Assembly: GCF_014489575.1 (NCBI RefSeq) | Contig: NZ_CP060789.1 | Coordinates: 1,054,001 to 1,118,000, forward strand | Source of the DNA: Tessaracoccus defluvii | GTDB lineage: Bacteria > Actinomycetota > Actinomycetes > Propionibacteriales > Propionibacteriaceae | Length of the DNA stretch: 64,000 nt | Reading direction: 5' to 3' | Shown: positions 1 to 64,000 of the stretch, piece by piece | Layout: every line of letters begins with the position of its first letter | How positions within the stretch are numbered: the stretch's first letter is position 1 | Notes under the pieces: model-generated | The model's input: the letters and a program-made list of their open reading frames with translations, nothing else | What the model was told of the DNA's origin: nothing | The model's database searches: none | Program-made: the position numbers and the translations under genes

Positions 1-1
1 C

Positions 2-589
2 GTGGTCGCCCTCTACTCGTTCCTCTACTACCGCGGCATGGGCATCGTCGTCGTGGCCTCCCTCGCAGTGGCCGCCGCCGCCACCTACGCGATGATGGTC
101 CTGCTCGGCACCTCGGTCGGCTGGGCGCTGAGCCTGCCCGGCATCGCCGGCGCCATCGTCGGCATCGCGGTCACAGCGGACTCGTTCATCATCTACTTCG
201 AACGTATCCGCGACGAGATCCGTGACGGCCGCAGCCTCAAGTCGGCGCTCAGCTCCGGCTGGGTCAAGGCCCGCGGCACCATCGTCATCTCGGATGCGGT
301 GTCGCTGCTGTCGGCAGTGGTGCTGTTCCTGTTGGCGATCGGGTCGGTGAAGGGCTTCGCGTTCACGCTCGGCCTGACCACCCTGCTCGACCTCGCCGTG
401 GTGTTCTTCTTCACCAGGCCGCTGGTCGAACTCCTCGGCCGCACCAAGTTCTTCGGCGAGGGCCACAAGTGGTCCGGCCTGGACGCCGCCCACATGGGCG
501 TCACGCAGGACTCGCTGCTCGGCCGCCGATTCCGTAGGTCGAAGACCGCGGACACTCCCGCATCCGCGCCCACCCCGCAGGAGGCATGA
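2..589 (+). CDS. secD: SecD, C-terminal part (runs off the left edge)
   Basis: C-terminal membrane half of SecD, which with SecF forms the proton-driven accessory complex that helps SecYEG finish protein translocation. The visible 195 residues contain the last transmembrane helices with the family motif GIAVTADSFIIYFERIRDE, then ISDAVSLLSAVVLFLLAIGSVKGFAFTLG (quoted only in part by family convention: VKGFAFTLG) and a hydrophilic tail ending in PTPQEA. The N-terminal half and periplasmic domain lie outside the window. The stop codon overlaps the ATG run at which secF begins, as in a translationally coupled secDF operon. Confidence 0.95.
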   Translation: MVALYSFLYYRGMGIVVVASLAVAAAATYAMMVLLGTSVGWALSLPGIAGAIVGIAVTADSFIIYFERIRDEIRDGRSLKSALSSGWVKARGTIVISDAVSLLSAVVLFLLAIGSVKGFAFTLGLTTLLDLAVVFFFTRPLVELLGRTKFFGEGHKWSGLDAAHMGVTQDSLLGRRFRRSKTADTPASAPTPQEA

Positions 590-1713
590 TGAGCACCGAG
601 AAGAAGGCGAGCATCGCCCACCGGCTGTACACCGGCCAGCTCAGCTACGACTTCAACGGGCACCGCAAGCTGTGGTTCATCGTCTCCGGCGTGATCATCG
701 GCATCAGCCTGCTGCTGCTGCCGTTCCAGGGACTGAACCTGGGCATCGAGTTCCGCGGCGGAACCGACTTCACCGCGCCGATGACCGTCACCGATTCGAC
801 GGTGGACAAGGTCCGTGCCGAGATGGATGGTTCCGAGGTCAAGGACCTCGGGACGCAGGTCTTCTCGGTCGGCGAGACCAACATCCGGGTCCAGACCCGC
901 GTGCTGACCACCGAGGAGACCTCGATCGTCCGCGCGGAGGTCGCCGAGATCGCCGACACCGACATCGACTCCGTCACCTACAACGCCATCGGCGCCTCGT
1001 GGGGCAAGTCGATCTCGCAGCAGGGCGCCATCGCGCTGGTGGTGTTCCTGGTGCTCGTCATGCTCATGATCGCCATCTACTTCCGTGACGTGAAGATGTC
1101 GGTCGCCGCCATCGTCGCGGTGCTGCACGACCTGCTCGTCACCGTCGGCGTCTACGCCGCGCTGGGCTTCACGGTCACGCCGTCGACGGTCATCGGTGTG
1201 CTGACGATCCTCGGCTACTCGCTCTACGACACGGTCGTGGTGTTCGACAAGATCCGCGAGAACATCGTCGGCCTGGAGAAGACGAACAAGACGTACTCCG
1301 AGCAGGCCAACCTGGCCGTCAACCAGGTGCTGGTGCGTTCGATCAACACGACCATCATCGGCGTCCTGCCTGTGGCGGCGCTGTTCGTCGCCGGTGCCAT
1401 GCTGCAGAGCGGTCCGCTGGCCGACCTCGGCCTCGCCCTGCTCGTCGGCATGATCGCCGGCGCCTACTCGTCGATCTTCATCGCGGCGCCTCTGCTGTCG
1501 CTGATGAAGGAGCGCGAGCCGGCCATGGTCGAGCACCGGGCCCAGATCGAGCGTCGCATCAAGCGCGCCGAGCACAAGGCAGCCGGCCGCACCCTGGCCG
1601 CCGCGGAGATCGGCGGCGACGATACGGAGCAGGTGACCCTGGCCGTGTCCGCTGGCGAGCGTCAGCAGCGTCGCACCGCCTCGACGCGGGCGGAACGGAA
1701 GGGCCGGAAGTGA
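589..1713 (+). CDS. secF: Protein translocase subunit SecF
   Basis: SecF partner of SecD in the inner membrane. An N-terminal helix (LWFIVSGVIIGISLLLL) is followed by the conserved LNLGIEFRGGTDF stretch of the first periplasmic domain, then the clustered helices of the export domain (DLLVTVGVYAALGF, TILGYSLYDTVVVFDKIREN). The tail after about residue 310 is long and basic. Two adjacent in-frame ATGs occur at 586 and 589. The AGGAGG box at 579-584 is only one base from the first and four from the second, so I chose 589. The stop overlaps the GTG start of apt. Confidence 0.95.
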   Translation: MSTEKKASIAHRLYTGQLSYDFNGHRKLWFIVSGVIIGISLLLLPFQGLNLGIEFRGGTDFTAPMTVTDSTVDKVRAEMDGSEVKDLGTQVFSVGETNIRVQTRVLTTEETSIVRAEVAEIADTDIDSVTYNAIGASWGKSISQQGAIALVVFLVLVMLMIAIYFRDVKMSVAAIVAVLHDLLVTVGVYAALGFTVTPSTVIGVLTILGYSLYDTVVVFDKIRENIVGLEKTNKTYSEQANLAVNQVLVRSINTTIIGVLPVAALFVAGAMLQSGPLADLGLALLVGMIAGAYSSIFIAAPLLSLMKEREPAMVEHRAQIERRIKRAEHKAAGRTLAAAEIGGDDTEQVTLAVSAGERQQRRTASTRAERKGRK

Positions 1714-2255
1714 ACAACGAGTCCCAGGAGCGACGCTCACTGGTCAGCAGCCTCATCGAGGATGTGCCCGACTTCCCGAAGCCTGGAGTGATGTTCAAGG
1801 ACATCACCCCGCTGCTGGCGTCGGCCCGGGGTTTCCAGGCTGCCGTCACCGAGCTGGTCACCACCGCCCCGCGGCACGTGGACGTGGTGGTCGGGATGGA
1901 GGCCCGCGGGTTCATCTTCGCGGCCCCCGTGGCGCTGGCCTTGGGGGCGGGCTTCGTCCCCGTCCGCAAACCGGGCAAGCTGCCCGGCGACACCATCAGC
2001 CACTCCTTCGAGCTGGAGTACGGCCACGAGACTCTCACCATGCACCGGGACGCGATCCGTCCCGGCGCCCGGGTGATGGTCATCGACGACGTGCTGGCCA
2101 CGGGCGGCACCATCGGTGCCACCGCGGAACTCATCCGTGAGCTGGGGGCCGAGCTGGCCCAGGTCAGCGTCGTCATGGAGCTGGCCTTCCTCGACGGTCG
2201 TGCGCGACTCGCTGAGCGTGGCATCGACAACTGCACGGCACTGGTGACAGTCTGA
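1710..2255 (+). CDS. apt: Adenine phosphoribosyltransferase
   Basis: Converts adenine plus PRPP to AMP in purine salvage. The 181-residue protein has the usual length and the PRPP-binding motif VMVIDDVLATGGT at residues 122-134, preceded by the phosphate-binding region VRKPGKLPG. The GTG start overlaps the secF stop (GTGA), implying coupled translation. Actinobacteria commonly place apt between secF and rel; here a potassium channel gene separates apt from rel. Confidence 0.95.
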   Translation: MNNESQERRSLVSSLIEDVPDFPKPGVMFKDITPLLASARGFQAAVTELVTTAPRHVDVVVGMEARGFIFAAPVALALGAGFVPVRKPGKLPGDTISHSFELEYGHETLTMHRDAIRPGARVMVIDDVLATGGTIGATAELIRELGAELAQVSVVMELAFLDGRARLAERGIDNCTALVTV

Positions 2256-2259
2256 GCCC

Positions 2260-3336
2260 ATGGCCAAGCTGCAACCAGGGGGCCGGGGTGGCCTTCTGTC
2301 GATGGTCAGCCTTCCCCGGATCTCGTCATCGCCGTTCAAGGAGCTCGCCCGTCGGGGCGCCATCGCCCTGGGGCTGCTGCTGACGACGACGCTGCTGGTC
2401 TACGTCGATCGCGCCGCCTACAGCGACAACACCGCCGGGGACGGCATCTCGTTCATCGACGCGCTCTACTACGCGACGGTCACCGTGACCACCACGGGAT
2501 ACGGTGACATCACGCCCGTGGCGACGCACGCCCGGCTGATCAACGCCCTGCTGATCACGCCTCTGCGTATCGCCTTCCTGGTGGTGCTCGTCGGCACGAC
2601 CATCGAGGTGCTGGCCAATCAGGGCAGCCGCAGCATCCGGGACAGTTTCTGGAGGAGGAAGATGCGCAACCACGTGGTGGTCATCGGCTACGGCACGAAG
2701 GGCCGCAGCGCCGTCAACACCCTGCGTCGCCAGGGGGTCTCCTCGGAGCGGATCGTCGTCATCGACGACAAGCCCGGCGCGATCGAGGACGCCAACTTCG
2801 ACGGCCTGGCCGCGTTCCAGGGCGACGCCACCCGGCGCGATCTGCTGCGGCGGGCCGAGATCAGCAAGGCGAGACAGGTGATCATCTGTCTGGACCGGGA
2901 CGACGCGGCGATCCTGACCACGCTGACCGTGCGCCAGCTGAACCCCACGGCCGGGGTCACCGTGGCCGTGCGGGAACAGGACAACGTCACCCTGGTGCGC
3001 CAGTCCGGCGCGTCGTCGGTCATCACGAGCTCCGAGACCGTGGGCCGCCTCCTCGGTCTCTCCGCGATCGGCCCCGAACTGGGCACGATCATGCAGGACA
3101 TGCTCACCGGCGGTGAGGGGCTCGAGGTACACCAGCGGCTGGCCACAGCCGAGGAGGTCGGGCAGCCGCCGTCGGCCGTGACGGGGGAGCGGGTCATCGG
3201 TCTCGTCCGCAACGGGACGCTGCGGAGGTTCTACGACCAGACCGCCACCCGCGTGGAGGTCGGCGACGAGCTCATCGTGGTCAGGCGGGCGCAGGCCCCG
3301 ACCGCGAAGGACATCCAGCGGGCGCTGGCCGACTAG
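2260..3336 (+). CDS. Potassium channel with RCK/TrkA-N domain
   Basis: Two-helix potassium channel fused to a regulator of K+ conductance domain, 358 residues. A hydrophobic helix at about 33-50 is followed by a pore loop with the selectivity filter TTTGYGD at 77-83 and a second helix at about 93-117. A Rossmann-type RCK domain starts at MRNHVVVIGYGTKG (GxGxxG-like, about residue 129) and a TrkA-C-like part closes the protein. It resembles MthK/Kch-type channels gated by ligand binding to RCK. It starts 4 bases after apt, so it is probably in the secDF-apt transcript. Its ligand cannot be told from sequence. Confidence 0.9.
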   Translation: MAKLQPGGRGGLLSMVSLPRISSSPFKELARRGAIALGLLLTTTLLVYVDRAAYSDNTAGDGISFIDALYYATVTVTTTGYGDITPVATHARLINALLITPLRIAFLVVLVGTTIEVLANQGSRSIRDSFWRRKMRNHVVVIGYGTKGRSAVNTLRRQGVSSERIVVIDDKPGAIEDANFDGLAAFQGDATRRDLLRRAEISKARQVIICLDRDDAAILTTLTVRQLNPTAGVTVAVREQDNVTLVRQSGASSVITSSETVGRLLGLSAIGPELGTIMQDMLTGGEGLEVHQRLATAEEVGQPPSAVTGERVIGLVRNGTLRRFYDQTATRVEVGDELIVVRRAQAPTAKDIQRALAD

Positions 3337-3351
3337 GGCTTCCACGCACAC

Positions 3352-3357
3352 TACACT
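3352..3357 (+). promoter_or_regulatory. -10 box TACACT of rel (leaderless start)
   Basis: TACACT lies six bases before the rel ATG and there is no ribosome-binding site between them, so transcription probably starts at or next to the ATG. The same TANNNT-to-start spacing recurs at many genes in this window. Confidence 0.6.
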
Positions 3358-3363
3358 CGACGC

Positions 3364-5637
3364 ATGTCGGAAGAAGGTCTCGGAGGTGCGGCCCGGTTGG
3401 TGACCGGGCCGGAACAGCCGCGGCTGCGCATGCGGCACCGCTTGGCGCGGCTCGGCGCGGTGCGTTCGAAGTCGGCGGTCCTGGACCCCCTGTTCCGCAT
3501 CGTCCGGTCGAACCACCCGAAGGCCGACACGGCACTGCTCGAGCGGGCCTATCGCATCGCCGAGCGCTACCACGAGGGGCAGACCCGCAAGTCGGGTGAT
3601 CCGTACATCACGCATCCGCTCGCCGTCGCGACGATCCTGGCGGAGCTGGGCATGACGGAGCCGGTGCTGGTGGCGGCGCTGCTGCACGACACCGTCGAGG
3701 ACACGCCCTACACGCTGGAGCAGCTGCGGGCCGACTTCTCCGACGAGGTTGCGCACATGGTCGACGGCGTGACCAAGCTCGACAAACTGACCTACGGGGA
3801 GACGGCCAAGGCGGAGACCATCCGCAAGATGATCATGGCCACCAGCGAGGAGGTCCGCGTCCTCGTCATCAAGCTGGCCGACCGGCTGCACAACATGCGC
3901 ACCATCGGCTACCTGCGGCAGGACAAGCAGGTCCGCATCGCCACCGAGACGCTCAACATCTTCGCCCCGCTGGCCCACCGGCTGGGCATGAACACGATCA
4001 AGTGGGAGTTGGAGGACCTGTCCTTCGCCACGATCGAGCCGAAGGTCTACGGCGAGATCGCCGACATGGTCGCCCAGCAGGCCCCCGGCCGCGAACGCTA
4101 CCTGCGGGAACTGATCGCCGAATTCCAGGGCATGCTGGCGGAGGCGAAGATCCAGGCCACCGTCTACGGCCGGCCGAAGCACTACTACTCGATCTACCAG
4201 AAGATGATGGTCCGCGGCCGCGATTTCCGCGACATCTACGACCTCATCGGGCTGCGTGTTCTCGTGAACGACATCAAGGACTGCTACGCGGTCCTCGGCG
4301 TCGCGCACGCGGGCTGGAAGCCGATCCCAGGCCGGTTCAAGGACTACATCGCCGGGCCGAAGTTCAACATGTACCAGTCGCTGCACACCACGGTGCTGGG
4401 CGCCAACAACGAGCCGGTCGAGTTCCAGATCCGCACGCACGAGATGCACCGGCGCGCTGAGTACGGTGTCGCGGCCCACTGGAAGTACAAGGAGGATCTC
4501 CGCGCCGGCGTCACCGCCGAGGATGCGGGCCTCAAGGCCATGCATCAGCTCGGCGTCATGAGCAAGGAGACCGAGGACCCCAGCGAGTTCCTCGACTCCG
4601 TGCTGTTCGAGATCAACTCCGACGAGATCTACGTCTTCACCCCGAAGGGCGAGGTGATGGCCCTGCCCGTCGGCGCCACCCCGGTCGACTTCGCCTTCGC
4701 CGTCCACACAGAGGTCGGGTTCCGCACCATCGGCGCCCGCGTCAACGGACGGCTCGTGTCGCTGAGCACCAAGCTGCAGCAGGGGGACAAGGTCGAGATC
4801 CTCACCTCGAAGGCCGAGGGTGCGGGGCCGAGCCGCGACTGGCTGAGCTTCGTCGTCTCGAGCCGCGCCAGGCAGAAGATCCGGCAGCACTTCTCGCGGG
4901 AGCGCCGCGACGAGGCGTTGGAACACGGCAAGGAGATCCTGGCCAAGGATCTGCGCCGCACCGGGGTGCCCATGCAGCGGCTGCTGACGCTCGAGAACCT
5001 GACGGCGGTGGCCAACGAGCTGGGCCAGAAGGATGTCCCGGGGCTCTACGTGGCCCTCGGCGAGGCGCAGATCAGCGCCCAGTCGGTCGTCGAGAAGCTC
5101 GTCCAGCTGCACGGCGGCGAGGAGGAGACGGTCGACACCGTCACCGAGGACGTCGTGGTGCGGCAGCGACGCCGTCCGGTCCAGGACGGCGCACACGTGC
5201 TCGTCGACGGGTCGGACTCGATGGTCGCCAAGTTCGCCAAGTGCTGCTATCCGCTGCCCGGCGACGACATCATCGGCTTCGTGACCAAGGGCGACGGCGT
5301 CTCCGTCCATCGGGCGGACTGCAGCAACGCCCCGGCGTTGCGGAAGGAGCCGGAACGGCTCGTCCCCGTGGAGTGGGCCGACATGGAGGCCGGCTCCAGC
5401 TTCGTCGTCACCATCCAGATCGAGGGCATCGACAGGGCCCGGCTGCTGTCGGACGTGTCGTCGACCCTGTCGGAGGAGCACCTCGACATCCTGTCGGTCA
5501 ACATCCAGACCACGCGGCAGCGGCAGTTCCGGGGCCGGTTCACCTTCGAGTCGGCCGACCCCACGCACCTGCAGCACGTCATCAACCAGATCCGCCGGGT
5601 GCCGGGCGTCTACGACGCCTACCGCATCTCCGGCTGA
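3364..5637 (+). CDS. rel: Bifunctional (p)ppGpp synthetase/hydrolase Rel
   Basis: Stringent-response enzyme that makes and degrades (p)ppGpp, 757 residues, the normal long RSH length. Domain order: hydrolase HD domain with the HD pair at 108-109 (ALLHDTVEDT) and later KLADRLHNMRT; synthetase domain with GRPKHYYSIYQKM and RDIYDLIGLRV; a TGS domain beginning EIYVFTPKGE; a central Cys-rich/helical region (KFAKCCYPLPGDDI); and a C-terminal ACT domain (VTIQIEGIDRARLLSDV). An intact HD motif and a synthetase similar to mycobacterial Rel indicate a bifunctional enzyme. It ends at a strong terminator hairpin. Confidence 0.95.
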   Translation: MSEEGLGGAARLVTGPEQPRLRMRHRLARLGAVRSKSAVLDPLFRIVRSNHPKADTALLERAYRIAERYHEGQTRKSGDPYITHPLAVATILAELGMTEPVLVAALLHDTVEDTPYTLEQLRADFSDEVAHMVDGVTKLDKLTYGETAKAETIRKMIMATSEEVRVLVIKLADRLHNMRTIGYLRQDKQVRIATETLNIFAPLAHRLGMNTIKWELEDLSFATIEPKVYGEIADMVAQQAPGRERYLRELIAEFQGMLAEAKIQATVYGRPKHYYSIYQKMMVRGRDFRDIYDLIGLRVLVNDIKDCYAVLGVAHAGWKPIPGRFKDYIAGPKFNMYQSLHTTVLGANNEPVEFQIRTHEMHRRAEYGVAAHWKYKEDLRAGVTAEDAGLKAMHQLGVMSKETEDPSEFLDSVLFEINSDEIYVFTPKGEVMALPVGATPVDFAFAVHTEVGFRTIGARVNGRLVSLSTKLQQGDKVEILTSKAEGAGPSRDWLSFVVSSRARQKIRQHFSRERRDEALEHGKEILAKDLRRTGVPMQRLLTLENLTAVANELGQKDVPGLYVALGEAQISAQSVVEKLVQLHGGEEETVDTVTEDVVVRQRRRPVQDGAHVLVDGSDSMVAKFAKCCYPLPGDDIIGFVTKGDGVSVHRADCSNAPALRKEPERLVPVEWADMEAGSSFVVTIQIEGIDRARLLSDVSSTLSEEHLDILSVNIQTTRQRQFRGRFTFESADPTHLQHVINQIRRVPGVYDAYRISG

Positions 5638-5655
5638 ACCACCTCAGGGCATGGA

Positions 5656-5691
5656 AGAGGCGGCCGCATCCCGGGGGATGCGGCCGCCTCT
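5656..5691. terminator. Bidirectional terminator between rel and the DUF349 gene
   Basis: A perfect 17-base-pair stem (arms 5656-5672 and 5675-5691, GC-rich, closing on GG) sits between two convergent genes, 18 bases after the rel stop and 9 bases beyond the DUF349 stop. There is no clear U tract on either strand, as is common for actinobacterial terminators. Confidence 0.85.
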
Positions 5692-5700
5692 ACTCGTCGG

Positions 5701-6945
5701 TCAGGCCGTGAACTCGGCCAGTGTGGTGCGGGCCTGGTCCAGCCAGCTGGTGTAGGTGTCGATCGACCTGGACGCGTCGCGGACACCGCGGCTGTCGCCG
5801 GCCGCCTCTGCCTTGGCCAGGTCGGCCTGCAGCTTGGCGATCTGGGTCTCGAACATCGCGACGGTGTCCTCGGCCCGGCGGCGGGCCTCCGGATCGGTGC
5901 GGCGCCACTCCTCGGCCTCCATGTCGGCGACCTTGGAGGAGATGGCGCGGACGCGCTGGTCGAGGTCACGCATGGCGCCCCGCGGCACGTGTCCCAGAGA
6001 CTCGAACTTGGCGAGGAACTCTCGGTGGATCGACTTGGCCTGTTCGACGTCCGTGACGCCCTCGAGGTCCGCGGTCACCTGATCGACCAGCTCCTGCTTC
6101 GCGGCCAGGTTCTCCGACTGCTCACCGTCCATGGCGTTCTGCGACGCGGTGCGCGCGTTGAAGAACTCGTCCTGGATGGCGCGGAAGCGTGTCCACAGCG
6201 CATCGTCCTCGGCCCGGCGGGCGCTGCCCGCGGCCTTCCAACGGGCCATGAGGTCCCGGAAGGCGGCCGAGGTGGCGCCCCAGTCGGTCGAGGCGGCGAG
6301 CGGCTCGGCCTCGGCGATGATCTGTTCCTTGAGGGACTTCGAGGAGTCCCGACGCTGGTTCAGATCGGCGAAGTGGGCCTTGCGACGGCGTGTGTACTGC
6401 GTGCGTGCCGAGGAGAACCGGTGCCACAACTCGTTGTCGGTGGGGCGGTCGATGCGCGGCAGCGCCTTCCACTCCTCGAGCAGGGTGCGGAAGCGGTCCA
6501 CGCCTCCGCGCCAGTCGTTGCCGGCCGCCAGCGTCTCCGCCTCGGTGACCATGGCCTCCTTGGCGGCCTGCGTCGCGGCATTCTGCTCGGCCCGGGCGGC
6601 CTTGCGTGCCTCGATCTGGGCCGGGAGCCGGTCCGAGAGGGCGTCGAGCCGCGTCACCAGCGACTCGAGGTCTCCGACGGCGTTCGCGTCGACCACGTTG
6701 CCGCGCACGGCGGCGATGGCGGTCTTCGCCTCGTCGGGGGACAATGCCTGGGCCGAGACGCGGGATTCCAGCAGCGAGACCTCGGCGGCGAGGTTCTCGA
6801 ACCGTCTCACGTAGAAGGCCAGGGCTTCTTCCGGGGTGGAGTCGGGGATCTGCCCGACGCTTCGTTCAGTGCCACCCGAGATGACGTAGACCGTGCCGTC
6901 GGGATCGACGCGGCCGAAGTCGGCGGGCGCTTGCGATTCGCTCAT
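5701..6945 (-). CDS. DUF349 domain-containing protein
   Basis: A 414-residue helical protein with repeated DUF349 units of the form W...A..FR.LL..W......R....D..LW.RF..AR..., visible three times: DRFRTLLEEWKALPRIDRP, AAFRDLMARWKAAGSAR and a shorter C-terminal copy. It is rich in Ala, Glu and Arg, and the C-terminal third is a predicted coiled coil. No signal peptide or membrane segment is seen. DUF349 proteins are widespread next to rel in actinobacteria and their biochemical role is not established. It is transcribed convergently with rel and divergently from the hydrolase gene. Confidence 0.85.
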   Translation of the reverse strand: MSESQAPADFGRVDPDGTVYVISGGTERSVGQIPDSTPEEALAFYVRRFENLAAEVSLLESRVSAQALSPDEAKTAIAAVRGNVVDANAVGDLESLVTRLDALSDRLPAQIEARKAARAEQNAATQAAKEAMVTEAETLAAGNDWRGGVDRFRTLLEEWKALPRIDRPTDNELWHRFSSARTQYTRRRKAHFADLNQRRDSSKSLKEQIIAEAEPLAASTDWGATSAAFRDLMARWKAAGSARRAEDDALWTRFRAIQDEFFNARTASQNAMDGEQSENLAAKQELVDQVTADLEGVTDVEQAKSIHREFLAKFESLGHVPRGAMRDLDQRVRAISSKVADMEAEEWRRTDPEARRRAEDTVAMFETQIAKLQADLAKAEAAGDSRGVRDASRSIDTYTSWLDQARTTLAEFTA

Positions 6946-6963
6946 GCCATTAATCTAGCGGGA

Positions 6964-6969
6964 TAGGGT
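6964..6969 (+). promoter_or_regulatory. -10 box TAGGGT of the hydrolase gene (leaderless start)
   Basis: TAGGGT is followed after six bases by the GTG at 6976, with no ribosome-binding site in between. This supports that GTG as the true start and a leaderless transcript for the hydrolase-hisS pair. Confidence 0.6.
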
Positions 6970-6975
6970 GGCCGA

Positions 6976-7647
6976 GTGCTCATCAGGACCATCACCGCGT
7001 CGCCGTGGCAGTCGAACTGTTATCTGATCGTGTCCGACGAGGACGCCACGCAGTGCATCGTCGTCGATCCCGGCATCACGGCAGCGCCGCTCGTGACGGC
7101 GGAACTGGAGGCCAGGGGATGGGCCCCCGTGGCGTTCTTCGGGACGCACGGACACATCGACCATGTCGGTGACGCCGGCATTCTCGCCGAGCGGTACGGC
7201 GTGCCCCTGTATCTTGCGGCGCCCGACCAGCATCTGCTGACGGACCCGGCAGCCGGCCTTGATCCCGGCAACGCGGGGGCGCTGCGTTCGCTGCTTCCCG
7301 GCGTCCAGCTGCAGGCCGTCGAGGACGTGCGCGACCTGACCGGCCCCGTCGCGGCGGCCGGCCTGACGGTGACCCCTGTCCCTGCGCCGGGGCACACGGA
7401 AGGCTCCACGCTGTTGCGGGTCACCTCCGCCGACGCGGAGGTCGTCTTCACCGGCGACGTGCTCTTCGCGGGCACCATCGGGCGCACCGACATGCCCGGC
7501 GGTAGCATGAACGCGATGCGCAGCACCCTGCGGATGATTCCGCAGGCGATCGATCCGGAGGTTGCCCTGCTTCCCGGCCACGGCGGGCACACCACCCTCG
7601 CGGTCGAGCTGACATCGAACCCGTACCTGCAAGCCGACCGTCTGTGA
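6976..7647 (+). CDS. MBL-fold hydrolase, glyoxalase II-like
   Basis: A 223-residue metallo-beta-lactamase-fold protein. The zinc-binding signature THGHIDH gives H58, H60, D62 and H63; further ligands are in PGHTEGS, FTGDVLF and the terminal LLPGHGG. The size and motifs fit the hydroxyacylglutathione hydrolase-like branch. In actinobacteria, which use mycothiol, the thiol ester substrate is not known from sequence. It directly precedes hisS by 7 bases, the same pairing as in mycobacteria (Rv2581c-hisS). Confidence 0.85.
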   Translation: MLIRTITASPWQSNCYLIVSDEDATQCIVVDPGITAAPLVTAELEARGWAPVAFFGTHGHIDHVGDAGILAERYGVPLYLAAPDQHLLTDPAAGLDPGNAGALRSLLPGVQLQAVEDVRDLTGPVAAAGLTVTPVPAPGHTEGSTLLRVTSADAEVVFTGDVLFAGTIGRTDMPGGSMNAMRSTLRMIPQAIDPEVALLPGHGGHTTLAVELTSNPYLQADRL

Positions 7648-7654
7648 GATCCAC

Positions 7655-8985
7655 GTGCCCCGCCCCAAGCCCCTCAGCGGATTCCCCGAGTTCCTGCCCG
7701 CCGGCCGCCTGATCGAGAACACCGTCCTCGACATCGTGCGCGGCACGTTCGAGCTGCACGGGTTCGCGCCGATCGAGACCCGCGCCGTCGAGCCGCTCGA
7801 CCAGCTCTCCCGCAAGGGGAGATCGACAAGGAGATCTACGTCGTCCGTCGGCTGCACGCCGACGGCGCCGACCCCGATGAGCTCGGCCTGCACTTCGACC
7901 TGACCGTGCCTTTCGCCCGCTACGTGCTGGAGCACGCCGGCCACCTCGCCTTCCCGTTCCGCCGCTACCAGATCCAGAAGGTCTGGCGCGGCGAACGCCC
8001 GCAGGAGGGCCGGTACCGCGAGTTCACGCAGGCCGACATCGACATCGTCGGCCAGGACCAGCTCGCCGCCCACCACGACGTCGAGATCCCGCTCGTCGCC
8101 CTCGACGTGTTCGAGAAGCTGCACCGGGACCTCGGCCTGCCGCCCGTGACGCTGCACGTGAACAACAGGAAGCTGGCCGAGGGCTTCTACCGGGGGCTCG
8201 GGATCGAGGAGCCCGCGGCGGTCCTGCAGCGGGTCGACAAGTACGACAAGATCGGCCCCGAGGCCGTCGTCGAGCTGCTGACGGGCGAGGTCGGCCTCAG
8301 CCGGACCCAGGCCGACGCCTGCGTCGCGCTCGCCGGGATCTCCGCCCGCGACGAGTCCTTCGTCGACCAGGTGGCCTCGCTCGGCGTCTCGCACGAGCTG
8401 CTCGACGAGGGCCTGGGCGAACTGTCCGCGCTCATCTCGACGGCGAACCGCACCGTCGCCGGCCGGGTGCTGGCGGACATGAAGATCGCCCGCGGACTCG
8501 ACTACTACACCGGCACCGTCTACGAGACGTTGCTGAACGGCTCCGAGAAGCTCGGCTCCGTCGCCTCGGGCGGCCGGTACGACTCGCTCGCGTCCGACGG
8601 CAAGGTGACCTTCCCCGGCGTCGGCTACTCGTTCGGCATCACGCGCATCCTGGCGCCGCTCATCGGCAAGGGCCGCATCGTGGCCAGCCGCAGCGTCCCC
8701 AGCGCCGTCCTGGTCGCCGTCGACAACGAGGAGACCCGAGCCGCGGCCATCGAGACGGCCGCCCGGCTGCGGGCCCGCGGCATCGCCGTCGAGGTGGCGC
8801 CGAAGGCCGACAAGTTCGGCCGCCAGATCCGTTTCGCGGAGCGCCGTGGCATCCCGTTCGTCTGGTTCGGGGCCGGCCACGACGACTCGGTCAAGGACAT
8901 CCGCAGCGGCGAACAGGTGCCCGCCTCCGCCGACGCCTGGATGCCTCCCGCCGAGGATCTGCGGGTCACGGTCGGGCCCGCCTGA
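7655..8985 (+). CDS. hisS: Histidyl-tRNA synthetase (one-base frameshift in the read)
   Basis: Class II aminoacyl-tRNA synthetase that charges tRNA-His. The opening PRPKPLSGFPEFLPA and a break at about residue 55 are followed in another frame by LTVPFARYVLEH, motif 2 (RYREFTQADIDIVGQ), the histidine loop GLDYYTGTVYE, motif 3 (GYSFGITRI) and an anticodon-binding domain. The frames join perfectly (SRKG-EIDKEIYVVRRLHADG) if one G is added to the G run at 7816-7819. Because the gene is essential and the flanking coding sequence is intact on both sides, I treat it as functional with a sequencing deletion. Confidence 0.93.
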
Positions 8986-9025
8986 CCCGGGCTCCCGCCG
9001 ATGCGACGCGGCGGGAGTGTCACGG

Positions 9026-9077
9026 TAGAGTCGGAACCCGCTGGGCTGCACCGTCTATGCAGCCCTTCTGGAAAGGA
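9026..9077 (+). promoter_or_regulatory. aspS promoter box, leader hairpin and ribosome-binding site
   Basis: A TAGAGT -10 box (9026-9031) is followed by a perfect 8-base-pair hairpin, GGGCTGCA (9043-9050) and TGCAGCCC (9058-9065) around a 7-base loop, and then by GGAAAGGA (9070-9077) five bases before the aspS GTG. Unlike its neighbours, aspS therefore has a structured leader of about 45 bases. No T-box or antiterminator features are seen. Confidence 0.5.
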
Positions 9078-9082
9078 ATACC

Positions 9083-10891
9083 GTGATCCGTTCTCACGAA
9101 GCCGGAGAGCTGCGAGCCTCGCACGTCGGCCAGGAAGTCGTCCTCGCCGGGTGGGTGGCCAAGCGCCGCGACCATGGGGGTGTCGCCTTCATCGATCTGC
9201 GCGACGCGTCTGGCATCTGCCAGGTCGTCGTCCGTGACGAGTACCTGGTCTCCGCAGGCATCCACGATCTGCGCAACGAGTTCTGCATCAAGGTCACGGG
9301 CGCCGTCGACGCCCGGACGCCTGAGAACGTGAACCCCAACATCCCGACGGGTGAGGTCGAGGTCGCCATCCGCGAGCTGGAGGTGCTCAACCCCGCAGCG
9401 CCGCTGCCGTTCCAGATCGACGAGCGCACCACCGTCGGCGAGGAGGCCCGCCTCCGCTACCGCTACCTCGATCTGCGTCGGCCGCGTCAGCACGAGGCGC
9501 TCGTGCTCCGCTCGAAGGTGACCCACACCATCCGCCAGGTCCTGGACCAGCACAACTTCTACGACATCGAGACCCCGACGCTGACGCGCTCGACCCCCGA
9601 GGGCGCACGCGACTTCATCGTCCCCGCCCGCCTGCACCCGGGCAAGTGGTACGCCCTGCCGCAGAGCCCGCAGCTGTTCAAGCAGCTGCTCATGGTCGGC
9701 GGCATGGAGCGCTACTACCAGATCGCGCGCTGCTACCGCGACGAGGACTTCCGCGCCGACCGGCAGCCGGAGTTCACCCAGCTCGACATCGAGATGAGCT
9801 TCGTCGACCAGGACGACGTCATCGCGCTCGCCGAGAAGGTCATGGCCGCCTGCTGGCAGCTGATCGGCGTGGAGATGCCGACGCCCCTGCCGCGGATGAC
9901 GTGGCACGACGCCATGGACAACTACGGCTCGGACAAGCCCGACCTGCGCTTCGATCTGAAGATCCGCGAACTGACCGAGTTCTTCAAGGACACCCCGTTC
10001 CGTGTCTTCCAGGCCCCCTATGTGGGAGGCGTGGTCATGCCCGGCGGCGCATCGCTGCCGCGGCGTCAGTTCGACGCCTGGCAGGAGTGGGCCAAGCAGC
10101 GCGGCGCCAAGGGGCTCGCCTACATCACGGTCGGTGAGGACGGCACGCTCGGCGGGCCCGTCGCCAAGAACATCACGGAGGCCGAGCGCGACGGCATCGC
10201 CGCGGTCATGGACGCCAAGCCCGGCGATGCCATCTTCTTCGGCGCCGGCGCCCGCGAGGCGTCGCAGGAGCTCCTCGGCGCCGCGCGCCTCGAGATCGGA
10301 CGCCGCACCGGTCTGATCGACGAGAACGCTTGGAGCTTCCTCTGGGTCGTCGACGCTCCGATGTTCAAGTCGACCGCCGACGCGCAGGCCTCGGGTGACG
10401 TGGCGCTGGGTCACGGCAAGTGGACCGCGGTCCACCACGCGTTCACGTCCCCGAAGCCCGAGTCGATGGACACCTTCGACACGGATCCCGGCTCGGCGCT
10501 CAGCTACGGCTACGACTTCGTCTGCAACGGCAACGAGGTGGGCGGCGGCTCGATCCGTATCCACCGGCGCGACGTGCAGGAGCGGGTGCTGGCGGTCATG
10601 GGTATCTCCGAGGACGAGGCGCAGGAGCAGTTCGGCTTCCTGATCGATGCCTTCCAGTTCGGCGCCCCGCCGCACGGCGGCATCGCGTTCGGCCTCGACC
10701 GACTCGTGATGCTGCTGGGTGGCTTCGACACGATCCGCGACGTCATCGCCTTCCCGAAGAGCGGTGGCGGGTTCGACCCGCTGACCGAGGCGCCGGCGGC
10801 CATCACGCCGCAGCAGCGCAAGGAGGCCGGCGTCGACGCCAAGCCGGAGCCCAAGGACGACGCGGCCGCGGCGGCACCAGCCACGAGCTGA
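9083..10891 (+). CDS. aspS: Aspartyl-tRNA synthetase, probably nondiscriminating
   Basis: Charges tRNA-Asp (and probably tRNA-Asn) with aspartate. The 602-residue bacterial-type enzyme has an N-terminal OB-fold anticodon domain, motif 2 ([21 protein letters not shown], key residues DFRAD..PEFTQLD), a GAD insertion and motif 3 ([15 protein letters not shown]). The C-terminal tail of Lys/Ala/Asp is not conserved. His31 in VAKRRDHGG is the residue found in nondiscriminating AspRS, where E. coli has Leu; such enzymes work with GatCAB to make Asn-tRNA. GTG start chosen from the GGAAAGGA box. Confidence 0.95.
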
Positions 10892-10908
10892 TCCCTCCCG
10901 GCGCAGCG

Positions 10909-10970
10909 CGAGCGCCCGATCCCGATTCCCACCCGCGACACGCGGGTCGGGCTTCAGGAGCGGGCGCTCG
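10909..10970. terminator. Branched terminator hairpin between aspS and the MFS exporter
   Basis: An outer stem CGAGCGCCCG (10909-10918)/CGGGCGCTCG (10961-10970) encloses a second stem ACCCGCG (10931-10937)/CGCGGGT (10941-10947). It lies between convergent genes and probably serves both. Confidence 0.7.
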
Positions 10971-10990
10971 TCGGCTTTCCGGGGCCGGCC

Positions 10991-12232
10991 TCAGGTCAGC
11001 GCGCCGCGGGGGAGCGTGCGGGGCCGCAGCACCAGCCACAGTGCCGCGGTGGCGAGCACGGCGCAGATCAGCATTGCGGTGCCCATCGGCACTGCGCTCG
11101 TCATGGGGACCAGACCGATCAGCGGACCGACCAGCGAGCCCACGATCTGGGACGAGGCGCCCATGAGGGAGGCGGCCGTCCCGGACCGCTCCTTGTGGTT
11201 CTGCAGCACCAGCAGCTGCGTGCAGGGCGCGGACGAGCCGAACCCGAATGTGAACAGGAACAGGGCAGGCACGAGCGGGATGTGGCCGACGTCGGCGGCG
11301 TGGACCGCCAGCACGCCCAGCGACGCGGCGATCATCAGGGTGGTCGAGATGACCAGCACCCACTGCGCCCCGTAGCGCTGGGCCGCACGGCTGCCGAGCT
11401 GCACGCCGATGAAGACGCCGAACGAGCAGATCGCGAAGACGGTGCCGAAACCGCGCACGGTGAGGCCGTACACCTCCTGCAGCAGCACCGAGGAGCTCGA
11501 CACGTAGGCGAACAGCCCGCCGAAGGAGAACGCGGCGACCATCATGGCGCCGGCCGCGACCCGGTCCTTCGCGACGACACCGAAGCCACGGGCGAGCGAG
11601 CGGACGCCGCCTGTGGTGCGCGCAGCGGGGGGCCGTGTCTCGACGGTCATGAGGCTGACGAGCAGCACGATGATCAGCCCGTAGCCGGCCAACGCCCAGA
11701 AGACGCCACGCCACGGCATGAAGCTCACCATCCACGAGCCGACGATCGGGGCGATGATGGGCGCCAGGCCGGAGATCAGCGCCAGCCTCGACAGCATCAC
11801 GACCAGCGGCTTGCCGCTGAACAGGTCGCGCGTCATGGCCATGGCGACGACCGCGCCGCCTGCCGCCCCGACGCCCTGGAGAGCGCGCATGACGATGAGG
11901 AACTCGACGCTGCCGGCGAGCGCCACCATGACCGAGGAGATGACGTGCAGGCTCGAGCAGAGGATCAGCGGCAGCCGCCGCCCGAAGCGGTCGCTCAGAG
12001 TGCCGACGAACAGCTGGCCCATGGCGAACCCGAGCGTGGTGGCGGACAGGGTGACCTGGACCGCGGAGTCGGTCAGCGACCACTCCTGCTTCAGCACGGG
12101 GAAGGCCGGCAGGTACAGGTCGATGGTGAAGGGGCCCAGCCCGGTCAGGAGGCCCAGCGTGACGATGATGGCGATGCGACGGCGGCGCGAGAACTGGCGC
12201 CCGAGATCGGTTTCCATGGAGAGGACACCCAC
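10991..12232 (-). CDS. Bcr/CflA family MFS multidrug exporter
   Basis: A 413-residue, 12-helix major facilitator of the Bcr/CflA subfamily (drug:H+ antiporter-1). Helix 1 has LLTGLGPFTIDLYLPAFP, which carries the subfamily motif with the membrane Asp; loop 2-3 has GTLSDRFGRRLPL (motif A); helix 4 has RALQGVGAAGGAV. Substrates cannot be told. Two starts are possible: GTG at 12232 or ATG at 12217, and neither has a clear ribosome-binding site. It is divergent from rarA across a 99-base gap. Confidence 0.88.
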   Translation of the reverse strand: MGVLSMETDLGRQFSRRRRIAIIVTLGLLTGLGPFTIDLYLPAFPVLKQEWSLTDSAVQVTLSATTLGFAMGQLFVGTLSDRFGRRLPLILCSSLHVISSVMVALAGSVEFLIVMRALQGVGAAGGAVVAMAMTRDLFSGKPLVVMLSRLALISGLAPIIAPIVGSWMVSFMPWRGVFWALAGYGLIIVLLVSLMTVETRPPAARTTGGVRSLARGFGVVAKDRVAAGAMMVAAFSFGGLFAYVSSSSVLLQEVYGLTVRGFGTVFAICSFGVFIGVQLGSRAAQRYGAQWVLVISTTLMIAASLGVLAVHAADVGHIPLVPALFLFTFGFGSSAPCTQLLVLQNHKERSGTAASLMGASSQIVGSLVGPLIGLVPMTSAVPMGTAMLICAVLATAALWLVLRPRTLPRGALT

Positions 12233-12319
12233 AAATTAGTAGTGCGCAGAGACAATTGCTCATGATATTCCCGGATTCAACCAACGCCAACGCGGCGCAC
12301 CGGTCGTGGCCGGTCCGGG

Positions 12320-12325
12320 TACAGT
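12320..12325 (+). promoter_or_regulatory. -10 box TACAGT of rarA (leaderless start)
   Basis: TACAGT is six bases before the rarA GTG, with no ribosome-binding site between them. Confidence 0.55.
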
Positions 12326-12331
12326 GACGGC

Positions 12332-13702
12332 GTGTCGTTCGACCTCTTCGGCAACCTTGATCCCGAGCCACCCCAGCGGGGCGGTTCGCTGAGCGACTCC
12401 ACGAACCCGCAGGCACCGCTCGCCGTGCGCCTACGCCCCCGGAGCCTCGACGAGATCGTCGGCCAGCAGCACCTGCTGGCTCCCGGCTCGCCGCTGCGAC
12501 GGCTGGCGGACGGGCAGCCGATGTCCGTGTTCCTGTGGGGGCCTCCCGGCGTGGGGAAGACGACGATCGCCTCGGTCGTCTCGCAGGCCACGCAGCGGCG
12601 GTTCGTGGAGCTCTCGGCCGTCACCGCGGGCGTCAAAGAGGTGCGTGCCGAACTCGAGGAGGCCCGGCGCCAGTTGGCCAGGGGCCGCGACACGGTGCTG
12701 TTCGTCGACGAGGTCCACCGCTTCTCGAAGGCGCAGCAGGACGTCCTTCTGCCCGCCGTCGAGAACCGGCTCGTCACCCTGATCGCCGCCACGACGGAGA
12801 ATCCCTCGTTCTCGGTGATCTCGCCCCTGTTGTCCCGCTCGCTCCTGCTGCGGCTCCAGCCGCTCACCACCGACGACCTCCGGGCCCTCCTGGAGCGCGC
12901 GCTCGCCGACGAGCGCGGGCTGCGCACGCCCGCGGGGGACCTGTTCACCCTCGACGGCGATGCCGCGGACATGATCCTCAGGCTGGCCGGGGGAGACGCC
13001 CGGAGGGCGTTGACGTACCTCGAGGAGTCCGCGGCCGCGACCGCCGCCGTCGGCGGGACGGCGATCGACGCGAAGGCGGTCGAGTCCTCGGCCGACCGCG
13101 CCGCCGTCCGCTACGACAAGGACGGCGACCAGCACTACGACATCATCTCCGCGTTCATCAAGTCGGTGCGCGGCTCCGATGTCGACGCTGCGCTCCACTA
13201 TCTGGCCCGGATGCTGGAGGCGGGGGAGGACCCCCGGTTCATCGCCCGCCGGCTCATGATCTCGGCCTCGGAGGATGTCGGCATGGCCGCCAACGGCGTC
13301 CTGCAGACCTGCGTCGCCGCCGCGCAGGCCGTGCAGCTGCTGGGCATGCCGGAGGCCCGCATCACCCTCGGCCACGCCACCGTCGCGGCGGCCACCGCAC
13401 CGAAGTCGAACGCGGCCCACGTCGCGCTCGAGGACGCCATCGCCGATGTCCGCTCCGGCAAGGGCGGGCTCGTCCCGCCCCACCTGCGGGACGCGCACTA
13501 CGCGGGCGCCGAGAAGCTCGGCCATGGCAAGGGGTACAAGTATCCGCACGACTATCCCCACTCCGTCGTGGCGCAGACCTACCTGCCGGACGATCTCGTC
13601 GGGACGCGCTACTACCGGCCCACCGACAACGGCCAGGAGGCCCTGATCGCGGAGCGGGTGACGGCGCTGCGGCAACTCATGGACCCCGGGACCGTCGGCT
13701 AG
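12332..13702 (+). CDS. rarA: Replication-associated recombination protein RarA/MgsA (AAA+ ATPase)
   Basis: A 456-residue clamp-loader-like AAA+ ATPase that acts at stalled replication forks. It has Walker [10 protein letters not shown], Walker [11 protein letters not shown], sensor 1 ([10 protein letters not shown]), an arginine finger region (SPLLSRS), and the C-terminal RarA tetramerisation domain ending [23 protein letters not shown] (key part [10 protein letters not shown]). The start is the GTG six bases after a -10 box. It is followed closely by two small membrane proteins and alaS. Confidence 0.93.
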
Positions 13703-13705
13703 AGT
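13700..13705 (+). promoter_or_regulatory. -10 box TAGAGT of the DUF948 gene, overlapping the rarA stop
   Basis: TAGAGT begins at the rarA stop codon itself and is seven bases before the ATG of the next gene, giving that gene its own leaderless start. Confidence 0.5.
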
Positions 13706-13712
13706 TACGCCC

Positions 13713-14087
13713 ATGACTGTTGGAGAGATCGCGGGCCTCATCGCGGCCATCGCGGCGTGCGTCCTCGTCGCGCTCGCGGCCGTGCCCCTGCTCAAGCTCG
13801 GCCGGGTCCTCGACGAGCTGCGGCTCGCCGTGCGTGACGTCGGCCACAACTCCGTGCCGATCCTCCAGGAGCTCAAGTCCACCGTCGTCGCCACCAACGA
13901 CGAGCTCGCCAAGCTCAGCGTGGTCACCGAGGACGCGAGCCGCGTCTCTGGCCATGCCACGGTCGTCTCGGAGAACGCGGCCCAGCTGTCGACGCTGTTC
14001 GCCACCACGCTGGGTGGTCCCCTCGTCAAGACGGCGGCCTTCACGTACGGCGTGCGCAAGGCCTTCAAGGGACGGAACGGCAAGTGA
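13713..14087 (+). CDS. DUF948 domain-containing membrane protein
   Basis: A 124-residue protein with one N-terminal membrane helix (GEIAGLIAAIAACVLVALAAVPLLKL) followed by a soluble coiled-coil-like domain (ELRLAVRDVGHNSVPILQELKSTV, in which NxxP.L.ELK is the DUF948 feature). DUF948 proteins are found just upstream of alaS in many actinobacteria. Function unknown. The stop overlaps the GTG of the next small gene. Confidence 0.8.
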   Translation: MTVGEIAGLIAAIAACVLVALAAVPLLKLGRVLDELRLAVRDVGHNSVPILQELKSTVVATNDELAKLSVVTEDASRVSGHATVVSENAAQLSTLFATTLGGPLVKTAAFTYGVRKAFKGRNGK

Positions 14088-14320
14088 GGAACTTCTTCTG
14101 GATCCTCGTCGGCGCGGGGATCGCCGTCTTCGTCGTGCTACGCGGCAAGGAACTCCTGCATCGCCTGACCCCCGCCGGCGTCGCCCAGCAGGTCGAGAAG
14201 CGAGGGCACGCGGCTGCCTCGAGCTTCGGCGACTTCGTGGCGACCTTCCGCACGGCCATGGCCCAGCGCGAGGACGAACTGCGTCGCGAACTGAACCTCA
14301 CCACCACTGACAACGACTGA
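14084..14320 (+). CDS. Small membrane-anchored protein upstream of alaS
   Basis: A 78-residue protein with one N-terminal helix (FFWILVGAGIAVFVVL) and a charged amphipathic tail (FGDFVATFRTAMAQREDELRRELNL). It overlaps the DUF948 stop by four bases (GTGA) and precedes alaS by 25 bases. Small proteins of this shape at this position are conserved in actinobacteria. No function is known. Confidence 0.75.
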   Translation: MRNFFWILVGAGIAVFVVLRGKELLHRLTPAGVAQQVEKRGHAAASSFGDFVATFRTAMAQREDELRRELNLTTTDND

Positions 14321-14345
14321 ACACCACCACAAGGGATCCACACGC

Positions 14346-16997
14346 ATGAAGACCTCCGACATCCGGAGCCGGTTTATTGACTTCTTCGCGAAGCACGGGC
14401 ACGCGGTCGTGCCCAGCGCCTCGCTGCTGTACAACGACCCGACGCTGTTGTTCGTCAACGCCGGCATGGTGCCGTTCAAGCCCTACTTCCTGGGTGACGA
14501 GGCCGCCCCGTACAAGCGGGCCGTCTCCGCGCAGAAGTGCGTGCGCACCCTCGACATCGACGAGGTCGGCAAGACCACCCGCCACGGCACGTTCTTCCAG
14601 ATGCTCGGCAACTTCGCGTTCGCCGACTACTTCAAGGCCGAGGCGATCTCCTTCGCGTGGGAGCTCGTCACCGGCGCAGAGGCCGACGGCGGCCTGGGCT
14701 TCGACCCGGAGCTCGTCTGGGTCACCGCGCTGAAGGGCGACCAGGAGACCATCGACCTGTGGCAGCGCGTCGGCATCCCGCGGGAGCGGATCCAGGAGCG
14801 TGGTCTGAAGGACAACTACTGGCACATGGGCGTCCCCGGCCCCGGCGGCCCCTGCTCCGAGATCTACATCGACCGTGGCCCCGCGTTCGGCGCCGACGGC
14901 GGCCCCGAGGCCGACGAGGACCGCTTCCTGGAGATCTGGAACCTGGTCTTCCAGCAGGAGGAGCTGTCGTCGGTCCGGGCCAAGGACGACTTCGATGTGC
15001 TGCGCCCGCTGCCCAGCCGCAACATCGACACCGGCGCCGGCCTGGAACGCATCGCGCTGCTCAAGCAGGGCGTCGCGAACATGTACGAGATTGACGAGGT
15101 GTACCCCGTCATCGGCAAGGCCTCGGAGCTGTCCGGCAGGCGCTACGGCGCTGACCCGACCGACGACGTGCGCTTCCGCGTCGTCGCCGACCACGTCCGC
15201 TCCTCGCTGATGCTGATGACCGACGGCGTCACGCCCGGCAACGAGGCCCGCGGCTACGTGCTGCGCCGCCTGCTGCGACGCGTCATCCGTGCGATGCGGC
15301 TGCTGGGCGTCACCCAGCCCGTGCTCGGCGAGCTGCTCCCCGTGTCCCGCGATCTGATGCGCGCCTCCTACCCGGAGATCGACCAGAGCTGGGAGCGGGT
15401 CATCGCCTCAGCGACCGCGGAGGAGGAGACCTTCCGGCGCACCCTGCAGTCGGGCACGGCGATGTTCGACACCGCCGTCGGCGCCATGCGCGCGGGTGAC
15501 ACGGCGGTTCTGCCCGGCGACAAGGCCTTCCAGCTGCACGACACGTTCGGCTTCCCGATCGACCTGACCATGGAGATGGCCGCGGAGGCCGGGCTGAGCG
15601 TGGACCGCGCCAAGTTCGATGAGCTCATGCGCGAGCAGAAGGACCGGGCCCGCGCCGACGCGAAGGCGAAGAAGGGCGGGGCCACCAGCCACGAGGCCTA
15701 CCGTTCCCTGCGCGACGCCGGCGAGGTTCCGTTCCTCGGCTACACCGACCTGGACCTGGCGACGAAGGTGCGCGGCATCGTCGTCGACGGCCGCCTCGTC
15801 GACCGGGCACCCGACGGCTCCACCGTCGAGTTGGTGCTCGAGGAGACCCCGTTCTATGCCGAGTCCGGCGGCCAGGACGCCGACCGCGGCCTCATCGCGG
15901 GCGACGGCTTCAGCCTGCAGGTCATCGACGTGCAGCGCCCGGTGCCGGGGCTCGTCGTGCACCGCGTCGAGGTGCTCGGAGAGGTGCCGGTCGGCGCCAC
16001 CGTCGACGCCCGGGTCGACGGGGTCGCGCGCCACGCGTCGTCCCAGGCCCACACGGCGACACACATCGTGCACGCAGCGCTCCGCGAGTTGGTCGGCCCC
16101 ACTGCGACGCAGGCCGGCTCCTACAACAAGCCCGGCTACCTCCGCTTCGACTTCGCGGCGACGCATGGCCTTTCGACCCAGCTGAAGTCCGAGATCGAGG
16201 CGCGTGCCAACCAGGCGATCATCGACAACTTCCAGGTGACCGCGCAGCAGATGCCGCTGGAGGAGGCCAAGGCGCTCGGCGCGATGGCGATGTTCGGCGA
16301 GAAGTATCCGCCTGTCGTGCGCATGGTCGAGCTCGCGGGCCCCTGGTCGCGCGAGCTCTGCGGCGGCACGCACGTGGGCAGCACCGCGGAGATCGGTGTC
16401 CTGAACCTGCTGAGCGAGTCGTCGATCGGCTCGGGCGTCCGGCGGGTGGAGGCCCTCGTCAGCACGGATGCGTTCGCGAAGTTCGCGGCTGAGCGGGCGC
16501 TGGTCACCGAGCTGACCGACACCCTGCGCGTGCAGCCCGACCAGCTCGTCGGCCGGATCGAGCGGCTGCTCACGCAGCTCAAGGATGCCGAGAAGCAGAT
16601 CGCGGCCCTCAACACCGAGAAGCTTCTGTCCGGAGCGGCCGCGTTGGCCGAGCAGGCGATCGACGTGGCGGGCGTCCGCTTCCTCGGGCTCGAGGTGCCC
16701 GGCGTGGCCGGCGGTGAGCTGCGCACCCTTGCGCTCGACCTGCGGGAGCGGCTCGGCTCCGCCGCCGGTGTCGTCGCGCTCGTCGGGGGCGCGGAGAAGC
16801 CGATGGCGATCGTCGCGACCAACGACGCAGCCCGCGGGCTCGGGCTCCGGGCGGGGCAGCTCATCTCGCTGGCGTGCTCCGCGCTCGGCGGCAAGGGCGG
16901 CGGCAAGGACGACCTCGCCCAGGGCGGCGGCACGGACGCTTCCGCGGCCCCCGCAGCGCTGGCCGCGGTCCGCCAGGCCCTGGAACCGCGTGGCTGA
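14346..16997 (+). CDS. alaS: Alanyl-tRNA synthetase
   Basis: An 883-residue class II synthetase for tRNA-Ala. It begins MKTSDIRSRFIDFFAKHGH, has the aminoacylation core (FVNAGMVPFKPYFLG; TARHGTFFQMLGNFAF-type motif, here KTTRHGTFFQMLGNF), the editing domain with zinc-binding HTATHIVHAAL and CGGTHVGSTAEIG, and a C-terminal C-Ala/DHHA1 domain with GGKGGGKDDLAQGG. Length is normal. The stop overlaps the GTG of ruvX, so alaS heads the operon alaS-ruvX-mltG-aroE-aroC-aroK-aroB. Confidence 0.97.
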   Translation: MKTSDIRSRFIDFFAKHGHAVVPSASLLYNDPTLLFVNAGMVPFKPYFLGDEAAPYKRAVSAQKCVRTLDIDEVGKTTRHGTFFQMLGNFAFADYFKAEAISFAWELVTGAEADGGLGFDPELVWVTALKGDQETIDLWQRVGIPRERIQERGLKDNYWHMGVPGPGGPCSEIYIDRGPAFGADGGPEADEDRFLEIWNLVFQQEELSSVRAKDDFDVLRPLPSRNIDTGAGLERIALLKQGVANMYEIDEVYPVIGKASELSGRRYGADPTDDVRFRVVADHVRSSLMLMTDGVTPGNEARGYVLRRLLRRVIRAMRLLGVTQPVLGELLPVSRDLMRASYPEIDQSWERVIASATAEEETFRRTLQSGTAMFDTAVGAMRAGDTAVLPGDKAFQLHDTFGFPIDLTMEMAAEAGLSVDRAKFDELMREQKDRARADAKAKKGGATSHEAYRSLRDAGEVPFLGYTDLDLATKVRGIVVDGRLVDRAPDGSTVELVLEETPFYAESGGQDADRGLIAGDGFSLQVIDVQRPVPGLVVHRVEVLGEVPVGATVDARVDGVARHASSQAHTATHIVHAALRELVGPTATQAGSYNKPGYLRFDFAATHGLSTQLKSEIEARANQAIIDNFQVTAQQMPLEEAKALGAMAMFGEKYPPVVRMVELAGPWSRELCGGTHVGSTAEIGVLNLLSESSIGSGVRRVEALVSTDAFAKFAAERALVTELTDTLRVQPDQLVGRIERLLTQLKDAEKQIAALNTEKLLSGAAALAEQAIDVAGVRFLGLEVPGVAGGELRTLALDLRERLGSAAGVVALVGGAEKPMAIVATNDAARGLGLRAGQLISLACSALGGKGGGKDDLAQGGGTDASAAPAALAAVRQALEPRG

Positions 16998-17451
16998 CGG
17001 GCCACGCCTCGGCATCGACTGGGGCAAGGCGCGCATCGGGGTGGCGGCGGCCAACCGTGGCACCTCCTTCGCCTATCCGGTGGAGACGGTGCCCGCCGGG
17101 CCGACGGAACTCGACCGGCTCGGCGCCCTCGTGGCCGAGTACGAGCCGGGCGTCGTCTACGTCGGGCTACCGCTCACCCTCGCGGGAGGGCGTGCCCTGG
17201 CCGCCGAGTTCGTGGCGGCCAAGGCCGCGGCGCTCGCCACGCTCATCGCGCCGGTGCCGGTGCGACTCGTCGACGAGCGGATGAGCACAGTGACGGCATC
17301 GCGTAGCCTGGGAGCAGCCGGGCGCCGCGCGAAGCAGCAGCGCGGGATCATCGATCAGGCGGCCGCCGTCGAGATCCTGCAGAGGGCGCTCGACGCCGAG
17401 GAACGGGACGGCGGCCCTGCTGGGGAGCCGGCTCTCAAGGAGGATGCATGA
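16990..17451 (+). CDS. ruvX: RuvX/YqgF-type Holliday junction resolvase
   Basis: A 153-residue RNase H-fold protein (putative Holliday junction resolvase; also implicated in 16S rRNA 5' processing as YqgF). Motifs: RLGIDWGKARIGVA (catalytic first Asp), VYVGLPLTLAGG, RLVDERMST and RGIIDQAAAVEILQRAL (last catalytic Asp). The GTG at 16990 overlaps the end of alaS by eight bases and gives the conserved N-terminus directly. The stop overlaps the mltG ATG. Confidence 0.92.
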   Translation: MADGPRLGIDWGKARIGVAAANRGTSFAYPVETVPAGPTELDRLGALVAEYEPGVVYVGLPLTLAGGRALAAEFVAAKAAALATLIAPVPVRLVDERMSTVTASRSLGAAGRRAKQQRGIIDQAAAVEILQRALDAEERDGGPAGEPALKEDA

Positions 17452-18566
17452 GCCCCGCGTTCAGCGACAACGACAATCGCCTGGACTGGCGCAAGATCGG
17501 CTATCACGCGCGCAGCGCCTTCGCCGTGTTGCTGTCGCTGAGCGTCCTCATCGGGGGAGGCTGGTTCATCTACTCGAAGGCCAACGACGCCTACATCGCG
17601 TGGCGTACCGCCGACGACTACATGGGGGAGGGCAACGGCGAGAGCGTCGAGGTGCTGATCCCGTCCGGTCCCAGCCCGACGCAGGTCGGCGACCTACTCA
17701 CGGAGGCCGGCGTCGTGAAGTCCACCAAGACGTTCCGCAAGGTCGCCATCGAGTCGGGCAAGTGGGCCCAGCTGAAGGCCGGCCGTTACAAGCTGATCAA
17801 GGAGATCCCGGCGGAGACGGCGCTCGACATGCTGATGGACTCCACCAACCTGCAGATTCTGTGGGTGCTTTTCCCTGAAGGGACGACGAACCAGGAGCAG
17901 GTGAAGATCATGGCAAAGGACACGTCGCTGCCCGAGGCCGACATCGCCGCGGCCCTGGCTGACGTGGAGTCCCTGAAGCTCCCCGCCTACGCCGCTGGTG
18001 ACCCCGAGGGTTACCTCTTCCCGTCCCGCTACCAGGTCGCAGAGCCGCCGAGCGCGACGGCCGTCCTGCAGACCCAGGTGCGCCAGTTCCAGAAGGTCGC
18101 CGAGAGCCTGGGGCTCGAGGGCCGGGCCGCCGAGCTCAGCATCAGCCCGCACAACGTGGTCACCGTCGCTTCGATCATCGCGGCGGAGGTGGCGAAGCCC
18201 GAGGACCAGCCGATGGTGGCTGCGGTCATCTACAACCGCATCAACCAGGGCATGAAGCTGGAGATGGACTCGACCGTCCACTACGCCATCGGGGACTTCA
18301 GCACCGTCACGACGACCGCGGAGCAGCGTGCGACCGAGTCGCCCTACAACACCTACCTGAACACTGGGCTGCCCCCTGGTGCCATCAGCAACCCGGGTGA
18401 GTCGGCCCTCAAGGCCGCCCTCTATCCCGCCGACACCGATGCGCTGTTCTTCGTCACCGTCGACCTCGACACCGGCGAGACGAAGTTCGCTGCCACGCTC
18501 GAGGAACACAACGCCAACGTGGCCCAGTTCCAGCAGTGGTGCCAGGCCAACAAGGGACGGTGCTGA
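17448..18566 (+). CDS. mltG: Endolytic murein transglycosylase MltG (YceG-like)
   Basis: A 372-residue membrane-anchored lytic transglycosylase that cuts nascent peptidoglycan strands. One helix at about 25-45 (SAFAVLLSLSVLIGGGWFIY) precedes a LysM-like subdomain (VEVLIPSGPSPTQVGDLL) and the YceG catalytic domain, with the expected catalytic Glu in VASIIAAEVAKPED and the signature YNTYLNTGLPPGAISNPG. It overlaps ruvX (ATGA) and aroE. The same order occurs across actinobacteria. Confidence 0.93.
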   Translation: MSPAFSDNDNRLDWRKIGYHARSAFAVLLSLSVLIGGGWFIYSKANDAYIAWRTADDYMGEGNGESVEVLIPSGPSPTQVGDLLTEAGVVKSTKTFRKVAIESGKWAQLKAGRYKLIKEIPAETALDMLMDSTNLQILWVLFPEGTTNQEQVKIMAKDTSLPEADIAAALADVESLKLPAYAAGDPEGYLFPSRYQVAEPPSATAVLQTQVRQFQKVAESLGLEGRAAELSISPHNVVTVASIIAAEVAKPEDQPMVAAVIYNRINQGMKLEMDSTVHYAIGDFSTVTTTAEQRATESPYNTYLNTGLPPGAISNPGESALKAALYPADTDALFFVTVDLDTGETKFAATLEEHNANVAQFQQWCQANKGRC

Positions 18567-19377
18567 GGCACTGCGCGGTGATCGGCGATCCGGCCGCTCA
18601 CTCGCTCTCGCCCGCCATCCACCGCGCCGGCTACGCCGTCAACGGCCTCGACATCGACTACGAGGCGTGCACCGTCGCTCCTGCAGACCTGGACAGGTTC
18701 GTCGCCGACCGGGTCTCTGACCCGACCTGGGTCGGGCTCAGCGTGACGGCGCCGCACAAGGAGGCGATCGTCGCCCTCGGGGATCCGGACGAACCGACCC
18801 GCCTGGTGGGCGGGGGCAACACCATGGTGTTCGGCGAGGGCCGCCCGCGGATCCACAACACGGACGTGCCCGGCTTCGGCGTCGCGTGGCGGGCGCACGG
18901 ACTTGCCGCCCCGCGCAGCGCCGCGATCCTCGGCAACGGCGCGACCGCCCGCTCGATCGTCCTCGCGCTGGCCGGGCTGGGTACCCGCGACGTCGTCGTC
19001 CTGGCCCGCCGTCCCGAGCGCGCCGTCGGACTCGTCGAACTCGCCACCCTGCTGGGGCTCCGGGCCGAGGTCCGAACCCTGGGCGAGGCTCCGGGGACGG
19101 TGGACCTGGTGGCCAGCACCATCCCGGTCGCCGCGGCCGCGCCCCACGCCGCGGCGCTGGCGGCGGCCGCAGGCGCCGTCTTCGACGTCGTCTACGATCC
19201 GTGGCCGACCCCGTTGACGGGGCTGCCGCCGACGCCGGCATCCCCGTGCTCAGCGGGCTCGACCTGCTCGCGGGCCAGGCCGTCGATCAGTTCTTCCTGC
19301 TGACGGGGGCCCGCGTCACCTTCGACGCCTGCCTCTCGGCTGCCGGTCGCGAACTGAAGAGGCGTGCCGCGCTCTGA
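18560..19377 (+). CDS. aroE: Shikimate dehydrogenase (one-base frameshift near the C-terminus)
   Basis: NADP-dependent reduction of 3-dehydroshikimate. The start GTG overlaps the mltG stop. Motifs: GDPAAHSLSPAIHRAGY, the catalytic Lys in VTAPHKEA, GGGNTMVF, and the nucleotide fold AILGNGATARS. After WPTPLTG the reading frame is lost; it continues in another frame as AAADAGIPVLSGLDLLAGQA and runs to 19377. One missing G in the run at 19219-19222 explains this. I treat it as an intact gene with a sequencing deletion. Confidence 0.9.
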
Positions 19378-19389
19378 CACAATGGCGCA

Positions 19390-20582
19390 ATGCTTCGATA
19401 CCTGACCGCCGGTGAGTCCCACGGGCAAGCGCTGATCGCCACGATGGAGGGCATCCCCGCCCACGTCCGCGTGGGGGTCGAGGAGATCGCCGAGAACCTG
19501 CGCCGCCGTCGGCTGGGCGTCGGACGAGGGGCCCGGATGAAGTTCGAGGCCGACGAGGTGACGCTGCTCGGCGGGTTCCGCCACGGGGAGACGCTGGGAT
19601 CGCCGATCGCGATCCAGGTCGGCAACACCGAATGGCCGAAGTGGCAGCAGGTGATGGCACCCGGCGAGGTCGACCAGGCCGAGCTGGAGGCGTCCGCCCG
19701 CAACGCCAAGCTGACCAGACCCCGCCCGGGCCACGCAGACCTGGCCGGCATGCAGAAGTACGACTTCGACGAGGCCCGCCCGATCCTGGAGCGCGCCTCC
19801 GCCCGCGAGACCGCCGCCCGCGTCGCGCTCGGGACCGTGGCCCAGGCGTTCCTGCGCCAGGCCGTCGGCGTCACGGTGCTCAGCCACGTCGTCGAGTTCG
19901 GGCCAGTGAGGGCCAGCAGGGCCACGCTGCCCACGATCGATGATCTCCCCGCCATCGACGCCGACCCGGCGCGCTGCTTCGACCCGGAGGCCTCCGCGCT
20001 GATGCAGGCGGAGGTCGAGGCGTGCCGCCGCGACGGTGACACCCTCGGCGGCGTCGTCGAGGTCGTCGTCTGGGGGCTGCCTCCCGGCCTCGGCTCGCAC
20101 ATCCAGGGCGACCGTCGGCTCGACGCGCGGCTCGCGGGAGCGCTCATGGGCATCCAGGCCATCAAGGGCGTCGAGGTCGGCGACGGTTTCGAGCTGGCCC
20201 GCACCCGAGGGTCGCTGGCCCATGACGAGATCGTGCCCGGCGACGGGGCATCCGCCGCGCCTCCCACCGCTCCGGCGGCACCGAGGGCGGCATGTCGACA
20301 GGCGAGGTGCTGCGGGTCCGCGCGGCCATGAAGCCCATCGCGACGGTGCCGCGCGCGCTGCGCACCGTCGACACGACCACCGGCGAAGCCGCCCAGGCGC
20401 ACCATCAGCGCTCCGACGTGACGGCCGTGCCGGCCGCCGGCGTCGTCGCCGAGGCCATGGCCGCGCTGGTGCTCGCCGAGGCAGTGCTCGAGAAGTTCGG
20501 TGGCGACTCCGTCGCCGAGACCCGGCGCAACTGCGAGGCCTACCTCGCCGACGTCGCCTCCCGCGGACTGGAGATCGGTTGA
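19390..20582 (+). CDS. aroC: Chorismate synthase (one-base frameshift in the read)
   Basis: FMNH2-dependent last step of the shikimate pathway, EPSP to chorismate. N-terminus [21 protein letters not shown] and [19 protein letters not shown] are canonical. The frame breaks after HDEIVPGDG and resumes as the conserved [23 protein letters not shown] in another frame; adding one G to the run at 20245-20248 gives [18 protein letters not shown], the expected sequence. It ends VASRGLEIG. The stop TGA shares one base with the aroK ATG. Confidence 0.92.
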
Positions 20583-21079
20583 TGACCATCGTGCTCATGG
20601 GCGCCCCCGGGGCAGGCAAGTCCACCGTCGGCAGGCGGATGGCGCGCAAGCTCGGCGCCACGTTCGTCGACGTCGACCAGCGCATCGAGGAGGTCGAGGG
20701 CAAGCCCGTGTCCGAGATCTTCGCCGACGAGGGCGAGGCGTACTTCCGTGCCCTCGAGCAGGAGGCGACGATCGAACTCCTCGGCGCCTACGACGTCGTG
20801 TCGCTCGGCGGGGGAGCGGTGATGAACCCCGCAATCCGGGAGGCCCTGGCCGGCCACGAGGTCATCTGGCTGAAGGTCTCGGCCGGGCAGGCCAGCCGCC
20901 GCGTCGGCCTCAACACCGTCCGTCCGCTGCTGCTGGGCAACACCCGCAGCCGCCTCGTGGAACTGCTCCGCGAGCGCACGCCCATCTACGAGTCGCTCGC
21001 CACGCAGATCGTCGACACCGACGGCCGCGGCAGCTCCGAGGTGGCCGACCAGCTCGTCGCTGAGAGGACGAGGCAGTGA
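20582..21079 (+). CDS. aroK: Shikimate kinase
   Basis: ATP-dependent phosphorylation of shikimate, 165 residues. P-loop MGAPGAGKST at 6-15, shikimate-binding DVDQRIEEVEGKPVSEIFA, R58-type motif FRALEQEA, the glycine motif SLGGGAVMNP, and the lid with RPLL. The ATG at 20582 is immediately before the P-loop and overlaps the aroC stop. Its own stop overlaps the aroB GTG. Confidence 0.95.
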   Translation: MTIVLMGAPGAGKSTVGRRMARKLGATFVDVDQRIEEVEGKPVSEIFADEGEAYFRALEQEATIELLGAYDVVSLGGGAVMNPAIREALAGHEVIWLKVSAGQASRRVGLNTVRPLLLGNTRSRLVELLRERTPIYESLATQIVDTDGRGSSEVADQLVAERTRQ

Positions 21080-22149
21080 GCGTCCGGGTCGAGTCGGCGC
21101 TCGGACCCTACGACGTCCACATCGAGCCCGGCGCGCTGAGCCGGCTGCCCGGCCTGGTCGCCGGGGCGTCGCGGGTCGCCGTCATCCATCCGGCCGCGCT
21201 GGCCAGGCTCGCGTCCGCCGCGGTCGCCGACCTGGGCGTGCCGGCCACGCTGATCCCCGTCCCGGATGCGGAGGCCGCCAAGACTCCCGCGGTGCTGACG
21301 CACTGTTGGGAGGCACTGGCAGAGGCCGGCTTCACCCGCAACGACGTGGTCGTCGGGCTCGGTGGCGGCACTGCCACCGATCTCTCCGGGTTCGTCGCGG
21401 CCAGCTGGCTGCGCGGTGTGGCCTACGTCTCGGTACCGACGTCGGTGCTCGGCATGGTCGACGCCGCGGTGGGAGGCAAGACCGGCATCAACCTCGCAGC
21501 GGGCAAGAACCTCGTCGGCGCCTTCTATGAGCCGCGCGCCGTCCTGTGCGACCTGGCGCTGCTCGACTCGCTGCCGGCTGCCGAGGTCGCCTCGGGGCTC
21601 GCCGAGGTCATCAAGTGCGGCTTCATCGCCGATCCGGCGATCCTCGATCTGGCCACGACCGACCTGGCCGACTGCCTCGATGTGACCGGCGACCGGTTCG
21701 CCGAGCTCGTCACCAGGGCCGTCCAGGTGAAGGCGACCGTCGTAGCCGCCGACCTGACGGAGCGGACGTCGTCCGGCGACCGCGTCGGCCGGGAGGCCCT
21801 CAACTACGGACACACGCTGGGCCATGCCGTCGAGAAGCACGCGGGGTTCACCTGGCGGCACGGCCAGGCCATCAGCGTGGGCATGGCGTGGATGGCCCGG
21901 GTCTCCAAGGAACTGCTCGGCCTCGACGGCGACGTGGTGGCCTTGCACGACGAGCTCCTCGGCGGTTTGGGGCTGCCGCTGCGCTACCCGGCGGCGTACC
22001 GCGAGTTGCGGCCCATCATGTCGCTGGACAAGAAGGCCCGTGGCGACGCGCTGCGGCTCGTCGGTCTCCGCGGCGTCGGCGAGGTCACGATCCTCGCCGA
22101 GCCGGACGAGACGGTCCTGGCGGACTGCTACGCGGCGCTGAGAGGCTGA
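21076..22149 (+). CDS. aroB: 3-Dehydroquinate synthase
   Basis: NAD- and metal-dependent conversion of DAHP to 3-dehydroquinate, 357 residues. Motifs: GLGGGTATDLSGFVAASW, VPTSVLGMVDAAVGGKTGIN, KNLVGAFYEP, and the metal ligands in LNYGHTLGHAVE and TWRHGQAIS. It closes the shikimate cluster in the order aroE, aroC, aroK, aroB, and its stop sits inside a terminator hairpin. Confidence 0.95.
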   Translation: MSVRVESALGPYDVHIEPGALSRLPGLVAGASRVAVIHPAALARLASAAVADLGVPATLIPVPDAEAAKTPAVLTHCWEALAEAGFTRNDVVVGLGGGTATDLSGFVAASWLRGVAYVSVPTSVLGMVDAAVGGKTGINLAAGKNLVGAFYEPRAVLCDLALLDSLPAAEVASGLAEVIKCGFIADPAILDLATTDLADCLDVTGDRFAELVTRAVQVKATVVAADLTERTSSGDRVGREALNYGHTLGHAVEKHAGFTWRHGQAISVGMAWMARVSKELLGLDGDVVALHDELLGGLGLPLRYPAAYRELRPIMSLDKKARGDALRLVGLRGVGEVTILAEPDETVLADCYAALRG

Positions 22150-22168
22150 GGGCCGCCAGCCCCTCAGC
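22145..22168. terminator. Terminator between aroB and pckG
   Basis: An 8-base-pair stem GCTGAGGG (22145-22152)/CCCTCAGC (22161-22168) with an 8-base loop lies between two convergent genes and overlaps the aroB stop codon. Confidence 0.6.
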
Positions 22169-22186
22169 GCCGGCGCGGAACCTAGC

Positions 22187-24004
<1,818 letters not shown>

Positions 24005-24093
24005 GAGTTTCTCCAACCTGTGTGGTCTGCGCTTCGTTGCGGGATGGGCTCCTGGATTCACCATAGGGAAGGAACCGGGGGACCCTGGTAGCC

Positions 24094-24119
24094 AGAAGCA
24101 TGTGAAGTTTCGTGCTTCT
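24094..24119. promoter_or_regulatory. Inverted repeat between pckG and its divergent regulator
   Basis: AGAAGCA (24094-24100) and TGCTTCT (24113-24119) form a perfect 7-base inverted repeat with a 12-base spacer, 18 bases before the regulator's ATG. It is a candidate operator for the XRE-family regulator acting on itself and/or pckG. Confidence 0.45.
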
Positions 24120-24137
24120 TCGCATATCGTGAACTCC

Positions 24138-25568
24138 ATGGCCGATCTCTCGACGTTGGGGCACCGCATCCGGCACTTCCGGACCCGCGCGGGGCTCACG
24201 CTCGAAGAACTGGGGGATCTCACAGGAACCGCTCCCAGCCAGCTCTCGATGGTGGAGAACGGACGCCGCGAACCCCGGCTCTCACTGCTCGAGGCGATCG
24301 CCGCGGCGCTCAAGGTGACCGCCGCGGACCTCCTGTCCGCTGAACCGCCGTCACCGCGGGCCTCGCTGGAGATCGAGTTGGAGCGGGCGCAGGCCTCGCC
24401 CGCCTACCGGGAGCTCGGGCTGCCTCTCCTGCGCCCGGGCCGGGGGATGTCGGACTCGGTGCTGAAGACGATCGTCGGCCTGCACCGCGAGTTGGACCGC
24501 CGGGCCCGCCTGGCCATCGCCACCCCGGAGGAGGCCCGCCGCGCCAACACGCAGCACCGCAGCAGGATGCGCGAGCTGAACAACTACCTCCCCGAGATCG
24601 AGGTCATCGCCGAGCAGGCCACGCGGGCCGTCGGACACACCACCGGCGCACTGACCCACCGCACGGTCGCGGAGCTGGCGGGACGGGTGGGCCTCACGAT
24701 CGTCCACACCGACGGGCTGCCGCACTCGGCCCGCGCAGTGGTGGACCTTGAGCGTGGCCGGGTCTACATCCCGCCCGCTTCGATCCCGGGCGGGCATGGC
24801 CTGCGTTCTCTGGCGTTGCAGGCGGTCGCGAACCGGATGCTCGCGCATGCGGCGCCCGTCGACTACGCCGACTTCCTCCGGCAGCGTCTGGAGGCCAGCT
24901 ACTTCGCAGCAGGGTGCCTGATGCCGCGCGCCGCGTCGCTGGAGTTCCTGGAGCGGGCCAAACGGGAACGCAACATCGCCATCGAGGACTTCCGTGACAC
25001 CTTCGGCGTCACGCACGAGAGCGCGACCCTGCGGTTCACCAACCTCGCCACACACCACCTGGGCATCACCCTGCACTACCTGCGGGTCGACGGTGACGGC
25101 TCCGTCGTCGGCGCCTACGAGAACGACGGCCTCCCCCTGCCGCAGGACGCCACCGGCTCAACGGAAGGGGAGGTGGTGTGCCGTCACTGGAGCGCGCGGC
25201 GTGCCTTCGCCAGGTCGACCCGCGCGAGTGAGCACTACCAGTACACCGACACCCCTGCCGGCACCTTCTTCGAGTCGACGCAGACGGGCACGGGCGCCAT
25301 GGCGGAGTTCTCGATCACGCTGGGTGTGCCGTACGCCGCCTCGAAGTGGTTCCGCGGGCGCGAGTCGCAGACCAGGGAGGTGTCGACCTGCCCGGACGTG
25401 CGCTGCTGCCGCCGGCCGGATGACGGGCTGGCGGAACGGTGGAAGGGGGAGGCCTGGGCCTCGCCGCGCGTCCGCTCCCACCTGTTCGCGCCGCTGCCCC
25501 AGGGCACGTACCCGGGCGTGGATGATCGCGAACTCTTCGAGTTCCTGGAGTCGCACGCACGCGACTGA
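24138..25568 (+). CDS. RamB/PrpR-type XRE regulator with short-chain fatty acyl sensor domain
   Basis: A 476-residue regulator of the family that includes RamB and PrpR. An N-terminal XRE helix-turn-helix (about 7-60; [23 protein letters not shown]) is followed by a long linker, an ImmA/IrrE-like region ([17 protein letters not shown]) and the DUF2083 domain. The C-terminal part has C418, C423 and C424 (CPDVRCC); cysteines in this domain bind an iron-sulphur cluster in mycobacterial PrpR. Family members control acetate, glyoxylate or methylcitrate genes. It is divergent from pckG. The start is the ATG directly before [14 protein letters not shown]. Confidence 0.88.
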
Positions 25569-25591
25569 CGCGACCTCTGGAGGGGGACCGG

Positions 25592-25621
25592 TTGACAGGT
25601 TCCGGTCCGGGCTCCTAGTGT
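25592..25621 (+). promoter_or_regulatory. Strong sigma-A-type promoter ahead of the ABC exporter operon
   Basis: TTGACA (25592-25597), an 18-base spacer and TAGTGT (25616-25621). The -35 is a perfect consensus, unusual in this window. It lies about 150 bases before the first conserved exporter codons, leaving a long leader that contains a short open frame. Confidence 0.65.
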
Positions 25622-25654
25622 TGACGCTGTTGTCGATCTGGAGGAGGTGCAGTG

Positions 25655-25711
25655 ATGTTGACCATCGTCGCCGCTGTTACCCTCGGTCGGCCGCGCATCT
25701 TCGCCTCCTGA
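25655..25711 (+). CDS. Possible 18-residue leader peptide of the ABC exporter operon
   Basis: ATG (25655) follows a strong GGAGGAGGTG box (25640-25649, five bases away) just downstream of a consensus promoter. It encodes MLTIVAAVTLGRPRIFAS and then stops. The promoter, the ribosome-binding site and the short frame together suggest it is translated. It could be a leader peptide that couples or attenuates the downstream exporter genes, or a small protein. No homologue is recognised. Confidence 0.4.
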   Translation: MLTIVAAVTLGRPRIFAS

Positions 25712-25913
25712 CCCGGTCGCGCCTCTGACGCCCTGAGCGTCCCACTCCTCCCGATCTTCGCGCCGCTGACGGCGCCGTCCACCAGGACTCATCATTTACA
25801 CCACCCCGCGCGGGCGCTACGACTTCCCGCCTGCCATCCCCGCCGACTCGCGTCCGGACACCAGGTCGCCGAGCAGGTTCCTTTTCTGGCTGATCCGCTC
25901 CTACGGGTGGGTC

Positions 25914-27643
25914 GTGCCTGCCATGACGGCCTCCGCGTCCACCTGGCTGATTCCGGCGGCGGTCACGCCGTGGCTGCTCGGTCGAGCGATCGACACAGGC
26001 ATCGAGCAGGGGATCGTCGACGCGCTCGGCTGGGTGGCGGCTCTGCTCGGCGTGATCGTCATCGGTGTGGCGGGCGGCATCGCCTTCCACACCTTCGCGG
26101 TGCGGATGTGGCTGCTTGGGATCTACGGCATCCAGCGTCGCGTCACGCGACAGTCGGTCCACCTGGGGCACGTGCTGAACCGTCGCGTCCCCACCGGCGA
26201 GGTGCTCAGCGTGTCGGCCTCGGACAGCGATCAGTTCGGTGCGACGGTCGACGCGTTCGGGCATGCCATCGCGGCAGCGATCAGTTTCCTGCTCGCATCC
26301 GTGCTCATGCTCACGACGTCGCCTGCGCTCGGTGCGCTGGTCCTCGTCGCCGTCCCCCTGCTGGTCGGCGCCTCCGCGCCGGTGCTACGCCCGCTGACCA
26401 GGGCCCAGGAGGCGGAACGCACGGAGGCGTCGTCGTTGACGTCGCTGGCGACCGACATCGCCACCGGTCTTCGCATCCTCCGCGGCGTCGGGGGTGAGAG
26501 GACCTTCGCGGCGAACTACGAGCGCCAGTCGCAGAAGGTCCGGCACCTCGGGGTCCGGCTGGGGACCTGGCAGGCCGTGGTCGAGGCCATCAGCATCCTG
26601 CTATCGGGGCTGCTCCTCGTCGCGCTCGTCTACCTCGGGTCGATGCGCCTGCTCGACGGCACCCTCACGGTCGGCGAACTGATCAGCTTCTTCGGCTACG
26701 CCGTGTTCCTGATCTCGCCGATGCAGACCTTCTTCGACTTCGCCCAGAAGTGGGTGCAGGGCCTGGTGTCGGCGGCCAAGACGATGGCGCTGCTCAGCGC
26801 CGATCTGCCGTGGGCTCCGGGGCCGCAGAAGCTGAGCGAGGATCCGACGCTCTTCGACGAGGCATCCGGCGTCACCGTGATGCCAGGACGCATGTTGGGA
26901 CTCGTCTCGGCCGATCCTGACGCGTCCGCGGCGATGGCCGACCGGCTCGGACGCTACCTTCCTGAGGGTGCCCCGAGGCCGAGGACGACGACGATCTGTC
27001 CGAGCGCGCGAAGCGGCGGGCGCGGCGGGAGCGGCTGGCGGAGCGTCGCCGTCGTGCCGCCGAGGACGCCGAGGCCGCAGCCAGGCCCTGGGGTGTGAGC
27101 GCCGACGGTATCGACTACTCCCAGCTCGACATCTCCGAGCTGCGCGAGCACGTCGTGGTGTCCCACACAGGGGCGATGCTGTTCGCCGGAACCCTGCAGA
27201 CGGCCGTCGACCCGTGGGGAACACACAGCAGGCAGCAGGCCGAGCAGGCGCTGCGGGTCGCGTCGGCCGAAGACATCTACGCCTCGCTGCCCGAAGGGTG
27301 GCAGGGCCGCATCGACGAGAAGGGACGCGGGTTGTCCGGGGGCCAGCGGCAGCGGGTCATCCTCGCCAGGGCGCTGCTGCGTGACCCTGACGTACTGGTG
27401 CTTGTCGAGCCGACCTCCGCCGTCGATGCCCACACTGAGGCCCGCATCGCGGAACGGCTCGCCGATCACCGCGCTGGCCGCACCACCGTCGTCGTGACGG
27501 CGTCGCCTCTGCTGTTGCGCCGCTGCGACGAGATCGCGGTGCTCGTCGACGGCCGGGAGGTCGCCCGCGGCACCCACCACGAGCTGCGCGATCACGCGGA
27601 CTACCGCAGCGTCATTGCGCGCGGGATGGAGGACTCACCATGA
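25914..27643 (+). CDS. ABC exporter half-transporter 1, with degenerate ATP site (frameshifted)
   Basis: Membrane domain (six helices) plus ATPase domain of a type IV exporter. Reading is open from 25770, and conserved-looking sequence (FPPAIPADSRP...[13 protein letters not shown]) lies before the first GTG at 25914, so the true start is unclear. The frame breaks at a C run (26971-26974) and resumes with a charged linker and the rest of the ATPase. Walker A is lost ([13 protein letters not shown] has no GKS/T), Walker B reads LVLVEPTS (Asp to Val), and there is no switch His, yet the signature LSGGQRQRV is perfect. It overlaps the next gene (ATGA). Confidence 0.85.
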
Positions 27644-29568
27644 GTGAACAACTGCTGGACACCACGTCCGCCGACACGTGGCGGGTCGATCCGCTCCCAC
27701 CCCGTGTGCCCACCGGGCTCGAGGTGCCGAAGGGGGCAGGCCCGCTTCGTCGTCTCACTGCCCTGCGACAGCGGCATTCGCTCCGTGGGGCGAACGCCAG
27801 GTCGGTGTACGAGGACGCCCGTTCTCCCCGGCGGGGCTTCCCCGTCGCGACGACGGGCCAGGCGGCCGGTTTCCTCGGCGTGCTGCTGCGCAGCCGCAGG
27901 GCGGCGCTGGTCTGGACGATTCTGCTCAATGTCGCGGCGGCCGGGGTGGGTCTCGTGGCGCCGCTGCTGCTGGGGCGTCTCGTCGACGATGTCACGGCCG
28001 GTGGGCTCGGCCGCTCGGACGTGGCGACCATGGCCGGCATCATCACCGGGCTGATCGTCGCGCAGGCCGTCGTCACGTTCGGCGCCCGCCGGGCTTCTGC
28101 CGTGTTCGGATACGACCTGCTCGCGGCCGCCCGTGAAGAGGTTGTGCGCATTGTGTTGCGGCTGCCTCTCGGCCACGTGGAGGCGTCCGGTTCCGGCGAC
28201 CTTCTGACCAGGATCACCTCCGACGTCGGGAAGATGGCGACCGCGGCGCGTTGGGCGTTGCCGAACCTGATCGTGTCGGTTGTCCTGATCGGTGCCACCG
28301 TCACGGCCATGGCTGTGAACTCGTGGCTGTTGACGCTGCCGATGGTCGGGACCGCGCTGATCATGGCACTGGGCGGTCGCTACTACCTGGCCCGCGCCAC
28401 GGCGGGATACATCACCGAGTCGGCGTCGTACTCCGTCATCAACTCCACCACCACCGAGACGGTGGAGGGTGCCCGGACCGTCGAGGCCCTGGGGCTCGGG
28501 GGCCAGCGGATCGGGCAGCTGGACGAGGACACCGAGGTGTCCGCCCAGGCGGAGCGGTACACGATGACGCTGCGCAACATGCTGTTCGCCATGGTCGACT
28601 CCTCGTTCCAACTGCCGCTCGTGGGAGTCGTCCTGCTCGGCATCTGGGGTCATTCGCAGGGGTGGGTCACGATCGGGCAGATCACGACTGCGGCCCTGTA
28701 CGTGTCGCAGTTGCAGGGGCCCCTCGACCGGGTCATCGCGGTTCTCGACCATCTGCAGCTCGGAATCGTCGGCACGGCCCGACTGATCGGCGTCGCCCAA
28801 CTCGACGATGACCGTACCCCGGGCGAGTCGCAGCCTGATGGCGTGAAGCTGACCGGTAGCGATCTGCGGTTCGGGTACCGGGAGGGAGTCGACGTGCTTC
28901 ACGGGGTTGACCTTGACCTTCGCCCGGGCGAGCGGCTCGCCGTCGTCGGACCTTCCGGCTCCGGCAAATCGACGCTGGGCCGACTGGTGGCCGGGATCAA
29001 CCGGCCACGCACCGGCGATGTCACCGTCGGTGGCGTGGACGTTATGGATCTGCCGCTGGACCGGTTGCGCACCGAGGTTGCCCTGGTCACGCAGGAGCAT
29101 CACGTGTTCATGGGGTCCGTCCGCGACAACGTCGTGCTCGCCCGCGAGACCAGCGCCTCCGACGCGGAGGTGCAGGAGGCCCTGGTGACGGTGGGGGCCT
29201 GGGGGTGGGTGTCGAGGCTCCCGGATGGGCTCGATGCCCAGCTCGGGCACGGCAAGACGGCGCTGACTCCGGCGCAGGCGCAGCAGGTGGCTCTGGCGCG
29301 GTTGATCATCGCCGACCCCCACACATTGGTGTTGGACGAGGCGACGTCTCTGATCGACCCGACCTCCGCGCGCAGCCTGGAGGGTTCCATGTCCGCGCTC
29401 CTCGAGGGGCGGGCGGTCATCGCGATCGCACACCGACTTCACACCGCCCACGACGCCGACCGGATTGCCGTCGTGGATGATGGGCAGATCGTCGAGTTGG
29501 GTCCTCACCAGGAGCTGCTCGAACTCGACGGGCAGTACGCCCGACTGTGGAGGGCGTGGCGGGACTGA
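27640..29568 (+). CDS. ABC exporter half-transporter 2, with catalytic ATP site
   Basis: A 642-residue partner of the preceding gene: a disordered N-terminus of about 65 residues, six membrane helices, then an ATPase domain. Walker [10 protein letters not shown], Walker B LVLDEATS and the switch His in AIAHRLHT are all canonical, whereas the signature motif is LTPAQAQQV instead of LSGGQ. Paired with half-transporter 1, this gives one complete ATP site (this protein's Walker motifs with the partner's LSGGQ) and one dead site. The substrate is unknown. A terminator follows. Confidence 0.9.
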
Positions 29569-29590
29569 GAGCGCGTCGGACGAGTGAGCG

Positions 29591-29624
29591 AGGAAGGGTG
29601 GGGTGAGCGATCCCCACCCTTCCT
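29591..29624. terminator. Terminator after the ABC exporter operon
   Basis: A 13-base-pair stem AGGAAGGGTGGGG (29591-29603)/CCCCACCCTTCCT (29612-29624) with an 8-base loop. It lies between the exporter and a gene remnant on the opposite strand. Confidence 0.75.
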
Positions 29625-29653
29625 TCGTTGCGTCCGTGCCAGTTACTGGGGGA

Positions 29654-30208
29654 TCACTGCTTGATCAGCCGCAATCGGTCGACCGTGAAGCCGAGCCCGC
29701 TCGATGCGCCGTTCTTGCCGACCGTTGTGATCGTCACGGTGTTGCTGCCGGCGTTCAAGGTGATCGGGTCCAGTGGCAGTGAGTAGCGCTGGGTCGAAGA
29801 GAGGTACTGGTCGTGGTGGGCTGGGATGAGGATGGTGTCGAGGTCTGGCGGCCGCCGGCGCAAGTCCGGGAACCTGCCTGTGAAGGGTTGCAGGCCGGGG
29901 TTGAATCGGTTCGTGAGTTGTGGCGCACCGATAGTCGCTACTGGTTGGTGACCCTCCGAACAGGAGCTGTAGTCCAGATCATCGCTGATGTATGTGAGTC
30001 CGTAGAATCCGACCGTGTCTTTTGGTTGTGGACTGGGACAGGAGATCCTGTTCTCCATGAGATAGCTCGGATCAGTGAAAGGGACATCAAGCACTGCGAG
30101 GAGGGCTCCTGATGGTTGTTGGCGGCTACTCCGCCGCAGATGGCAGACCTGCTCAAGCCGGGCATGGGGACCAACAAACCAGAGTTGTCCGGACGGAGGG
30201 TTGGCCAA
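29654..30208 (-). pseudogene. C-terminal remnant of a secreted, carbohydrate-binding-like protein
   Basis: The last 60 or so residues (QRYSLPLDPITLNAGSNTVT..., then SSGLGFTVDRLRLIKQ) look like the final beta-sandwich module of a secreted glycan-active or carbohydrate-binding protein, in which such LNAGSNTVTI and FTVDRLRL strands are typical. Upstream the reading becomes proline-rich and loses recognisable sequence, and there is no signal peptide or credible start. I read it as the decayed 3' end of a larger gene, marking the left edge of the accessory region. Exact family not identified. Confidence 0.4.
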
Positions 30209-30430
30209 CAGGCGTCACCAGATGTCCGATGAACGCTACGAGGCGGCGGGAGGCGACTTGTGATGGGAAAGCGGCGGGGAGTGGAAGCGAGGGGGGAGTG
30301 TGTTGCCAAGGCGATGCCCCTCGTTCTTTCACTGCCAGAGTCGTCGCCCCTCTACAAGGCTCGGCGAGTGACCGCGACCACCGACTGACGAGGCCAGAGG
30401 GTTCGGGCTACCCGGCGATGCGTACTCTCC

Positions 30431-30476
30431 TTGCCCGCCCAACTCTTTACAGGTACGGTGGCTGTGTCAAGAGTTG
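30431..30476 (+). promoter_or_regulatory. abiE promoter with overlapping inverted-repeat operator
   Basis: TTGCCC (30431-30436), a 17-base spacer and TACGGT (30454-30459). A perfect 8-base inverted repeat, CAACTCTT (30440-30447) and AAGAGTTG (30469-30476), has one arm in the spacer and the other near the expected transcription start. AbiEi antitoxins are known to repress their own operon by binding inverted repeats, so this is a credible operator. The 220 bases between the upstream remnant and this site show nothing recognisable. Confidence 0.55.
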
Positions 30477-30489
30477 GGAGGGATCAGGG

Positions 30490-31068
30490 GTGTCGATACG
30501 CGAGCTCGCGCCAGCTTTCACGCTCGAGGACGCCCGCACACTGGGCCTCACCAAGGACCAGGTGTACTCCTTGCTCGAGCGGGACGAGATCGAGCGCGTG
30601 GGGCGGGGAGTCTATGTTCGCCCCGAGGCACTTCAGCCGGCGTTCACTATGCTTGCTGCGGCAACCGCGCTCCGCGAAGACGCGACGCTATGCCTGACGA
30701 GTGCTCTTGTGCACCACGAGCTGAGCGACGCGATCCCGTTCACATCCGACATCGCACTGCCCCGCGGAACACACCACCCTGTCGGCCTCTCACATGTGAG
30801 CTGGCACAGCTTCGCCCCGGCCACCTTCCCGATCGGGCGTGAACATACCGACGCGGGAGGAGGGGCCAGAGTCGCGATCTACTCGGCAGAGCGAACCATC
30901 GTCGATACCTTCCGGCTCATGCACCAGGAAGGCAGCGACGTTGCGTATGAGGCACTCCGACGTTGGCTGCGGCGGAGGGGGAGTACACCAGCAGGCCTCC
31001 TGAAGGTCGCGGGCTCGTTCCCCAAAGCGCTCCCTCGGATCCGCCAAGCAGTGGAGGTGCTCCTGTGA
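30490..31068 (+). CDS. abiEi: AbiEi-type antitoxin/transcriptional autorepressor
   Basis: Antitoxin of a type IV toxin-antitoxin pair. 192 residues with an N-terminal winged helix (FTLEDARTLGLTKDQVYSLL, then ERVGRGVYVRPE) and a C-terminal AbiEi domain (ERTIVDTFRLMHQEGSDVAYEALRRWL in part). I chose GTG 30490 because GGGAGG lies seven bases before it and the conserved sequence begins there; an upstream ATG at 30418 lies ahead of the promoter. The stop overlaps the toxin GTG (GTGA). Such systems abort phage infection in Lactococcus and Streptococcus. Confidence 0.85.
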   Translation: MSIRELAPAFTLEDARTLGLTKDQVYSLLERDEIERVGRGVYVRPEALQPAFTMLAAATALREDATLCLTSALVHHELSDAIPFTSDIALPRGTHHPVGLSHVSWHSFAPATFPIGREHTDAGGGARVAIYSAERTIVDTFRLMHQEGSDVAYEALRRWLRRRGSTPAGLLKVAGSFPKALPRIRQAVEVLL

Positions 31069-31991
31069 CTCCGCCGGCACCGCCCAGAGACACCCCAGCG
31101 GGGCGCGCGTACAACGATCTCCGCAACCTCGCCGGACGACAGAATCGCGACCCTGCGGAGTACATCACTCTGTACGCGCTGGAAGGGTTCCTTGCCCGAC
31201 TCGCAGCGTCCGAATCTGCTGCAGACCTTGTCCTCAAGGGTGGCGTGCTCATGGCAGCCTTCGCGGACCGGCGACCAACCAGGGACATCGACTTCGCCGC
31301 TCGAGGGTTCGCCAACGATATCCCCGAGGTTGAAAGACGCGTCAGGAGCATTCTTGCCGTTCCTCGTGATGACGGGCTTGAGTTCGACCTCGACTCCGTC
31401 AGGGGAGAGCAGATCCGTGACGACGCCGACTATTACGGGGTGCGGGTCAAGATGGCTGCCCGGTTGGCGACCGCCCAGGTGGCGTTGCACATCGACATGA
31501 ACTTCGGCGACCCCATCTGGCCTGCGCCGACAGAGGCTGTTCTGCCGCTCCTGCTGGGCGGTACTCTGCGCCTCCTCGGGTACCCGGATCACATGGTTCT
31601 CGCGGAGAAGATCGTCACCGCGCTCGAACGAGGAGAGCAGAACACCCGTTGGCGAGATTTCACCGACATCGCGGCCATTGCCCGCTCCCGAACCATCGAA
31701 GGTGCGGACCTGCAGGAAGCAATCGGCGTTGTCGCCCGCTATCGCCACGTCGAGCTCGAACCACTCGGCCCGTTGCTGTCACAAATGTCAGTACTCGCGC
31801 AACGCAAGTGGGAAGTCTGGCGAAGGAAGCAGAGGCTCGAACAGTCGACCCCGGTGAGTTTCGCCGACCTGCTCGCAGCATGCTTGGCCTTCGTTGAGCC
31901 GGTTCTGGCGGGCAGCACGGAACGATTGAGATGGAACCGCGCTTCCCAGGCTTGGGAGGAGCCGACCTCGGCAAGTGCTGAGCATGCTTGA
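31065..31991 (+). CDS. abiEii: AbiEii-type nucleotidyltransferase toxin
   Basis: A 308-residue AbiEii/MenT-family nucleotidyltransferase. Motif I is LKGGVLMAAF with the following RPTRDIDFAA (the DxD metal-binding pair); later motifs include HIDMNFGDPIW and KIVTALERGEQNTRWRDFTDI (the conserved Lys and Asp of motifs III/IV). Family members transfer nucleotides to tRNA ends or bind GTP to stop growth. It is translationally coupled to AbiEi. All motifs are intact, so the system may be active. Confidence 0.88.
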   Translation: MTPPAPPRDTPAGRAYNDLRNLAGRQNRDPAEYITLYALEGFLARLAASESAADLVLKGGVLMAAFADRRPTRDIDFAARGFANDIPEVERRVRSILAVPRDDGLEFDLDSVRGEQIRDDADYYGVRVKMAARLATAQVALHIDMNFGDPIWPAPTEAVLPLLLGGTLRLLGYPDHMVLAEKIVTALERGEQNTRWRDFTDIAAIARSRTIEGADLQEAIGVVARYRHVELEPLGPLLSQMSVLAQRKWEVWRRKQRLEQSTPVSFADLLAACLAFVEPVLAGSTERLRWNRASQAWEEPTSASAEHA

Positions 31992-32030
31992 TAGTCAGAT
32001 GATCCTCAGCGTTGAGGAAAACACCAGTGA

Positions 32031-33382
32031 TCAACGGGCAAAGGCTCGGCTAGTGCCGCCAAACTCCCATCTGTCGACGGGGCACGTGTTGAGGTGGTGG
32101 TAGGTGACGTCCTCGATCCGGCCGCGGTGGGGGAGACGATCTCCGGGTCGCAGGCCGTGATCAGTGTGGTTGGCGCCCTGCGAAGGGGCCTTCACGATCG
32201 CGCGGCGAACAAACCAGCTCTCCAGCAGTCGAAGAACCCGGTCCTTGTCCGCTGCTGGCACATCGGCCTGTGGCTGTTCATCGAGCCAGATCAGTAGCGG
32301 CCGCATGATCTCGGAGTCGAGCGTCCCGACCCGATAGCTGAACCACTGTGCACGTGTCAGCGGGCCGGTAGATGCCTGGGCGCCTTCGATGACGAAGCGA
32401 TAGCGGTCAGCTGCAGCCTTGATCTCAGGCAGGAGAACCTCAATATCGGGGCGTTTGGACGTGACGTAGTCCTTGAACTGTTGGAACAGCTCGCGGATTG
32501 GGAAGTCCTCGAGGAGGCGGGCCCGCAGCCAGTGCCATAGGAACCACGATGCGCGCGGATGGGTCACGCGACCAGAGGTGACCGCCGTAACCCACCACGG
32601 CGTTTCGAGTTCTGCCCAGTTCGCGAGGTAGGCGCCTTCTACCTGGTCCTCGGTGCCGGGGTGGTTCTGGAAGATGAAGTTCTTGATCAGGTCCGCTGCG
32701 CTGAGCGGCTCACCGCGAGCATTGAGAGTCTCGAAGATTGCCTGTGCATCCTCCGTGGCGTCAAGTCGAATGCTGACGATCTCAAGCTGCCCCGAAACGG
32801 CATCCACCAGGAGCTTGCCGGCGACGTCGAGAGTCGGGGCGTTGTCGAGGCGAGTTGCAATGGACTGACTGAAGAACTGGTGCGCCTCGGCCAGGCGCGA
32901 CGACGCCACGGTCGAATAGTCGACCGGTGCTCTGAGGCGCTCATGACCGACTCGAATGCAGCCCGGTCGTGGTTGGTTGGCCAGACCTTGTACTGGTCCT
33001 CGGGCTTCTTTCGGAACGCGACCGGGTTGACAATCAGCGGCTCGACTTGCGCGGCAAGCATCGCCAGACCGCGTCGCTCAAGCTGCGCGTGCAGGGCATC
33101 CAGCAGTATCTGAAGTGTCGTCAAACGCTGTTGACCATCGATGACGCTCCACTCTTGCATCGCGCCCAGGGTCGAGGGGAGTTGCTGCACGACGAAAGCA
33201 CCGAGGAAGTGCGTGGCGCTTGGATTCTTGCCAGCGAGAACATCCGTGAGTCGGTCGAGATCCTCCCAGAGAGGCTGCCACTGCCGCTCCTTTGACCACA
33301 CGTACGGACGCTGGAAGAGAGGGACGACCATACGGGACGGCTGGTAGAACACCTCGCGTGGGTTGACCTTCTCAGGCTTCAT
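32031..33382 (-). pseudogene. DUF262 (GmrSD-like) defence protein, frameshifted and 3'-truncated
   Basis: The N-terminus (VNPREVFYQPSRMVVPLFQRPYVW, key part PLFQRPYVW) and the motif VIDGQQRLTTLQILLDAL identify the DUF262/ParB-Srx-like nuclease-NTPase fold of GmrSD and related anti-phage proteins. The frame breaks near residue 150; adding one base at 32936-32937 restores SALRAPVDYSTVASSRLAEA and the rest, including FETLNARGEPLSAADLIKNF. After LLESWFVRRAIVK the family sequence stops and the frame runs antisense into an oxidoreductase fragment, so any DUF1524 HNH domain is gone. The frameshift may be a read error, but the 3' loss looks real. Confidence 0.75.
32040..32200 (+). pseudogene. Fragment of an NAD(P)-binding oxidoreductase (NmrA/SDR-like)
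   Basis: On the plus strand the stretch reads SAAKLPSVDGARVEVVVGD then VLDPAAVGETISGSQAVISVVGA, the second strand-turn region of an atypical short-chain dehydrogenase/NmrA-like protein. The N-terminal GxxGxxG and everything beyond about residue 90 of such a protein are missing. It directly abuts, antisense, the 3' end of the DUF262 gene, whose tail reads through it. It is a scrap left by a rearrangement. Confidence 0.6.
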
Positions 33383-33848
33383 GCGGCGACTCTGAACCAG
33401 TTCACATCGCAGACCTTACCGAGCACCACCCACCATTGGTCTGCGAGTAGAGCATCAGTCACACCGCACCAGACGGGTGTCCGCTGGACCAGGCCGGCTC
33501 AAGAGCAATCGGCGCCGCAGCGATGAACGCGTCATCGGAACGACCGGAGACCCAGGTGGCCGGTCTGCCGCTACCGCAGTCCAGGGCGACTGAGGGATGG
33601 GAGGCCCCAGATTATGCCCCCGGCAAACGCCTCGACTTCAGACAGACTGACATAAGGCAGGTTCTCGGCCAGGAGTTCCACGGCGCTGTCGCCCTGCAGG
33701 TGCGACCCGCGCGTGATCGGCGCCGAGCGTGACATGGTGGGATGCGGCGTCATTCCTTCTGACACGGCATCTCAGCTAGGAACATGGCGACGAGGAACCC
33801 GATGTCACAGCAGTCGGCGCTGAGCGAAGGCTGCGCAGAGGTAACGTG
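33383..33848. other. Intergenic stretch of 466 bases without a recognisable gene
   Basis: No convincing gene is seen. A 64-codon frame on the minus strand (33571-33765) contains SHLQGDSAVELLAENLPYVS but has no ribosome-binding site and no recognised family. It may be a remnant of an antitoxin or similar small gene. Confidence 0.4.
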
Positions 33849-34064
33849 ATGCGCACGGCGCGCAGGCGAAGGAGTTCAGGAGTGGTGCGATTCACCCTCG
33901 AACTGCTCACCGGCCTCGCCGTCGCGGCGATCTTCATGGTCACGATGTTCTACCTCGGCCCCTGGGCCGATCCACCTGGGATGGACGAACTCTGGTGGCT
34001 GCTCGCTGCAGTGGCGGTCCTACTCGCGTCTTGGCGATGGTGGGCACGCCGACGAACACCTTGA
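33849..34064 (+). CDS. Small two-helix membrane protein
   Basis: A 71-residue protein with an Arg-rich N-terminus (MRTARRRRSS), helix 1 (FTLELLTGLAVAAIFMVTMFYLG) and helix 2 (ELWWLLAAVAVLLASWRWW), ending in Arg residues. The start is ATG 33849 after GAGG. The shape is a clean small membrane protein but I recognise no family. Nothing is seen in the 168 bases between it and the next gene. Confidence 0.5.
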   Translation: MRTARRRRSSGVVRFTLELLTGLAVAAIFMVTMFYLGPWADPPGMDELWWLLAAVAVLLASWRWWARRRTP

Positions 34065-34232
34065 ACACGTGAGCACCACCCATCGCGGCAAGAGCGGATG
34101 TTCGCGCTTCACCAACTCCAGCTCAGGTGGAATCGTCTGGTGCCCGGTTCACGCGTCGTGCGGCGGTTCAGCAGGCGGGGCGAGCTGGATCGGCCGGGTC
34201 GAACGGGCCGGTCGGCGGGTCGGAGGCGGCTG

Positions 34233-34966
34233 TCAGGCCCGCCGGGGCGCCGGATTGATGGCGTCCCCGGACCAGCTCATGTTGTCGTCCACACCAACCT
34301 CGAACGCCTCAAGAGCGGGATCGGCGAGAACGACGTCCGCGACCGCGCGCTCGCAGCCGAGCAGCGTGAAGCCGAAGTCGATCTCGGTGGCCAGACACCA
34401 GACGTGGTCGTCCGGCCATACGAGGTTCGCCGACTGCCCGAAGCTCTCGTCCTCGACCCACGTCTCGTGCGCGGCCAGGGGCGCCCGGAACAGGTGGTAG
34501 CGCCGGTGCGGCAGGGCCAACACCGGCTCGGCACCCCCGGGACCCGGCTCGGCACCGGGACCTCGTAGGTCATCAGATCGGGGTGGTGCGCCTCGACCGC
34601 GCCGCCTCCCCAGAACCCGTAGCCCTCCCACACCGCGTAGGTCACGTCCCCAGACGCCTGCAGGTGTGCGACCAGCGCGTCGTGGTCGGGGCGCGGGAGA
34701 TGGCCATCCGGCGGCCACAGGTTCGGGTGGCGCAGGGTGTCGAACATGTGGCTCCACTGCGCCAGGGGATGCAGGACGCGTCCATTGGACGCCGCGATCT
34801 CCCGCCAGCGGCGTCCGTCCGGCAGGGGGTGCAGGACCCGCACATACGCCGCGAAGCCCGTCGGCACCATGGCACCCACCGGAACCCCAGCCGGTCCCCA
34901 CGGCAGCAGCCGGGGCGCGAGCCAAGCCGACAGGGCGGCGTCCGTCGTGTGGCGAGGCAGGGCCAT
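34233..34966 (-). CDS. Uncharacterised actinobacterial protein (frameshifted in the read)
   Basis: Starts at ATG 34966 (MALPRHTTDAALSAWLAPRLL). It resembles an uncharacterised family common in Streptomyces, with the pattern AYVRVLHP...WREIA..NGR.LHP.AQW, AVWEGYGFW, PHRRYHLFRAPL and NLVWPDDHVWCLATEIDFGFTLLG. The frame breaks after VPVPSRVPG; one more C in the plus-strand run at 34534-34538 restores it. About 244 residues when repaired. Soluble, with no signal peptide. Function unknown. Confidence 0.65.
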
Positions 34967-35101
34967 ACCGCAAGGGTAAGGCCGTAGCGCCCCACTCCTG
35001 ATGTGCGGGAACGGGGCCACCCGCTCGTTGCGGACAGCGTTCAACACGAAGGCATACCGCGCTGCGGCAAGCGGAGCCGACACACGACCCTCGCGCAACC
35101 C

Positions 35102-35122
35102 GCGGCACGTCCGGATGTTCGG
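35102..35122 (+). repeat. Left copy of a 21-base direct repeat flanking yefM-yoeB
   Basis: Matches 35778-35798 in 20 of 21 positions (C at 35108 versus T at 35784). The core shared by both is GTCCGGATGTTCGG. This copy lies eight bases beyond the 3' end of yoeB. Confidence 0.8.
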
Positions 35123-35129
35123 TGAGTGG

Positions 35130-35396
35130 CTACTCGTAGTGGGTCCACATCCTCAGGATGTGGACAACGTGGCGATCAGGGAGCACCTCATAGACAAGTC
35201 GGTGCTGGATGTTGATGCGCCGTGAGTAGCAGCCAGCGAGGTCGCCGACCAACTTCTCGTACTTGGGTGGCGTGGTGAACGGGTCCTGGGCCAGAACCTC
35301 CAGCAGGTGCTGCGCCTTCGTCTTCAGCCCTGAGGAGGCCAGCTTCTGGGCGTCCTTCTGGGCTTGGCGTGAGTACACCAGAGTCCAGGGACTCAC
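35130..35396 (-). CDS. yoeB: YoeB/Txe-family toxin
   Basis: An 88-residue RelE-fold mRNA interferase that cuts mRNA at the ribosomal A site. Family features: WTLVYSRQAQKDAQKL, the middle LAGCYSRRINIQHRLVYEV and the C-terminal THY, which carries the catalytic His-Tyr pair. It is encoded downstream of its antitoxin with an ATGA overlap, the usual order. The whole module is bracketed by a 21-base direct repeat. Confidence 0.85.
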   Translation of the reverse strand: MSPWTLVYSRQAQKDAQKLASSGLKTKAQHLLEVLAQDPFTTPPKYEKLVGDLAGCYSRRINIQHRLVYEVLPDRHVVHILRMWTHYE

Positions 35397-35635
35397 CAGT
35401 CAAGCTCGGTCGAGCCCGCGTCGACACCCTCCGCGCGGGAGCGCCGGATGGAATCGGCCAACCCCGGTACCGACTCAAGGAACAGCGTCTCCTGGATGGC
35501 GAGCCAGTCCTCCTCGCCGATGAGCACGGCGTTGCCACGCTGGCCGGTGATGGTCAGCGGCTCGGACTCCTCGTTGACCTGGTCGATCAACCGGTACAGG
35601 TTCGCGCGGGCAGACGTTGCGCTCACAGCAGTCAT
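35393..35635 (-). CDS. yefM: YefM/Phd-family antitoxin
   Basis: An 80-residue antitoxin: the N-terminal Phd/YefM DNA-binding domain (TAVSATSARANLYRLIDQVNEESEPLTITG, key part SARANLYRLIDQV) is followed by a C-terminal toxin-binding tail (LFLESVPGLADSIRRSRAEG). I chose ATG 35635, which follows GGAGG and a promoter/operator, over upstream in-frame starts. It overlaps the toxin start by four bases. Confidence 0.85.
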   Translation of the reverse strand: MTAVSATSARANLYRLIDQVNEESEPLTITGQRGNAVLIGEEDWLAIQETLFLESVPGLADSIRRSRAEGVDAGSTELDW

Positions 35636-35685
35636 AGGTACAACCTCCACCAAGCAGCGTACGTTATGACGTACGTTACTGCAAG
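35636..35685 (-). promoter_or_regulatory. yefM-yoeB promoter and palindromic operator
   Basis: On the minus strand TTGCAG, a 17-base spacer and TACGCT form a promoter. The palindrome CGTACGT/ACGTACG with a TATG centre (35658-35675) lies across the spacer and -10. YefM of E. coli binds palindromes with a TGTACA core overlapping its promoter; a GTAC-centred repeat in the same position fits autoregulation by this YefM. Confidence 0.55.
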
Positions 35686-35777
35686 TATGGACGGAAGAGT
35701 CGAGGTCACGCGGCAGGGGCACCGATGCGATTCGGTCTGGCCATACACCTGCCAGACCGGACTCGACCGTCCCAGGA

Positions 35778-35798
35778 GCGGCATGTCCGGATGTTCGG
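35778..35798 (+). repeat. Right copy of the 21-base direct repeat flanking yefM-yoeB
   Basis: Same orientation as the copy at 35102-35122, one mismatch. The remaining sequence from 35686 to 35993 shows no gene. Confidence 0.8.
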
Positions 35799-35993
35799 AA
35801 CCGCTTCGCGGAGGCGTCACCGTCGCGCTGGTGCCTGAGCCTGTGACCGCTTTCACTTCATTGCCCGTTCCCGAGGTCGTGGTCACCCAGCGAGGATGAT
35901 CACGGCTCGCCGATGGGTGTAGATAGGCGAATGCTGCGCGATGAGGAGTGGGGCTGCTCAGCGCTTTCGCCGCAGGAGCGACATACTGCGGGC

Positions 35994-36980
35994 ATGGCAC
36001 CACTCCTCGCGGCCGATCTGCGGGCCACTCGGCTCCACACGGTAGCCATCCGTCTAGCGTGGGTGGTATCACTGGCTGTCCTGTTGGTTGCGGAGGTGGC
36101 TGCGGGCGATGTGGTTCCTGTTGTGCCCTGGGTTGGACGCCTGTGGCTCGCGGCGGTGCTGCTTCTGACCTCCATTTGGGCTCTGCCACGCTGGACCCTC
36201 GCCTGTGCGTCGGTGCTGGGATGGTTGCTTCCCTACGGCGGGGCCTCGTGGCTGTGGGGGTGGCGAGCGTGGGCCATCGCCTCCGCGCTGGCGCTCGCCT
36301 GGCTCGTCGTCCCTCGTCGCACCCAGTCGACGGTCAGCCGGGGGCGCCCCGCGGGCGAGCGACCGTTCGAGCGTTCCTACGCCAACATCGGTGCCGTGAC
36401 CGGCGGGGTCGCGCTCGCCGCGACGGCGGTGGCCGTCGCGGTCTTGTCCATCATCGAGGTGGTCTGGGGGACGCCTGAGTCGATGCTGCTGGGCCTCATC
36501 GCCTTCGTGCTGCTTCTGGGGCTCAGCGCCTGGCCGAGGGCACAGCACCGACACGCTGCGCGGTTGCGACTGATGGCCGAAGGCGGCCCCGCCCGGGAGG
36601 CGCTGCTCACCGAGGTGGACGGTGACCATTTCGTCGGGGCCGTCGATGACGACCGAGCGCGGCTGCGAATTGTGGCCCTGGATGGCGTCGTAGACCGGGA
36701 AGACGCAGGGATCATTCAGCTCGCCCACGACGATGACGGCGCACTGATCAATCTCGACGACCTTGATGACGAGGATGCAGCCAAAGTGCGCCGGGCGATG
36801 GCCGACCTGCGACGTTGGACTGCGCTGTGCGAAGCCGTGCACGGCCCGGCGCTAGAGGTCGGCGAACGGGTGGTGCTGATCGGTGAGCCACGTGACGGCG
36901 CAACGGTCGCAATTATGCGCCAAGACGGCGCCACATGGCTCGGCGAACTCCGCGAGACCATGAAGAAGACCCGGAATTGA
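35994..36980 (+). CDS. Membrane protein with C-terminal soluble domain, unknown function
   Basis: A 328-residue protein with about five membrane helices in its first 190 residues (IRLAWVVSLAVLLVAEVA, LWLAAVLLLTSIWAL, TLACASVLGWLLPYG, AWAIASALALAWLVV, and VALAATAVAVAVLSII). An acidic C-terminal domain follows (VDGDHFVGAVDDDRARLRIV, INLDDLDDEDAAKVRRAM). A CATACT box at 35982-35987 sits six bases before ATG 35994, supporting this start and a leaderless transcript. No family is recognised. Confidence 0.65.
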   Translation: MAPLLAADLRATRLHTVAIRLAWVVSLAVLLVAEVAAGDVVPVVPWVGRLWLAAVLLLTSIWALPRWTLACASVLGWLLPYGGASWLWGWRAWAIASALALAWLVVPRRTQSTVSRGRPAGERPFERSYANIGAVTGGVALAATAVAVAVLSIIEVVWGTPESMLLGLIAFVLLLGLSAWPRAQHRHAARLRLMAEGGPAREALLTEVDGDHFVGAVDDDRARLRIVALDGVVDREDAGIIQLAHDDDGALINLDDLDDEDAAKVRRAMADLRRWTALCEAVHGPALEVGERVVLIGEPRDGATVAIMRQDGATWLGELRETMKKTRN

Positions 36981-37202
36981 TCGGCACACGCCCTTGCTTC
37001 ACGGGTGGAGAAGCGCCCGCTCGGGCCTGACCTCTGCAGGCGAGTGGCGGACCGGATCATCGCCGAGACTTCAGCCGCGCCTCGCGGCAGAAGCGGGCGT
37101 TGTGCATCGTGTGGGGTGAACTGCGTGCGGTTTCGCGAGTGACATTCATCTTCGCCGGGTGGCTCCCAGGCTGCGCTCTGCTCCCTGGCATACTGCCTGA
37201 GT

Positions 37203-37814
37203 GTGGGTAATGGCACGGGGCCTGTGATGGCGAGCCGGCGGCGAGGTTCGCCGAGAAACGTCTTGCTTGGCGAGCCGGGGCAGCCGCGACCTGTGAGGTT
37301 TGGGGCGTGGTTGAGGCTGTTTCTCCTCGGCCGCGGGCGAGCCCTGCTCAGTTGGCCAGTCAGCTGCCTCCTCGTCGGCGTGGTCCTGTTGATCCCGTGG
37401 GGCCTGGCCGAACGGCAGGCGTATGTGACCGCCGCTGAGCTTGCCCAGGTCGGACACACCTCCTCAGCCGTCGCGTGCGAGGCGAGGTATGGGAGGGGCG
37501 CTGAGTTGGCCGTCCGCGTCACCGTGCCTGAAGCTCCAGAGCTCGTCACGCTGATCTACCCGACCATTGGACCCGTACTTGGCCTGGCCCCCATCCCGTG
37601 GGCAATGTGCGGCGACCCGTACACGACTCCCTTCGACGTCGTTGTTCTCACGCGCCCAGATGGGCAGGTGATCGCCATGGCAGCCCGAGACCTCCCTGAT
37701 TCGCAGTCACTGATGATGTGGCCCTGGACCGTGGGCATCGGGATCGCACTCATGTCCGCGGCGCCGGTGTGGGCCGTCTGGGCATGGCACCTTCTCCGAC
37801 GGCCAAAACCATAG
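37203..37814 (+). CDS. Two-helix membrane protein, unknown function
   Basis: A 203-residue protein: a basic N-terminus, helix 1 (LLSWPVSCLLVGVVLLIPWGL), an extracellular domain of about 90 residues with two Cys (SSAVACEARYG and AMCGDPYT) that could form a disulphide, and helix 2 (WTVGIGIALMSAAPVWAVWAW). GTG 37203 follows a CATACT box; ATG 37227 is an alternative. No family recognised. The 222 bases upstream hold nothing I can name. Confidence 0.6.
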   Translation: MGNGTGPVMASRRRGSPRNVLLGEPGQPRPVRFGAWLRLFLLGRGRALLSWPVSCLLVGVVLLIPWGLAERQAYVTAAELAQVGHTSSAVACEARYGRGAELAVRVTVPEAPELVTLIYPTIGPVLGLAPIPWAMCGDPYTTPFDVVVLTRPDGQVIAMAARDLPDSQSLMMWPWTVGIGIALMSAAPVWAVWAWHLLRRPKP

Positions 37815-37876
37815 CGACGCACGTCGCCAGTGTCAGGCAACCGTTGTCGCGACACCCCTATAGAGACTGTGCCACC

Positions 37877-38466
37877 TCACAGGTAGGGCTCCAGTAATGG
37901 GAAAACCCCCCAAACACCGACGTAGGCGACGCCCGTCCAACCGGTGAGGAAATAGAGATTGCCGTAATGGAGCCATCCCCTTTCTTCATCACGCCTAGGC
38001 AGCTGCGTGAGAAGACCCGGCCGGAAGCCAGAGCCTATCAGTGCTCCAAAGTAGACATAGGAACCGACTTGGCCGGCGACATCGATCGGCACGCCCGAGC
38101 GGATAGCCCGATGAGCGACCCCAGCGCACAGAATCCCCACGTTGCAATGGGAATCGCAGAATCATCGACATCCCTATCGATCCAAGAGAACAGGACGACG
38201 AGCGAGAACAGAACAGCAAAGCCGACCCACGGGGCGTGAGTCAGTACGTAGTCGAGTGCCTCCACTGATTCACCGTCGCTTCGTTCGGACCAGGTATAAA
38301 CGGCTCTGGCGTAGCTCGCAAGAACTGCACTCACGCTCCGCACCAACGGACCCAAGGTAGTACACCCCTGGCAGCGCCCAACCACCTGACCCAGCTGCTC
38401 CGGGCGGCTAGCCAAGAGTGGTCCGGGAGGAATCTGAGTTGGCTCAGACTCGGTGTGACGGGACAA
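37877..38466 (-). CDS. Hypothetical membrane protein (frameshifted in the read)
   Basis: About 195 residues with four hydrophobic segments: WVGFAVLFSLVVLFSW, SAIPIATWGFCALGSLIG, VGSYVYFGALIGSGF and LYFLTGWTGVAYVGVWGVF. The frame changes between the second and third; one more C in the plus-strand run at 38107-38109 gives a continuous LGSLIG-AIRSGVPIDVAGQVG. Base composition is visibly lower in GC than the flanking core genes. No family recognised. Confidence 0.5.
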
Positions 38467-38486
38467 GACCTCCTGCTGAAGCCCAG

Positions 38487-38750
38487 CTACCGGCGTTCGT
38501 AGATGTCGCGGCGGTGGCCGACGGCAACGACAAGGACGAGCAACACGCTGTCGTGAATCTCGTAGACGATCCGGTAGTCACCGGTCCGGACACGCCACTC
38601 GCCGTCGCCTCCAACCAGCTTCTTGGCCCCGCTCGGGCGCGGTTTGCTGGCAAGCAGTTCGATCGCCGCCTGGACCCGCCGCTGGGCGGCCCGGTCCAGC
38701 TTGCGTAGCTGTCGAACCGCAGCGGGCGCGACCTCTATCCGGTAGCTCAT
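38487..38750 (-). CDS. relE: RelE/ParE-family toxin
   Basis: An 87-residue RelE-superfamily toxin: IEVAPAAVRQLRKLDRAAQRRVQ, then GEWRVRTGDYRIVYEI (the family GxxRxRxGxYRxxY core) and a C-terminal VGHRRDIYER. These enzymes cleave mRNA on the ribosome. It is placed directly after its Phd-like antitoxin with an ATGA overlap, giving a complete type II module. Confidence 0.88.
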   Translation of the reverse strand: MSYRIEVAPAAVRQLRKLDRAAQRRVQAAIELLASKPRPSGAKKLVGGDGEWRVRTGDYRIVYEIHDSVLLVLVVAVGHRRDIYERR

Positions 38751-39010
38751 GCCAGGCCGAGGTCGGCCTTGACCTGCTCCCAGGGGATCGCCGACTCACC
38801 ATCGGCGATCTCGGCACGGGCCGCGCGGACAGCCTCGAGGTCGGCCAGGTCTTCCGCGGCCGCGATCAGCCGATCCAGATCATCGGCGTCGATGACCGCG
38901 GCCACCCGCTGCCCCCGGCGAGTCAGGTACACCGGGTCGTGCCCAACCCGGGCCGCGTCCACGACATCGGCGAGGCGGGCTCGGGCGTCACTCACAGTCA
39001 TCTCAGTCAT
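38747..39010 (-). CDS. Phd/YefM-family antitoxin (partner of RelE)
   Basis: An 87-residue antitoxin with the Phd fold (MTVSDARARLADVVDAARVGHDPVYLTRRGQ, of which DARARLADVVDAA is diagnostic; then VAAVIDADDLDRL) and an acidic C-terminal tail. I chose ATG 39010 (MTEMTVSDARA); in-frame starts at 39019 and 39049 are possible. Its first codons lie inside the 3' end of the recombinase gene on the same strand. Confidence 0.83.
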   Translation of the reverse strand: MTEMTVSDARARLADVVDAARVGHDPVYLTRRGQRVAAVIDADDLDRLIAAAEDLADLEAVRAARAEIADGESAIPWEQVKADLGLA

Positions 39011-40214
39011 GCCACCCATGGTAGCCGCTGGAACAGCCGAAACGTACAACTAAGCACCTCCGGGCTTCACCGAGCGAACGCGCGACTCTCGGCAGATGAG
39101 AGTGAAGCGGGGGAGTGGCCAGGGGGCCTCCGGCCGGACCCGGCGACGATTCGAGGCCAAGCCTGCCAACCTCTTCAGAGGGGAGTTGGGTGGCGGCGTT
39201 TTCTTCCCAGGCGTCTTCGATGCGGGTGTAGATGCCGATGGAGGCGAGGTCCTTGTGGCGGGTCTGACGGGCGATCTGCAGGGAGGTGGCGCCGCGTTTA
39301 GCGGCGTAGGTGACGAAACCCGCCCTCAGGGAGTGCGCCGAGAAGCCGGTGGCGTCGAGACCGGCCCGGGTGACTGCCTGGGTGATCAGGCGGGATAGTC
39401 CGTCGGGGGTGAGGCCACGGCTGCTGACGCGGTTGCCTTTGGAGACGGGCCGGAACACCAGGCTTTCGGTGATGCCGGCGACGGTGAGCCAGTGGCGTAG
39501 TGCGGTGACGGGGCAGTAGTCCTGGCGGGCACCCCAGGGGAGGACCACGAGCTCAAGGTCTCCGGTCTGGTTGGTTTTGGAGTGGGTGAGCTCGATCACC
39601 AGGCCGCGATCGTGGGGTTTGATCTGATCGACCTCGAGGGCGGCGAGTTCGGAGGCGCGCAGCGCGGACACGAACCCGACCAGCAGGAGTACCCGGTCCC
39701 GGATCCCGCTGAGCGAGGGTTCATCGTCGCGGGTCTTCCATTTCGTCATCGTCGGGCAGGCATCAACGACGTCGAGGAGGAGTGGGGGCATGAGGGGGCG
39801 GGCCTGGTCCGGGGGAGCCCCGAGCTGTCGGCGGATCCCTTCCCACACGGCGATCACGCGTGCGGTTTGGGTGGGGTCGGGATGGTTACGGACCTTGTGG
39901 GCGAACCGGATCGTCGACAGACGCCGGCTGATCGTGCCGACCTTCGCCCCGGCGGTGGCCAGCGCCGAGATGTAGCGGGAGATCGCGATGTCGGTGGCGG
40001 GCAGCGCCGTGTGGTGGTTGTCGCGGCACCAGGTGACGAACTCGGTCCAGTCGGAGCGGTACCCGCGCAACGTCGACGAAGCCCTCGACGCTGAGGCGAA
40101 CGCAGCCTCGGCCGCATCCAACGACAGGTCCTCCGGCAGCAACATCCCCGCCTGATGATCAACGGCGAGCAGGCCACCAGCCGTTTCCAGTGGACCTGTG
40201 TGCCCCTCAGACAT
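39003..40214 (-). CDS. Tyrosine recombinase, Cre-like in size and layout
   Basis: A 403-residue site-specific recombinase. N-terminal SAM-like core-binding domain (STLRGYRSDWTEFVTWC at about 47-63) and a catalytic domain with R186 (SALRASELAAL), K213 (THSKTNQ), H294 and R297 (AHSLRAG), H320 (TRHKD) and nucleophile Y329 (GIYTR). All catalytic residues are present. The family end (ENAATQL, about 339-344) is followed by a 60-residue low-complexity tail overlapping the Phd start, perhaps read-through past a lost stop. Its start overlaps the upstream 110-residue gene by eight bases, and a loxP-like repeat lies just ahead of that gene. Confidence 0.9.
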   Translation of the reverse strand: MSEGHTGPLETAGGLLAVDHQAGMLLPEDLSLDAAEAAFASASRASSTLRGYRSDWTEFVTWCRDNHHTALPATDIAISRYISALATAGAKVGTISRRLSTIRFAHKVRNHPDPTQTARVIAVWEGIRRQLGAPPDQARPLMPPLLLDVVDACPTMTKWKTRDDEPSLSGIRDRVLLLVGFVSALRASELAALEVDQIKPHDRGLVIELTHSKTNQTGDLELVVLPWGARQDYCPVTALRHWLTVAGITESLVFRPVSKGNRVSSRGLTPDGLSRLITQAVTRAGLDATGFSAHSLRAGFVTYAAKRGATSLQIARQTRHKDLASIGIYTRIEDAWEENAATQLPSEEVGRLGLESSPGPAGGPLATPPLHSHLPRVARSLGEARRCLVVRFGCSSGYHGWHD

Positions 40215-40539
40215 GGGATTCGTCGAGTAGCTCGAGTTGTTCGGCGAGCCAGGTGCGGGCGGCGGCCTCGGCAGCGGGTTTGGCGGCTGTGAGGGTGGGC
40301 TGGACGCCGCGGGCGATGCGGGTCACCTGGTCGGTGCTGCCGGTGCGGTAGACGGTGAGCGTCCAGGTCCACCGGCCGGCGGTGCCGCGCTGGGCCATCA
40401 GCTGCAGATCGTGGCGCTCAGAGATCGGCAGGTTCACACCCCACGCCGACTTCACGCCGGAGCGGGCGTGGCTCCATTCGTACGGGGGCAGCGGCACGTC
40501 GTCGCGGGTGACGAGGTGGTGTCGGCGTCGGGTGGCCAT
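40207..40539 (-). CDS. Hypothetical protein co-encoded with the recombinase
   Basis: A 110-residue basic protein (MATRRRHHLVTRDDVPLPPYEW; LMAQRGTAGRWTWTLTVYRTG) ending in a helical, Ala-rich segment (AAKPAAEAAARTWLAEQLELL). No family recognised. It overlaps the recombinase start and begins 16 bases from the loxP-like inverted repeat, so it could be an accessory or directionality protein for the recombinase. That role is inferred from position only. Confidence 0.6.
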   Translation of the reverse strand: MATRRRHHLVTRDDVPLPPYEWSHARSGVKSAWGVNLPISERHDLQLMAQRGTAGRWTWTLTVYRTGSTDQVTRIARGVQPTLTAAKPAAEAAARTWLAEQLELLDESHV

Positions 40540-40555
40540 GCCTGGATCCTACCGA

Positions 40556-40593
40556 TTATTACATCGGATTCTCTGGATAATCCGATGTAATAA
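40556..40593. other. loxP-like site: 15-base perfect inverted arms around an 8-base spacer
   Basis: Left arm TTATTACATCGGATT (40556-40570), spacer CTCTGGAT (40571-40578), right arm AATCCGATGTAATAA (40579-40593). The arms match perfectly and the spacer is asymmetric. This is the architecture of Cre-type recombination sites (13-base arms, 8-base spacer in loxP). It is AT-rich in a GC-rich setting and is next to a complete tyrosine recombinase operon. It could alternatively be an operator of that operon. The remaining bases to the kinase gene (40594-40732) show nothing else. Confidence 0.6.
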
Positions 40594-40732
40594 CCGCAGC
40601 CCAGGACACGCCCCGAAACCCCACCACTGCACGGGACTCACACAGAGACCGCCGGCTGGCAGGCGCAGTCTGCTGAGGGGTCGTGTGTGTCGGGACCTTC
40701 TGGGCTTACCGTCGGGACGATGGACTGCACTG

Positions 40733-42295
40733 CTACCCGAGAGGGCTGGGGTCGATCTGCGAGTACTTGGCCGCGTAGTCGTGGAGCCTCGGGAACAAAT
40801 CCTTGAGGCCGGCGTACAACCCTCCCTGGATGTCGCCGATCTCGAGGTACCGCTCGTGGGCGGCTGCGTTCGGTTCGGAGACGTCGCCCGGCCTTGCCAT
40901 CTCGAGGGCGCAGCGGGCGATATCCGGAACGTCACCGTGTGCCCCTGTGACTGACATTGCCATCATGGCGGCTCCGAGAGCAGAGATCTCGGCTTCCTCG
41001 CAGGCGACCAGCGGGATGCCGATTGTGTCGGTCATGATCTGCCGCCACAGTGTCGAACGTTGCCTACCGCCCATGACTCGCACCTCGCTGATGGCAGTCC
41101 CCGCGTCTTGCGCCATGCTGCGAAGGTTTCGGGCGGTCTCCAGGCTCAAGCCTTCGAGGATAGCCCGATAGATGTGGCCCCTGCCTTGCCCACCGGTGAG
41201 GCCGACAACTGCCCCACGCGCGAACGGGTCCCAGTGCGGGCTCTGTACGGCGTTCCAGTACGGCAACACGATCAGGCCAGCCGCGCCGATGCCAGCCGCG
41301 GCCGCCTGCAGGTCGAGGTCGGGATCGGGCTTGCCACCCAACGCCGGGTCGCCAAGGTTCTCGCGGAACCAGCCCGCAAGGTATGCCCCGGAGTTCTGGA
41401 CCGCCTCCAGGACGTACTTGCCCGGGAGGCCCGCAACGTCCGTGCGATACACGGAGCCGCATTGATAGGACGGCGAGTGTACGCCCATCACGATCGCCGT
41501 GCCCATGTTCAGATAGGCCTCTTTCGGTTGCACCACACCTGCACCCAGGGCGGCTGCTTGTCCGTCGCCGCAGCCTGCCACGAGGGGAATCGTGCCGGGC
41601 AAGCCCCAACTCTGTGCGACGTCGGCTCGAACCTCAGCCATGACATCACCGGCTCCGACGAGTCTGGCCATCTGGCTCCGCGAGACTCCCGCGATCTCCA
41701 GCAAGGCATCTGCGAAGTCAAGACGCTCCATGTCGAACAGGCCCAGGCTATCCGCGGTCGCCGTCGAATCGAGCCACTCACCGGTGAGGCGGAATGTGAC
41801 ATAGCTGTGTACCCCGACGACCTTGTCCGCCGCAGCTAGGACTTCCGGCTCATGCTCCTTGAGCCACGCCATCTTGTATAGGGAGGGTGTGACGTCCGGC
41901 GGCATACCCGAGAGTCGGTGGACGGCTTCAGTGCCGTAGCGAGCGACCTGTTCGGCAGCCCGGCTGTCTAGCCACAGGGGTCCGCGGCGGATCGGCTCAC
42001 CATCAGAACGGAAAAGTCCGAACGACTGCCGCTGCGGTGTCACGCACATCGCGGCAATCCGCGATCGGTCGACGCCGTCCAGCTCTGCCAAGGCTGCGCG
42101 GACTGCGTCGTCGGTGGAGCGCCACCAGTCGCGCGGGTCATGCTCGTAGAAGCCGTCCGCCGGGGTGTGCAATGGAATGTCGCTGCGCCCCGTCGCGAGC
42201 ACCCGGCCGACAGGGTCGACGACGACAGCCTTCGTCGCTGTGGTGGAGGTGTCGACAGCCACAACCAGTGGCCCGTCAGATCGGGTGACCTTCAT
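40733..42295 (-). CDS. FGGY-family carbohydrate kinase
   Basis: A 520-residue sugar kinase of the xylulokinase/ribulokinase/glycerol kinase family. The N-terminal phosphate 1 motif is VVAVDTSTTATKAVVVD; catalytic-domain motifs are LWLDSRAAEQ, GCGDGQAAALGAG and the C-terminal GGRQRSTLWRQIMTDTIG. Substrate is not clear; the neighbours (an AraL-like phosphatase and a G1P dehydrogenase remnant) recall the B. subtilis araB-araL-araM group. It is the last gene of that minus-strand cluster. Confidence 0.9.
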   Translation of the reverse strand: MKVTRSDGPLVVAVDTSTTATKAVVVDPVGRVLATGRSDIPLHTPADGFYEHDPRDWWRSTDDAVRAALAELDGVDRSRIAAMCVTPQRQSFGLFRSDGEPIRRGPLWLDSRAAEQVARYGTEAVHRLSGMPPDVTPSLYKMAWLKEHEPEVLAAADKVVGVHSYVTFRLTGEWLDSTATADSLGLFDMERLDFADALLEIAGVSRSQMARLVGAGDVMAEVRADVAQSWGLPGTIPLVAGCGDGQAAALGAGVVQPKEAYLNMGTAIVMGVHSPSYQCGSVYRTDVAGLPGKYVLEAVQNSGAYLAGWFRENLGDPALGGKPDPDLDLQAAAAGIGAAGLIVLPYWNAVQSPHWDPFARGAVVGLTGGQGRGHIYRAILEGLSLETARNLRSMAQDAGTAISEVRVMGGRQRSTLWRQIMTDTIGIPLVACEEAEISALGAAMMAMSVTGAHGDVPDIARCALEMARPGDVSEPNAAAHERYLEIGDIQGGLYAGLKDLFPRLHDYAAKYSQIDPSPLG

Positions 42296-42336
42296 GGCTC
42301 TCCTTCAGTGAGATCCTGGGTAGTCACGGAGTCGCG

Positions 42337-43164
42337 TCATCGCTCCGGAAGCAGTTCGGACAGCCGCTCGAGGACGTACGTGGGCCGCATCGACTCGGGG
42401 AGTCGGGCCACCTCGTCGCGCACTGAGTCGCCGGTCAACACCAGCGCGGTGTCCATGCCCGCGGTGACGCCCATGGCGATATCGGTCGCTAGCCGGTCTC
42501 CGACCATGACCGCATTGGACGGCTCGGCCGAGACCGTCTCTAGGACGATCTGGGCCATCAGTTCGGACGGTTTACCGAAGGTCCGTTCACACACGGCGCC
42601 CGTGCTGGCTTCGATCGCCGCGACGATGCTGGCGGCGTCGGGCTGCCCCCGTCCGCCGGGGAAGGGGCAGTAGCGATCGGGATTCGTGGACATCAGCACG
42701 GCGCGCCGGTGGAACCACAAGGCGTCGAAGGCGATCTGGAGCTTGCGATACTCGAACGTCCGGTCGTAGCTGGCCAGGACGATGTCGATCCGCGCCGGAT
42801 CGTCGCTGATTTGGATGCCGGCCTCTTCCAGCGCCCGAAGCAACGGCTCCTCGCCGATGGGGTAGACCACGGCGTCCGAACGATTGGCACGCAGCCACAT
42901 CGTGGTGGACACCAAGGTGTTGACCACCTCGCCACGCTCTACCGGAACGCCGAGTCGGCCGAGCTTGTCCAGGTATTCGATGACGCTTCGGGTCGGGTTG
43001 TTCGACAGGTAGCGCACCGGGATTCCGCGCTCGTGGAGCCGCCGAATGGTGTCCGCCACAGTGGGCAGCAGTTGGTCACCGAGGTAGATCGTGCCGTCCA
43101 GATCGAAGACGTACGCTCCGTACCAGCGTCGTGGCAGTCGACGATTGGCTGCGTTCGTGATCAT
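42337..43164 (-). CDS. HAD-IIA sugar phosphatase (NagD/AraL-like)
   Basis: A 275-residue phosphatase. HAD motif I is YVFDLDGTIYLGD, motif II is LSNNPTRS, motif III includes FGKPSELM and motif IV is VMVGDRLATDIAMG. The C2a cap between motifs II and III places it in the NagD/AraL group, which hydrolyses small sugar phosphates or p-nitrophenyl phosphate. I chose ATG 43164 because the fold starts at RRWYGAYVFDLDG and the araM-like remnant ends 13 bases before it. Probably co-transcribed with the FGGY kinase. Confidence 0.88.
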   Translation of the reverse strand: MITNAANRRLPRRWYGAYVFDLDGTIYLGDQLLPTVADTIRRLHERGIPVRYLSNNPTRSVIEYLDKLGRLGVPVERGEVVNTLVSTTMWLRANRSDAVVYPIGEEPLLRALEEAGIQISDDPARIDIVLASYDRTFEYRKLQIAFDALWFHRRAVLMSTNPDRYCPFPGGRGQPDAASIVAAIEASTGAVCERTFGKPSELMAQIVLETVSAEPSNAVMVGDRLATDIAMGVTAGMDTALVLTGDSVRDEVARLPESMRPTYVLERLSELLPER

Positions 43165-43177
43165 TCGTGCGTTCCGC

Positions 43178-43863
43178 TCACGAGTTCGGCGCCGGCTGGC
43201 GCGACCAGAACCCGTCTGGCTCGAACAGCTTGTCGACGACTTGTTCGAGCACGCCGAGTTCAGCAAGCACATCGAGGATGGTGTACCGCGAGCGGATCAG
43301 CTGGGCCTGTAAGTACGTCCGGCGTAGACGCGCCAGATCGATCCCGATCTGCGTTGGATGGTGCGGGGCTCCGGCCGCGCGGAGTCGGGCGGTCGCCTCC
43401 TCTGGGGAGACCAGCTGTGCGCACAGCGGCTGCGGATCTCGGGCCACCGGCTCTGGATGGTCAGCAACCGCTGTCGCAACGCGTCGCCGGTCACCATCTT
43501 GGCCAGCGACTGTTCCACTGCCGCGTTCACGAGTCGTGGAATCAGGAGAGACCTGCACTTGGCCTCGATCTCGGCAGCGCCGGGAGCCTCCGCGACGAGT
43601 TGGTCGACGTCGACACTGGCCGGGTCGAACTCCAGCGCATCCGCCCACAGCGCGCAGGAGGCCACAGTACCGATTCCCACCTTGAAGCCGTGGGAGAGGG
43701 GTGGCTCGGAATCCATCCCATGACCTTCCATCTCCCACACATGTGAGAACAAGTGGCCCGCGCCGGAGGCGGGCCGTGACGAGCGCATCGCCTGCATCGC
43801 CAGGCCGGAGAGCAGACTCGCTTCCGCCAGGGAGGCCACCGCTCCGAGCTCCCCTCCGGCCAC
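43178..43863 (-). pseudogene. C-terminal part of an sn-glycerol-1-phosphate dehydrogenase (AraM-like)
   Basis: Contains the metal-binding half of the G1P dehydrogenase family: SSRPASGAGHLFSHVWEMEGHG and LSHGFKVGIGTVASCALW, with two metal-ligand His. About 190 residues remain. The N-terminal NAD-binding domain, roughly 170 residues, is absent and unrelated sequence begins beyond 43863. The frame also shifts near 43426 (one base missing), joining RWPEIRS to LCAQLVSPEEATARLRAAGA. The truncation is real; the frameshift may be a read error. In B. subtilis araM sits beside araL and araB. Confidence 0.75.
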
Positions 43864-43980
43864 CGAGGCCGGGTCGGCTAGCGCCGGCTAGTGCGGCTCT
43901 TCGGACGTGAGCGTGGGGTCAGAGGCGTCGGCTGGCGCCGATCGTGGCGGGGCTGAGGGCGCTGCCGGTTTGGTGACGCG

Positions 43981-44121
43981 GTGCTGATGTCGCGGGCAGA
44001 CTACGACGCTCTCGAGGGGACCGCCCACCTCTTGCGCGTCCCGGCCAATGCGCAGCACCTCCTTGAGAGCCTGGCCCAGGCCCGTTCGGGCGAGCGCGTC
44101 GAGCGTGACCTTGTGCGATGA
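43981..44121 (+). pseudogene. YefM antitoxin lacking its N-terminal DNA-binding half
   Basis: VLMSRADYDALEGTAHLLRV followed by PANAQHLLESLAQARSGERVERDL matches the second half of YefM, the segment that wraps and neutralises YoeB. The first 35-40 residues (dimer/DNA-binding part) are missing; a stop lies upstream in frame. GTG 43981 or ATG 43987 could still start a 44-47 residue peptide. It overlaps the intact toxin gene (ATGA). The break faces the truncated araM across about 115 bases. Confidence 0.75.
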
Positions 44122-44432
44122 GACTCGTCTTCACTGTCAACGGCTGGGACGACTACACCTATTGGCTGGCTGCCGATGGCCAGACTCTCAAGCGCATCAA
44201 CCGCCTGATTGATGATGCCCTGCGCGGCCCGGCCTCAGGGATCGGTAAGCCTGAGCCGTTGCGGCACATGCTCGCGGGTGCCTGGTCACGCAGGATTACT
44301 GAGGAGCACAGGCTTGTCTACCTGGTCGACGGCGACGACCTCGTGATCCTGCAGGCGCGCTTCCACTACAGTCATGCCAACGAGAACAGGTGCTCTCCAG
44401 AGTTGATGGGAGCCCCTGGAGCAGCCCCGTAG
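44118..44432 (+). CDS. yoeB: YoeB-family toxin (second copy)
   Basis: Very close to classical YoeB: MRLVFTVNGWDDYTYWL, KRINRLIDDALR, GIGKPEPLRHMLAGAWSRRI and EEHRLVYLVDGDDLVILQARFHY with the terminal catalytic His-Tyr. The family normally ends at about residue 84; here 20 extra residues (SHANENRCSPELMGAPGAAP) follow, probably read-through after loss of the original stop. The toxin core is complete although its antitoxin is truncated. Confidence 0.88.
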   Translation: MRLVFTVNGWDDYTYWLAADGQTLKRINRLIDDALRGPASGIGKPEPLRHMLAGAWSRRITEEHRLVYLVDGDDLVILQARFHYSHANENRCSPELMGAPGAAP

Positions 44433-44435
44433 GCT
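44430..44435 (+). promoter_or_regulatory. -10 box TAGGCT of the DUF456 gene (leaderless start)
   Basis: TAGGCT is six bases before the ATG at 44442 and overlaps the end of the extended yoeB frame. Confidence 0.5.
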
Positions 44436-44441
44436 GGGGCG

Positions 44442-44933
44442 ATGACACCCGAGATCATCGCCGCCGTCGCGGCCGCAGTCCTGGCCCTCGTCGGGCTGGC
44501 GGGCATCGTGTTTCCCGTGCTGCCCGGCAGCATCACGGTCGGCGCCGGCGCGCTGGTGTGGGCGATCTGGGGCGGCTCCGGCTGGGGCTGGATTGCCTTC
44601 GGGGTCATCGCCGTGCTGCTGATGATCGGTGCCGCCAGCAGTTGGCTGCTCACCGGCCGGTCGCTGCAGAAGCACGAGGTGCCCAAGTGGCCGATCACCG
44701 TCGGGCTCCTGCTGGGGGTGGTGGGCATGTTCGTGCTGCCGGGCTTCGGCCTGCCCATCGGGTTCGCCGTCGGCCTACTCCTGGCCGAGTGGTACCGCAT
44801 GAGGGACCTCCGCAAGGCGCTGTCCACCAGCCTGCAGACCCTCAAGGCGCTCGGGCTCGGGATCCTGGTCGAGCTTGGCTGCGCGATGCTGGCCGTGGCC
44901 GTACTCGCCGTGACCATCGCCACGGCGTGGTGA
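44442..44933 (+). CDS. DUF456 domain-containing membrane protein
   Basis: A 163-residue membrane protein with five hydrophobic segments and the DUF456 signature LVGLAGIVFPVLPGSITVGAGALVWA near the N-terminus (key part FPVLPG) and a second Gly/Pro-rich copy, VVGMFVLPGFGLPIGFAVG. DUF456 proteins are found across actinobacteria; function unknown. First clearly core-like gene to the right of the accessory region. Confidence 0.83.
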   Translation: MTPEIIAAVAAAVLALVGLAGIVFPVLPGSITVGAGALVWAIWGGSGWGWIAFGVIAVLLMIGAASSWLLTGRSLQKHEVPKWPITVGLLLGVVGMFVLPGFGLPIGFAVGLLLAEWYRMRDLRKALSTSLQTLKALGLGILVELGCAMLAVAVLAVTIATAW

Positions 44934-44955
44934 GGGCGCCCCTAGAGTGATGCCC

Positions 44956-45743
44956 ATGAGCTACGAACCGGTCGACGTCATCCGACGCGAGGCCGCCCGC
45001 TTCGCCCACGTTCTCCGCGACGTGCCGGACGCGGCGGTCGTACCCAGCTGCCCCGGCTGGACCGCAGCCGATCTCCTCTGGCACCTGACCGAGGTGCACC
45101 TCTTCTGGGGCGCTGTGGTTGGCTCGGGGCCACGACCGACGAGCAGGTGGAGGCCATCGAGCACGCCAAGCCGGTGCGGCCCGCCGACCGGACGGCCGCG
45201 CTGGCCCTGCGTTCCCGCGCCACGGAGGGGCTGCTGTCGGCGCTGCGCTCGACGTTCCCGGACGCGCCGGCGTGGAGTTGGTTCGAAGCTGACCAGACCG
45301 TCGGGTTCACACTGCGGATGCAAACGCACGAGGCGACGATCCACCGGGTCGACGCCGAGCTGACCGCGGGCCTGCCCGTGTCTCCCATCGCCGACGACAT
45401 CGCCGTCGCAGGGCTCGACCACGTCATCGACGTGATGTGGGCCTGGGTGCCGGGCGGGGTGGAGGCCATCCCTGTCGGTGTGGTCGAGTTCCGGCCCGCC
45501 GGCGCTGAGCCGCGCCTGGTCGAGCTGTACCGGTGGACGGGCGACGCCTGGGGCGAGCGTTACGTCAACCAGATCGCCGCAAGGCGAGCCGACGCCGATG
45601 CAAGGCCGGCCCGCGCCGTCGTGGCGGGGGAGCCAGGCCAGCTCGACCTGCTGGTGTGGGGCCGGCCCGCGGACGTCGATCGCTCGGGTGATGTGGAGCT
45701 GCTGGCCGACTTCGCCGAGCTCATCGCCTTCGGTCTGCCCTGA
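44956..45743 (+). CDS. Maleylpyruvate isomerase family mycothiol-dependent enzyme (frameshifted in the read)
   Basis: DinB-like fold enzyme of the TIGR03083 type. SYEPVDVIRREAARFAHVL and VPSCPGWTAADLLWHLTEVHLFW carry the conserved PxCxGWxxxDLxxHLxxVH helix with its metal-ligand His, and later WFEADQTVGFTLRMQTHEATIHRVDAE has the other His residues. The frame is lost at VGSG; one added G in the run at 45126-45129 gives VGSGATTDEQVEAIEHA. About 262 residues. A TAGAGT box seven bases before ATG 44956 supports that start. Such enzymes use mycothiol, an actinobacterial thiol. Confidence 0.85.
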
Positions 45744-45784
45744 CACGTCACCCCTCCCAGGGGTGTGTGCCCTAGTGTGGGGCC

Positions 45785-46435
45785 GTGTCCGAGCTGTTCG
45801 ACGTGCTCTTCGGGGCGATGGGGCTGAGGGCCTCCCTGTTCCAGCGCCTCGCCGACGATCCGGCCGCCCTGCTGTGGCCCGCAGTCGGCGTCGCGCTCCT
45901 TGCCGCAGCATCGACGATGCTCGGCCACATCGCGATCCTGCTGCTGAACCACATCCGTGGCTGGCGGCTACTGACCAGCCTTGCCCTCAGTGCACTCGCC
46001 CTTGCGCTGCTCAACGTGGTCCAGGCCGCGATCACCTGGGCGATGGCATGGCTGATCCTCGGAAGGTTCCCCCTGCTGTCGCTGCTGGTCGTCGGCCTCA
46101 TCTCCACGGCGCCGCTCGTGCTCAACGTCACCACCGCCCTGCCGCACCTCGGACTCCCGCTCGGTCGGATCTGGGAGGGATGGAGCTTCATGGTCCTCAT
46201 CGTCGGCGCCTCCTGGGCCTTCTCTGTGCCCATCGCCTGGGCGTTGGGATTCACGATCGCGGGCTGGCTCGTCATACAGCTGCTGTCGCGCCTCCTGCAG
46301 AAGCCGCTGAACTGGGCCGCGTCGCGCTTCTGGACACTGGCCACCGGCCGCCCCACCATGATCCGCGGCCGCGACATCCTCGCCGGCACGCCGATCATCC
46401 CCGTCTCGCAGCCGGCCGCGGAGGTGTCGCGATGA
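45785..46435 (+). CDS. Polytopic membrane protein, unknown function
   Basis: A 216-residue protein with about five membrane helices (LLWPAVGVALLAAASTML, LLTSLALSALALALLNVV, PLLSLLVVGLISTAPLVL, WSFMVLIVGASWAFSV). GTG 45785 follows TAGTGT (45773-45778) by six bases, another leaderless start. The stop overlaps the ATG of the next gene. The pair with a hydrolase-like neighbour suggests one functional unit. No family name can be given. Confidence 0.7.
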   Translation: MSELFDVLFGAMGLRASLFQRLADDPAALLWPAVGVALLAAASTMLGHIAILLLNHIRGWRLLTSLALSALALALLNVVQAAITWAMAWLILGRFPLLSLLVVGLISTAPLVLNVTTALPHLGLPLGRIWEGWSFMVLIVGASWAFSVPIAWALGFTIAGWLVIQLLSRLLQKPLNWAASRFWTLATGRPTMIRGRDILAGTPIIPVSQPAAEVSR

Positions 46436-47373
46436 TCCTGTGGATCCTCGGCATCGCCACCCTCGTCGCCTTCCTGTTCGTGATCCTGTCACCCCTGGAG
46501 TCGTTGACCTGGTGGGCCGACAAGGGGGAGGCGGAGGTTCGCGACGGCTTCGAGATCCTGCCCGCGCCGACACCGTCAGAGCTGGAGCCCGAGTCATACC
46601 TGGTCTACCTGTCCGGCGTCGGGGTCCTCGGCGGAGACGCGCTGTCGCGTCGCGAACTGGGCTGGCTCGACTCGGTCACCGAGGCGATGCCGGAGACGAC
46701 GGTCATCGCCGACGTCTTCCCCTACGCCGTCGACAACCGCGGCCTGCTGCAGCGGGCGACAGTGTGGCTGTGGGGGCGCCTGGACCGGATGCGTCGCCGC
46801 ACCAAGATCAACCCGCTGCCCATGCTCATCAACCTCCGCAACATCAGCAAGGTCCTCGTCTCGGCCGACCCCCGCTACGGACCGACGCAGAGCATCGGGC
46901 TGGCGCAGGAGATCTGGCGCTCCCTGCAGCGCCACGGGTACCGCCCTGGCAGCGGGTTGCCCGTCACCCTCGTCGGGTTCTCCGGCGGGGCGCAGATGGC
47001 GCTGGGCTCCGGTTGGTTCCTCGCCGGACTCGGCATCCCCGTCTCCCTGATCAGCATCGGCGGCATCTACGGTGACGACCCGGGCCTCGACCGCATGGAG
47101 CACGTCTGGAACCTCGGCGGCAGCCGTGACCGGCTGCGCCACCTCGGCACCGTCGTCTTCCCGGGCCGCTGGGTCACCGCACCGCTGTCGACGTGGGGAC
47201 GGGCCCGACGCGAGGGGCGTGTCAGCAGCGCCGTGATCGGCCCGATGCGCCACGACGGCGCCCGGGCGTACTTCGGTCGGAGCGTCACCGTCGGAGACGG
47301 TCGCAGCTACGCCGATGTCACCCGCGACGCCGTCGTGGAGATCGTGCGTGAGGGGCGGTTGCCCGCCGCCTGA
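46432..47373 (+). CDS. Membrane-anchored alpha/beta-hydrolase-like protein
   Basis: A 313-residue protein with an N-terminal helix (MILWILGIATLVAFLFVIL) and a soluble domain containing YLVYLSGVGVLGGD and the nucleophile-elbow-like VTLVGFSGGAQMALG (GxSGG with the Ser at the turn). The end has a possible catalytic His in MRHDGARAYFG. I recognise the fold but not the substrate. It overlaps the preceding membrane gene (ATGA) and has GGAGG upstream. Confidence 0.7.
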   Translation: MILWILGIATLVAFLFVILSPLESLTWWADKGEAEVRDGFEILPAPTPSELEPESYLVYLSGVGVLGGDALSRRELGWLDSVTEAMPETTVIADVFPYAVDNRGLLQRATVWLWGRLDRMRRRTKINPLPMLINLRNISKVLVSADPRYGPTQSIGLAQEIWRSLQRHGYRPGSGLPVTLVGFSGGAQMALGSGWFLAGLGIPVSLISIGGIYGDDPGLDRMEHVWNLGGSRDRLRHLGTVVFPGRWVTAPLSTWGRARREGRVSSAVIGPMRHDGARAYFGRSVTVGDGRSYADVTRDAVVEIVREGRLPAA

Positions 47374-47382
47374 TGGCTCAGG

Positions 47383-48548
47383 TCAGCGGACCCCCGCCAT
47401 CTTCTTCACGATCCACTTGTTCAGCAGAACCATGACCACGGCCACGAGGATGGAGCCGCCGCCGACGGCAAGCGAGTAGGCCACCTCGGTCTCCTCCGTG
47501 TACCAACGCTTGAGCACGCCGGCCATCGCGGAGCCCACGGCCACCGACAGGAAGAACAGCGCGATCATCTGCGTCTTGAACGCCTCCGGAGCCAGCTTGG
47601 TCGCCAGCGACTGCCCGACGGGGGACAGGAACAGCTCGGCCAGCGTGAACAGGAACAGGATCAGCACGATCCACATGAGGGGAGTGGAGTTGGCGCCGCC
47701 GCCCGCGTACGGGATGAACAACAGGAACGCCACGCCCATGATGAACGTGCCGGCCGCGAACTTGAGCGGCGTCGAGGGCTGCCGGTCCCCGAGCTTGGTC
47801 CACATCGCGGCGAACACACCCGCGAAGATGACGATGAAGATCGGGTTGATCGAGTTGACCCACGCGGGGCTGATCTCGAAGCCGAACACGTCGCGGTTCA
47901 GGCGCTGGTCCGCGTAGACCACGATGATGGTGAACTGCTGCTGGAACAGCGACCAGAACGTGGCGCTGGCGATGAACATCGGGATGAACGACACCACACG
48001 CGAGCGTTTGGCCTCGGTGATCTTCTTCGACGACAGGATGACGGCGAACAGTGCCACGGTCGCGACGAGCGTCACCATGACCACGATTCCGGCCAGGCGC
48101 TCGGCCTGCAGCCAGCCCATGAGTCCTGCGATGACGATGGCTGCGACGCCGACTCCCGCGAACAGCAGGTAGCGGGGAGCCTCGGCCTTCCGCAGGGGGT
48201 TGGAGGCCCGGTTACCGATGTCGCCGATGGTGCCGCGGCGCAGCAGCAGGTACTGCGCCAGGCCGAGCGCCATGCCGAGGGCGGCGGCGGCGAAGCCCCA
48301 GTGGAAGCCCTTCCAGCCCCACAGGGCGCCGGTTACGAGCGGCCCGATCAGGCCGCCGAGGTTGACGCCCATGAGAGGTAGTAGGCGAGGATCGCCTGCA
48401 TGCCGTAGAAGCTGAAACGCTCCCACATCTCGACCCCGGCCAGGTTCCAGAGACCCGGCGGGTGCCCGAACCAGCCTCGCTTCAGGGCGACGGCCGGCAA
48501 CGCGGCGGATGTATCGGCGCCATGGGGCGCCTCGGCGGAAAATGACAT
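47383..48548 (-). pseudogene. POT-family peptide transporter with internal deletion
   Basis: Proton-coupled oligopeptide transporter. The N-terminus [32 protein letters not shown] is canonical (key part [11 protein letters not shown], carrying the ExxERFxYY motif), and the C-terminal nine or so helices are intact from [18 protein letters not shown] onward. Between them, at 48370-48378, the two parts are joined directly and out of frame; about 115 residues (helices 2 to 4 with the ADRxxG loop and the INIGA approach) are missing. A single-base error cannot explain this, so I call it a pseudogene with a deletion of roughly 340 bases. Confidence 0.8.
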
Positions 48549-48728
48549 GGAAGGGACACCGTTCAGACGATTGCTTCGATGAAAAACCTACACCCGTGTC
48601 CCAGAGACGGAAACGGGGTCGCCGACCGGGCCCGGCAATTCGCGTGCTAAGGCCGCCCGGCCCACCTGGGCGCCCGGGGGCCGAGGGCCGCGCGGGCGCC
48701 GGCGCCGCCCATGCGGCATCCTTGCCCC

Positions 48729-48896
48729 ATGCGCGTGTTCCTTGCAGAAGACCAGTTCCTGTTGCGGCAGGGTCTCGAGAACCTGCTCCGCACCGGCGGC
48801 GTCGAGGTCGTCGGTAGCCGGCCGGATGCGGAGGGTCTTGCCGGCCTGGTCAGGTGGTGCCTGCACCACCGTCGAACCGGGTGCCCGCGCTCCTGA
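48729..48896 (+). pseudogene. Response-regulator stub (first 40 residues of a receiver domain)
   Basis: [20 protein letters not shown] then [21 protein letters not shown] is the start of a NarL/LuxR-type response regulator, including the acidic pair (ED) of the phosphorylation pocket. The phospho-accepting Asp, the rest of the receiver and the DNA-binding domain are missing; unrelated sequence follows to a stop. It is a deletion remnant. The 180 bases between it and the transporter show no gene. Confidence 0.65.
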
Positions 48897-49034
48897 CCGC
48901 CAGGGCGCCGCAGCCATAGCGTCAGGACCCATGACAGAGGCAACGGATACGGCGATCGCTCTCGTTCTCGGGCTCGCCGTCGCCTGCGCGACCTACCGGA
49001 TCTGGCCACGCGATGGTCACGCCATCCGGACGCC

Positions 49035-49064
49035 TTGGGCGATCGGGGGACCGTGCGGTAGAGT
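49035..49064 (+). promoter_or_regulatory. efp promoter
   Basis: TTGGGC (49035-49040), an 18-base spacer and TAGAGT (49059-49064), about 50 bases before the efp ATG; GAGGAG (49099-49104 region) serves as ribosome-binding site. The 217 bases between the response-regulator stub and efp hold only this promoter and an open but unconvincing frame from 48931. Confidence 0.6.
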
Positions 49065-49113
49065 GCAACGCTGGCCGCTGTGTGCCGCAAGTCTGCGACG
49101 AGGAGTTCTCAAG

Positions 49114-49680
49114 ATGGCGTCAACCAATGATCTGAAGAACGGAATGGTTCTGGATCTCGATGGTCAGCTCTGGCAGGTCCTCTGGTTCCAGCACCACAAG
49201 CCGGGCAAGGGCAACACCGTCGTGCGTTCGAAGCTGAAGCACGTTCTGACCGGCAAGATCATCGACAAGACCTTCAACTCCGACACCAAGGTCGACACCG
49301 CGACCGTCGACCGTCGCGAGATGCAGTACCTCTACATGGACGGCGACGACTACGTCTTCATGGACAACACCACGTTCGACCAGTTCATGATCTCCGAGGA
49401 CATCGTCGGAGATGCCAAGGACTTCATGCTGGAGAACCAGAACGCGATCGTCGCCACCCATGAGGGCAACCCGCTGTTCATCGAACTCCCGGCATCGGTC
49501 GAGCTCGAGGTCACCTACACCGAACCCGGCCTCCAGGGCGACCGCTCGACCGGCGGCACCAAGCCCGCCACGCTGCAGACCGGCAAGGAGATCCAGGTCC
49601 CGCTGTTCATCACCACCGGTGAGCTGATCAAGGTCGACACCCGCGAGGGTGGCTCCTACCTGGGTCGCGTCAGCAACTGA
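49114..49680 (+). CDS. efp: Elongation factor P
   Basis: Relieves ribosome stalling at polyproline. 188 residues in three beta-barrel domains. The domain I loop [10 protein letters not shown] has Lys32, the position that is post-translationally modified in many bacteria. Domain III ends [29 protein letters not shown] (typical end [16 protein letters not shown]). ATG 49114 gives the usual N-terminus ([13 protein letters not shown]). The stop overlaps the nusB ATG by one base. Confidence 0.96.
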
Positions 49681-50108
49681 TGGCAGAGGCCGGACCCCAC
49701 TACTCCGCGCAGACGAAGGCCCGCAAGGCCGCCCTGGACATCCTGTTCATGGCGGACCAGCGGGGAGCCTCGATCAGCGAGACGTTCACCGAACAGCGCT
49801 CGCTGGCTGGGGGCGTGGTCCGCGAACTCACCAGTGCGATCGTGCTGGGCGTCGCGGAGCACCAGCTGGAGATCGACCAGCGCATCGAGGAATCCACCAA
49901 CTCGGCATGGCCGCTCGACCGGATGCCTTCGGTCGACCGCTGCCTGGCCCGACTGGCCGTCTTCGAACTCGACTACACAGACACGCCGCCCGCGGCTGTC
50001 ATCTCCGAGGCCGTCCGGCTCGCGGGCGACCTCAGCACGGACGACTCCCCGTCGTTCCTCAACGGCCTTCTCTCGAAGGCACTCGCAGTAAAGCCCACCA
50101 CGGACTAG
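49680..50108 (+). CDS. nusB: Transcription antitermination factor NusB
   Basis: A 142-residue all-helical RNA-binding protein of the boxA antitermination complex for rRNA transcription. Motifs: TKARKAALDILFMADQRG, and the C-terminal RCLARLAVFELDYTDTPPAAVISEAVRLAGDLSTDDSPSFLNGLL (in part: PPAAVISEAVRLA, SFLNGLL). It is coupled to efp by a one-base overlap and is followed 15 bases later by carA. Confidence 0.95.
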   Translation: MAEAGPHYSAQTKARKAALDILFMADQRGASISETFTEQRSLAGGVVRELTSAIVLGVAEHQLEIDQRIEESTNSAWPLDRMPSVDRCLARLAVFELDYTDTPPAAVISEAVRLAGDLSTDDSPSFLNGLLSKALAVKPTTD

Positions 50109-50123
50109 TCGAAAGAGGTACGC

Positions 50124-51250
50124 ATGAGTTCCCTTCCTGCATTGTTGGTTCTGGAGGATGGGCGCGTATTTCGTGGCCAGTCCTTCGGTGCCCTGGGCGA
50201 GACGTTCGGTGAGCTCGTCTTCTCGACCGGCATGTCCGGCTACCAGGAGACCCTGACCGACCCCAGCTACCACCGGCAGGTCGTGCTCGCCACGGCCCCG
50301 CACATCGGTAACACCGGCTGGAACGACGAGGACGGCGAGTCGTCCAAGATCTGGGTCGCCGGCTACATCGTGCGCGACCCCTCCCCACGCCCGTCGAACT
50401 GGCGCAGCAGCCACAGCCTCGACACGGAGCTCGAGAAGCAGGGCATCGTCGGCATCAGCGACATCGACACGCGTGCGCTGACCCGTCACATCCGCGACGC
50501 CGGCGCCATGCGCGTCGGCATCTCCACCACCGAGACGAATGCCGACGCGCTGCTCGAGCGGGTTCGCAACCAGCCGCAGATGGCGGGCGCGGACCTCAGC
50601 GCGGACGTGACGACCCGCGAGCCGTACGTCGTGCCTGCGGTGGGGGAGAAGAAGTTCACGGTCGCGGCCATCGACCTCGGCATCAAGGCGATGACCCCCG
50701 CGCAGCTCGCCGCCCGCGGCTTCGAGGTCCACGTTCTGCCCGCCACCGCGTCGCTCGCCGACATCCGCGCCCTCGGCGCAGACGGCGTCTTCTTCAGCAA
50801 CGGCCCCGGCGACCCGTCCACCGCGACCGGCCCGATCGCCCTGCTGCGAGCCGTCCTCGACGCCGGCCTGCCCTACTTCGGCATCTGCTTCGGCAACCAG
50901 CTCTTCGGCCGGGCGCTCGGCCTGGGAACCTACAAGCTGAAGTTCGGCCACCGTGGCATCAACCAGCCCGTGATCGACCGGACCACAGGCAAGGTGGAGG
51001 TGACGGCGCACAACCACGGCTTCGCCGTCGACGCGCCGCTCGACCGGGCCACCGACACGCCCTACGGCGAGGTCACCGTCAGCCACGTCTGCCTGAACGA
51101 CGACGTCGTGGAGGGGCTCGAGCTCCGCCGCGACGGCCGCCTCGTCGGCTTCTCGGTCCAGTACCACCCCGAGGCCGCCGCAGGCCCGCACGACGCCAAC
51201 TACCTCTTCGATCGTTTCGTCGACGTCGTGTCGGCCGGAAAGGACGCCTG

Positions 51251-51251
<1 letters not shown>
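50124..51251 (+). CDS. carA: Carbamoyl-phosphate synthase small (glutaminase) subunit
   Basis: Releases ammonia from glutamine for CarB, feeding pyrimidine and arginine synthesis. 375 residues. N-terminal domain with [15 protein letters not shown]; class I glutaminase domain with FSNGPGDPS, nucleophile Cys in [12 protein letters not shown] and the His/Glu dyad in [19 protein letters not shown] precedes ATG 50124. Its stop shares a base with the carB ATG. pyrR, pyrB and pyrC, often just upstream, are not here. Confidence 0.96.
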
Positions 51252-54552
<3,301 letters not shown>

Positions 54553-54556
<4 letters not shown>

Positions 54557-55608
54557 CCAGCCTGCGGACACGCGGCCTGCGCGCGGGCTACCGCCTCGCG
54601 CGGGCCGGGCTGTTCCGCTACGCCGGCGGCGATGCCGAGAAGGTCCATGAGCTGACGCTGAAGGCGCTGGCCAGGGTCCCCGGCGGGGCCCGACCGCAGG
54701 TCAGCGACCCGGTGACGGTGGCGGGCATCCGCTTCCCGAACCGGGTGGGACTGGCCGCGGGCCTCGACAAGGACGGCCGCGCCGCCCAGGCGTGGGCCCG
54801 CTTCGGCTTCGGATTCGCCGAGGTCGGCACCGTCACAGCTCGGCAGCAACCCGGCAACCCGAAGCCGCGGGTCTTCCGCGCGATCGCGTCGCGCGGCATC
54901 GTCAACCGGATGGGCTTCAACAACGCCGGGGCCGCTGCCCTGGCCGACACCCTGCGGGCAAAGGGTGTCGCCCGCGGCAACGGGGCCCTCGGCATCCCCG
55001 TCGGCGTGTCGATCGGCAAGACGAAGGTCACGGCCCTGGAGGCGGCGGTCGACGACTACCTGACGTCGCTGCGGGAGCTGGCGCCGCTGGCCGACTACAT
55101 CGCCGTCAACGTGTCCAGCCCCAACACCCCCGGCCTGCGCAGCCTCCAGGTCGCCGACGAGCTCGCCCGGCTGCTGACCGCGCTGACGGAGGAGGCCGAG
55201 CGCCTCACCCCGGGCCGCCCGGTGCCGGTGTTCGTGAAGCTGGCGCCGGACCTGGTGGAGGCAGACCTGGCCGACACGCTCGACGTCATCGGGTCGTCCG
55301 CCGCAGCTGGCATCATCGCGACGAACACCACGCTGGACCGCGATCATCTCGCCCCGCCCGACCAGTGGCTGCGCGACGAGGCCGGCGGACTCAGCGGCGC
55401 CCCGCTGACTGCGAAGGCGCTGCGGTTCGTGGAGACCATCGCCCGCCGGACCGACCTGCCCGTCATGGGTGTCGGAGGCATCATGTCTCCCGCTGACGGG
55501 CTGCGGATGTTCGACGCGGGCGCCAGCCTGCTGCAGCTCTACACCGGCTTCATCTTCGAGGGCCCCGCCCTCGTCCACGGCATCCGGGAGATGGGGGAGA
55601 CCCGATGA
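54553..55608 (+). CDS. pyrD: Dihydroorotate dehydrogenase (quinone), class 2
   Basis: Membrane-associated FMN enzyme that oxidises dihydroorotate using quinone. 351 residues; the N-terminal amphipathic extension ([24 protein letters not shown]) marks class 2. Motifs: [33 protein letters not shown] (in part), NRMGFNN, the catalytic Ser in [12 protein letters not shown] and the terminal GVGGI. GTG start overlaps the carB stop; its stop overlaps the pyrF ATG. Confidence 0.95.
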
Positions 55609-56413
55609 CCTACGCGACCCGCTTGACGCAGGCGACGGCCGACCGGGGCCGCCTGTGCGTCGGCATCGATCCGATGCCCTCCGTGCTGGATGCGTGGGGC
55701 CTCTCCCGCGACGTCGCCGGGCTCGAGGCGTGCGCCCGCGGCATCGTGGAGGCCCTCGGCGACCGGGTCGCCGTGTTCAAGCCCCAGTCCGCGTTCTTCG
55801 AGGCCTACGGCTCCGCCGGGGTCGCTGTGTTGGAGCGCCTCCTCCGCGACATCCGCGCGGCCGGGGCCCTCAGCCTGCTCGACGTCAAGCGTGGCGACAT
55901 CGGCTCCTCGATGGCCGGCTACGCGGCGGCGCACCTCGGCGAGGGCGCCCCGCTGTGGGCCGACGCCATCACCGTCAGCCCCTATCTGGGCGTGGGGGCC
56001 CTGCGGCCCGCCATCGACGCCGCAGTGGCCGGGGACAGGGGCTCTACGTGCTGGCCCGGACCTCCAACCCGGAGGGGGCAACGGTCCAGCTGGCCCGTGC
56101 CGAGGGCGACCGCAGCGTCGCGCAGGCTGTCGCCGACGCCGTCGCCGAGCTCAACCCGGCGGCCGACTTCGCCGTCGGTCTGGTGACCGGGGGAACCCAC
56201 GAGAGCCTCGGCGTGGACCTGTCCGGGTTCAACGCGTCGCTGCTTGTGCCGGGCATCGGGGCGCAGGGCGGGACGGTCGAGTCGCTCCCCGCGATCTTCG
56301 GGGCCGCCACGCGCCACGTGCTGCCGACGGCCAGCCGCGAGGTCATCGGCCACGGCGCCGGCGAACTCGTGGAGCGGTTCGAAAGGCTCGTCCTCGCGAC
56401 CGCTGCCTTGTGA
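55605..56413 (+). CDS. pyrF: Orotidine 5'-phosphate decarboxylase, actinobacterial type (frameshifted in the read)
   Basis: Final step to UMP. The sequence LCVGIDPMPSVL, VFKPQSAFFEAYGSAG and the catalytic Lys motif LLDVKRGDIGSSM define the longer class 2 enzyme of actinobacteria. The frame breaks after AAVAGDRG and continues elsewhere as LYVLARTSNPEGATVQL down to 56413. One added G in the run at 56038-56041 restores it (about 269 residues). Essential for pyrimidine synthesis, so probably intact in the organism. Confidence 0.92.
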
Positions 56414-56521
56414 GCGCGACACGATTCCACAACTTTCCCGAATTTGCGACGACAGCGCGCTATGTTGCTTCACACACCCGAACCAGGTGAATCCAGCCAG
56501 CATGGTGGGAGGGGACTACCC

Positions 56522-56833
56522 ATGGCGATTCCGCAGTTGAGCGCGGCTCAGTTGGAGGCGGCCCGCGAGGCCGCGACGCAGGCGCGTCGCGCGCGGGCCG
56601 AACTCAAGGAACAGGTCAAGGAGGGGGCCGTGAGCTTCTCCGAGGCTCTCGATCGTGCCGTCGCCGACGACACGCTCTCCCGGATCAAGGTCGTCGACCT
56701 GCTGCGGTCCATGCCCCGTGTGGGCGTGACACGCGCCGGCGAGATCATGGAGAACCTGCAGATCGCGCCGAACCGGCGCATCCGCGGGCTCGGCCGGCAT
56801 CAGGTCGAACGACTACAGGATTTGTTCAAGTAG
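56522..56833 (+). CDS. mihF: Integration host factor, actinobacterial type (mIHF)
   Basis: A 103-residue nucleoid-associated DNA-binding protein restricted to actinobacteria. ATG 56522 (MAIPQLSAAQLEAAREAA) follows GGAGGGG. The C-terminal helix-two-turns-helix is PRVGVTRAGEIMENLQIAPNRRIRGLG (key part KVVDLLRSMPRVG), the same as in mycobacterial and Streptomyces sIHF/mIHF. Order pyrF-mihF-gmk-rpoZ is standard for the phylum. Confidence 0.95.
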   Translation: MAIPQLSAAQLEAAREAATQARRARAELKEQVKEGAVSFSEALDRAVADDTLSRIKVVDLLRSMPRVGVTRAGEIMENLQIAPNRRIRGLGRHQVERLQDLFK

Positions 56834-56858
56834 CGGCCCTCTGGCCTAGGCTCGGACC

Positions 56859-57413
56859 GTGAGCGCCTCGCATGTGTGGGTCATCTCCGGTCCGAGCGCA
56901 GTCGGTAAAGGTACCGTCTGCGCCCGACTCCAGGAGCTGCACCCGGAACCGTACTACTCGATCTCCATGACCACGCGCCCGCCGCGGACCGGTGAGGTCG
57001 ACGGCGAGAGCTACCACTTCGTCGATGTCGAGCGGTTCCGCGCCCTCATTGAGGCAGGGGACCTGCTGGAGTGGGCCGTCGTGCACGGCACCAACTACTA
57101 CGGCACCCCGCGCCGTCCGGTCGAGGAGGCGCTGGCGAGCGGCCGGCAGGTGGTCCTGGAGATCGACCTGCAGGGCGCCCGCCAGGTCAAGTCCAACCTC
57201 CCGGAGGCTCGACTGGTGTTCCTCACCCCTCCCAGCTGGGACGAACTCGTGACCCGCCTCAAGGGCCGCGGCACCGAGGACACCGCGGCGCAGGAGCGGC
57301 GGCTGGAGACGGCGAAGCTGGAGCTGGCCGCGATCGCCGAGGCCGACCACGTGATAGAGAACGCCGTCGTCGACGCCACCGTCGCCGAACTCGCCCGCCT
57401 GCTCGATCTCTGA
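56859..57413 (+). CDS. gmk: Guanylate kinase
   Basis: GMP to GDP with ATP, 184 residues. P-loop SGPSAVGKGT; GMP-binding SISMTTRPPRTGEVDGESYHFV (key RPPRxGEVDGxxYxF) and EIDLQGARQVK. A TAGGCT box at 56847-56852 lies six bases before GTG 56859, so the start is leaderless. Confidence 0.95.
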   Translation: MSASHVWVISGPSAVGKGTVCARLQELHPEPYYSISMTTRPPRTGEVDGESYHFVDVERFRALIEAGDLLEWAVVHGTNYYGTPRRPVEEALASGRQVVLEIDLQGARQVKSNLPEARLVFLTPPSWDELVTRLKGRGTEDTAAQERRLETAKLELAAIAEADHVIENAVVDATVAELARLLDL

Positions 57414-57469
57414 CCGGCCGTCGACCATGCCCTGACGAGCCCTTTCATGCCCGGCCCACCGTGGGCGAG

Positions 57470-57498
57470 TTGCGGCACGGCGGGCGGGGACGTAATGT
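57470..57498 (+). promoter_or_regulatory. rpoZ promoter
   Basis: TTGCGG (57470-57475), a 17-base spacer and TAATGT (57493-57498), followed by a GAAGGA box six bases before the rpoZ start codon. Confidence 0.6.
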
Positions 57499-57537
57499 GG
57501 TTTCGATTGTGGTCACCCCACTCGTGAAGGATCCCCC

Positions 57538-57882
57538 TTGAACACTCATCCCGAAGGCATCATCAACCCGCCGATCGACGGGCTGCTCGAGAACATCGAC
57601 TCGAAGTACCGCCTCGTGCTGTTCGCCGCCAAGCGCGCGCGTCAGATCAATGCCTACTACTCCCAGCTCGGCGAGGGTCTCCTCGAGAACGTCGGCCCCA
57701 TGGTGGCCGCCGCTCCGGAGGAGAAGCCCCTCTCGATCGCGCTGCGCGAGATGAGCGAGGGCCTCCTGCAGTACACGGAGGTCGACCCGGCCGCCGAGGA
57801 GGCCGCCAAGAGCGCCGCCGCCGACACCGCCTTCTCGTTCGTCGATCCGTTCGCCGATCAGGGCACCGTCACCGAGTCCTGA
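57538..57882 (+). CDS. rpoZ: RNA polymerase omega subunit
   Basis: A 114-residue omega subunit that helps assemble RNA polymerase. [32 protein letters not shown] (key part [17 protein letters not shown]) and [15 protein letters not shown] are diagnostic. The start is TTG 57538: GAAGGA is correctly spaced, the conserved sequence begins here, and no ATG or GTG is available in frame. The acidic C-terminal tail is typical of actinobacteria. Confidence 0.93.
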
Positions 57883-57900
57883 CCGGACCCACCCCGGGGG

Positions 57901-57951
57901 GCGGCTTGTCGCCGCACCAGACCCCCTTCCACCATTGCGGCTTGTCGCCGC
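57901..57951 (+). repeat. Tandem hairpin repeat in the metK leader
   Basis: GCGGCTTGTCGCCGC occurs at 57901-57915 and again, identical, at 57937-57951. Each copy folds on itself (GCGGC/GCCGC around TTGTC). The second hairpin is directly before the metK ribosome-binding site (TAGGAGT). It could be an RNA control element or a residue of the coaBC gene normally found here. Confidence 0.6.
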
Positions 57952-57966
57952 GCTAGGAGTGCTCAC

Positions 57967-59154
57967 ATGAGCCGTCTGTTCACGTCGGAGTCGGTGACCG
58001 AGGGTCACCCCGACAAGATTGCCGATTCGATCTCCGACGCCGTCCTCGACGGACTGTTGGAGCAGGATCCGACCGCACGCGTCGCCGTCGAGACCCTGAT
58101 CACGACGGGCCAGGTCGTCGTCGCCGGAGAGGTGTCGACCACCGGCTACGTCGACGTCGCGAGCCTCGCGAGACAGCGGATCCTCGAGATCGGGTACGAC
58201 TCGTCCCGCAAGGGCTTCGACGGCGCCTCCTGCGGCGTCTCCGTCGCGATCGGCGCCCAGTCACCCGACATCGCCCAGGGCGTCAACCACGCCTACGAGC
58301 AGCGGGTCGACGCCGACGAGGACGCCGTCAGCGCCCAGGGCGCCGGCGACCAGGGCCTCATGTTCGGGTTTGCCTGCGACGAGACGCCGGCGCTGATGCC
58401 GCTCCCGATCGACCTCGCCCACCGGCTGGCCGAGCGGCTGACGGAGGTCCGCAAGTCGGGTCTGCTCGAGTACCTGCGCCCCGACGGCAAGACCCAGGTG
58501 ACGGTCGCCTACGGCGACGACGGCAGCGTGGAGGGCATCGACACCGTCGTGGTCTCCTCACAGCACTCCGAGGACACCTACCTCGACCAGATCACCACGG
58601 ACGTGACGCGGCACGTGGTCGCCCCCGTGCTGGAGCGCTACGGCTTCGCCGAGCCCCGCCGGGTGCTGGTCAACCCCACAGGCAAGTTCGTCATCGGCGG
58701 CCCCATGGGCGACGCCGGCCTGACCGGACGCAAGATCATCGTCGACACCTACGGCGGCATGGCCCGCCACGGCGGCGGCGCCTTCTCCGGCAAGGATCCG
58801 TCCAAGGTCGACCGGTCCGCCGCGTACGCCACCCGGTGGGTCGCGAAGAACGTGGTGGCCGCGGGCCTGGCGCGTCGCTGCGAAGTGCAGGTCGCCTACG
58901 CCATCGGAGCGGCCCATCCCGTCGGGTTCTACCTCGACACGTTCGGCACCGCCGCGGTCCCCGAGGACCAGATCCGCGACGCGGTCCTCGCCACGTTCGA
59001 CCTGCGGCCCGGTGCGATCATCCGCGACCTCGATCTCCTGCGCCCCATCTACAGCGACGTCACGGTGTACGGCCACTTCGGTCGCGAGCTCCCCAACGCG
59101 ACCTGGGAGCGGACCGACCGCGCCGACGCCCTGGCGGCCGCCGTCAAGGGCTGA
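57967..59154 (+). CDS. metK: S-adenosylmethionine synthetase
   Basis: Makes SAM from methionine and ATP. 395 residues. Signature motifs: [24 protein letters not shown] (key EGHPDKxxDxxSDAxLD), [12 protein letters not shown] and [16 protein letters not shown]. Ribosome-binding site AGGAG precedes ATG 57967. In related genomes coaBC separates rpoZ and metK; here only 84 bases do. Confidence 0.97.
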
Positions 59155-59156
59155 GC

Positions 59157-61093
59157 GTGGGGGGCCGCGGGTCGCCAGGGTCGCCGTCGACGTGCCGCTG
59201 GCACACCTCGACCGCCTCTTCGACTACGAGGTTCCCGCATCGGTGGCGGAGGACGTCGTCGTGGGCGCCCGCGTCAAGGTGCCGTTCGCCGGCACGACCA
59301 GGGACGGCTGGATCATCGAGCTGACCGACGCCTCTGACGTCGCGAAGCTGGCCAGGCTCGGCAAGCTCGTGTCCGCCGAACCCATCGCGGTGCCCGCCAC
59401 GTACGGGCTGATCCGTGCGGTGGCCGACCACTACGCCGGCTGCTGGACCGACGTGGCACGGCTCGCGATCCCGCCCCGACACGCCACGACGGAGAAGGCC
59501 CCCCAGCGGGAGTGGCCGGCTCCGCACGAACTCGACGCGCCGACGGTGTTGCCGCAGTACCCGCACGGCACCGGCCTGCTCGAGGCCCTGGCCGAGGGCC
59601 GCAGCCCCCGGGCGCTGTGGGAGGCGGCCACTGCCTTCGACGGCCCGGGGGACCTCATCGGTGGTGTGCTGGAGGCGGCCGACGCGACGCTGCGGTCGGG
59701 GCGGTCGGTTGTCGTCGTCGTCCCCACTGCCCGCGAGCTCGCGGTGTTCCTGGCCCGGTTCCGGCAGTCGTTCGGCCACGGCGCCGTCGGAGTGCTCGCG
59801 CACGAGACGGGCAGGTCGGCGCGCTACCGGGCCTACCTCGCGGCGAGCCGCGGTGAGGCCCGCATCATCCTCGGCACCCGCAGCGCCGTGTTCGCCCCCG
59901 TGCATGACCTCGGGCTCGTCGTGGTGGTCGACGACGGACACGACGCCCACGCCGACCAGCGCGCACCACACCCGCACGCCAGGGCAGTGGCCGTGCTGCG
60001 GGCCGCCCGCGAGAACGCCGGCCTGCTGCTGGCCGGCAGCGCGCGCAGCACCGACGCGCAGGCGCTCCTGAGCCGCGGCTGGCTGGGCGAGCTCGCCCTC
60101 CCCCCTGTGCAGGCACGACAACTGTCCGCGCCGGTGCGTGCCGTCAGCGAGATCGACCGGCAGCGCGATCCGAGCTCGGCACGTCTGCGGATCCCGTCGG
60201 TCGCGTTCCGCTTCCTCGCTGAACACCTCGCCCGCGGCCCCGTCCTGGTCCAGGTCCCACGCACGGGCGACTCGGCGTCGCTCAGCTGCGCCCGCTGCTT
60301 CAACCGGGCGGTGTGCACGAAGTGCTCGGGGCCGATGCGGGCCCGCGTCAAGGGCGTGCCGGAGTGTTCGCTGTGCGGCTTCCGCCCCGCGCGGTGGACC
60401 TGCCCGCACTGCCACACCTCCGGGCTCCGGACCCCGCTGCCGGGCGCCTCACGGACCGCCGAGGAACTCGCCCGCGCCTTTCCGGGAGTGCTCGCCGTCA
60501 ACAGTTCCGCCGACCGGATCCGCGACGACGCCCCCGACGAGCCGGCCATCGTCGTGGCCACACCGGGGGCCGAGCCGCGGGCGTCGTCCGGCTATTCCGG
60601 CGTCCTCATCCTGGACGCGCAGGTCAGCCTGGAACGGGCCAGCCTGCGCGCCGCGGAGGAGGCCGTCCGCCGCTGGGCCAACGCCGCCGCGCTGGTCAGG
60701 GGCCCCCGCGACGCAGGCTCCGTGATGATCGTCGGCGGCGAGACCCATCCGGCGGTTCAGGCATTCCAGCGGGCCGACATCGCCGGCTTCATCGCCCGGG
60801 AGCTGGCCGACCGGGCAGAGGCCGGACTGACCCCGGCCGTGAAGATGGCCCGTGTCGTCGGCGAGCCGGAGGCGTTGCGCGAGTTCCTCGACAACGACGA
60901 CTGGGCCGGCATCGATATCCTCGGCCCGACCGAGGTGGGCCAGGAGCGCTGGGCCGCGCTGCTGCGCTGCCCCATCGACGGCGCCCGCGACCTGACCCGC
61001 CGGGTCAAGAGCGCCGCAGCCATCCGGTCGGCCCGCAAGGAGCGCGGGCTACTCAGCATTTCCGTCGACCCCGAATCCCTGGAGGACAGATGA
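59157..61093 (+). CDS. priA: PriA-like primosomal protein without helicase motifs (start frameshifted in the read)
   Basis: Replication-restart protein N'. The conserved opening [23 protein letters not shown] is in frame from about 59166, but no start codon lies before it. GTG 59157 would supply it if the G run at 59159-59164 had one more base. The helicase core is degenerate: no GxTGSGKT Walker A, and the DEAH box reads VVVDDGHD. Eight zinc-binding Cys remain (CARC, CTKC, CSLC, CPHC). Actinobacterial PriA proteins typically lack helicase motifs, so this is likely normal for the group. It overlaps fmt. Confidence 0.88.
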
Positions 61094-62003
61094 GGCTCGT
61101 TTTCGCCGGCACCCCCGAGGTCGCCGTCCCGGCGCTGGAGGCGTTGGTCGCCTCCCGGCACGAGGTGGTCGCCGTCGTCACCCGTCCGGACGCGCCGGCG
61201 GGGCGGGGGAGGCGGCTCACGCCGTCGCCGGTCGCGGCCCGCGCCGAGGCCCTCGGGCTGGAGGTGCTGAAGCCCGACCATCCCCGCGATCCCGCGTTCC
61301 AGCAGCGACTGCGGGATCTTGCCCCCGATGCCTGTCCCGTCGTCGCGTACGGGGCGCTGCTGCCGCAGTCCGCGCTGGACATTCCCCGCCACGGCTGGGT
61401 GAACCTGCACTTCTCGCTCCTGCCGCGCTGGCGCGGCGCCGCCCCGGCGCAGCGCGCCATCATGGCCGGGGACCCGGTCACGGGGACCACCTGCTTCAGG
61501 ATCGTCCGCGAACTCGACGCCGGCGACGTGTACCTCTCCGAGGAGACCGTCACCCCCGACGTGACAGCGGGGGAGCTTCTCGACCTGCTGGCGGTCAGCG
61601 GCGCCGACCAGTTGGTGCGGGCCATGGATCTGGTGGAGGCCGGAGCGGTGCCGGAACCGCAGTCCGACCAGGGCATCACCATCGCGCCGAAGATCACCGT
61701 CGCTGACGCCCGCCTCGACTTCCGCCGCACTGCCCGCGAGCTGCGCAACCAGATCATGGGCTGCTCACCCGATCCCGGCGCCTGGTGCGAGCTCGACGGG
61801 CAGCGGTTCAAGATCTTCCGCGTCGCGGTCGCAGGGCCGCAGGAGCTGGCCCCGGCGAGCTGCTGGCCACCAAGCGTGACGTCTTCGTCGGCACCGGTGA
61901 CGGCGCGTCGCTGCATCTGCTCGAGGTACAGGCGCCGGGCAAGCGCAGGATGCCGGCGATCGACTGGGCCCGCTCCGGTGTCACGGGCCGGGTGCTGGCA
62001 TGA
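61090..62003 (+). CDS. fmt: Methionyl-tRNA formyltransferase (frameshifted in the read)
   Basis: Formylates initiator Met-t[22 protein letters not shown] and the formyl-donor/catalytic region [20 protein letters not shown] are canonical. Near the end of the C-terminal OB-like domain the frame breaks after QELAP; it continues as [20 protein letters not shown] and ends GVTGRVLA at 62003. One added C or G at 61850-61855 repairs it. About 304 residues. Starts overlapping the priA stop and ends overlapping the rsmB ATG. Confidence 0.93.
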
Positions 62004-63313
62004 ATCCCCGCCGCGTCGCCTTCGACGTCCTGCGCCAGGTGACCGGTGAGGACGCCTACGCCAACCTGGCGCTGGCCAAGCGCCTCGCCACCGCCGGCCT
62101 CTCCGCACGTGACGCAGGCCTGGTCACCGAGCTCGTCGCAGGCACCTGCCGCGCCATGGGCAGCTACGACCGCATCATTGAGGCCGCCTCCGGCCGCGCC
62201 CTGGGAACCCTGCAACCCGCCGTCGTCGACCTTCTTCGGCTCGGCGCCCACCAGGCGCTCGGCATGGGCATGAAGCGCTACGCCGCGGTCGCCACGACCG
62301 TCGAGCTGGCCCGCTCCACCGTCGGTCAGCGCGTCACCGGCCTGGTCAACGCCGTGATGCGCAAGGTCGCCGCGCAGAGCCTGGAGGCCTGGCTCGACCA
62401 GCTCGCCGCCGGCGAGGACGAACTGGGAGCTGTCGCCGTGCGCGGCAGTCACCCACGCTGGATCGTCGAGGCCTACGCCGATGTGCTGCCCGCCGCGGAA
62501 CTGCCCGCGGCGCTCGAGGCCAACAACCTCGCCCCGCGGCCCACGCTCGTGGTGCGGCCCGGCCTGGCGAAGGTCGCCGACCTGAGGGACGCCACGCCAA
62601 CGCGTTTCTCCCCGTTCGGCGCCACCGCGGAGGGCGCGCCGAACGACCAGCCCGCCGTCCGCGACGGGCGCGCCGGGGTGCAGGACGAGGGTTCGCAGCT
62701 GGTCGCCTGGGCACTGTCGCGGGTCGACGCGCCCTCCGGCCCCTGGCTCGACCTGTGCGCCGGGCCCGGTGGCAAGGCTGCCCTGCTCACCGGGCTCGCC
62801 CGCGAGGCCGGCACCTGGCTCCTGGCCGGGGAGGCGCAGGAGCACAGGGCGCGGCTCGTGGCCGACGCGCTGTCGGTCTACCCCGACGGGTACCAGGTGA
62901 TCACCGCCGACGGCACCCGGCCGGCCTGGGGCCAGGGGTTCGCCCGGGTGATGGCCGACGTCCCCTGCTCCGGCCTCGGAGCGCTCCGCCGTCGGCCCGA
63001 CTCGCGCTGGCGCCGCGACCCGGACGCCGTGACGTCGCTCGGAGGGCTGCAGCGCGCCCTGCTGCGCACCGCCATCGCCTCGGCCGCCCCGGGCGGGGTC
63101 GTCGCCTACGTGACGTGCTCGCCGCACCGCGCGGAGACGACGGACATCGTCGACGCCGTCCTCGCCGAGACGCCGGCCGTGACGCGGCTGCGGGCGGCGG
63201 ACTACCTGCCCGAGGTTCCCGACGCTGCGGTGGGCGACGACGTCCAGCTGTGGCCGCAGCGCCACGGCACCGACGCCATGTATCTGGCGCTGCTGCGCGT
63301 GGGTGGTGCCTGA
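62000..63313 (+). CDS. rsmB: 16S rRNA (cytosine-967-C5)-methyltransferase
   Basis: A 437-residue SAM-dependent rRNA methylase. N-terminal NusB-like domain ([22 protein letters not shown]); catalytic domain with SAM-binding [14 protein letters not shown], motif IV Cys in [15 protein letters not shown] and the catalytic Cys of motif VI in [13 protein letters not shown]. Placed after fmt (ATGA overlap), as in most bacteria. Confidence 0.95.
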
Positions 63314-63356
63314 CCCGGCGGGCCTGTGGGGCGGAGGGTTGGATAGGGTGCGGGCT

Positions 63357-64000
63357 ATGCGCATCACGCCGAGCATCCTGAACGCAGACTTCGCCAACCT
63401 CGCCGCCGAGATCGGCCGGATCCCCGGGCGGACGCCATCCACGTCGACGTGATGGACAACCACTTCGTCCCGAACCTCTCGCTCGGGCTCCCGGTGGTCG
63501 AGTCGATCCGGCGCAGCACCGACCAGTTCCTCGACATCCACCTGATGATCGCCGACCCCGACCGGTGGGCACCCGCGTATGCGGAGGCCGGCGCCGAGTC
63601 GGTCACGTTCCACGTCGAGGCCGCCGCAGCGCCCATCCGACTCGCGCGCGAGCTGCGCGCCAAGGGGGCGCGCGCCTCGATGGCGCTGAAGCCGGCAACG
63701 CCCATCGAGCCCTACGCAGACATGCTCGACGAGGTCGACATGGTGCTGCTCATGACTGTCGAGCCCGGCTTCGGCGGCCAGAAGTTCCTCGACCTGGTCC
63801 TGCCGAAGATCCGCCGGACCCGGGAACTGCTGGGGGACCGCCCGATCTGGCTCCAGGTCGACGGCGGCGTGAGCGTCGAGACCATCGGCCGGTGCGCCGA
63901 GGCGGGGGCCGACACGTTCGTCGCGGGATCTGCCGTCTACAGCGCCGACGACCCCGACGCGATGGTCGCCCAGCTGCGCGACATCGCCGTGGCGGCCTGC
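63357..64000 (+). CDS. rpe: Ribulose-phosphate 3-epimerase (partial at the right edge, frameshifted in the read)
   Basis: Interconverts ribulose 5-phosphate and xylulose 5-phosphate. [22 protein letters not shown], then in another frame [46 protein letters not shown] and [12 protein letters not shown]. One added G at 63426-63428 joins the frames. A TAGGGT box (63344-63349) is seven bases before ATG 63357. The last few residues lie beyond the window. Confidence 0.93.

Follow-up and report, generated by a model that had tools for sequence, protein, structure and literature searches.

Within the 64-kb stretch of Tessaracoccus defluvii DNA analysed here (the window), a Cre-like tyrosine recombinase gene, a 110-codon gene and a lox-like palindrome form a mobile unit that may be the head module of an integron-like cassette array outside the IntI family. 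We give this reading a probability of about 0.5. In the proposed mechanism, the recombinase, which has the palindrome on its 5' side, would insert cassettes, and reshuffle them, at the unit's constant right end. A cassette would be a short stretch of one to a few genes, starting with TGCCG and typically ending with GAACATCCGnnn. The unit would also move as a whole, its left border being the outer edge of the palindrome. We infer that the recombinase acts on the palindrome as well as on the cassette junctions, and the palindrome may serve the unit's own movement or its regulation.

Integrons are regarded as a single lineage whose defining features are IntI and folded attC sites. We see a somewhat less than even chance that Tessaracoccus holds an integron of independent origin, in which a mobile Cre-like unit captures double-stranded cassettes at a 3' attI-like point through short core sites (AACATCCGnnnn followed by TGCCGC), with no need for a folded single-stranded attC. 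Complete IntI integrons have not been found in this phylum. An independent origin would mean that the integron design arose more than once, here with another recombinase and a short, linear site. It would also help to explain cassette traffic in Actinobacteria and offer a compact new recombination tool. A short-site cassette system of this kind is not described in the literature searched, which lay outside most subscription journals and included part of PMC8138268.

The palindrome, the small gene and the recombinase gene make up a single unit of about 1.5 kb (window 40592 to 39095). We searched 60 genomes, including that of the window, with each protein and then compared the loci at the DNA level. 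This yielded nine full or near-full copies of the unit in seven genomes: the window copy (G000), L050 and L051 (G030), L052 (G003), L053 (G011), L054 (G018), L055 and L056 (G008), and L102. L054 is interrupted by a contig end, and the recombinase is frameshifted in both G008 copies. The copies are 91-94% identical to the window copy in DNA sequence, and relics of the unit occur at L057-L063 and L067. Identity among the copies begins at the outer edge of the palindrome and stops about 80 bases past the usual recombinase stop codon. The left border of the unit is thus the palindrome edge at 40592, beyond which the flanking DNA diverges. Left flanks vary between copies, the exception being one flank common to L053, the relic L062 and a lone copy of the site (L068). 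The unit of about 1.5 kb is mobile. Searches found no tRNA at 30-48 kb of the window and no Rfam family at gathering scores at 33.5-41 kb. The 47 bases left of the unit (window 40593-40650) match a repeat that precedes a different stretch in L146-L148 and is perhaps an insertion-sequence end.

Table 1. Features of the unit and of the adjoining cassettes, in window coordinates.
Feature	Coordinates	Strand	Basis
Palindromic lox-like site, conserved 14-8-14 (TATTACATCGGATT ATCCAGAG AATCCGATGTAATA in gene sense)	40557..40592	-	Core kept in 9 copies
110-codon gene overlapping the recombinase start, without known family	40207..40539	-	ORF, Pfam, copies
Cre-like tyrosine recombinase, conserved part of about 346 codons; the ORF here continues to 39003	39177..40214	-	Pfam PF00589 and PF02899
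Right end of the unit, constant among copies (...CACTCCCCCGCTTCACTCTCAT) and proposed as an attI-like insertion point	39095..39120	-	Identity among copies ceases approximately here
First cassette, Phd/YefM antitoxin and ParE toxin, starting CTGCCGAGAGTCG; far end degenerate in the window	38487..39094	-	Pfam, shared start border
Degenerate junction with 2 mismatches, ending a stretch shared with L283 (another genome)	37084..37101	-	
Exact cassette junction AACATCCGNNNNTGCCGC	35778..35795	-	
YefM/YoeB toxin-antitoxin cassette	35108..35783	-	Flanked on both sides by the junction motif in 3 other loci
Exact cassette junction	35102..35119	-	
Cassette with a 273-codon ORF without Pfam family, partly shared with L281 (another genome)	34091..35107	-	
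Exact cassette junction	34085..34102	-	
Last cassette recognised, also present in L056 (G008) at about 6 kb from G008's own unit	33648..34090	-	

A preliminary description of this DNA had reported a perfect 15-8-15 palindrome beside the overlapping small gene and the tyrosine recombinase gene, and all three lie at the positions it gave. The arms in the window (40556-40570 and 40579-40593) are indeed exact around the spacer CTCTGGAT, but the conserved arm has 14 bases rather than 15: the outermost T is replaced by G or C in five of the eight other full or near-full copies and belongs to the flanking DNA. With a score of 15, the palindrome is tied for the strongest short-spacer inverted repeat of the window, whereas the best scores in five first-order Markov simulations were 10-13. 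Random 125-bp stretches of the window reached this score in 7 of 3000 cases. The other inverted repeat of equal score (window 5654-5693) has 18-base arms with one mismatch and a 4-base loop and is perhaps a terminator.

The site is conserved. All nine copies retain 27-28 of the 28 core bases (the 8-base spacer and the inner 10 bases of each arm), so that the site is nearly unchanged in every full copy. The relic L061 retains 27 of the 28 bases, even though the adjacent 112 alignable bases are just about 81% identical, and L062 retains 24. The palindrome might be an operator only, bound by the 110-residue protein or used by the recombinase to regulate its own gene, as would suit its place 16 bases upstream of the small gene. 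We consider this improbable since the palindrome is the border of a mobile unit in nine of nine copies and is twice present without the unit, as lone copies that argue against a pure operator role.

The two lone copies are L068 and L069. In L068 (9677-9711) the left flank is that of the unit L053 and the DNA on the other side is unrelated, possibly an excision scar. In L069 (around 9665-9705), whose genome is that of a different genus in the family, the palindrome has one spacer change. The core site was not found in viral contigs. A partner site had been expected elsewhere, but the 3.86-Mb single contig of the window's own genome holds none (E 0.001; 3 mismatches), the only other match being the same place on the opposite strand. 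G018 carries a second, lone copy on another contig; this genome-wide count covered a sample without G003, G008, G011 and G030.

At the right end of the unit, TGCCGA adjoins in seven of the eight units with a readable right flank and also in the relic L058. The exception, L050, adjoins TGCTTGATATG instead of TGCCG. The DNA abutting the right end recurs elsewhere with the same start in six of the eight units. Directly right of the L050 unit, the only one without the TGCCG border, lie two more overlapping ORFs (L050:6278-8736) that look recombinase-like by eye. An alternative is a simple Cre/lox-like system for resolving or integrating a larger island, with cassettes nearby by the coincidence of a variable region. 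It would fit the lox-like architecture of the site, the left flank shared by L068 and L053, as if the DNA between two sites had been excised, and the two sites on different contigs of G018. We regard it as unlikely: the window's own genome has a single site, and a TGCCGA start at seven of eight right ends is too frequent for coincidence.

The recombinase itself has an integrase catalytic domain and an N-terminal SAM-like domain according to Pfam. The catalytic residues listed for it earlier (R186, K213, H294, R297, H320 and Y329) are invariant in the five intact copies aligned, so that, as in Cre/lox systems, a tyrosine recombinase with the full catalytic set is present. A phmmer search of the PDB related it weakly but significantly to XerD (E about 5e-7) and to Cre (E about 1e-6). 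The ORF of 403 residues that had been described is present, but this length results from read-through and the usual length is about 346. The recombinases of L050-L053 stop at ...ENAATQLPL (about 346 residues), and the window copy and the frameshifted L055 read on beyond it. In the window the frame passes the usual stop into the neighbouring cassette, which encodes the last stretch. The structure model of the recombinase (mean pLDDT 41.9) was too poor for use.

On plasmids, the best relatives of the recombinase come from Pseudonocardia and share 54-55% identity over 85% of the query. Matches in phages are limited to six records, all below 35% identity. In five of 12 plasmid homologues a palindrome with a 6-8-base spacer lies at a distance of 16-58 bases from the start of the gene (L152, L309, L311 and L312) or of the operon (L307), and each of these was matched by 0.7-5% of random 125-bp stretches. 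The remaining seven have no palindrome at or below the 5% level near the start; the operon-start stretch was additionally tried for eight of the 12. In 280-bp stretches the random match rates are 2% for L152, 18% for L309, 8% for L311 and 10% for L312, and because these rates reach 18%, the plasmid homologues modestly suggest a cognate palindrome near the recombinase gene. A few of 29 class-level homologous loci also have nearby palindromes, which were left uncounted because orientation was unresolved for minus-strand matches.

The palindrome resembles known Cre/lox-type sites in having arms within 13-16 bases, an asymmetric spacer within 6-8 bases, a place near the gene and conservation with it. 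An intergenic palindrome beside the gene is the architecture used in finding Nigri/nox and Panto/pox (PMC4957104, in part). With the Cre/loxP-type systems (Cre, Dre, Vika, Nigri and Panto) the unit shares this intergenic palindrome with an 8-base spacer and a weak kinship to Cre, with which the sequence comparison was made. It differs from them in that the site borders a mobile unit and is single in its own genome, in the co-encoded small protein and in the cassette array at the other side. A Cre/lox-like pairing of recombinase and palindrome is plausible from sequence. The preliminary description, which proposed such a pair, was borne out in the weak Cre kinship and the conserved site, but it overlooked the mobility of the unit and the cassettes at its other end.

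The small protein matches in seven of the 60 genomes, its own included, all of the same genus, and the seven copies are 90-93% identical to that of the window. Profile searches found no family, and plasmids gave no match. A structure prediction suggests four strands and a helix at low confidence (mean pLDDT 67.4), and the best match of this model in the PDB has an E value of 0.27. The protein is therefore left without a fold assignment.

The DNA to the right of the unit is modular. It consists of sharp-bordered cassettes with the TGCCG start and, typically, the GAACATCCGnnn end, several of which recur elsewhere with identical borders. The junction consensus is GAACATCCGnnnn followed directly by TGCCGC, and a junction spans about 18 bases. 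In cassettes shared between loci, the nnn bases of the consensus stay with the cassette upstream of them and the base preceding TGCCG is variable, which in our reading places the exchange at or inside TGCCG. An earlier candidate for the cassette mark, CTGCCGAGAGTCGCGCG, showed no genome-wide excess over its reversed control at 2 mismatches, so the junction consensus was rebuilt from the borders. Comparing all borders with one another by 5-mer enrichment gave too noisy a result. A stricter scan returned at least 126 clusters; at least 13 of them carry a TGCCG tag in the scanned orientation, one or more of which (L213/L214) arose by chance. Many other clusters carry GCGGCA, which is the TGCCG mark on the opposite strand.

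Individual cassettes can be followed between loci. In six other loci the Phd/ParE cassette begins at the same border, preceded by unrelated DNA, and five of these six share the end AACTCG just past the toxin stop. Cassettes to the right of L051, L052, L053 and L055 likewise recur elsewhere with the same start. The L052 cassette recurs in L206, where both ends match over 432 bases at 98.8% identity. It also lies right of the L102 unit, which has a different left flank, and there ends in CACTCAAC before TG.

The cassettes and array stretches encode Phd/YefM proteins with ParE or YoeB, a ribbon-helix-helix protein, FitA with PIN, Fic/Doc and HigB. They also encode two acetyltransferases, a metallo-beta-lactamase-fold protein and an APH-like kinase, and six of 20 scanned ORFs have no family. 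These cassette genes are of the integron sort.

Where junctions are found near units, they lie downstream in one orientation. All eight junctions with at most 1 mismatch within 9 kb of eight units are downstream of and co-oriented with the unit: three in the window, two at L055 and three at L056. None occurs at this stringency within 9 kb of the other five units, and the right-hand sequence available is 4.6 kb at L051, 1.5 kb at L053 and nil at L054; L102 was outside this check. The left flanks of the eight units (4.2-9 kb) hold no junction at the same stringency. As in integrons, a directional array of small, sharp-bordered cassettes lies beside the recombinase, with strict junctions by three of the eight units.

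Across genomes, counts were limited to exact matches because the reversed control is as frequent as the junction in many genomes at 1 mismatch. At least 47 exact junctions were counted in the 30 of 39 genomes scored, where about 0.04 per genome are expected. The six carriers of the unit that were scored have 5, 3, 7, 2, 4 and 7. Among the 24 non-carriers, five have 2-5, three have one and sixteen have none. Two or more exact junctions thus occur in six of six carriers versus five of 24 non-carriers (Fisher P about 8e-4 over the 30 scored genomes, relatedness ignored). The five non-carriers with 2-5 exact junctions indicate that arrays exist without the unit, and one of them (G021) holds unit relics. 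Two more exact junctions lie in the window's own genome far from the window (G000:C1:3747465-3748172).

A second tyrosine recombinase occurs among the cassettes. Int2 (L145:4957-5874) is a XerD-like protein of 306 residues that is also present in L206, L212, L218 and L221. At E 1e-30 or better it is found in six of the 39 genomes of the genus, with a full-length open reading frame in G027, G060, G022 and G026 and in pieces in G011 and G030. In the loci read, which do not include G026, it sits among cassettes. Some genomes, such as G061 and G031, have exact junctions with neither Int2 nor the Cre-like unit. Because junctions occur without either enzyme and Int2 lies in arrays, association alone cannot settle which enzyme moves the cassettes.

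Another recombinase such as Int2 could move the cassettes, with the Cre-like unit an insertion-sequence-like element that settles at cassette starts and has the palindrome as one end. Int2 does reside in arrays, following a cassette-unit start, TGCCGCAGCC, in L218 and L206, and junctions are found in genomes that lack the Cre-like unit. We hold this as a serious but less probable explanation, since Int2 is absent at E 1e-30 from G000, G003, G008 and G018, which all have exact junctions and the Cre-like unit, and since an element homing to internal junctions should have cassettes on its left side too, where the eight units checked show no junction with up to 1 mismatch in the 4.2-9 kb available. 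The place of the Cre-like unit at the head of the array leads us to favour it over Int2, at about even odds. The short-site cassette system of the genus stands whichever recombinase moves the cassettes.

The cassette junctions seem unlike dif. The dif/pdif arrays of Acinetobacter also consist of short-site gene modules, which are moved by tyrosine recombinases, XerCD (PMC12907356, in part). They differ from the arrays described here, in which the junctions near units all have one orientation and a dedicated recombinase unit heads the array.

The likeness to integrons extends to a tyrosine recombinase that heads a directional array of small mobile cassettes, to the abundance of toxin-antitoxin pairs and acetyltransferases among the cassette genes, to a constant end adjoining the recombinase gene, and to junctions that also occur in genomes without the recombinase, as in CALINs. 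In archaea, attI lies directly downstream of intI (PMC9668308, in part), which is the layout proposed for the right end of the unit. The secondary structure of attC sites is conserved (PMC9024848, in part), whereas the junctions here are short (about 18 bases) and gave no fold signal that would mark a folded attC. For 17 junctions, mean z values in three frames were 0.20, -0.26 and -0.22 versus -0.01, 0.02 and -0.37 for randomly chosen places (RNA energies, 25 shuffles each). A weak resemblance of the palindrome to the junctions in ACATC(C/G)G was not counted as significant, and the two have different central bases. Against the integron-integrase model TIGR02249 the recombinase scores 23.3 bits, where the cut-off is 265, and it is therefore not an IntI.

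A classical integron was rejected as the source of the cassettes. IntI exceeds the cut-off in three of the 39 genomes, and the five stretches around these matches (L236-L240) contain no junction at up to 1 mismatch. The gene neighbouring these matches is presumably sul1-like, and the matches are probably recent arrivals of class 1 integrons. A partial IntI match in a fourth genome, G061, lies just below the cut-off.
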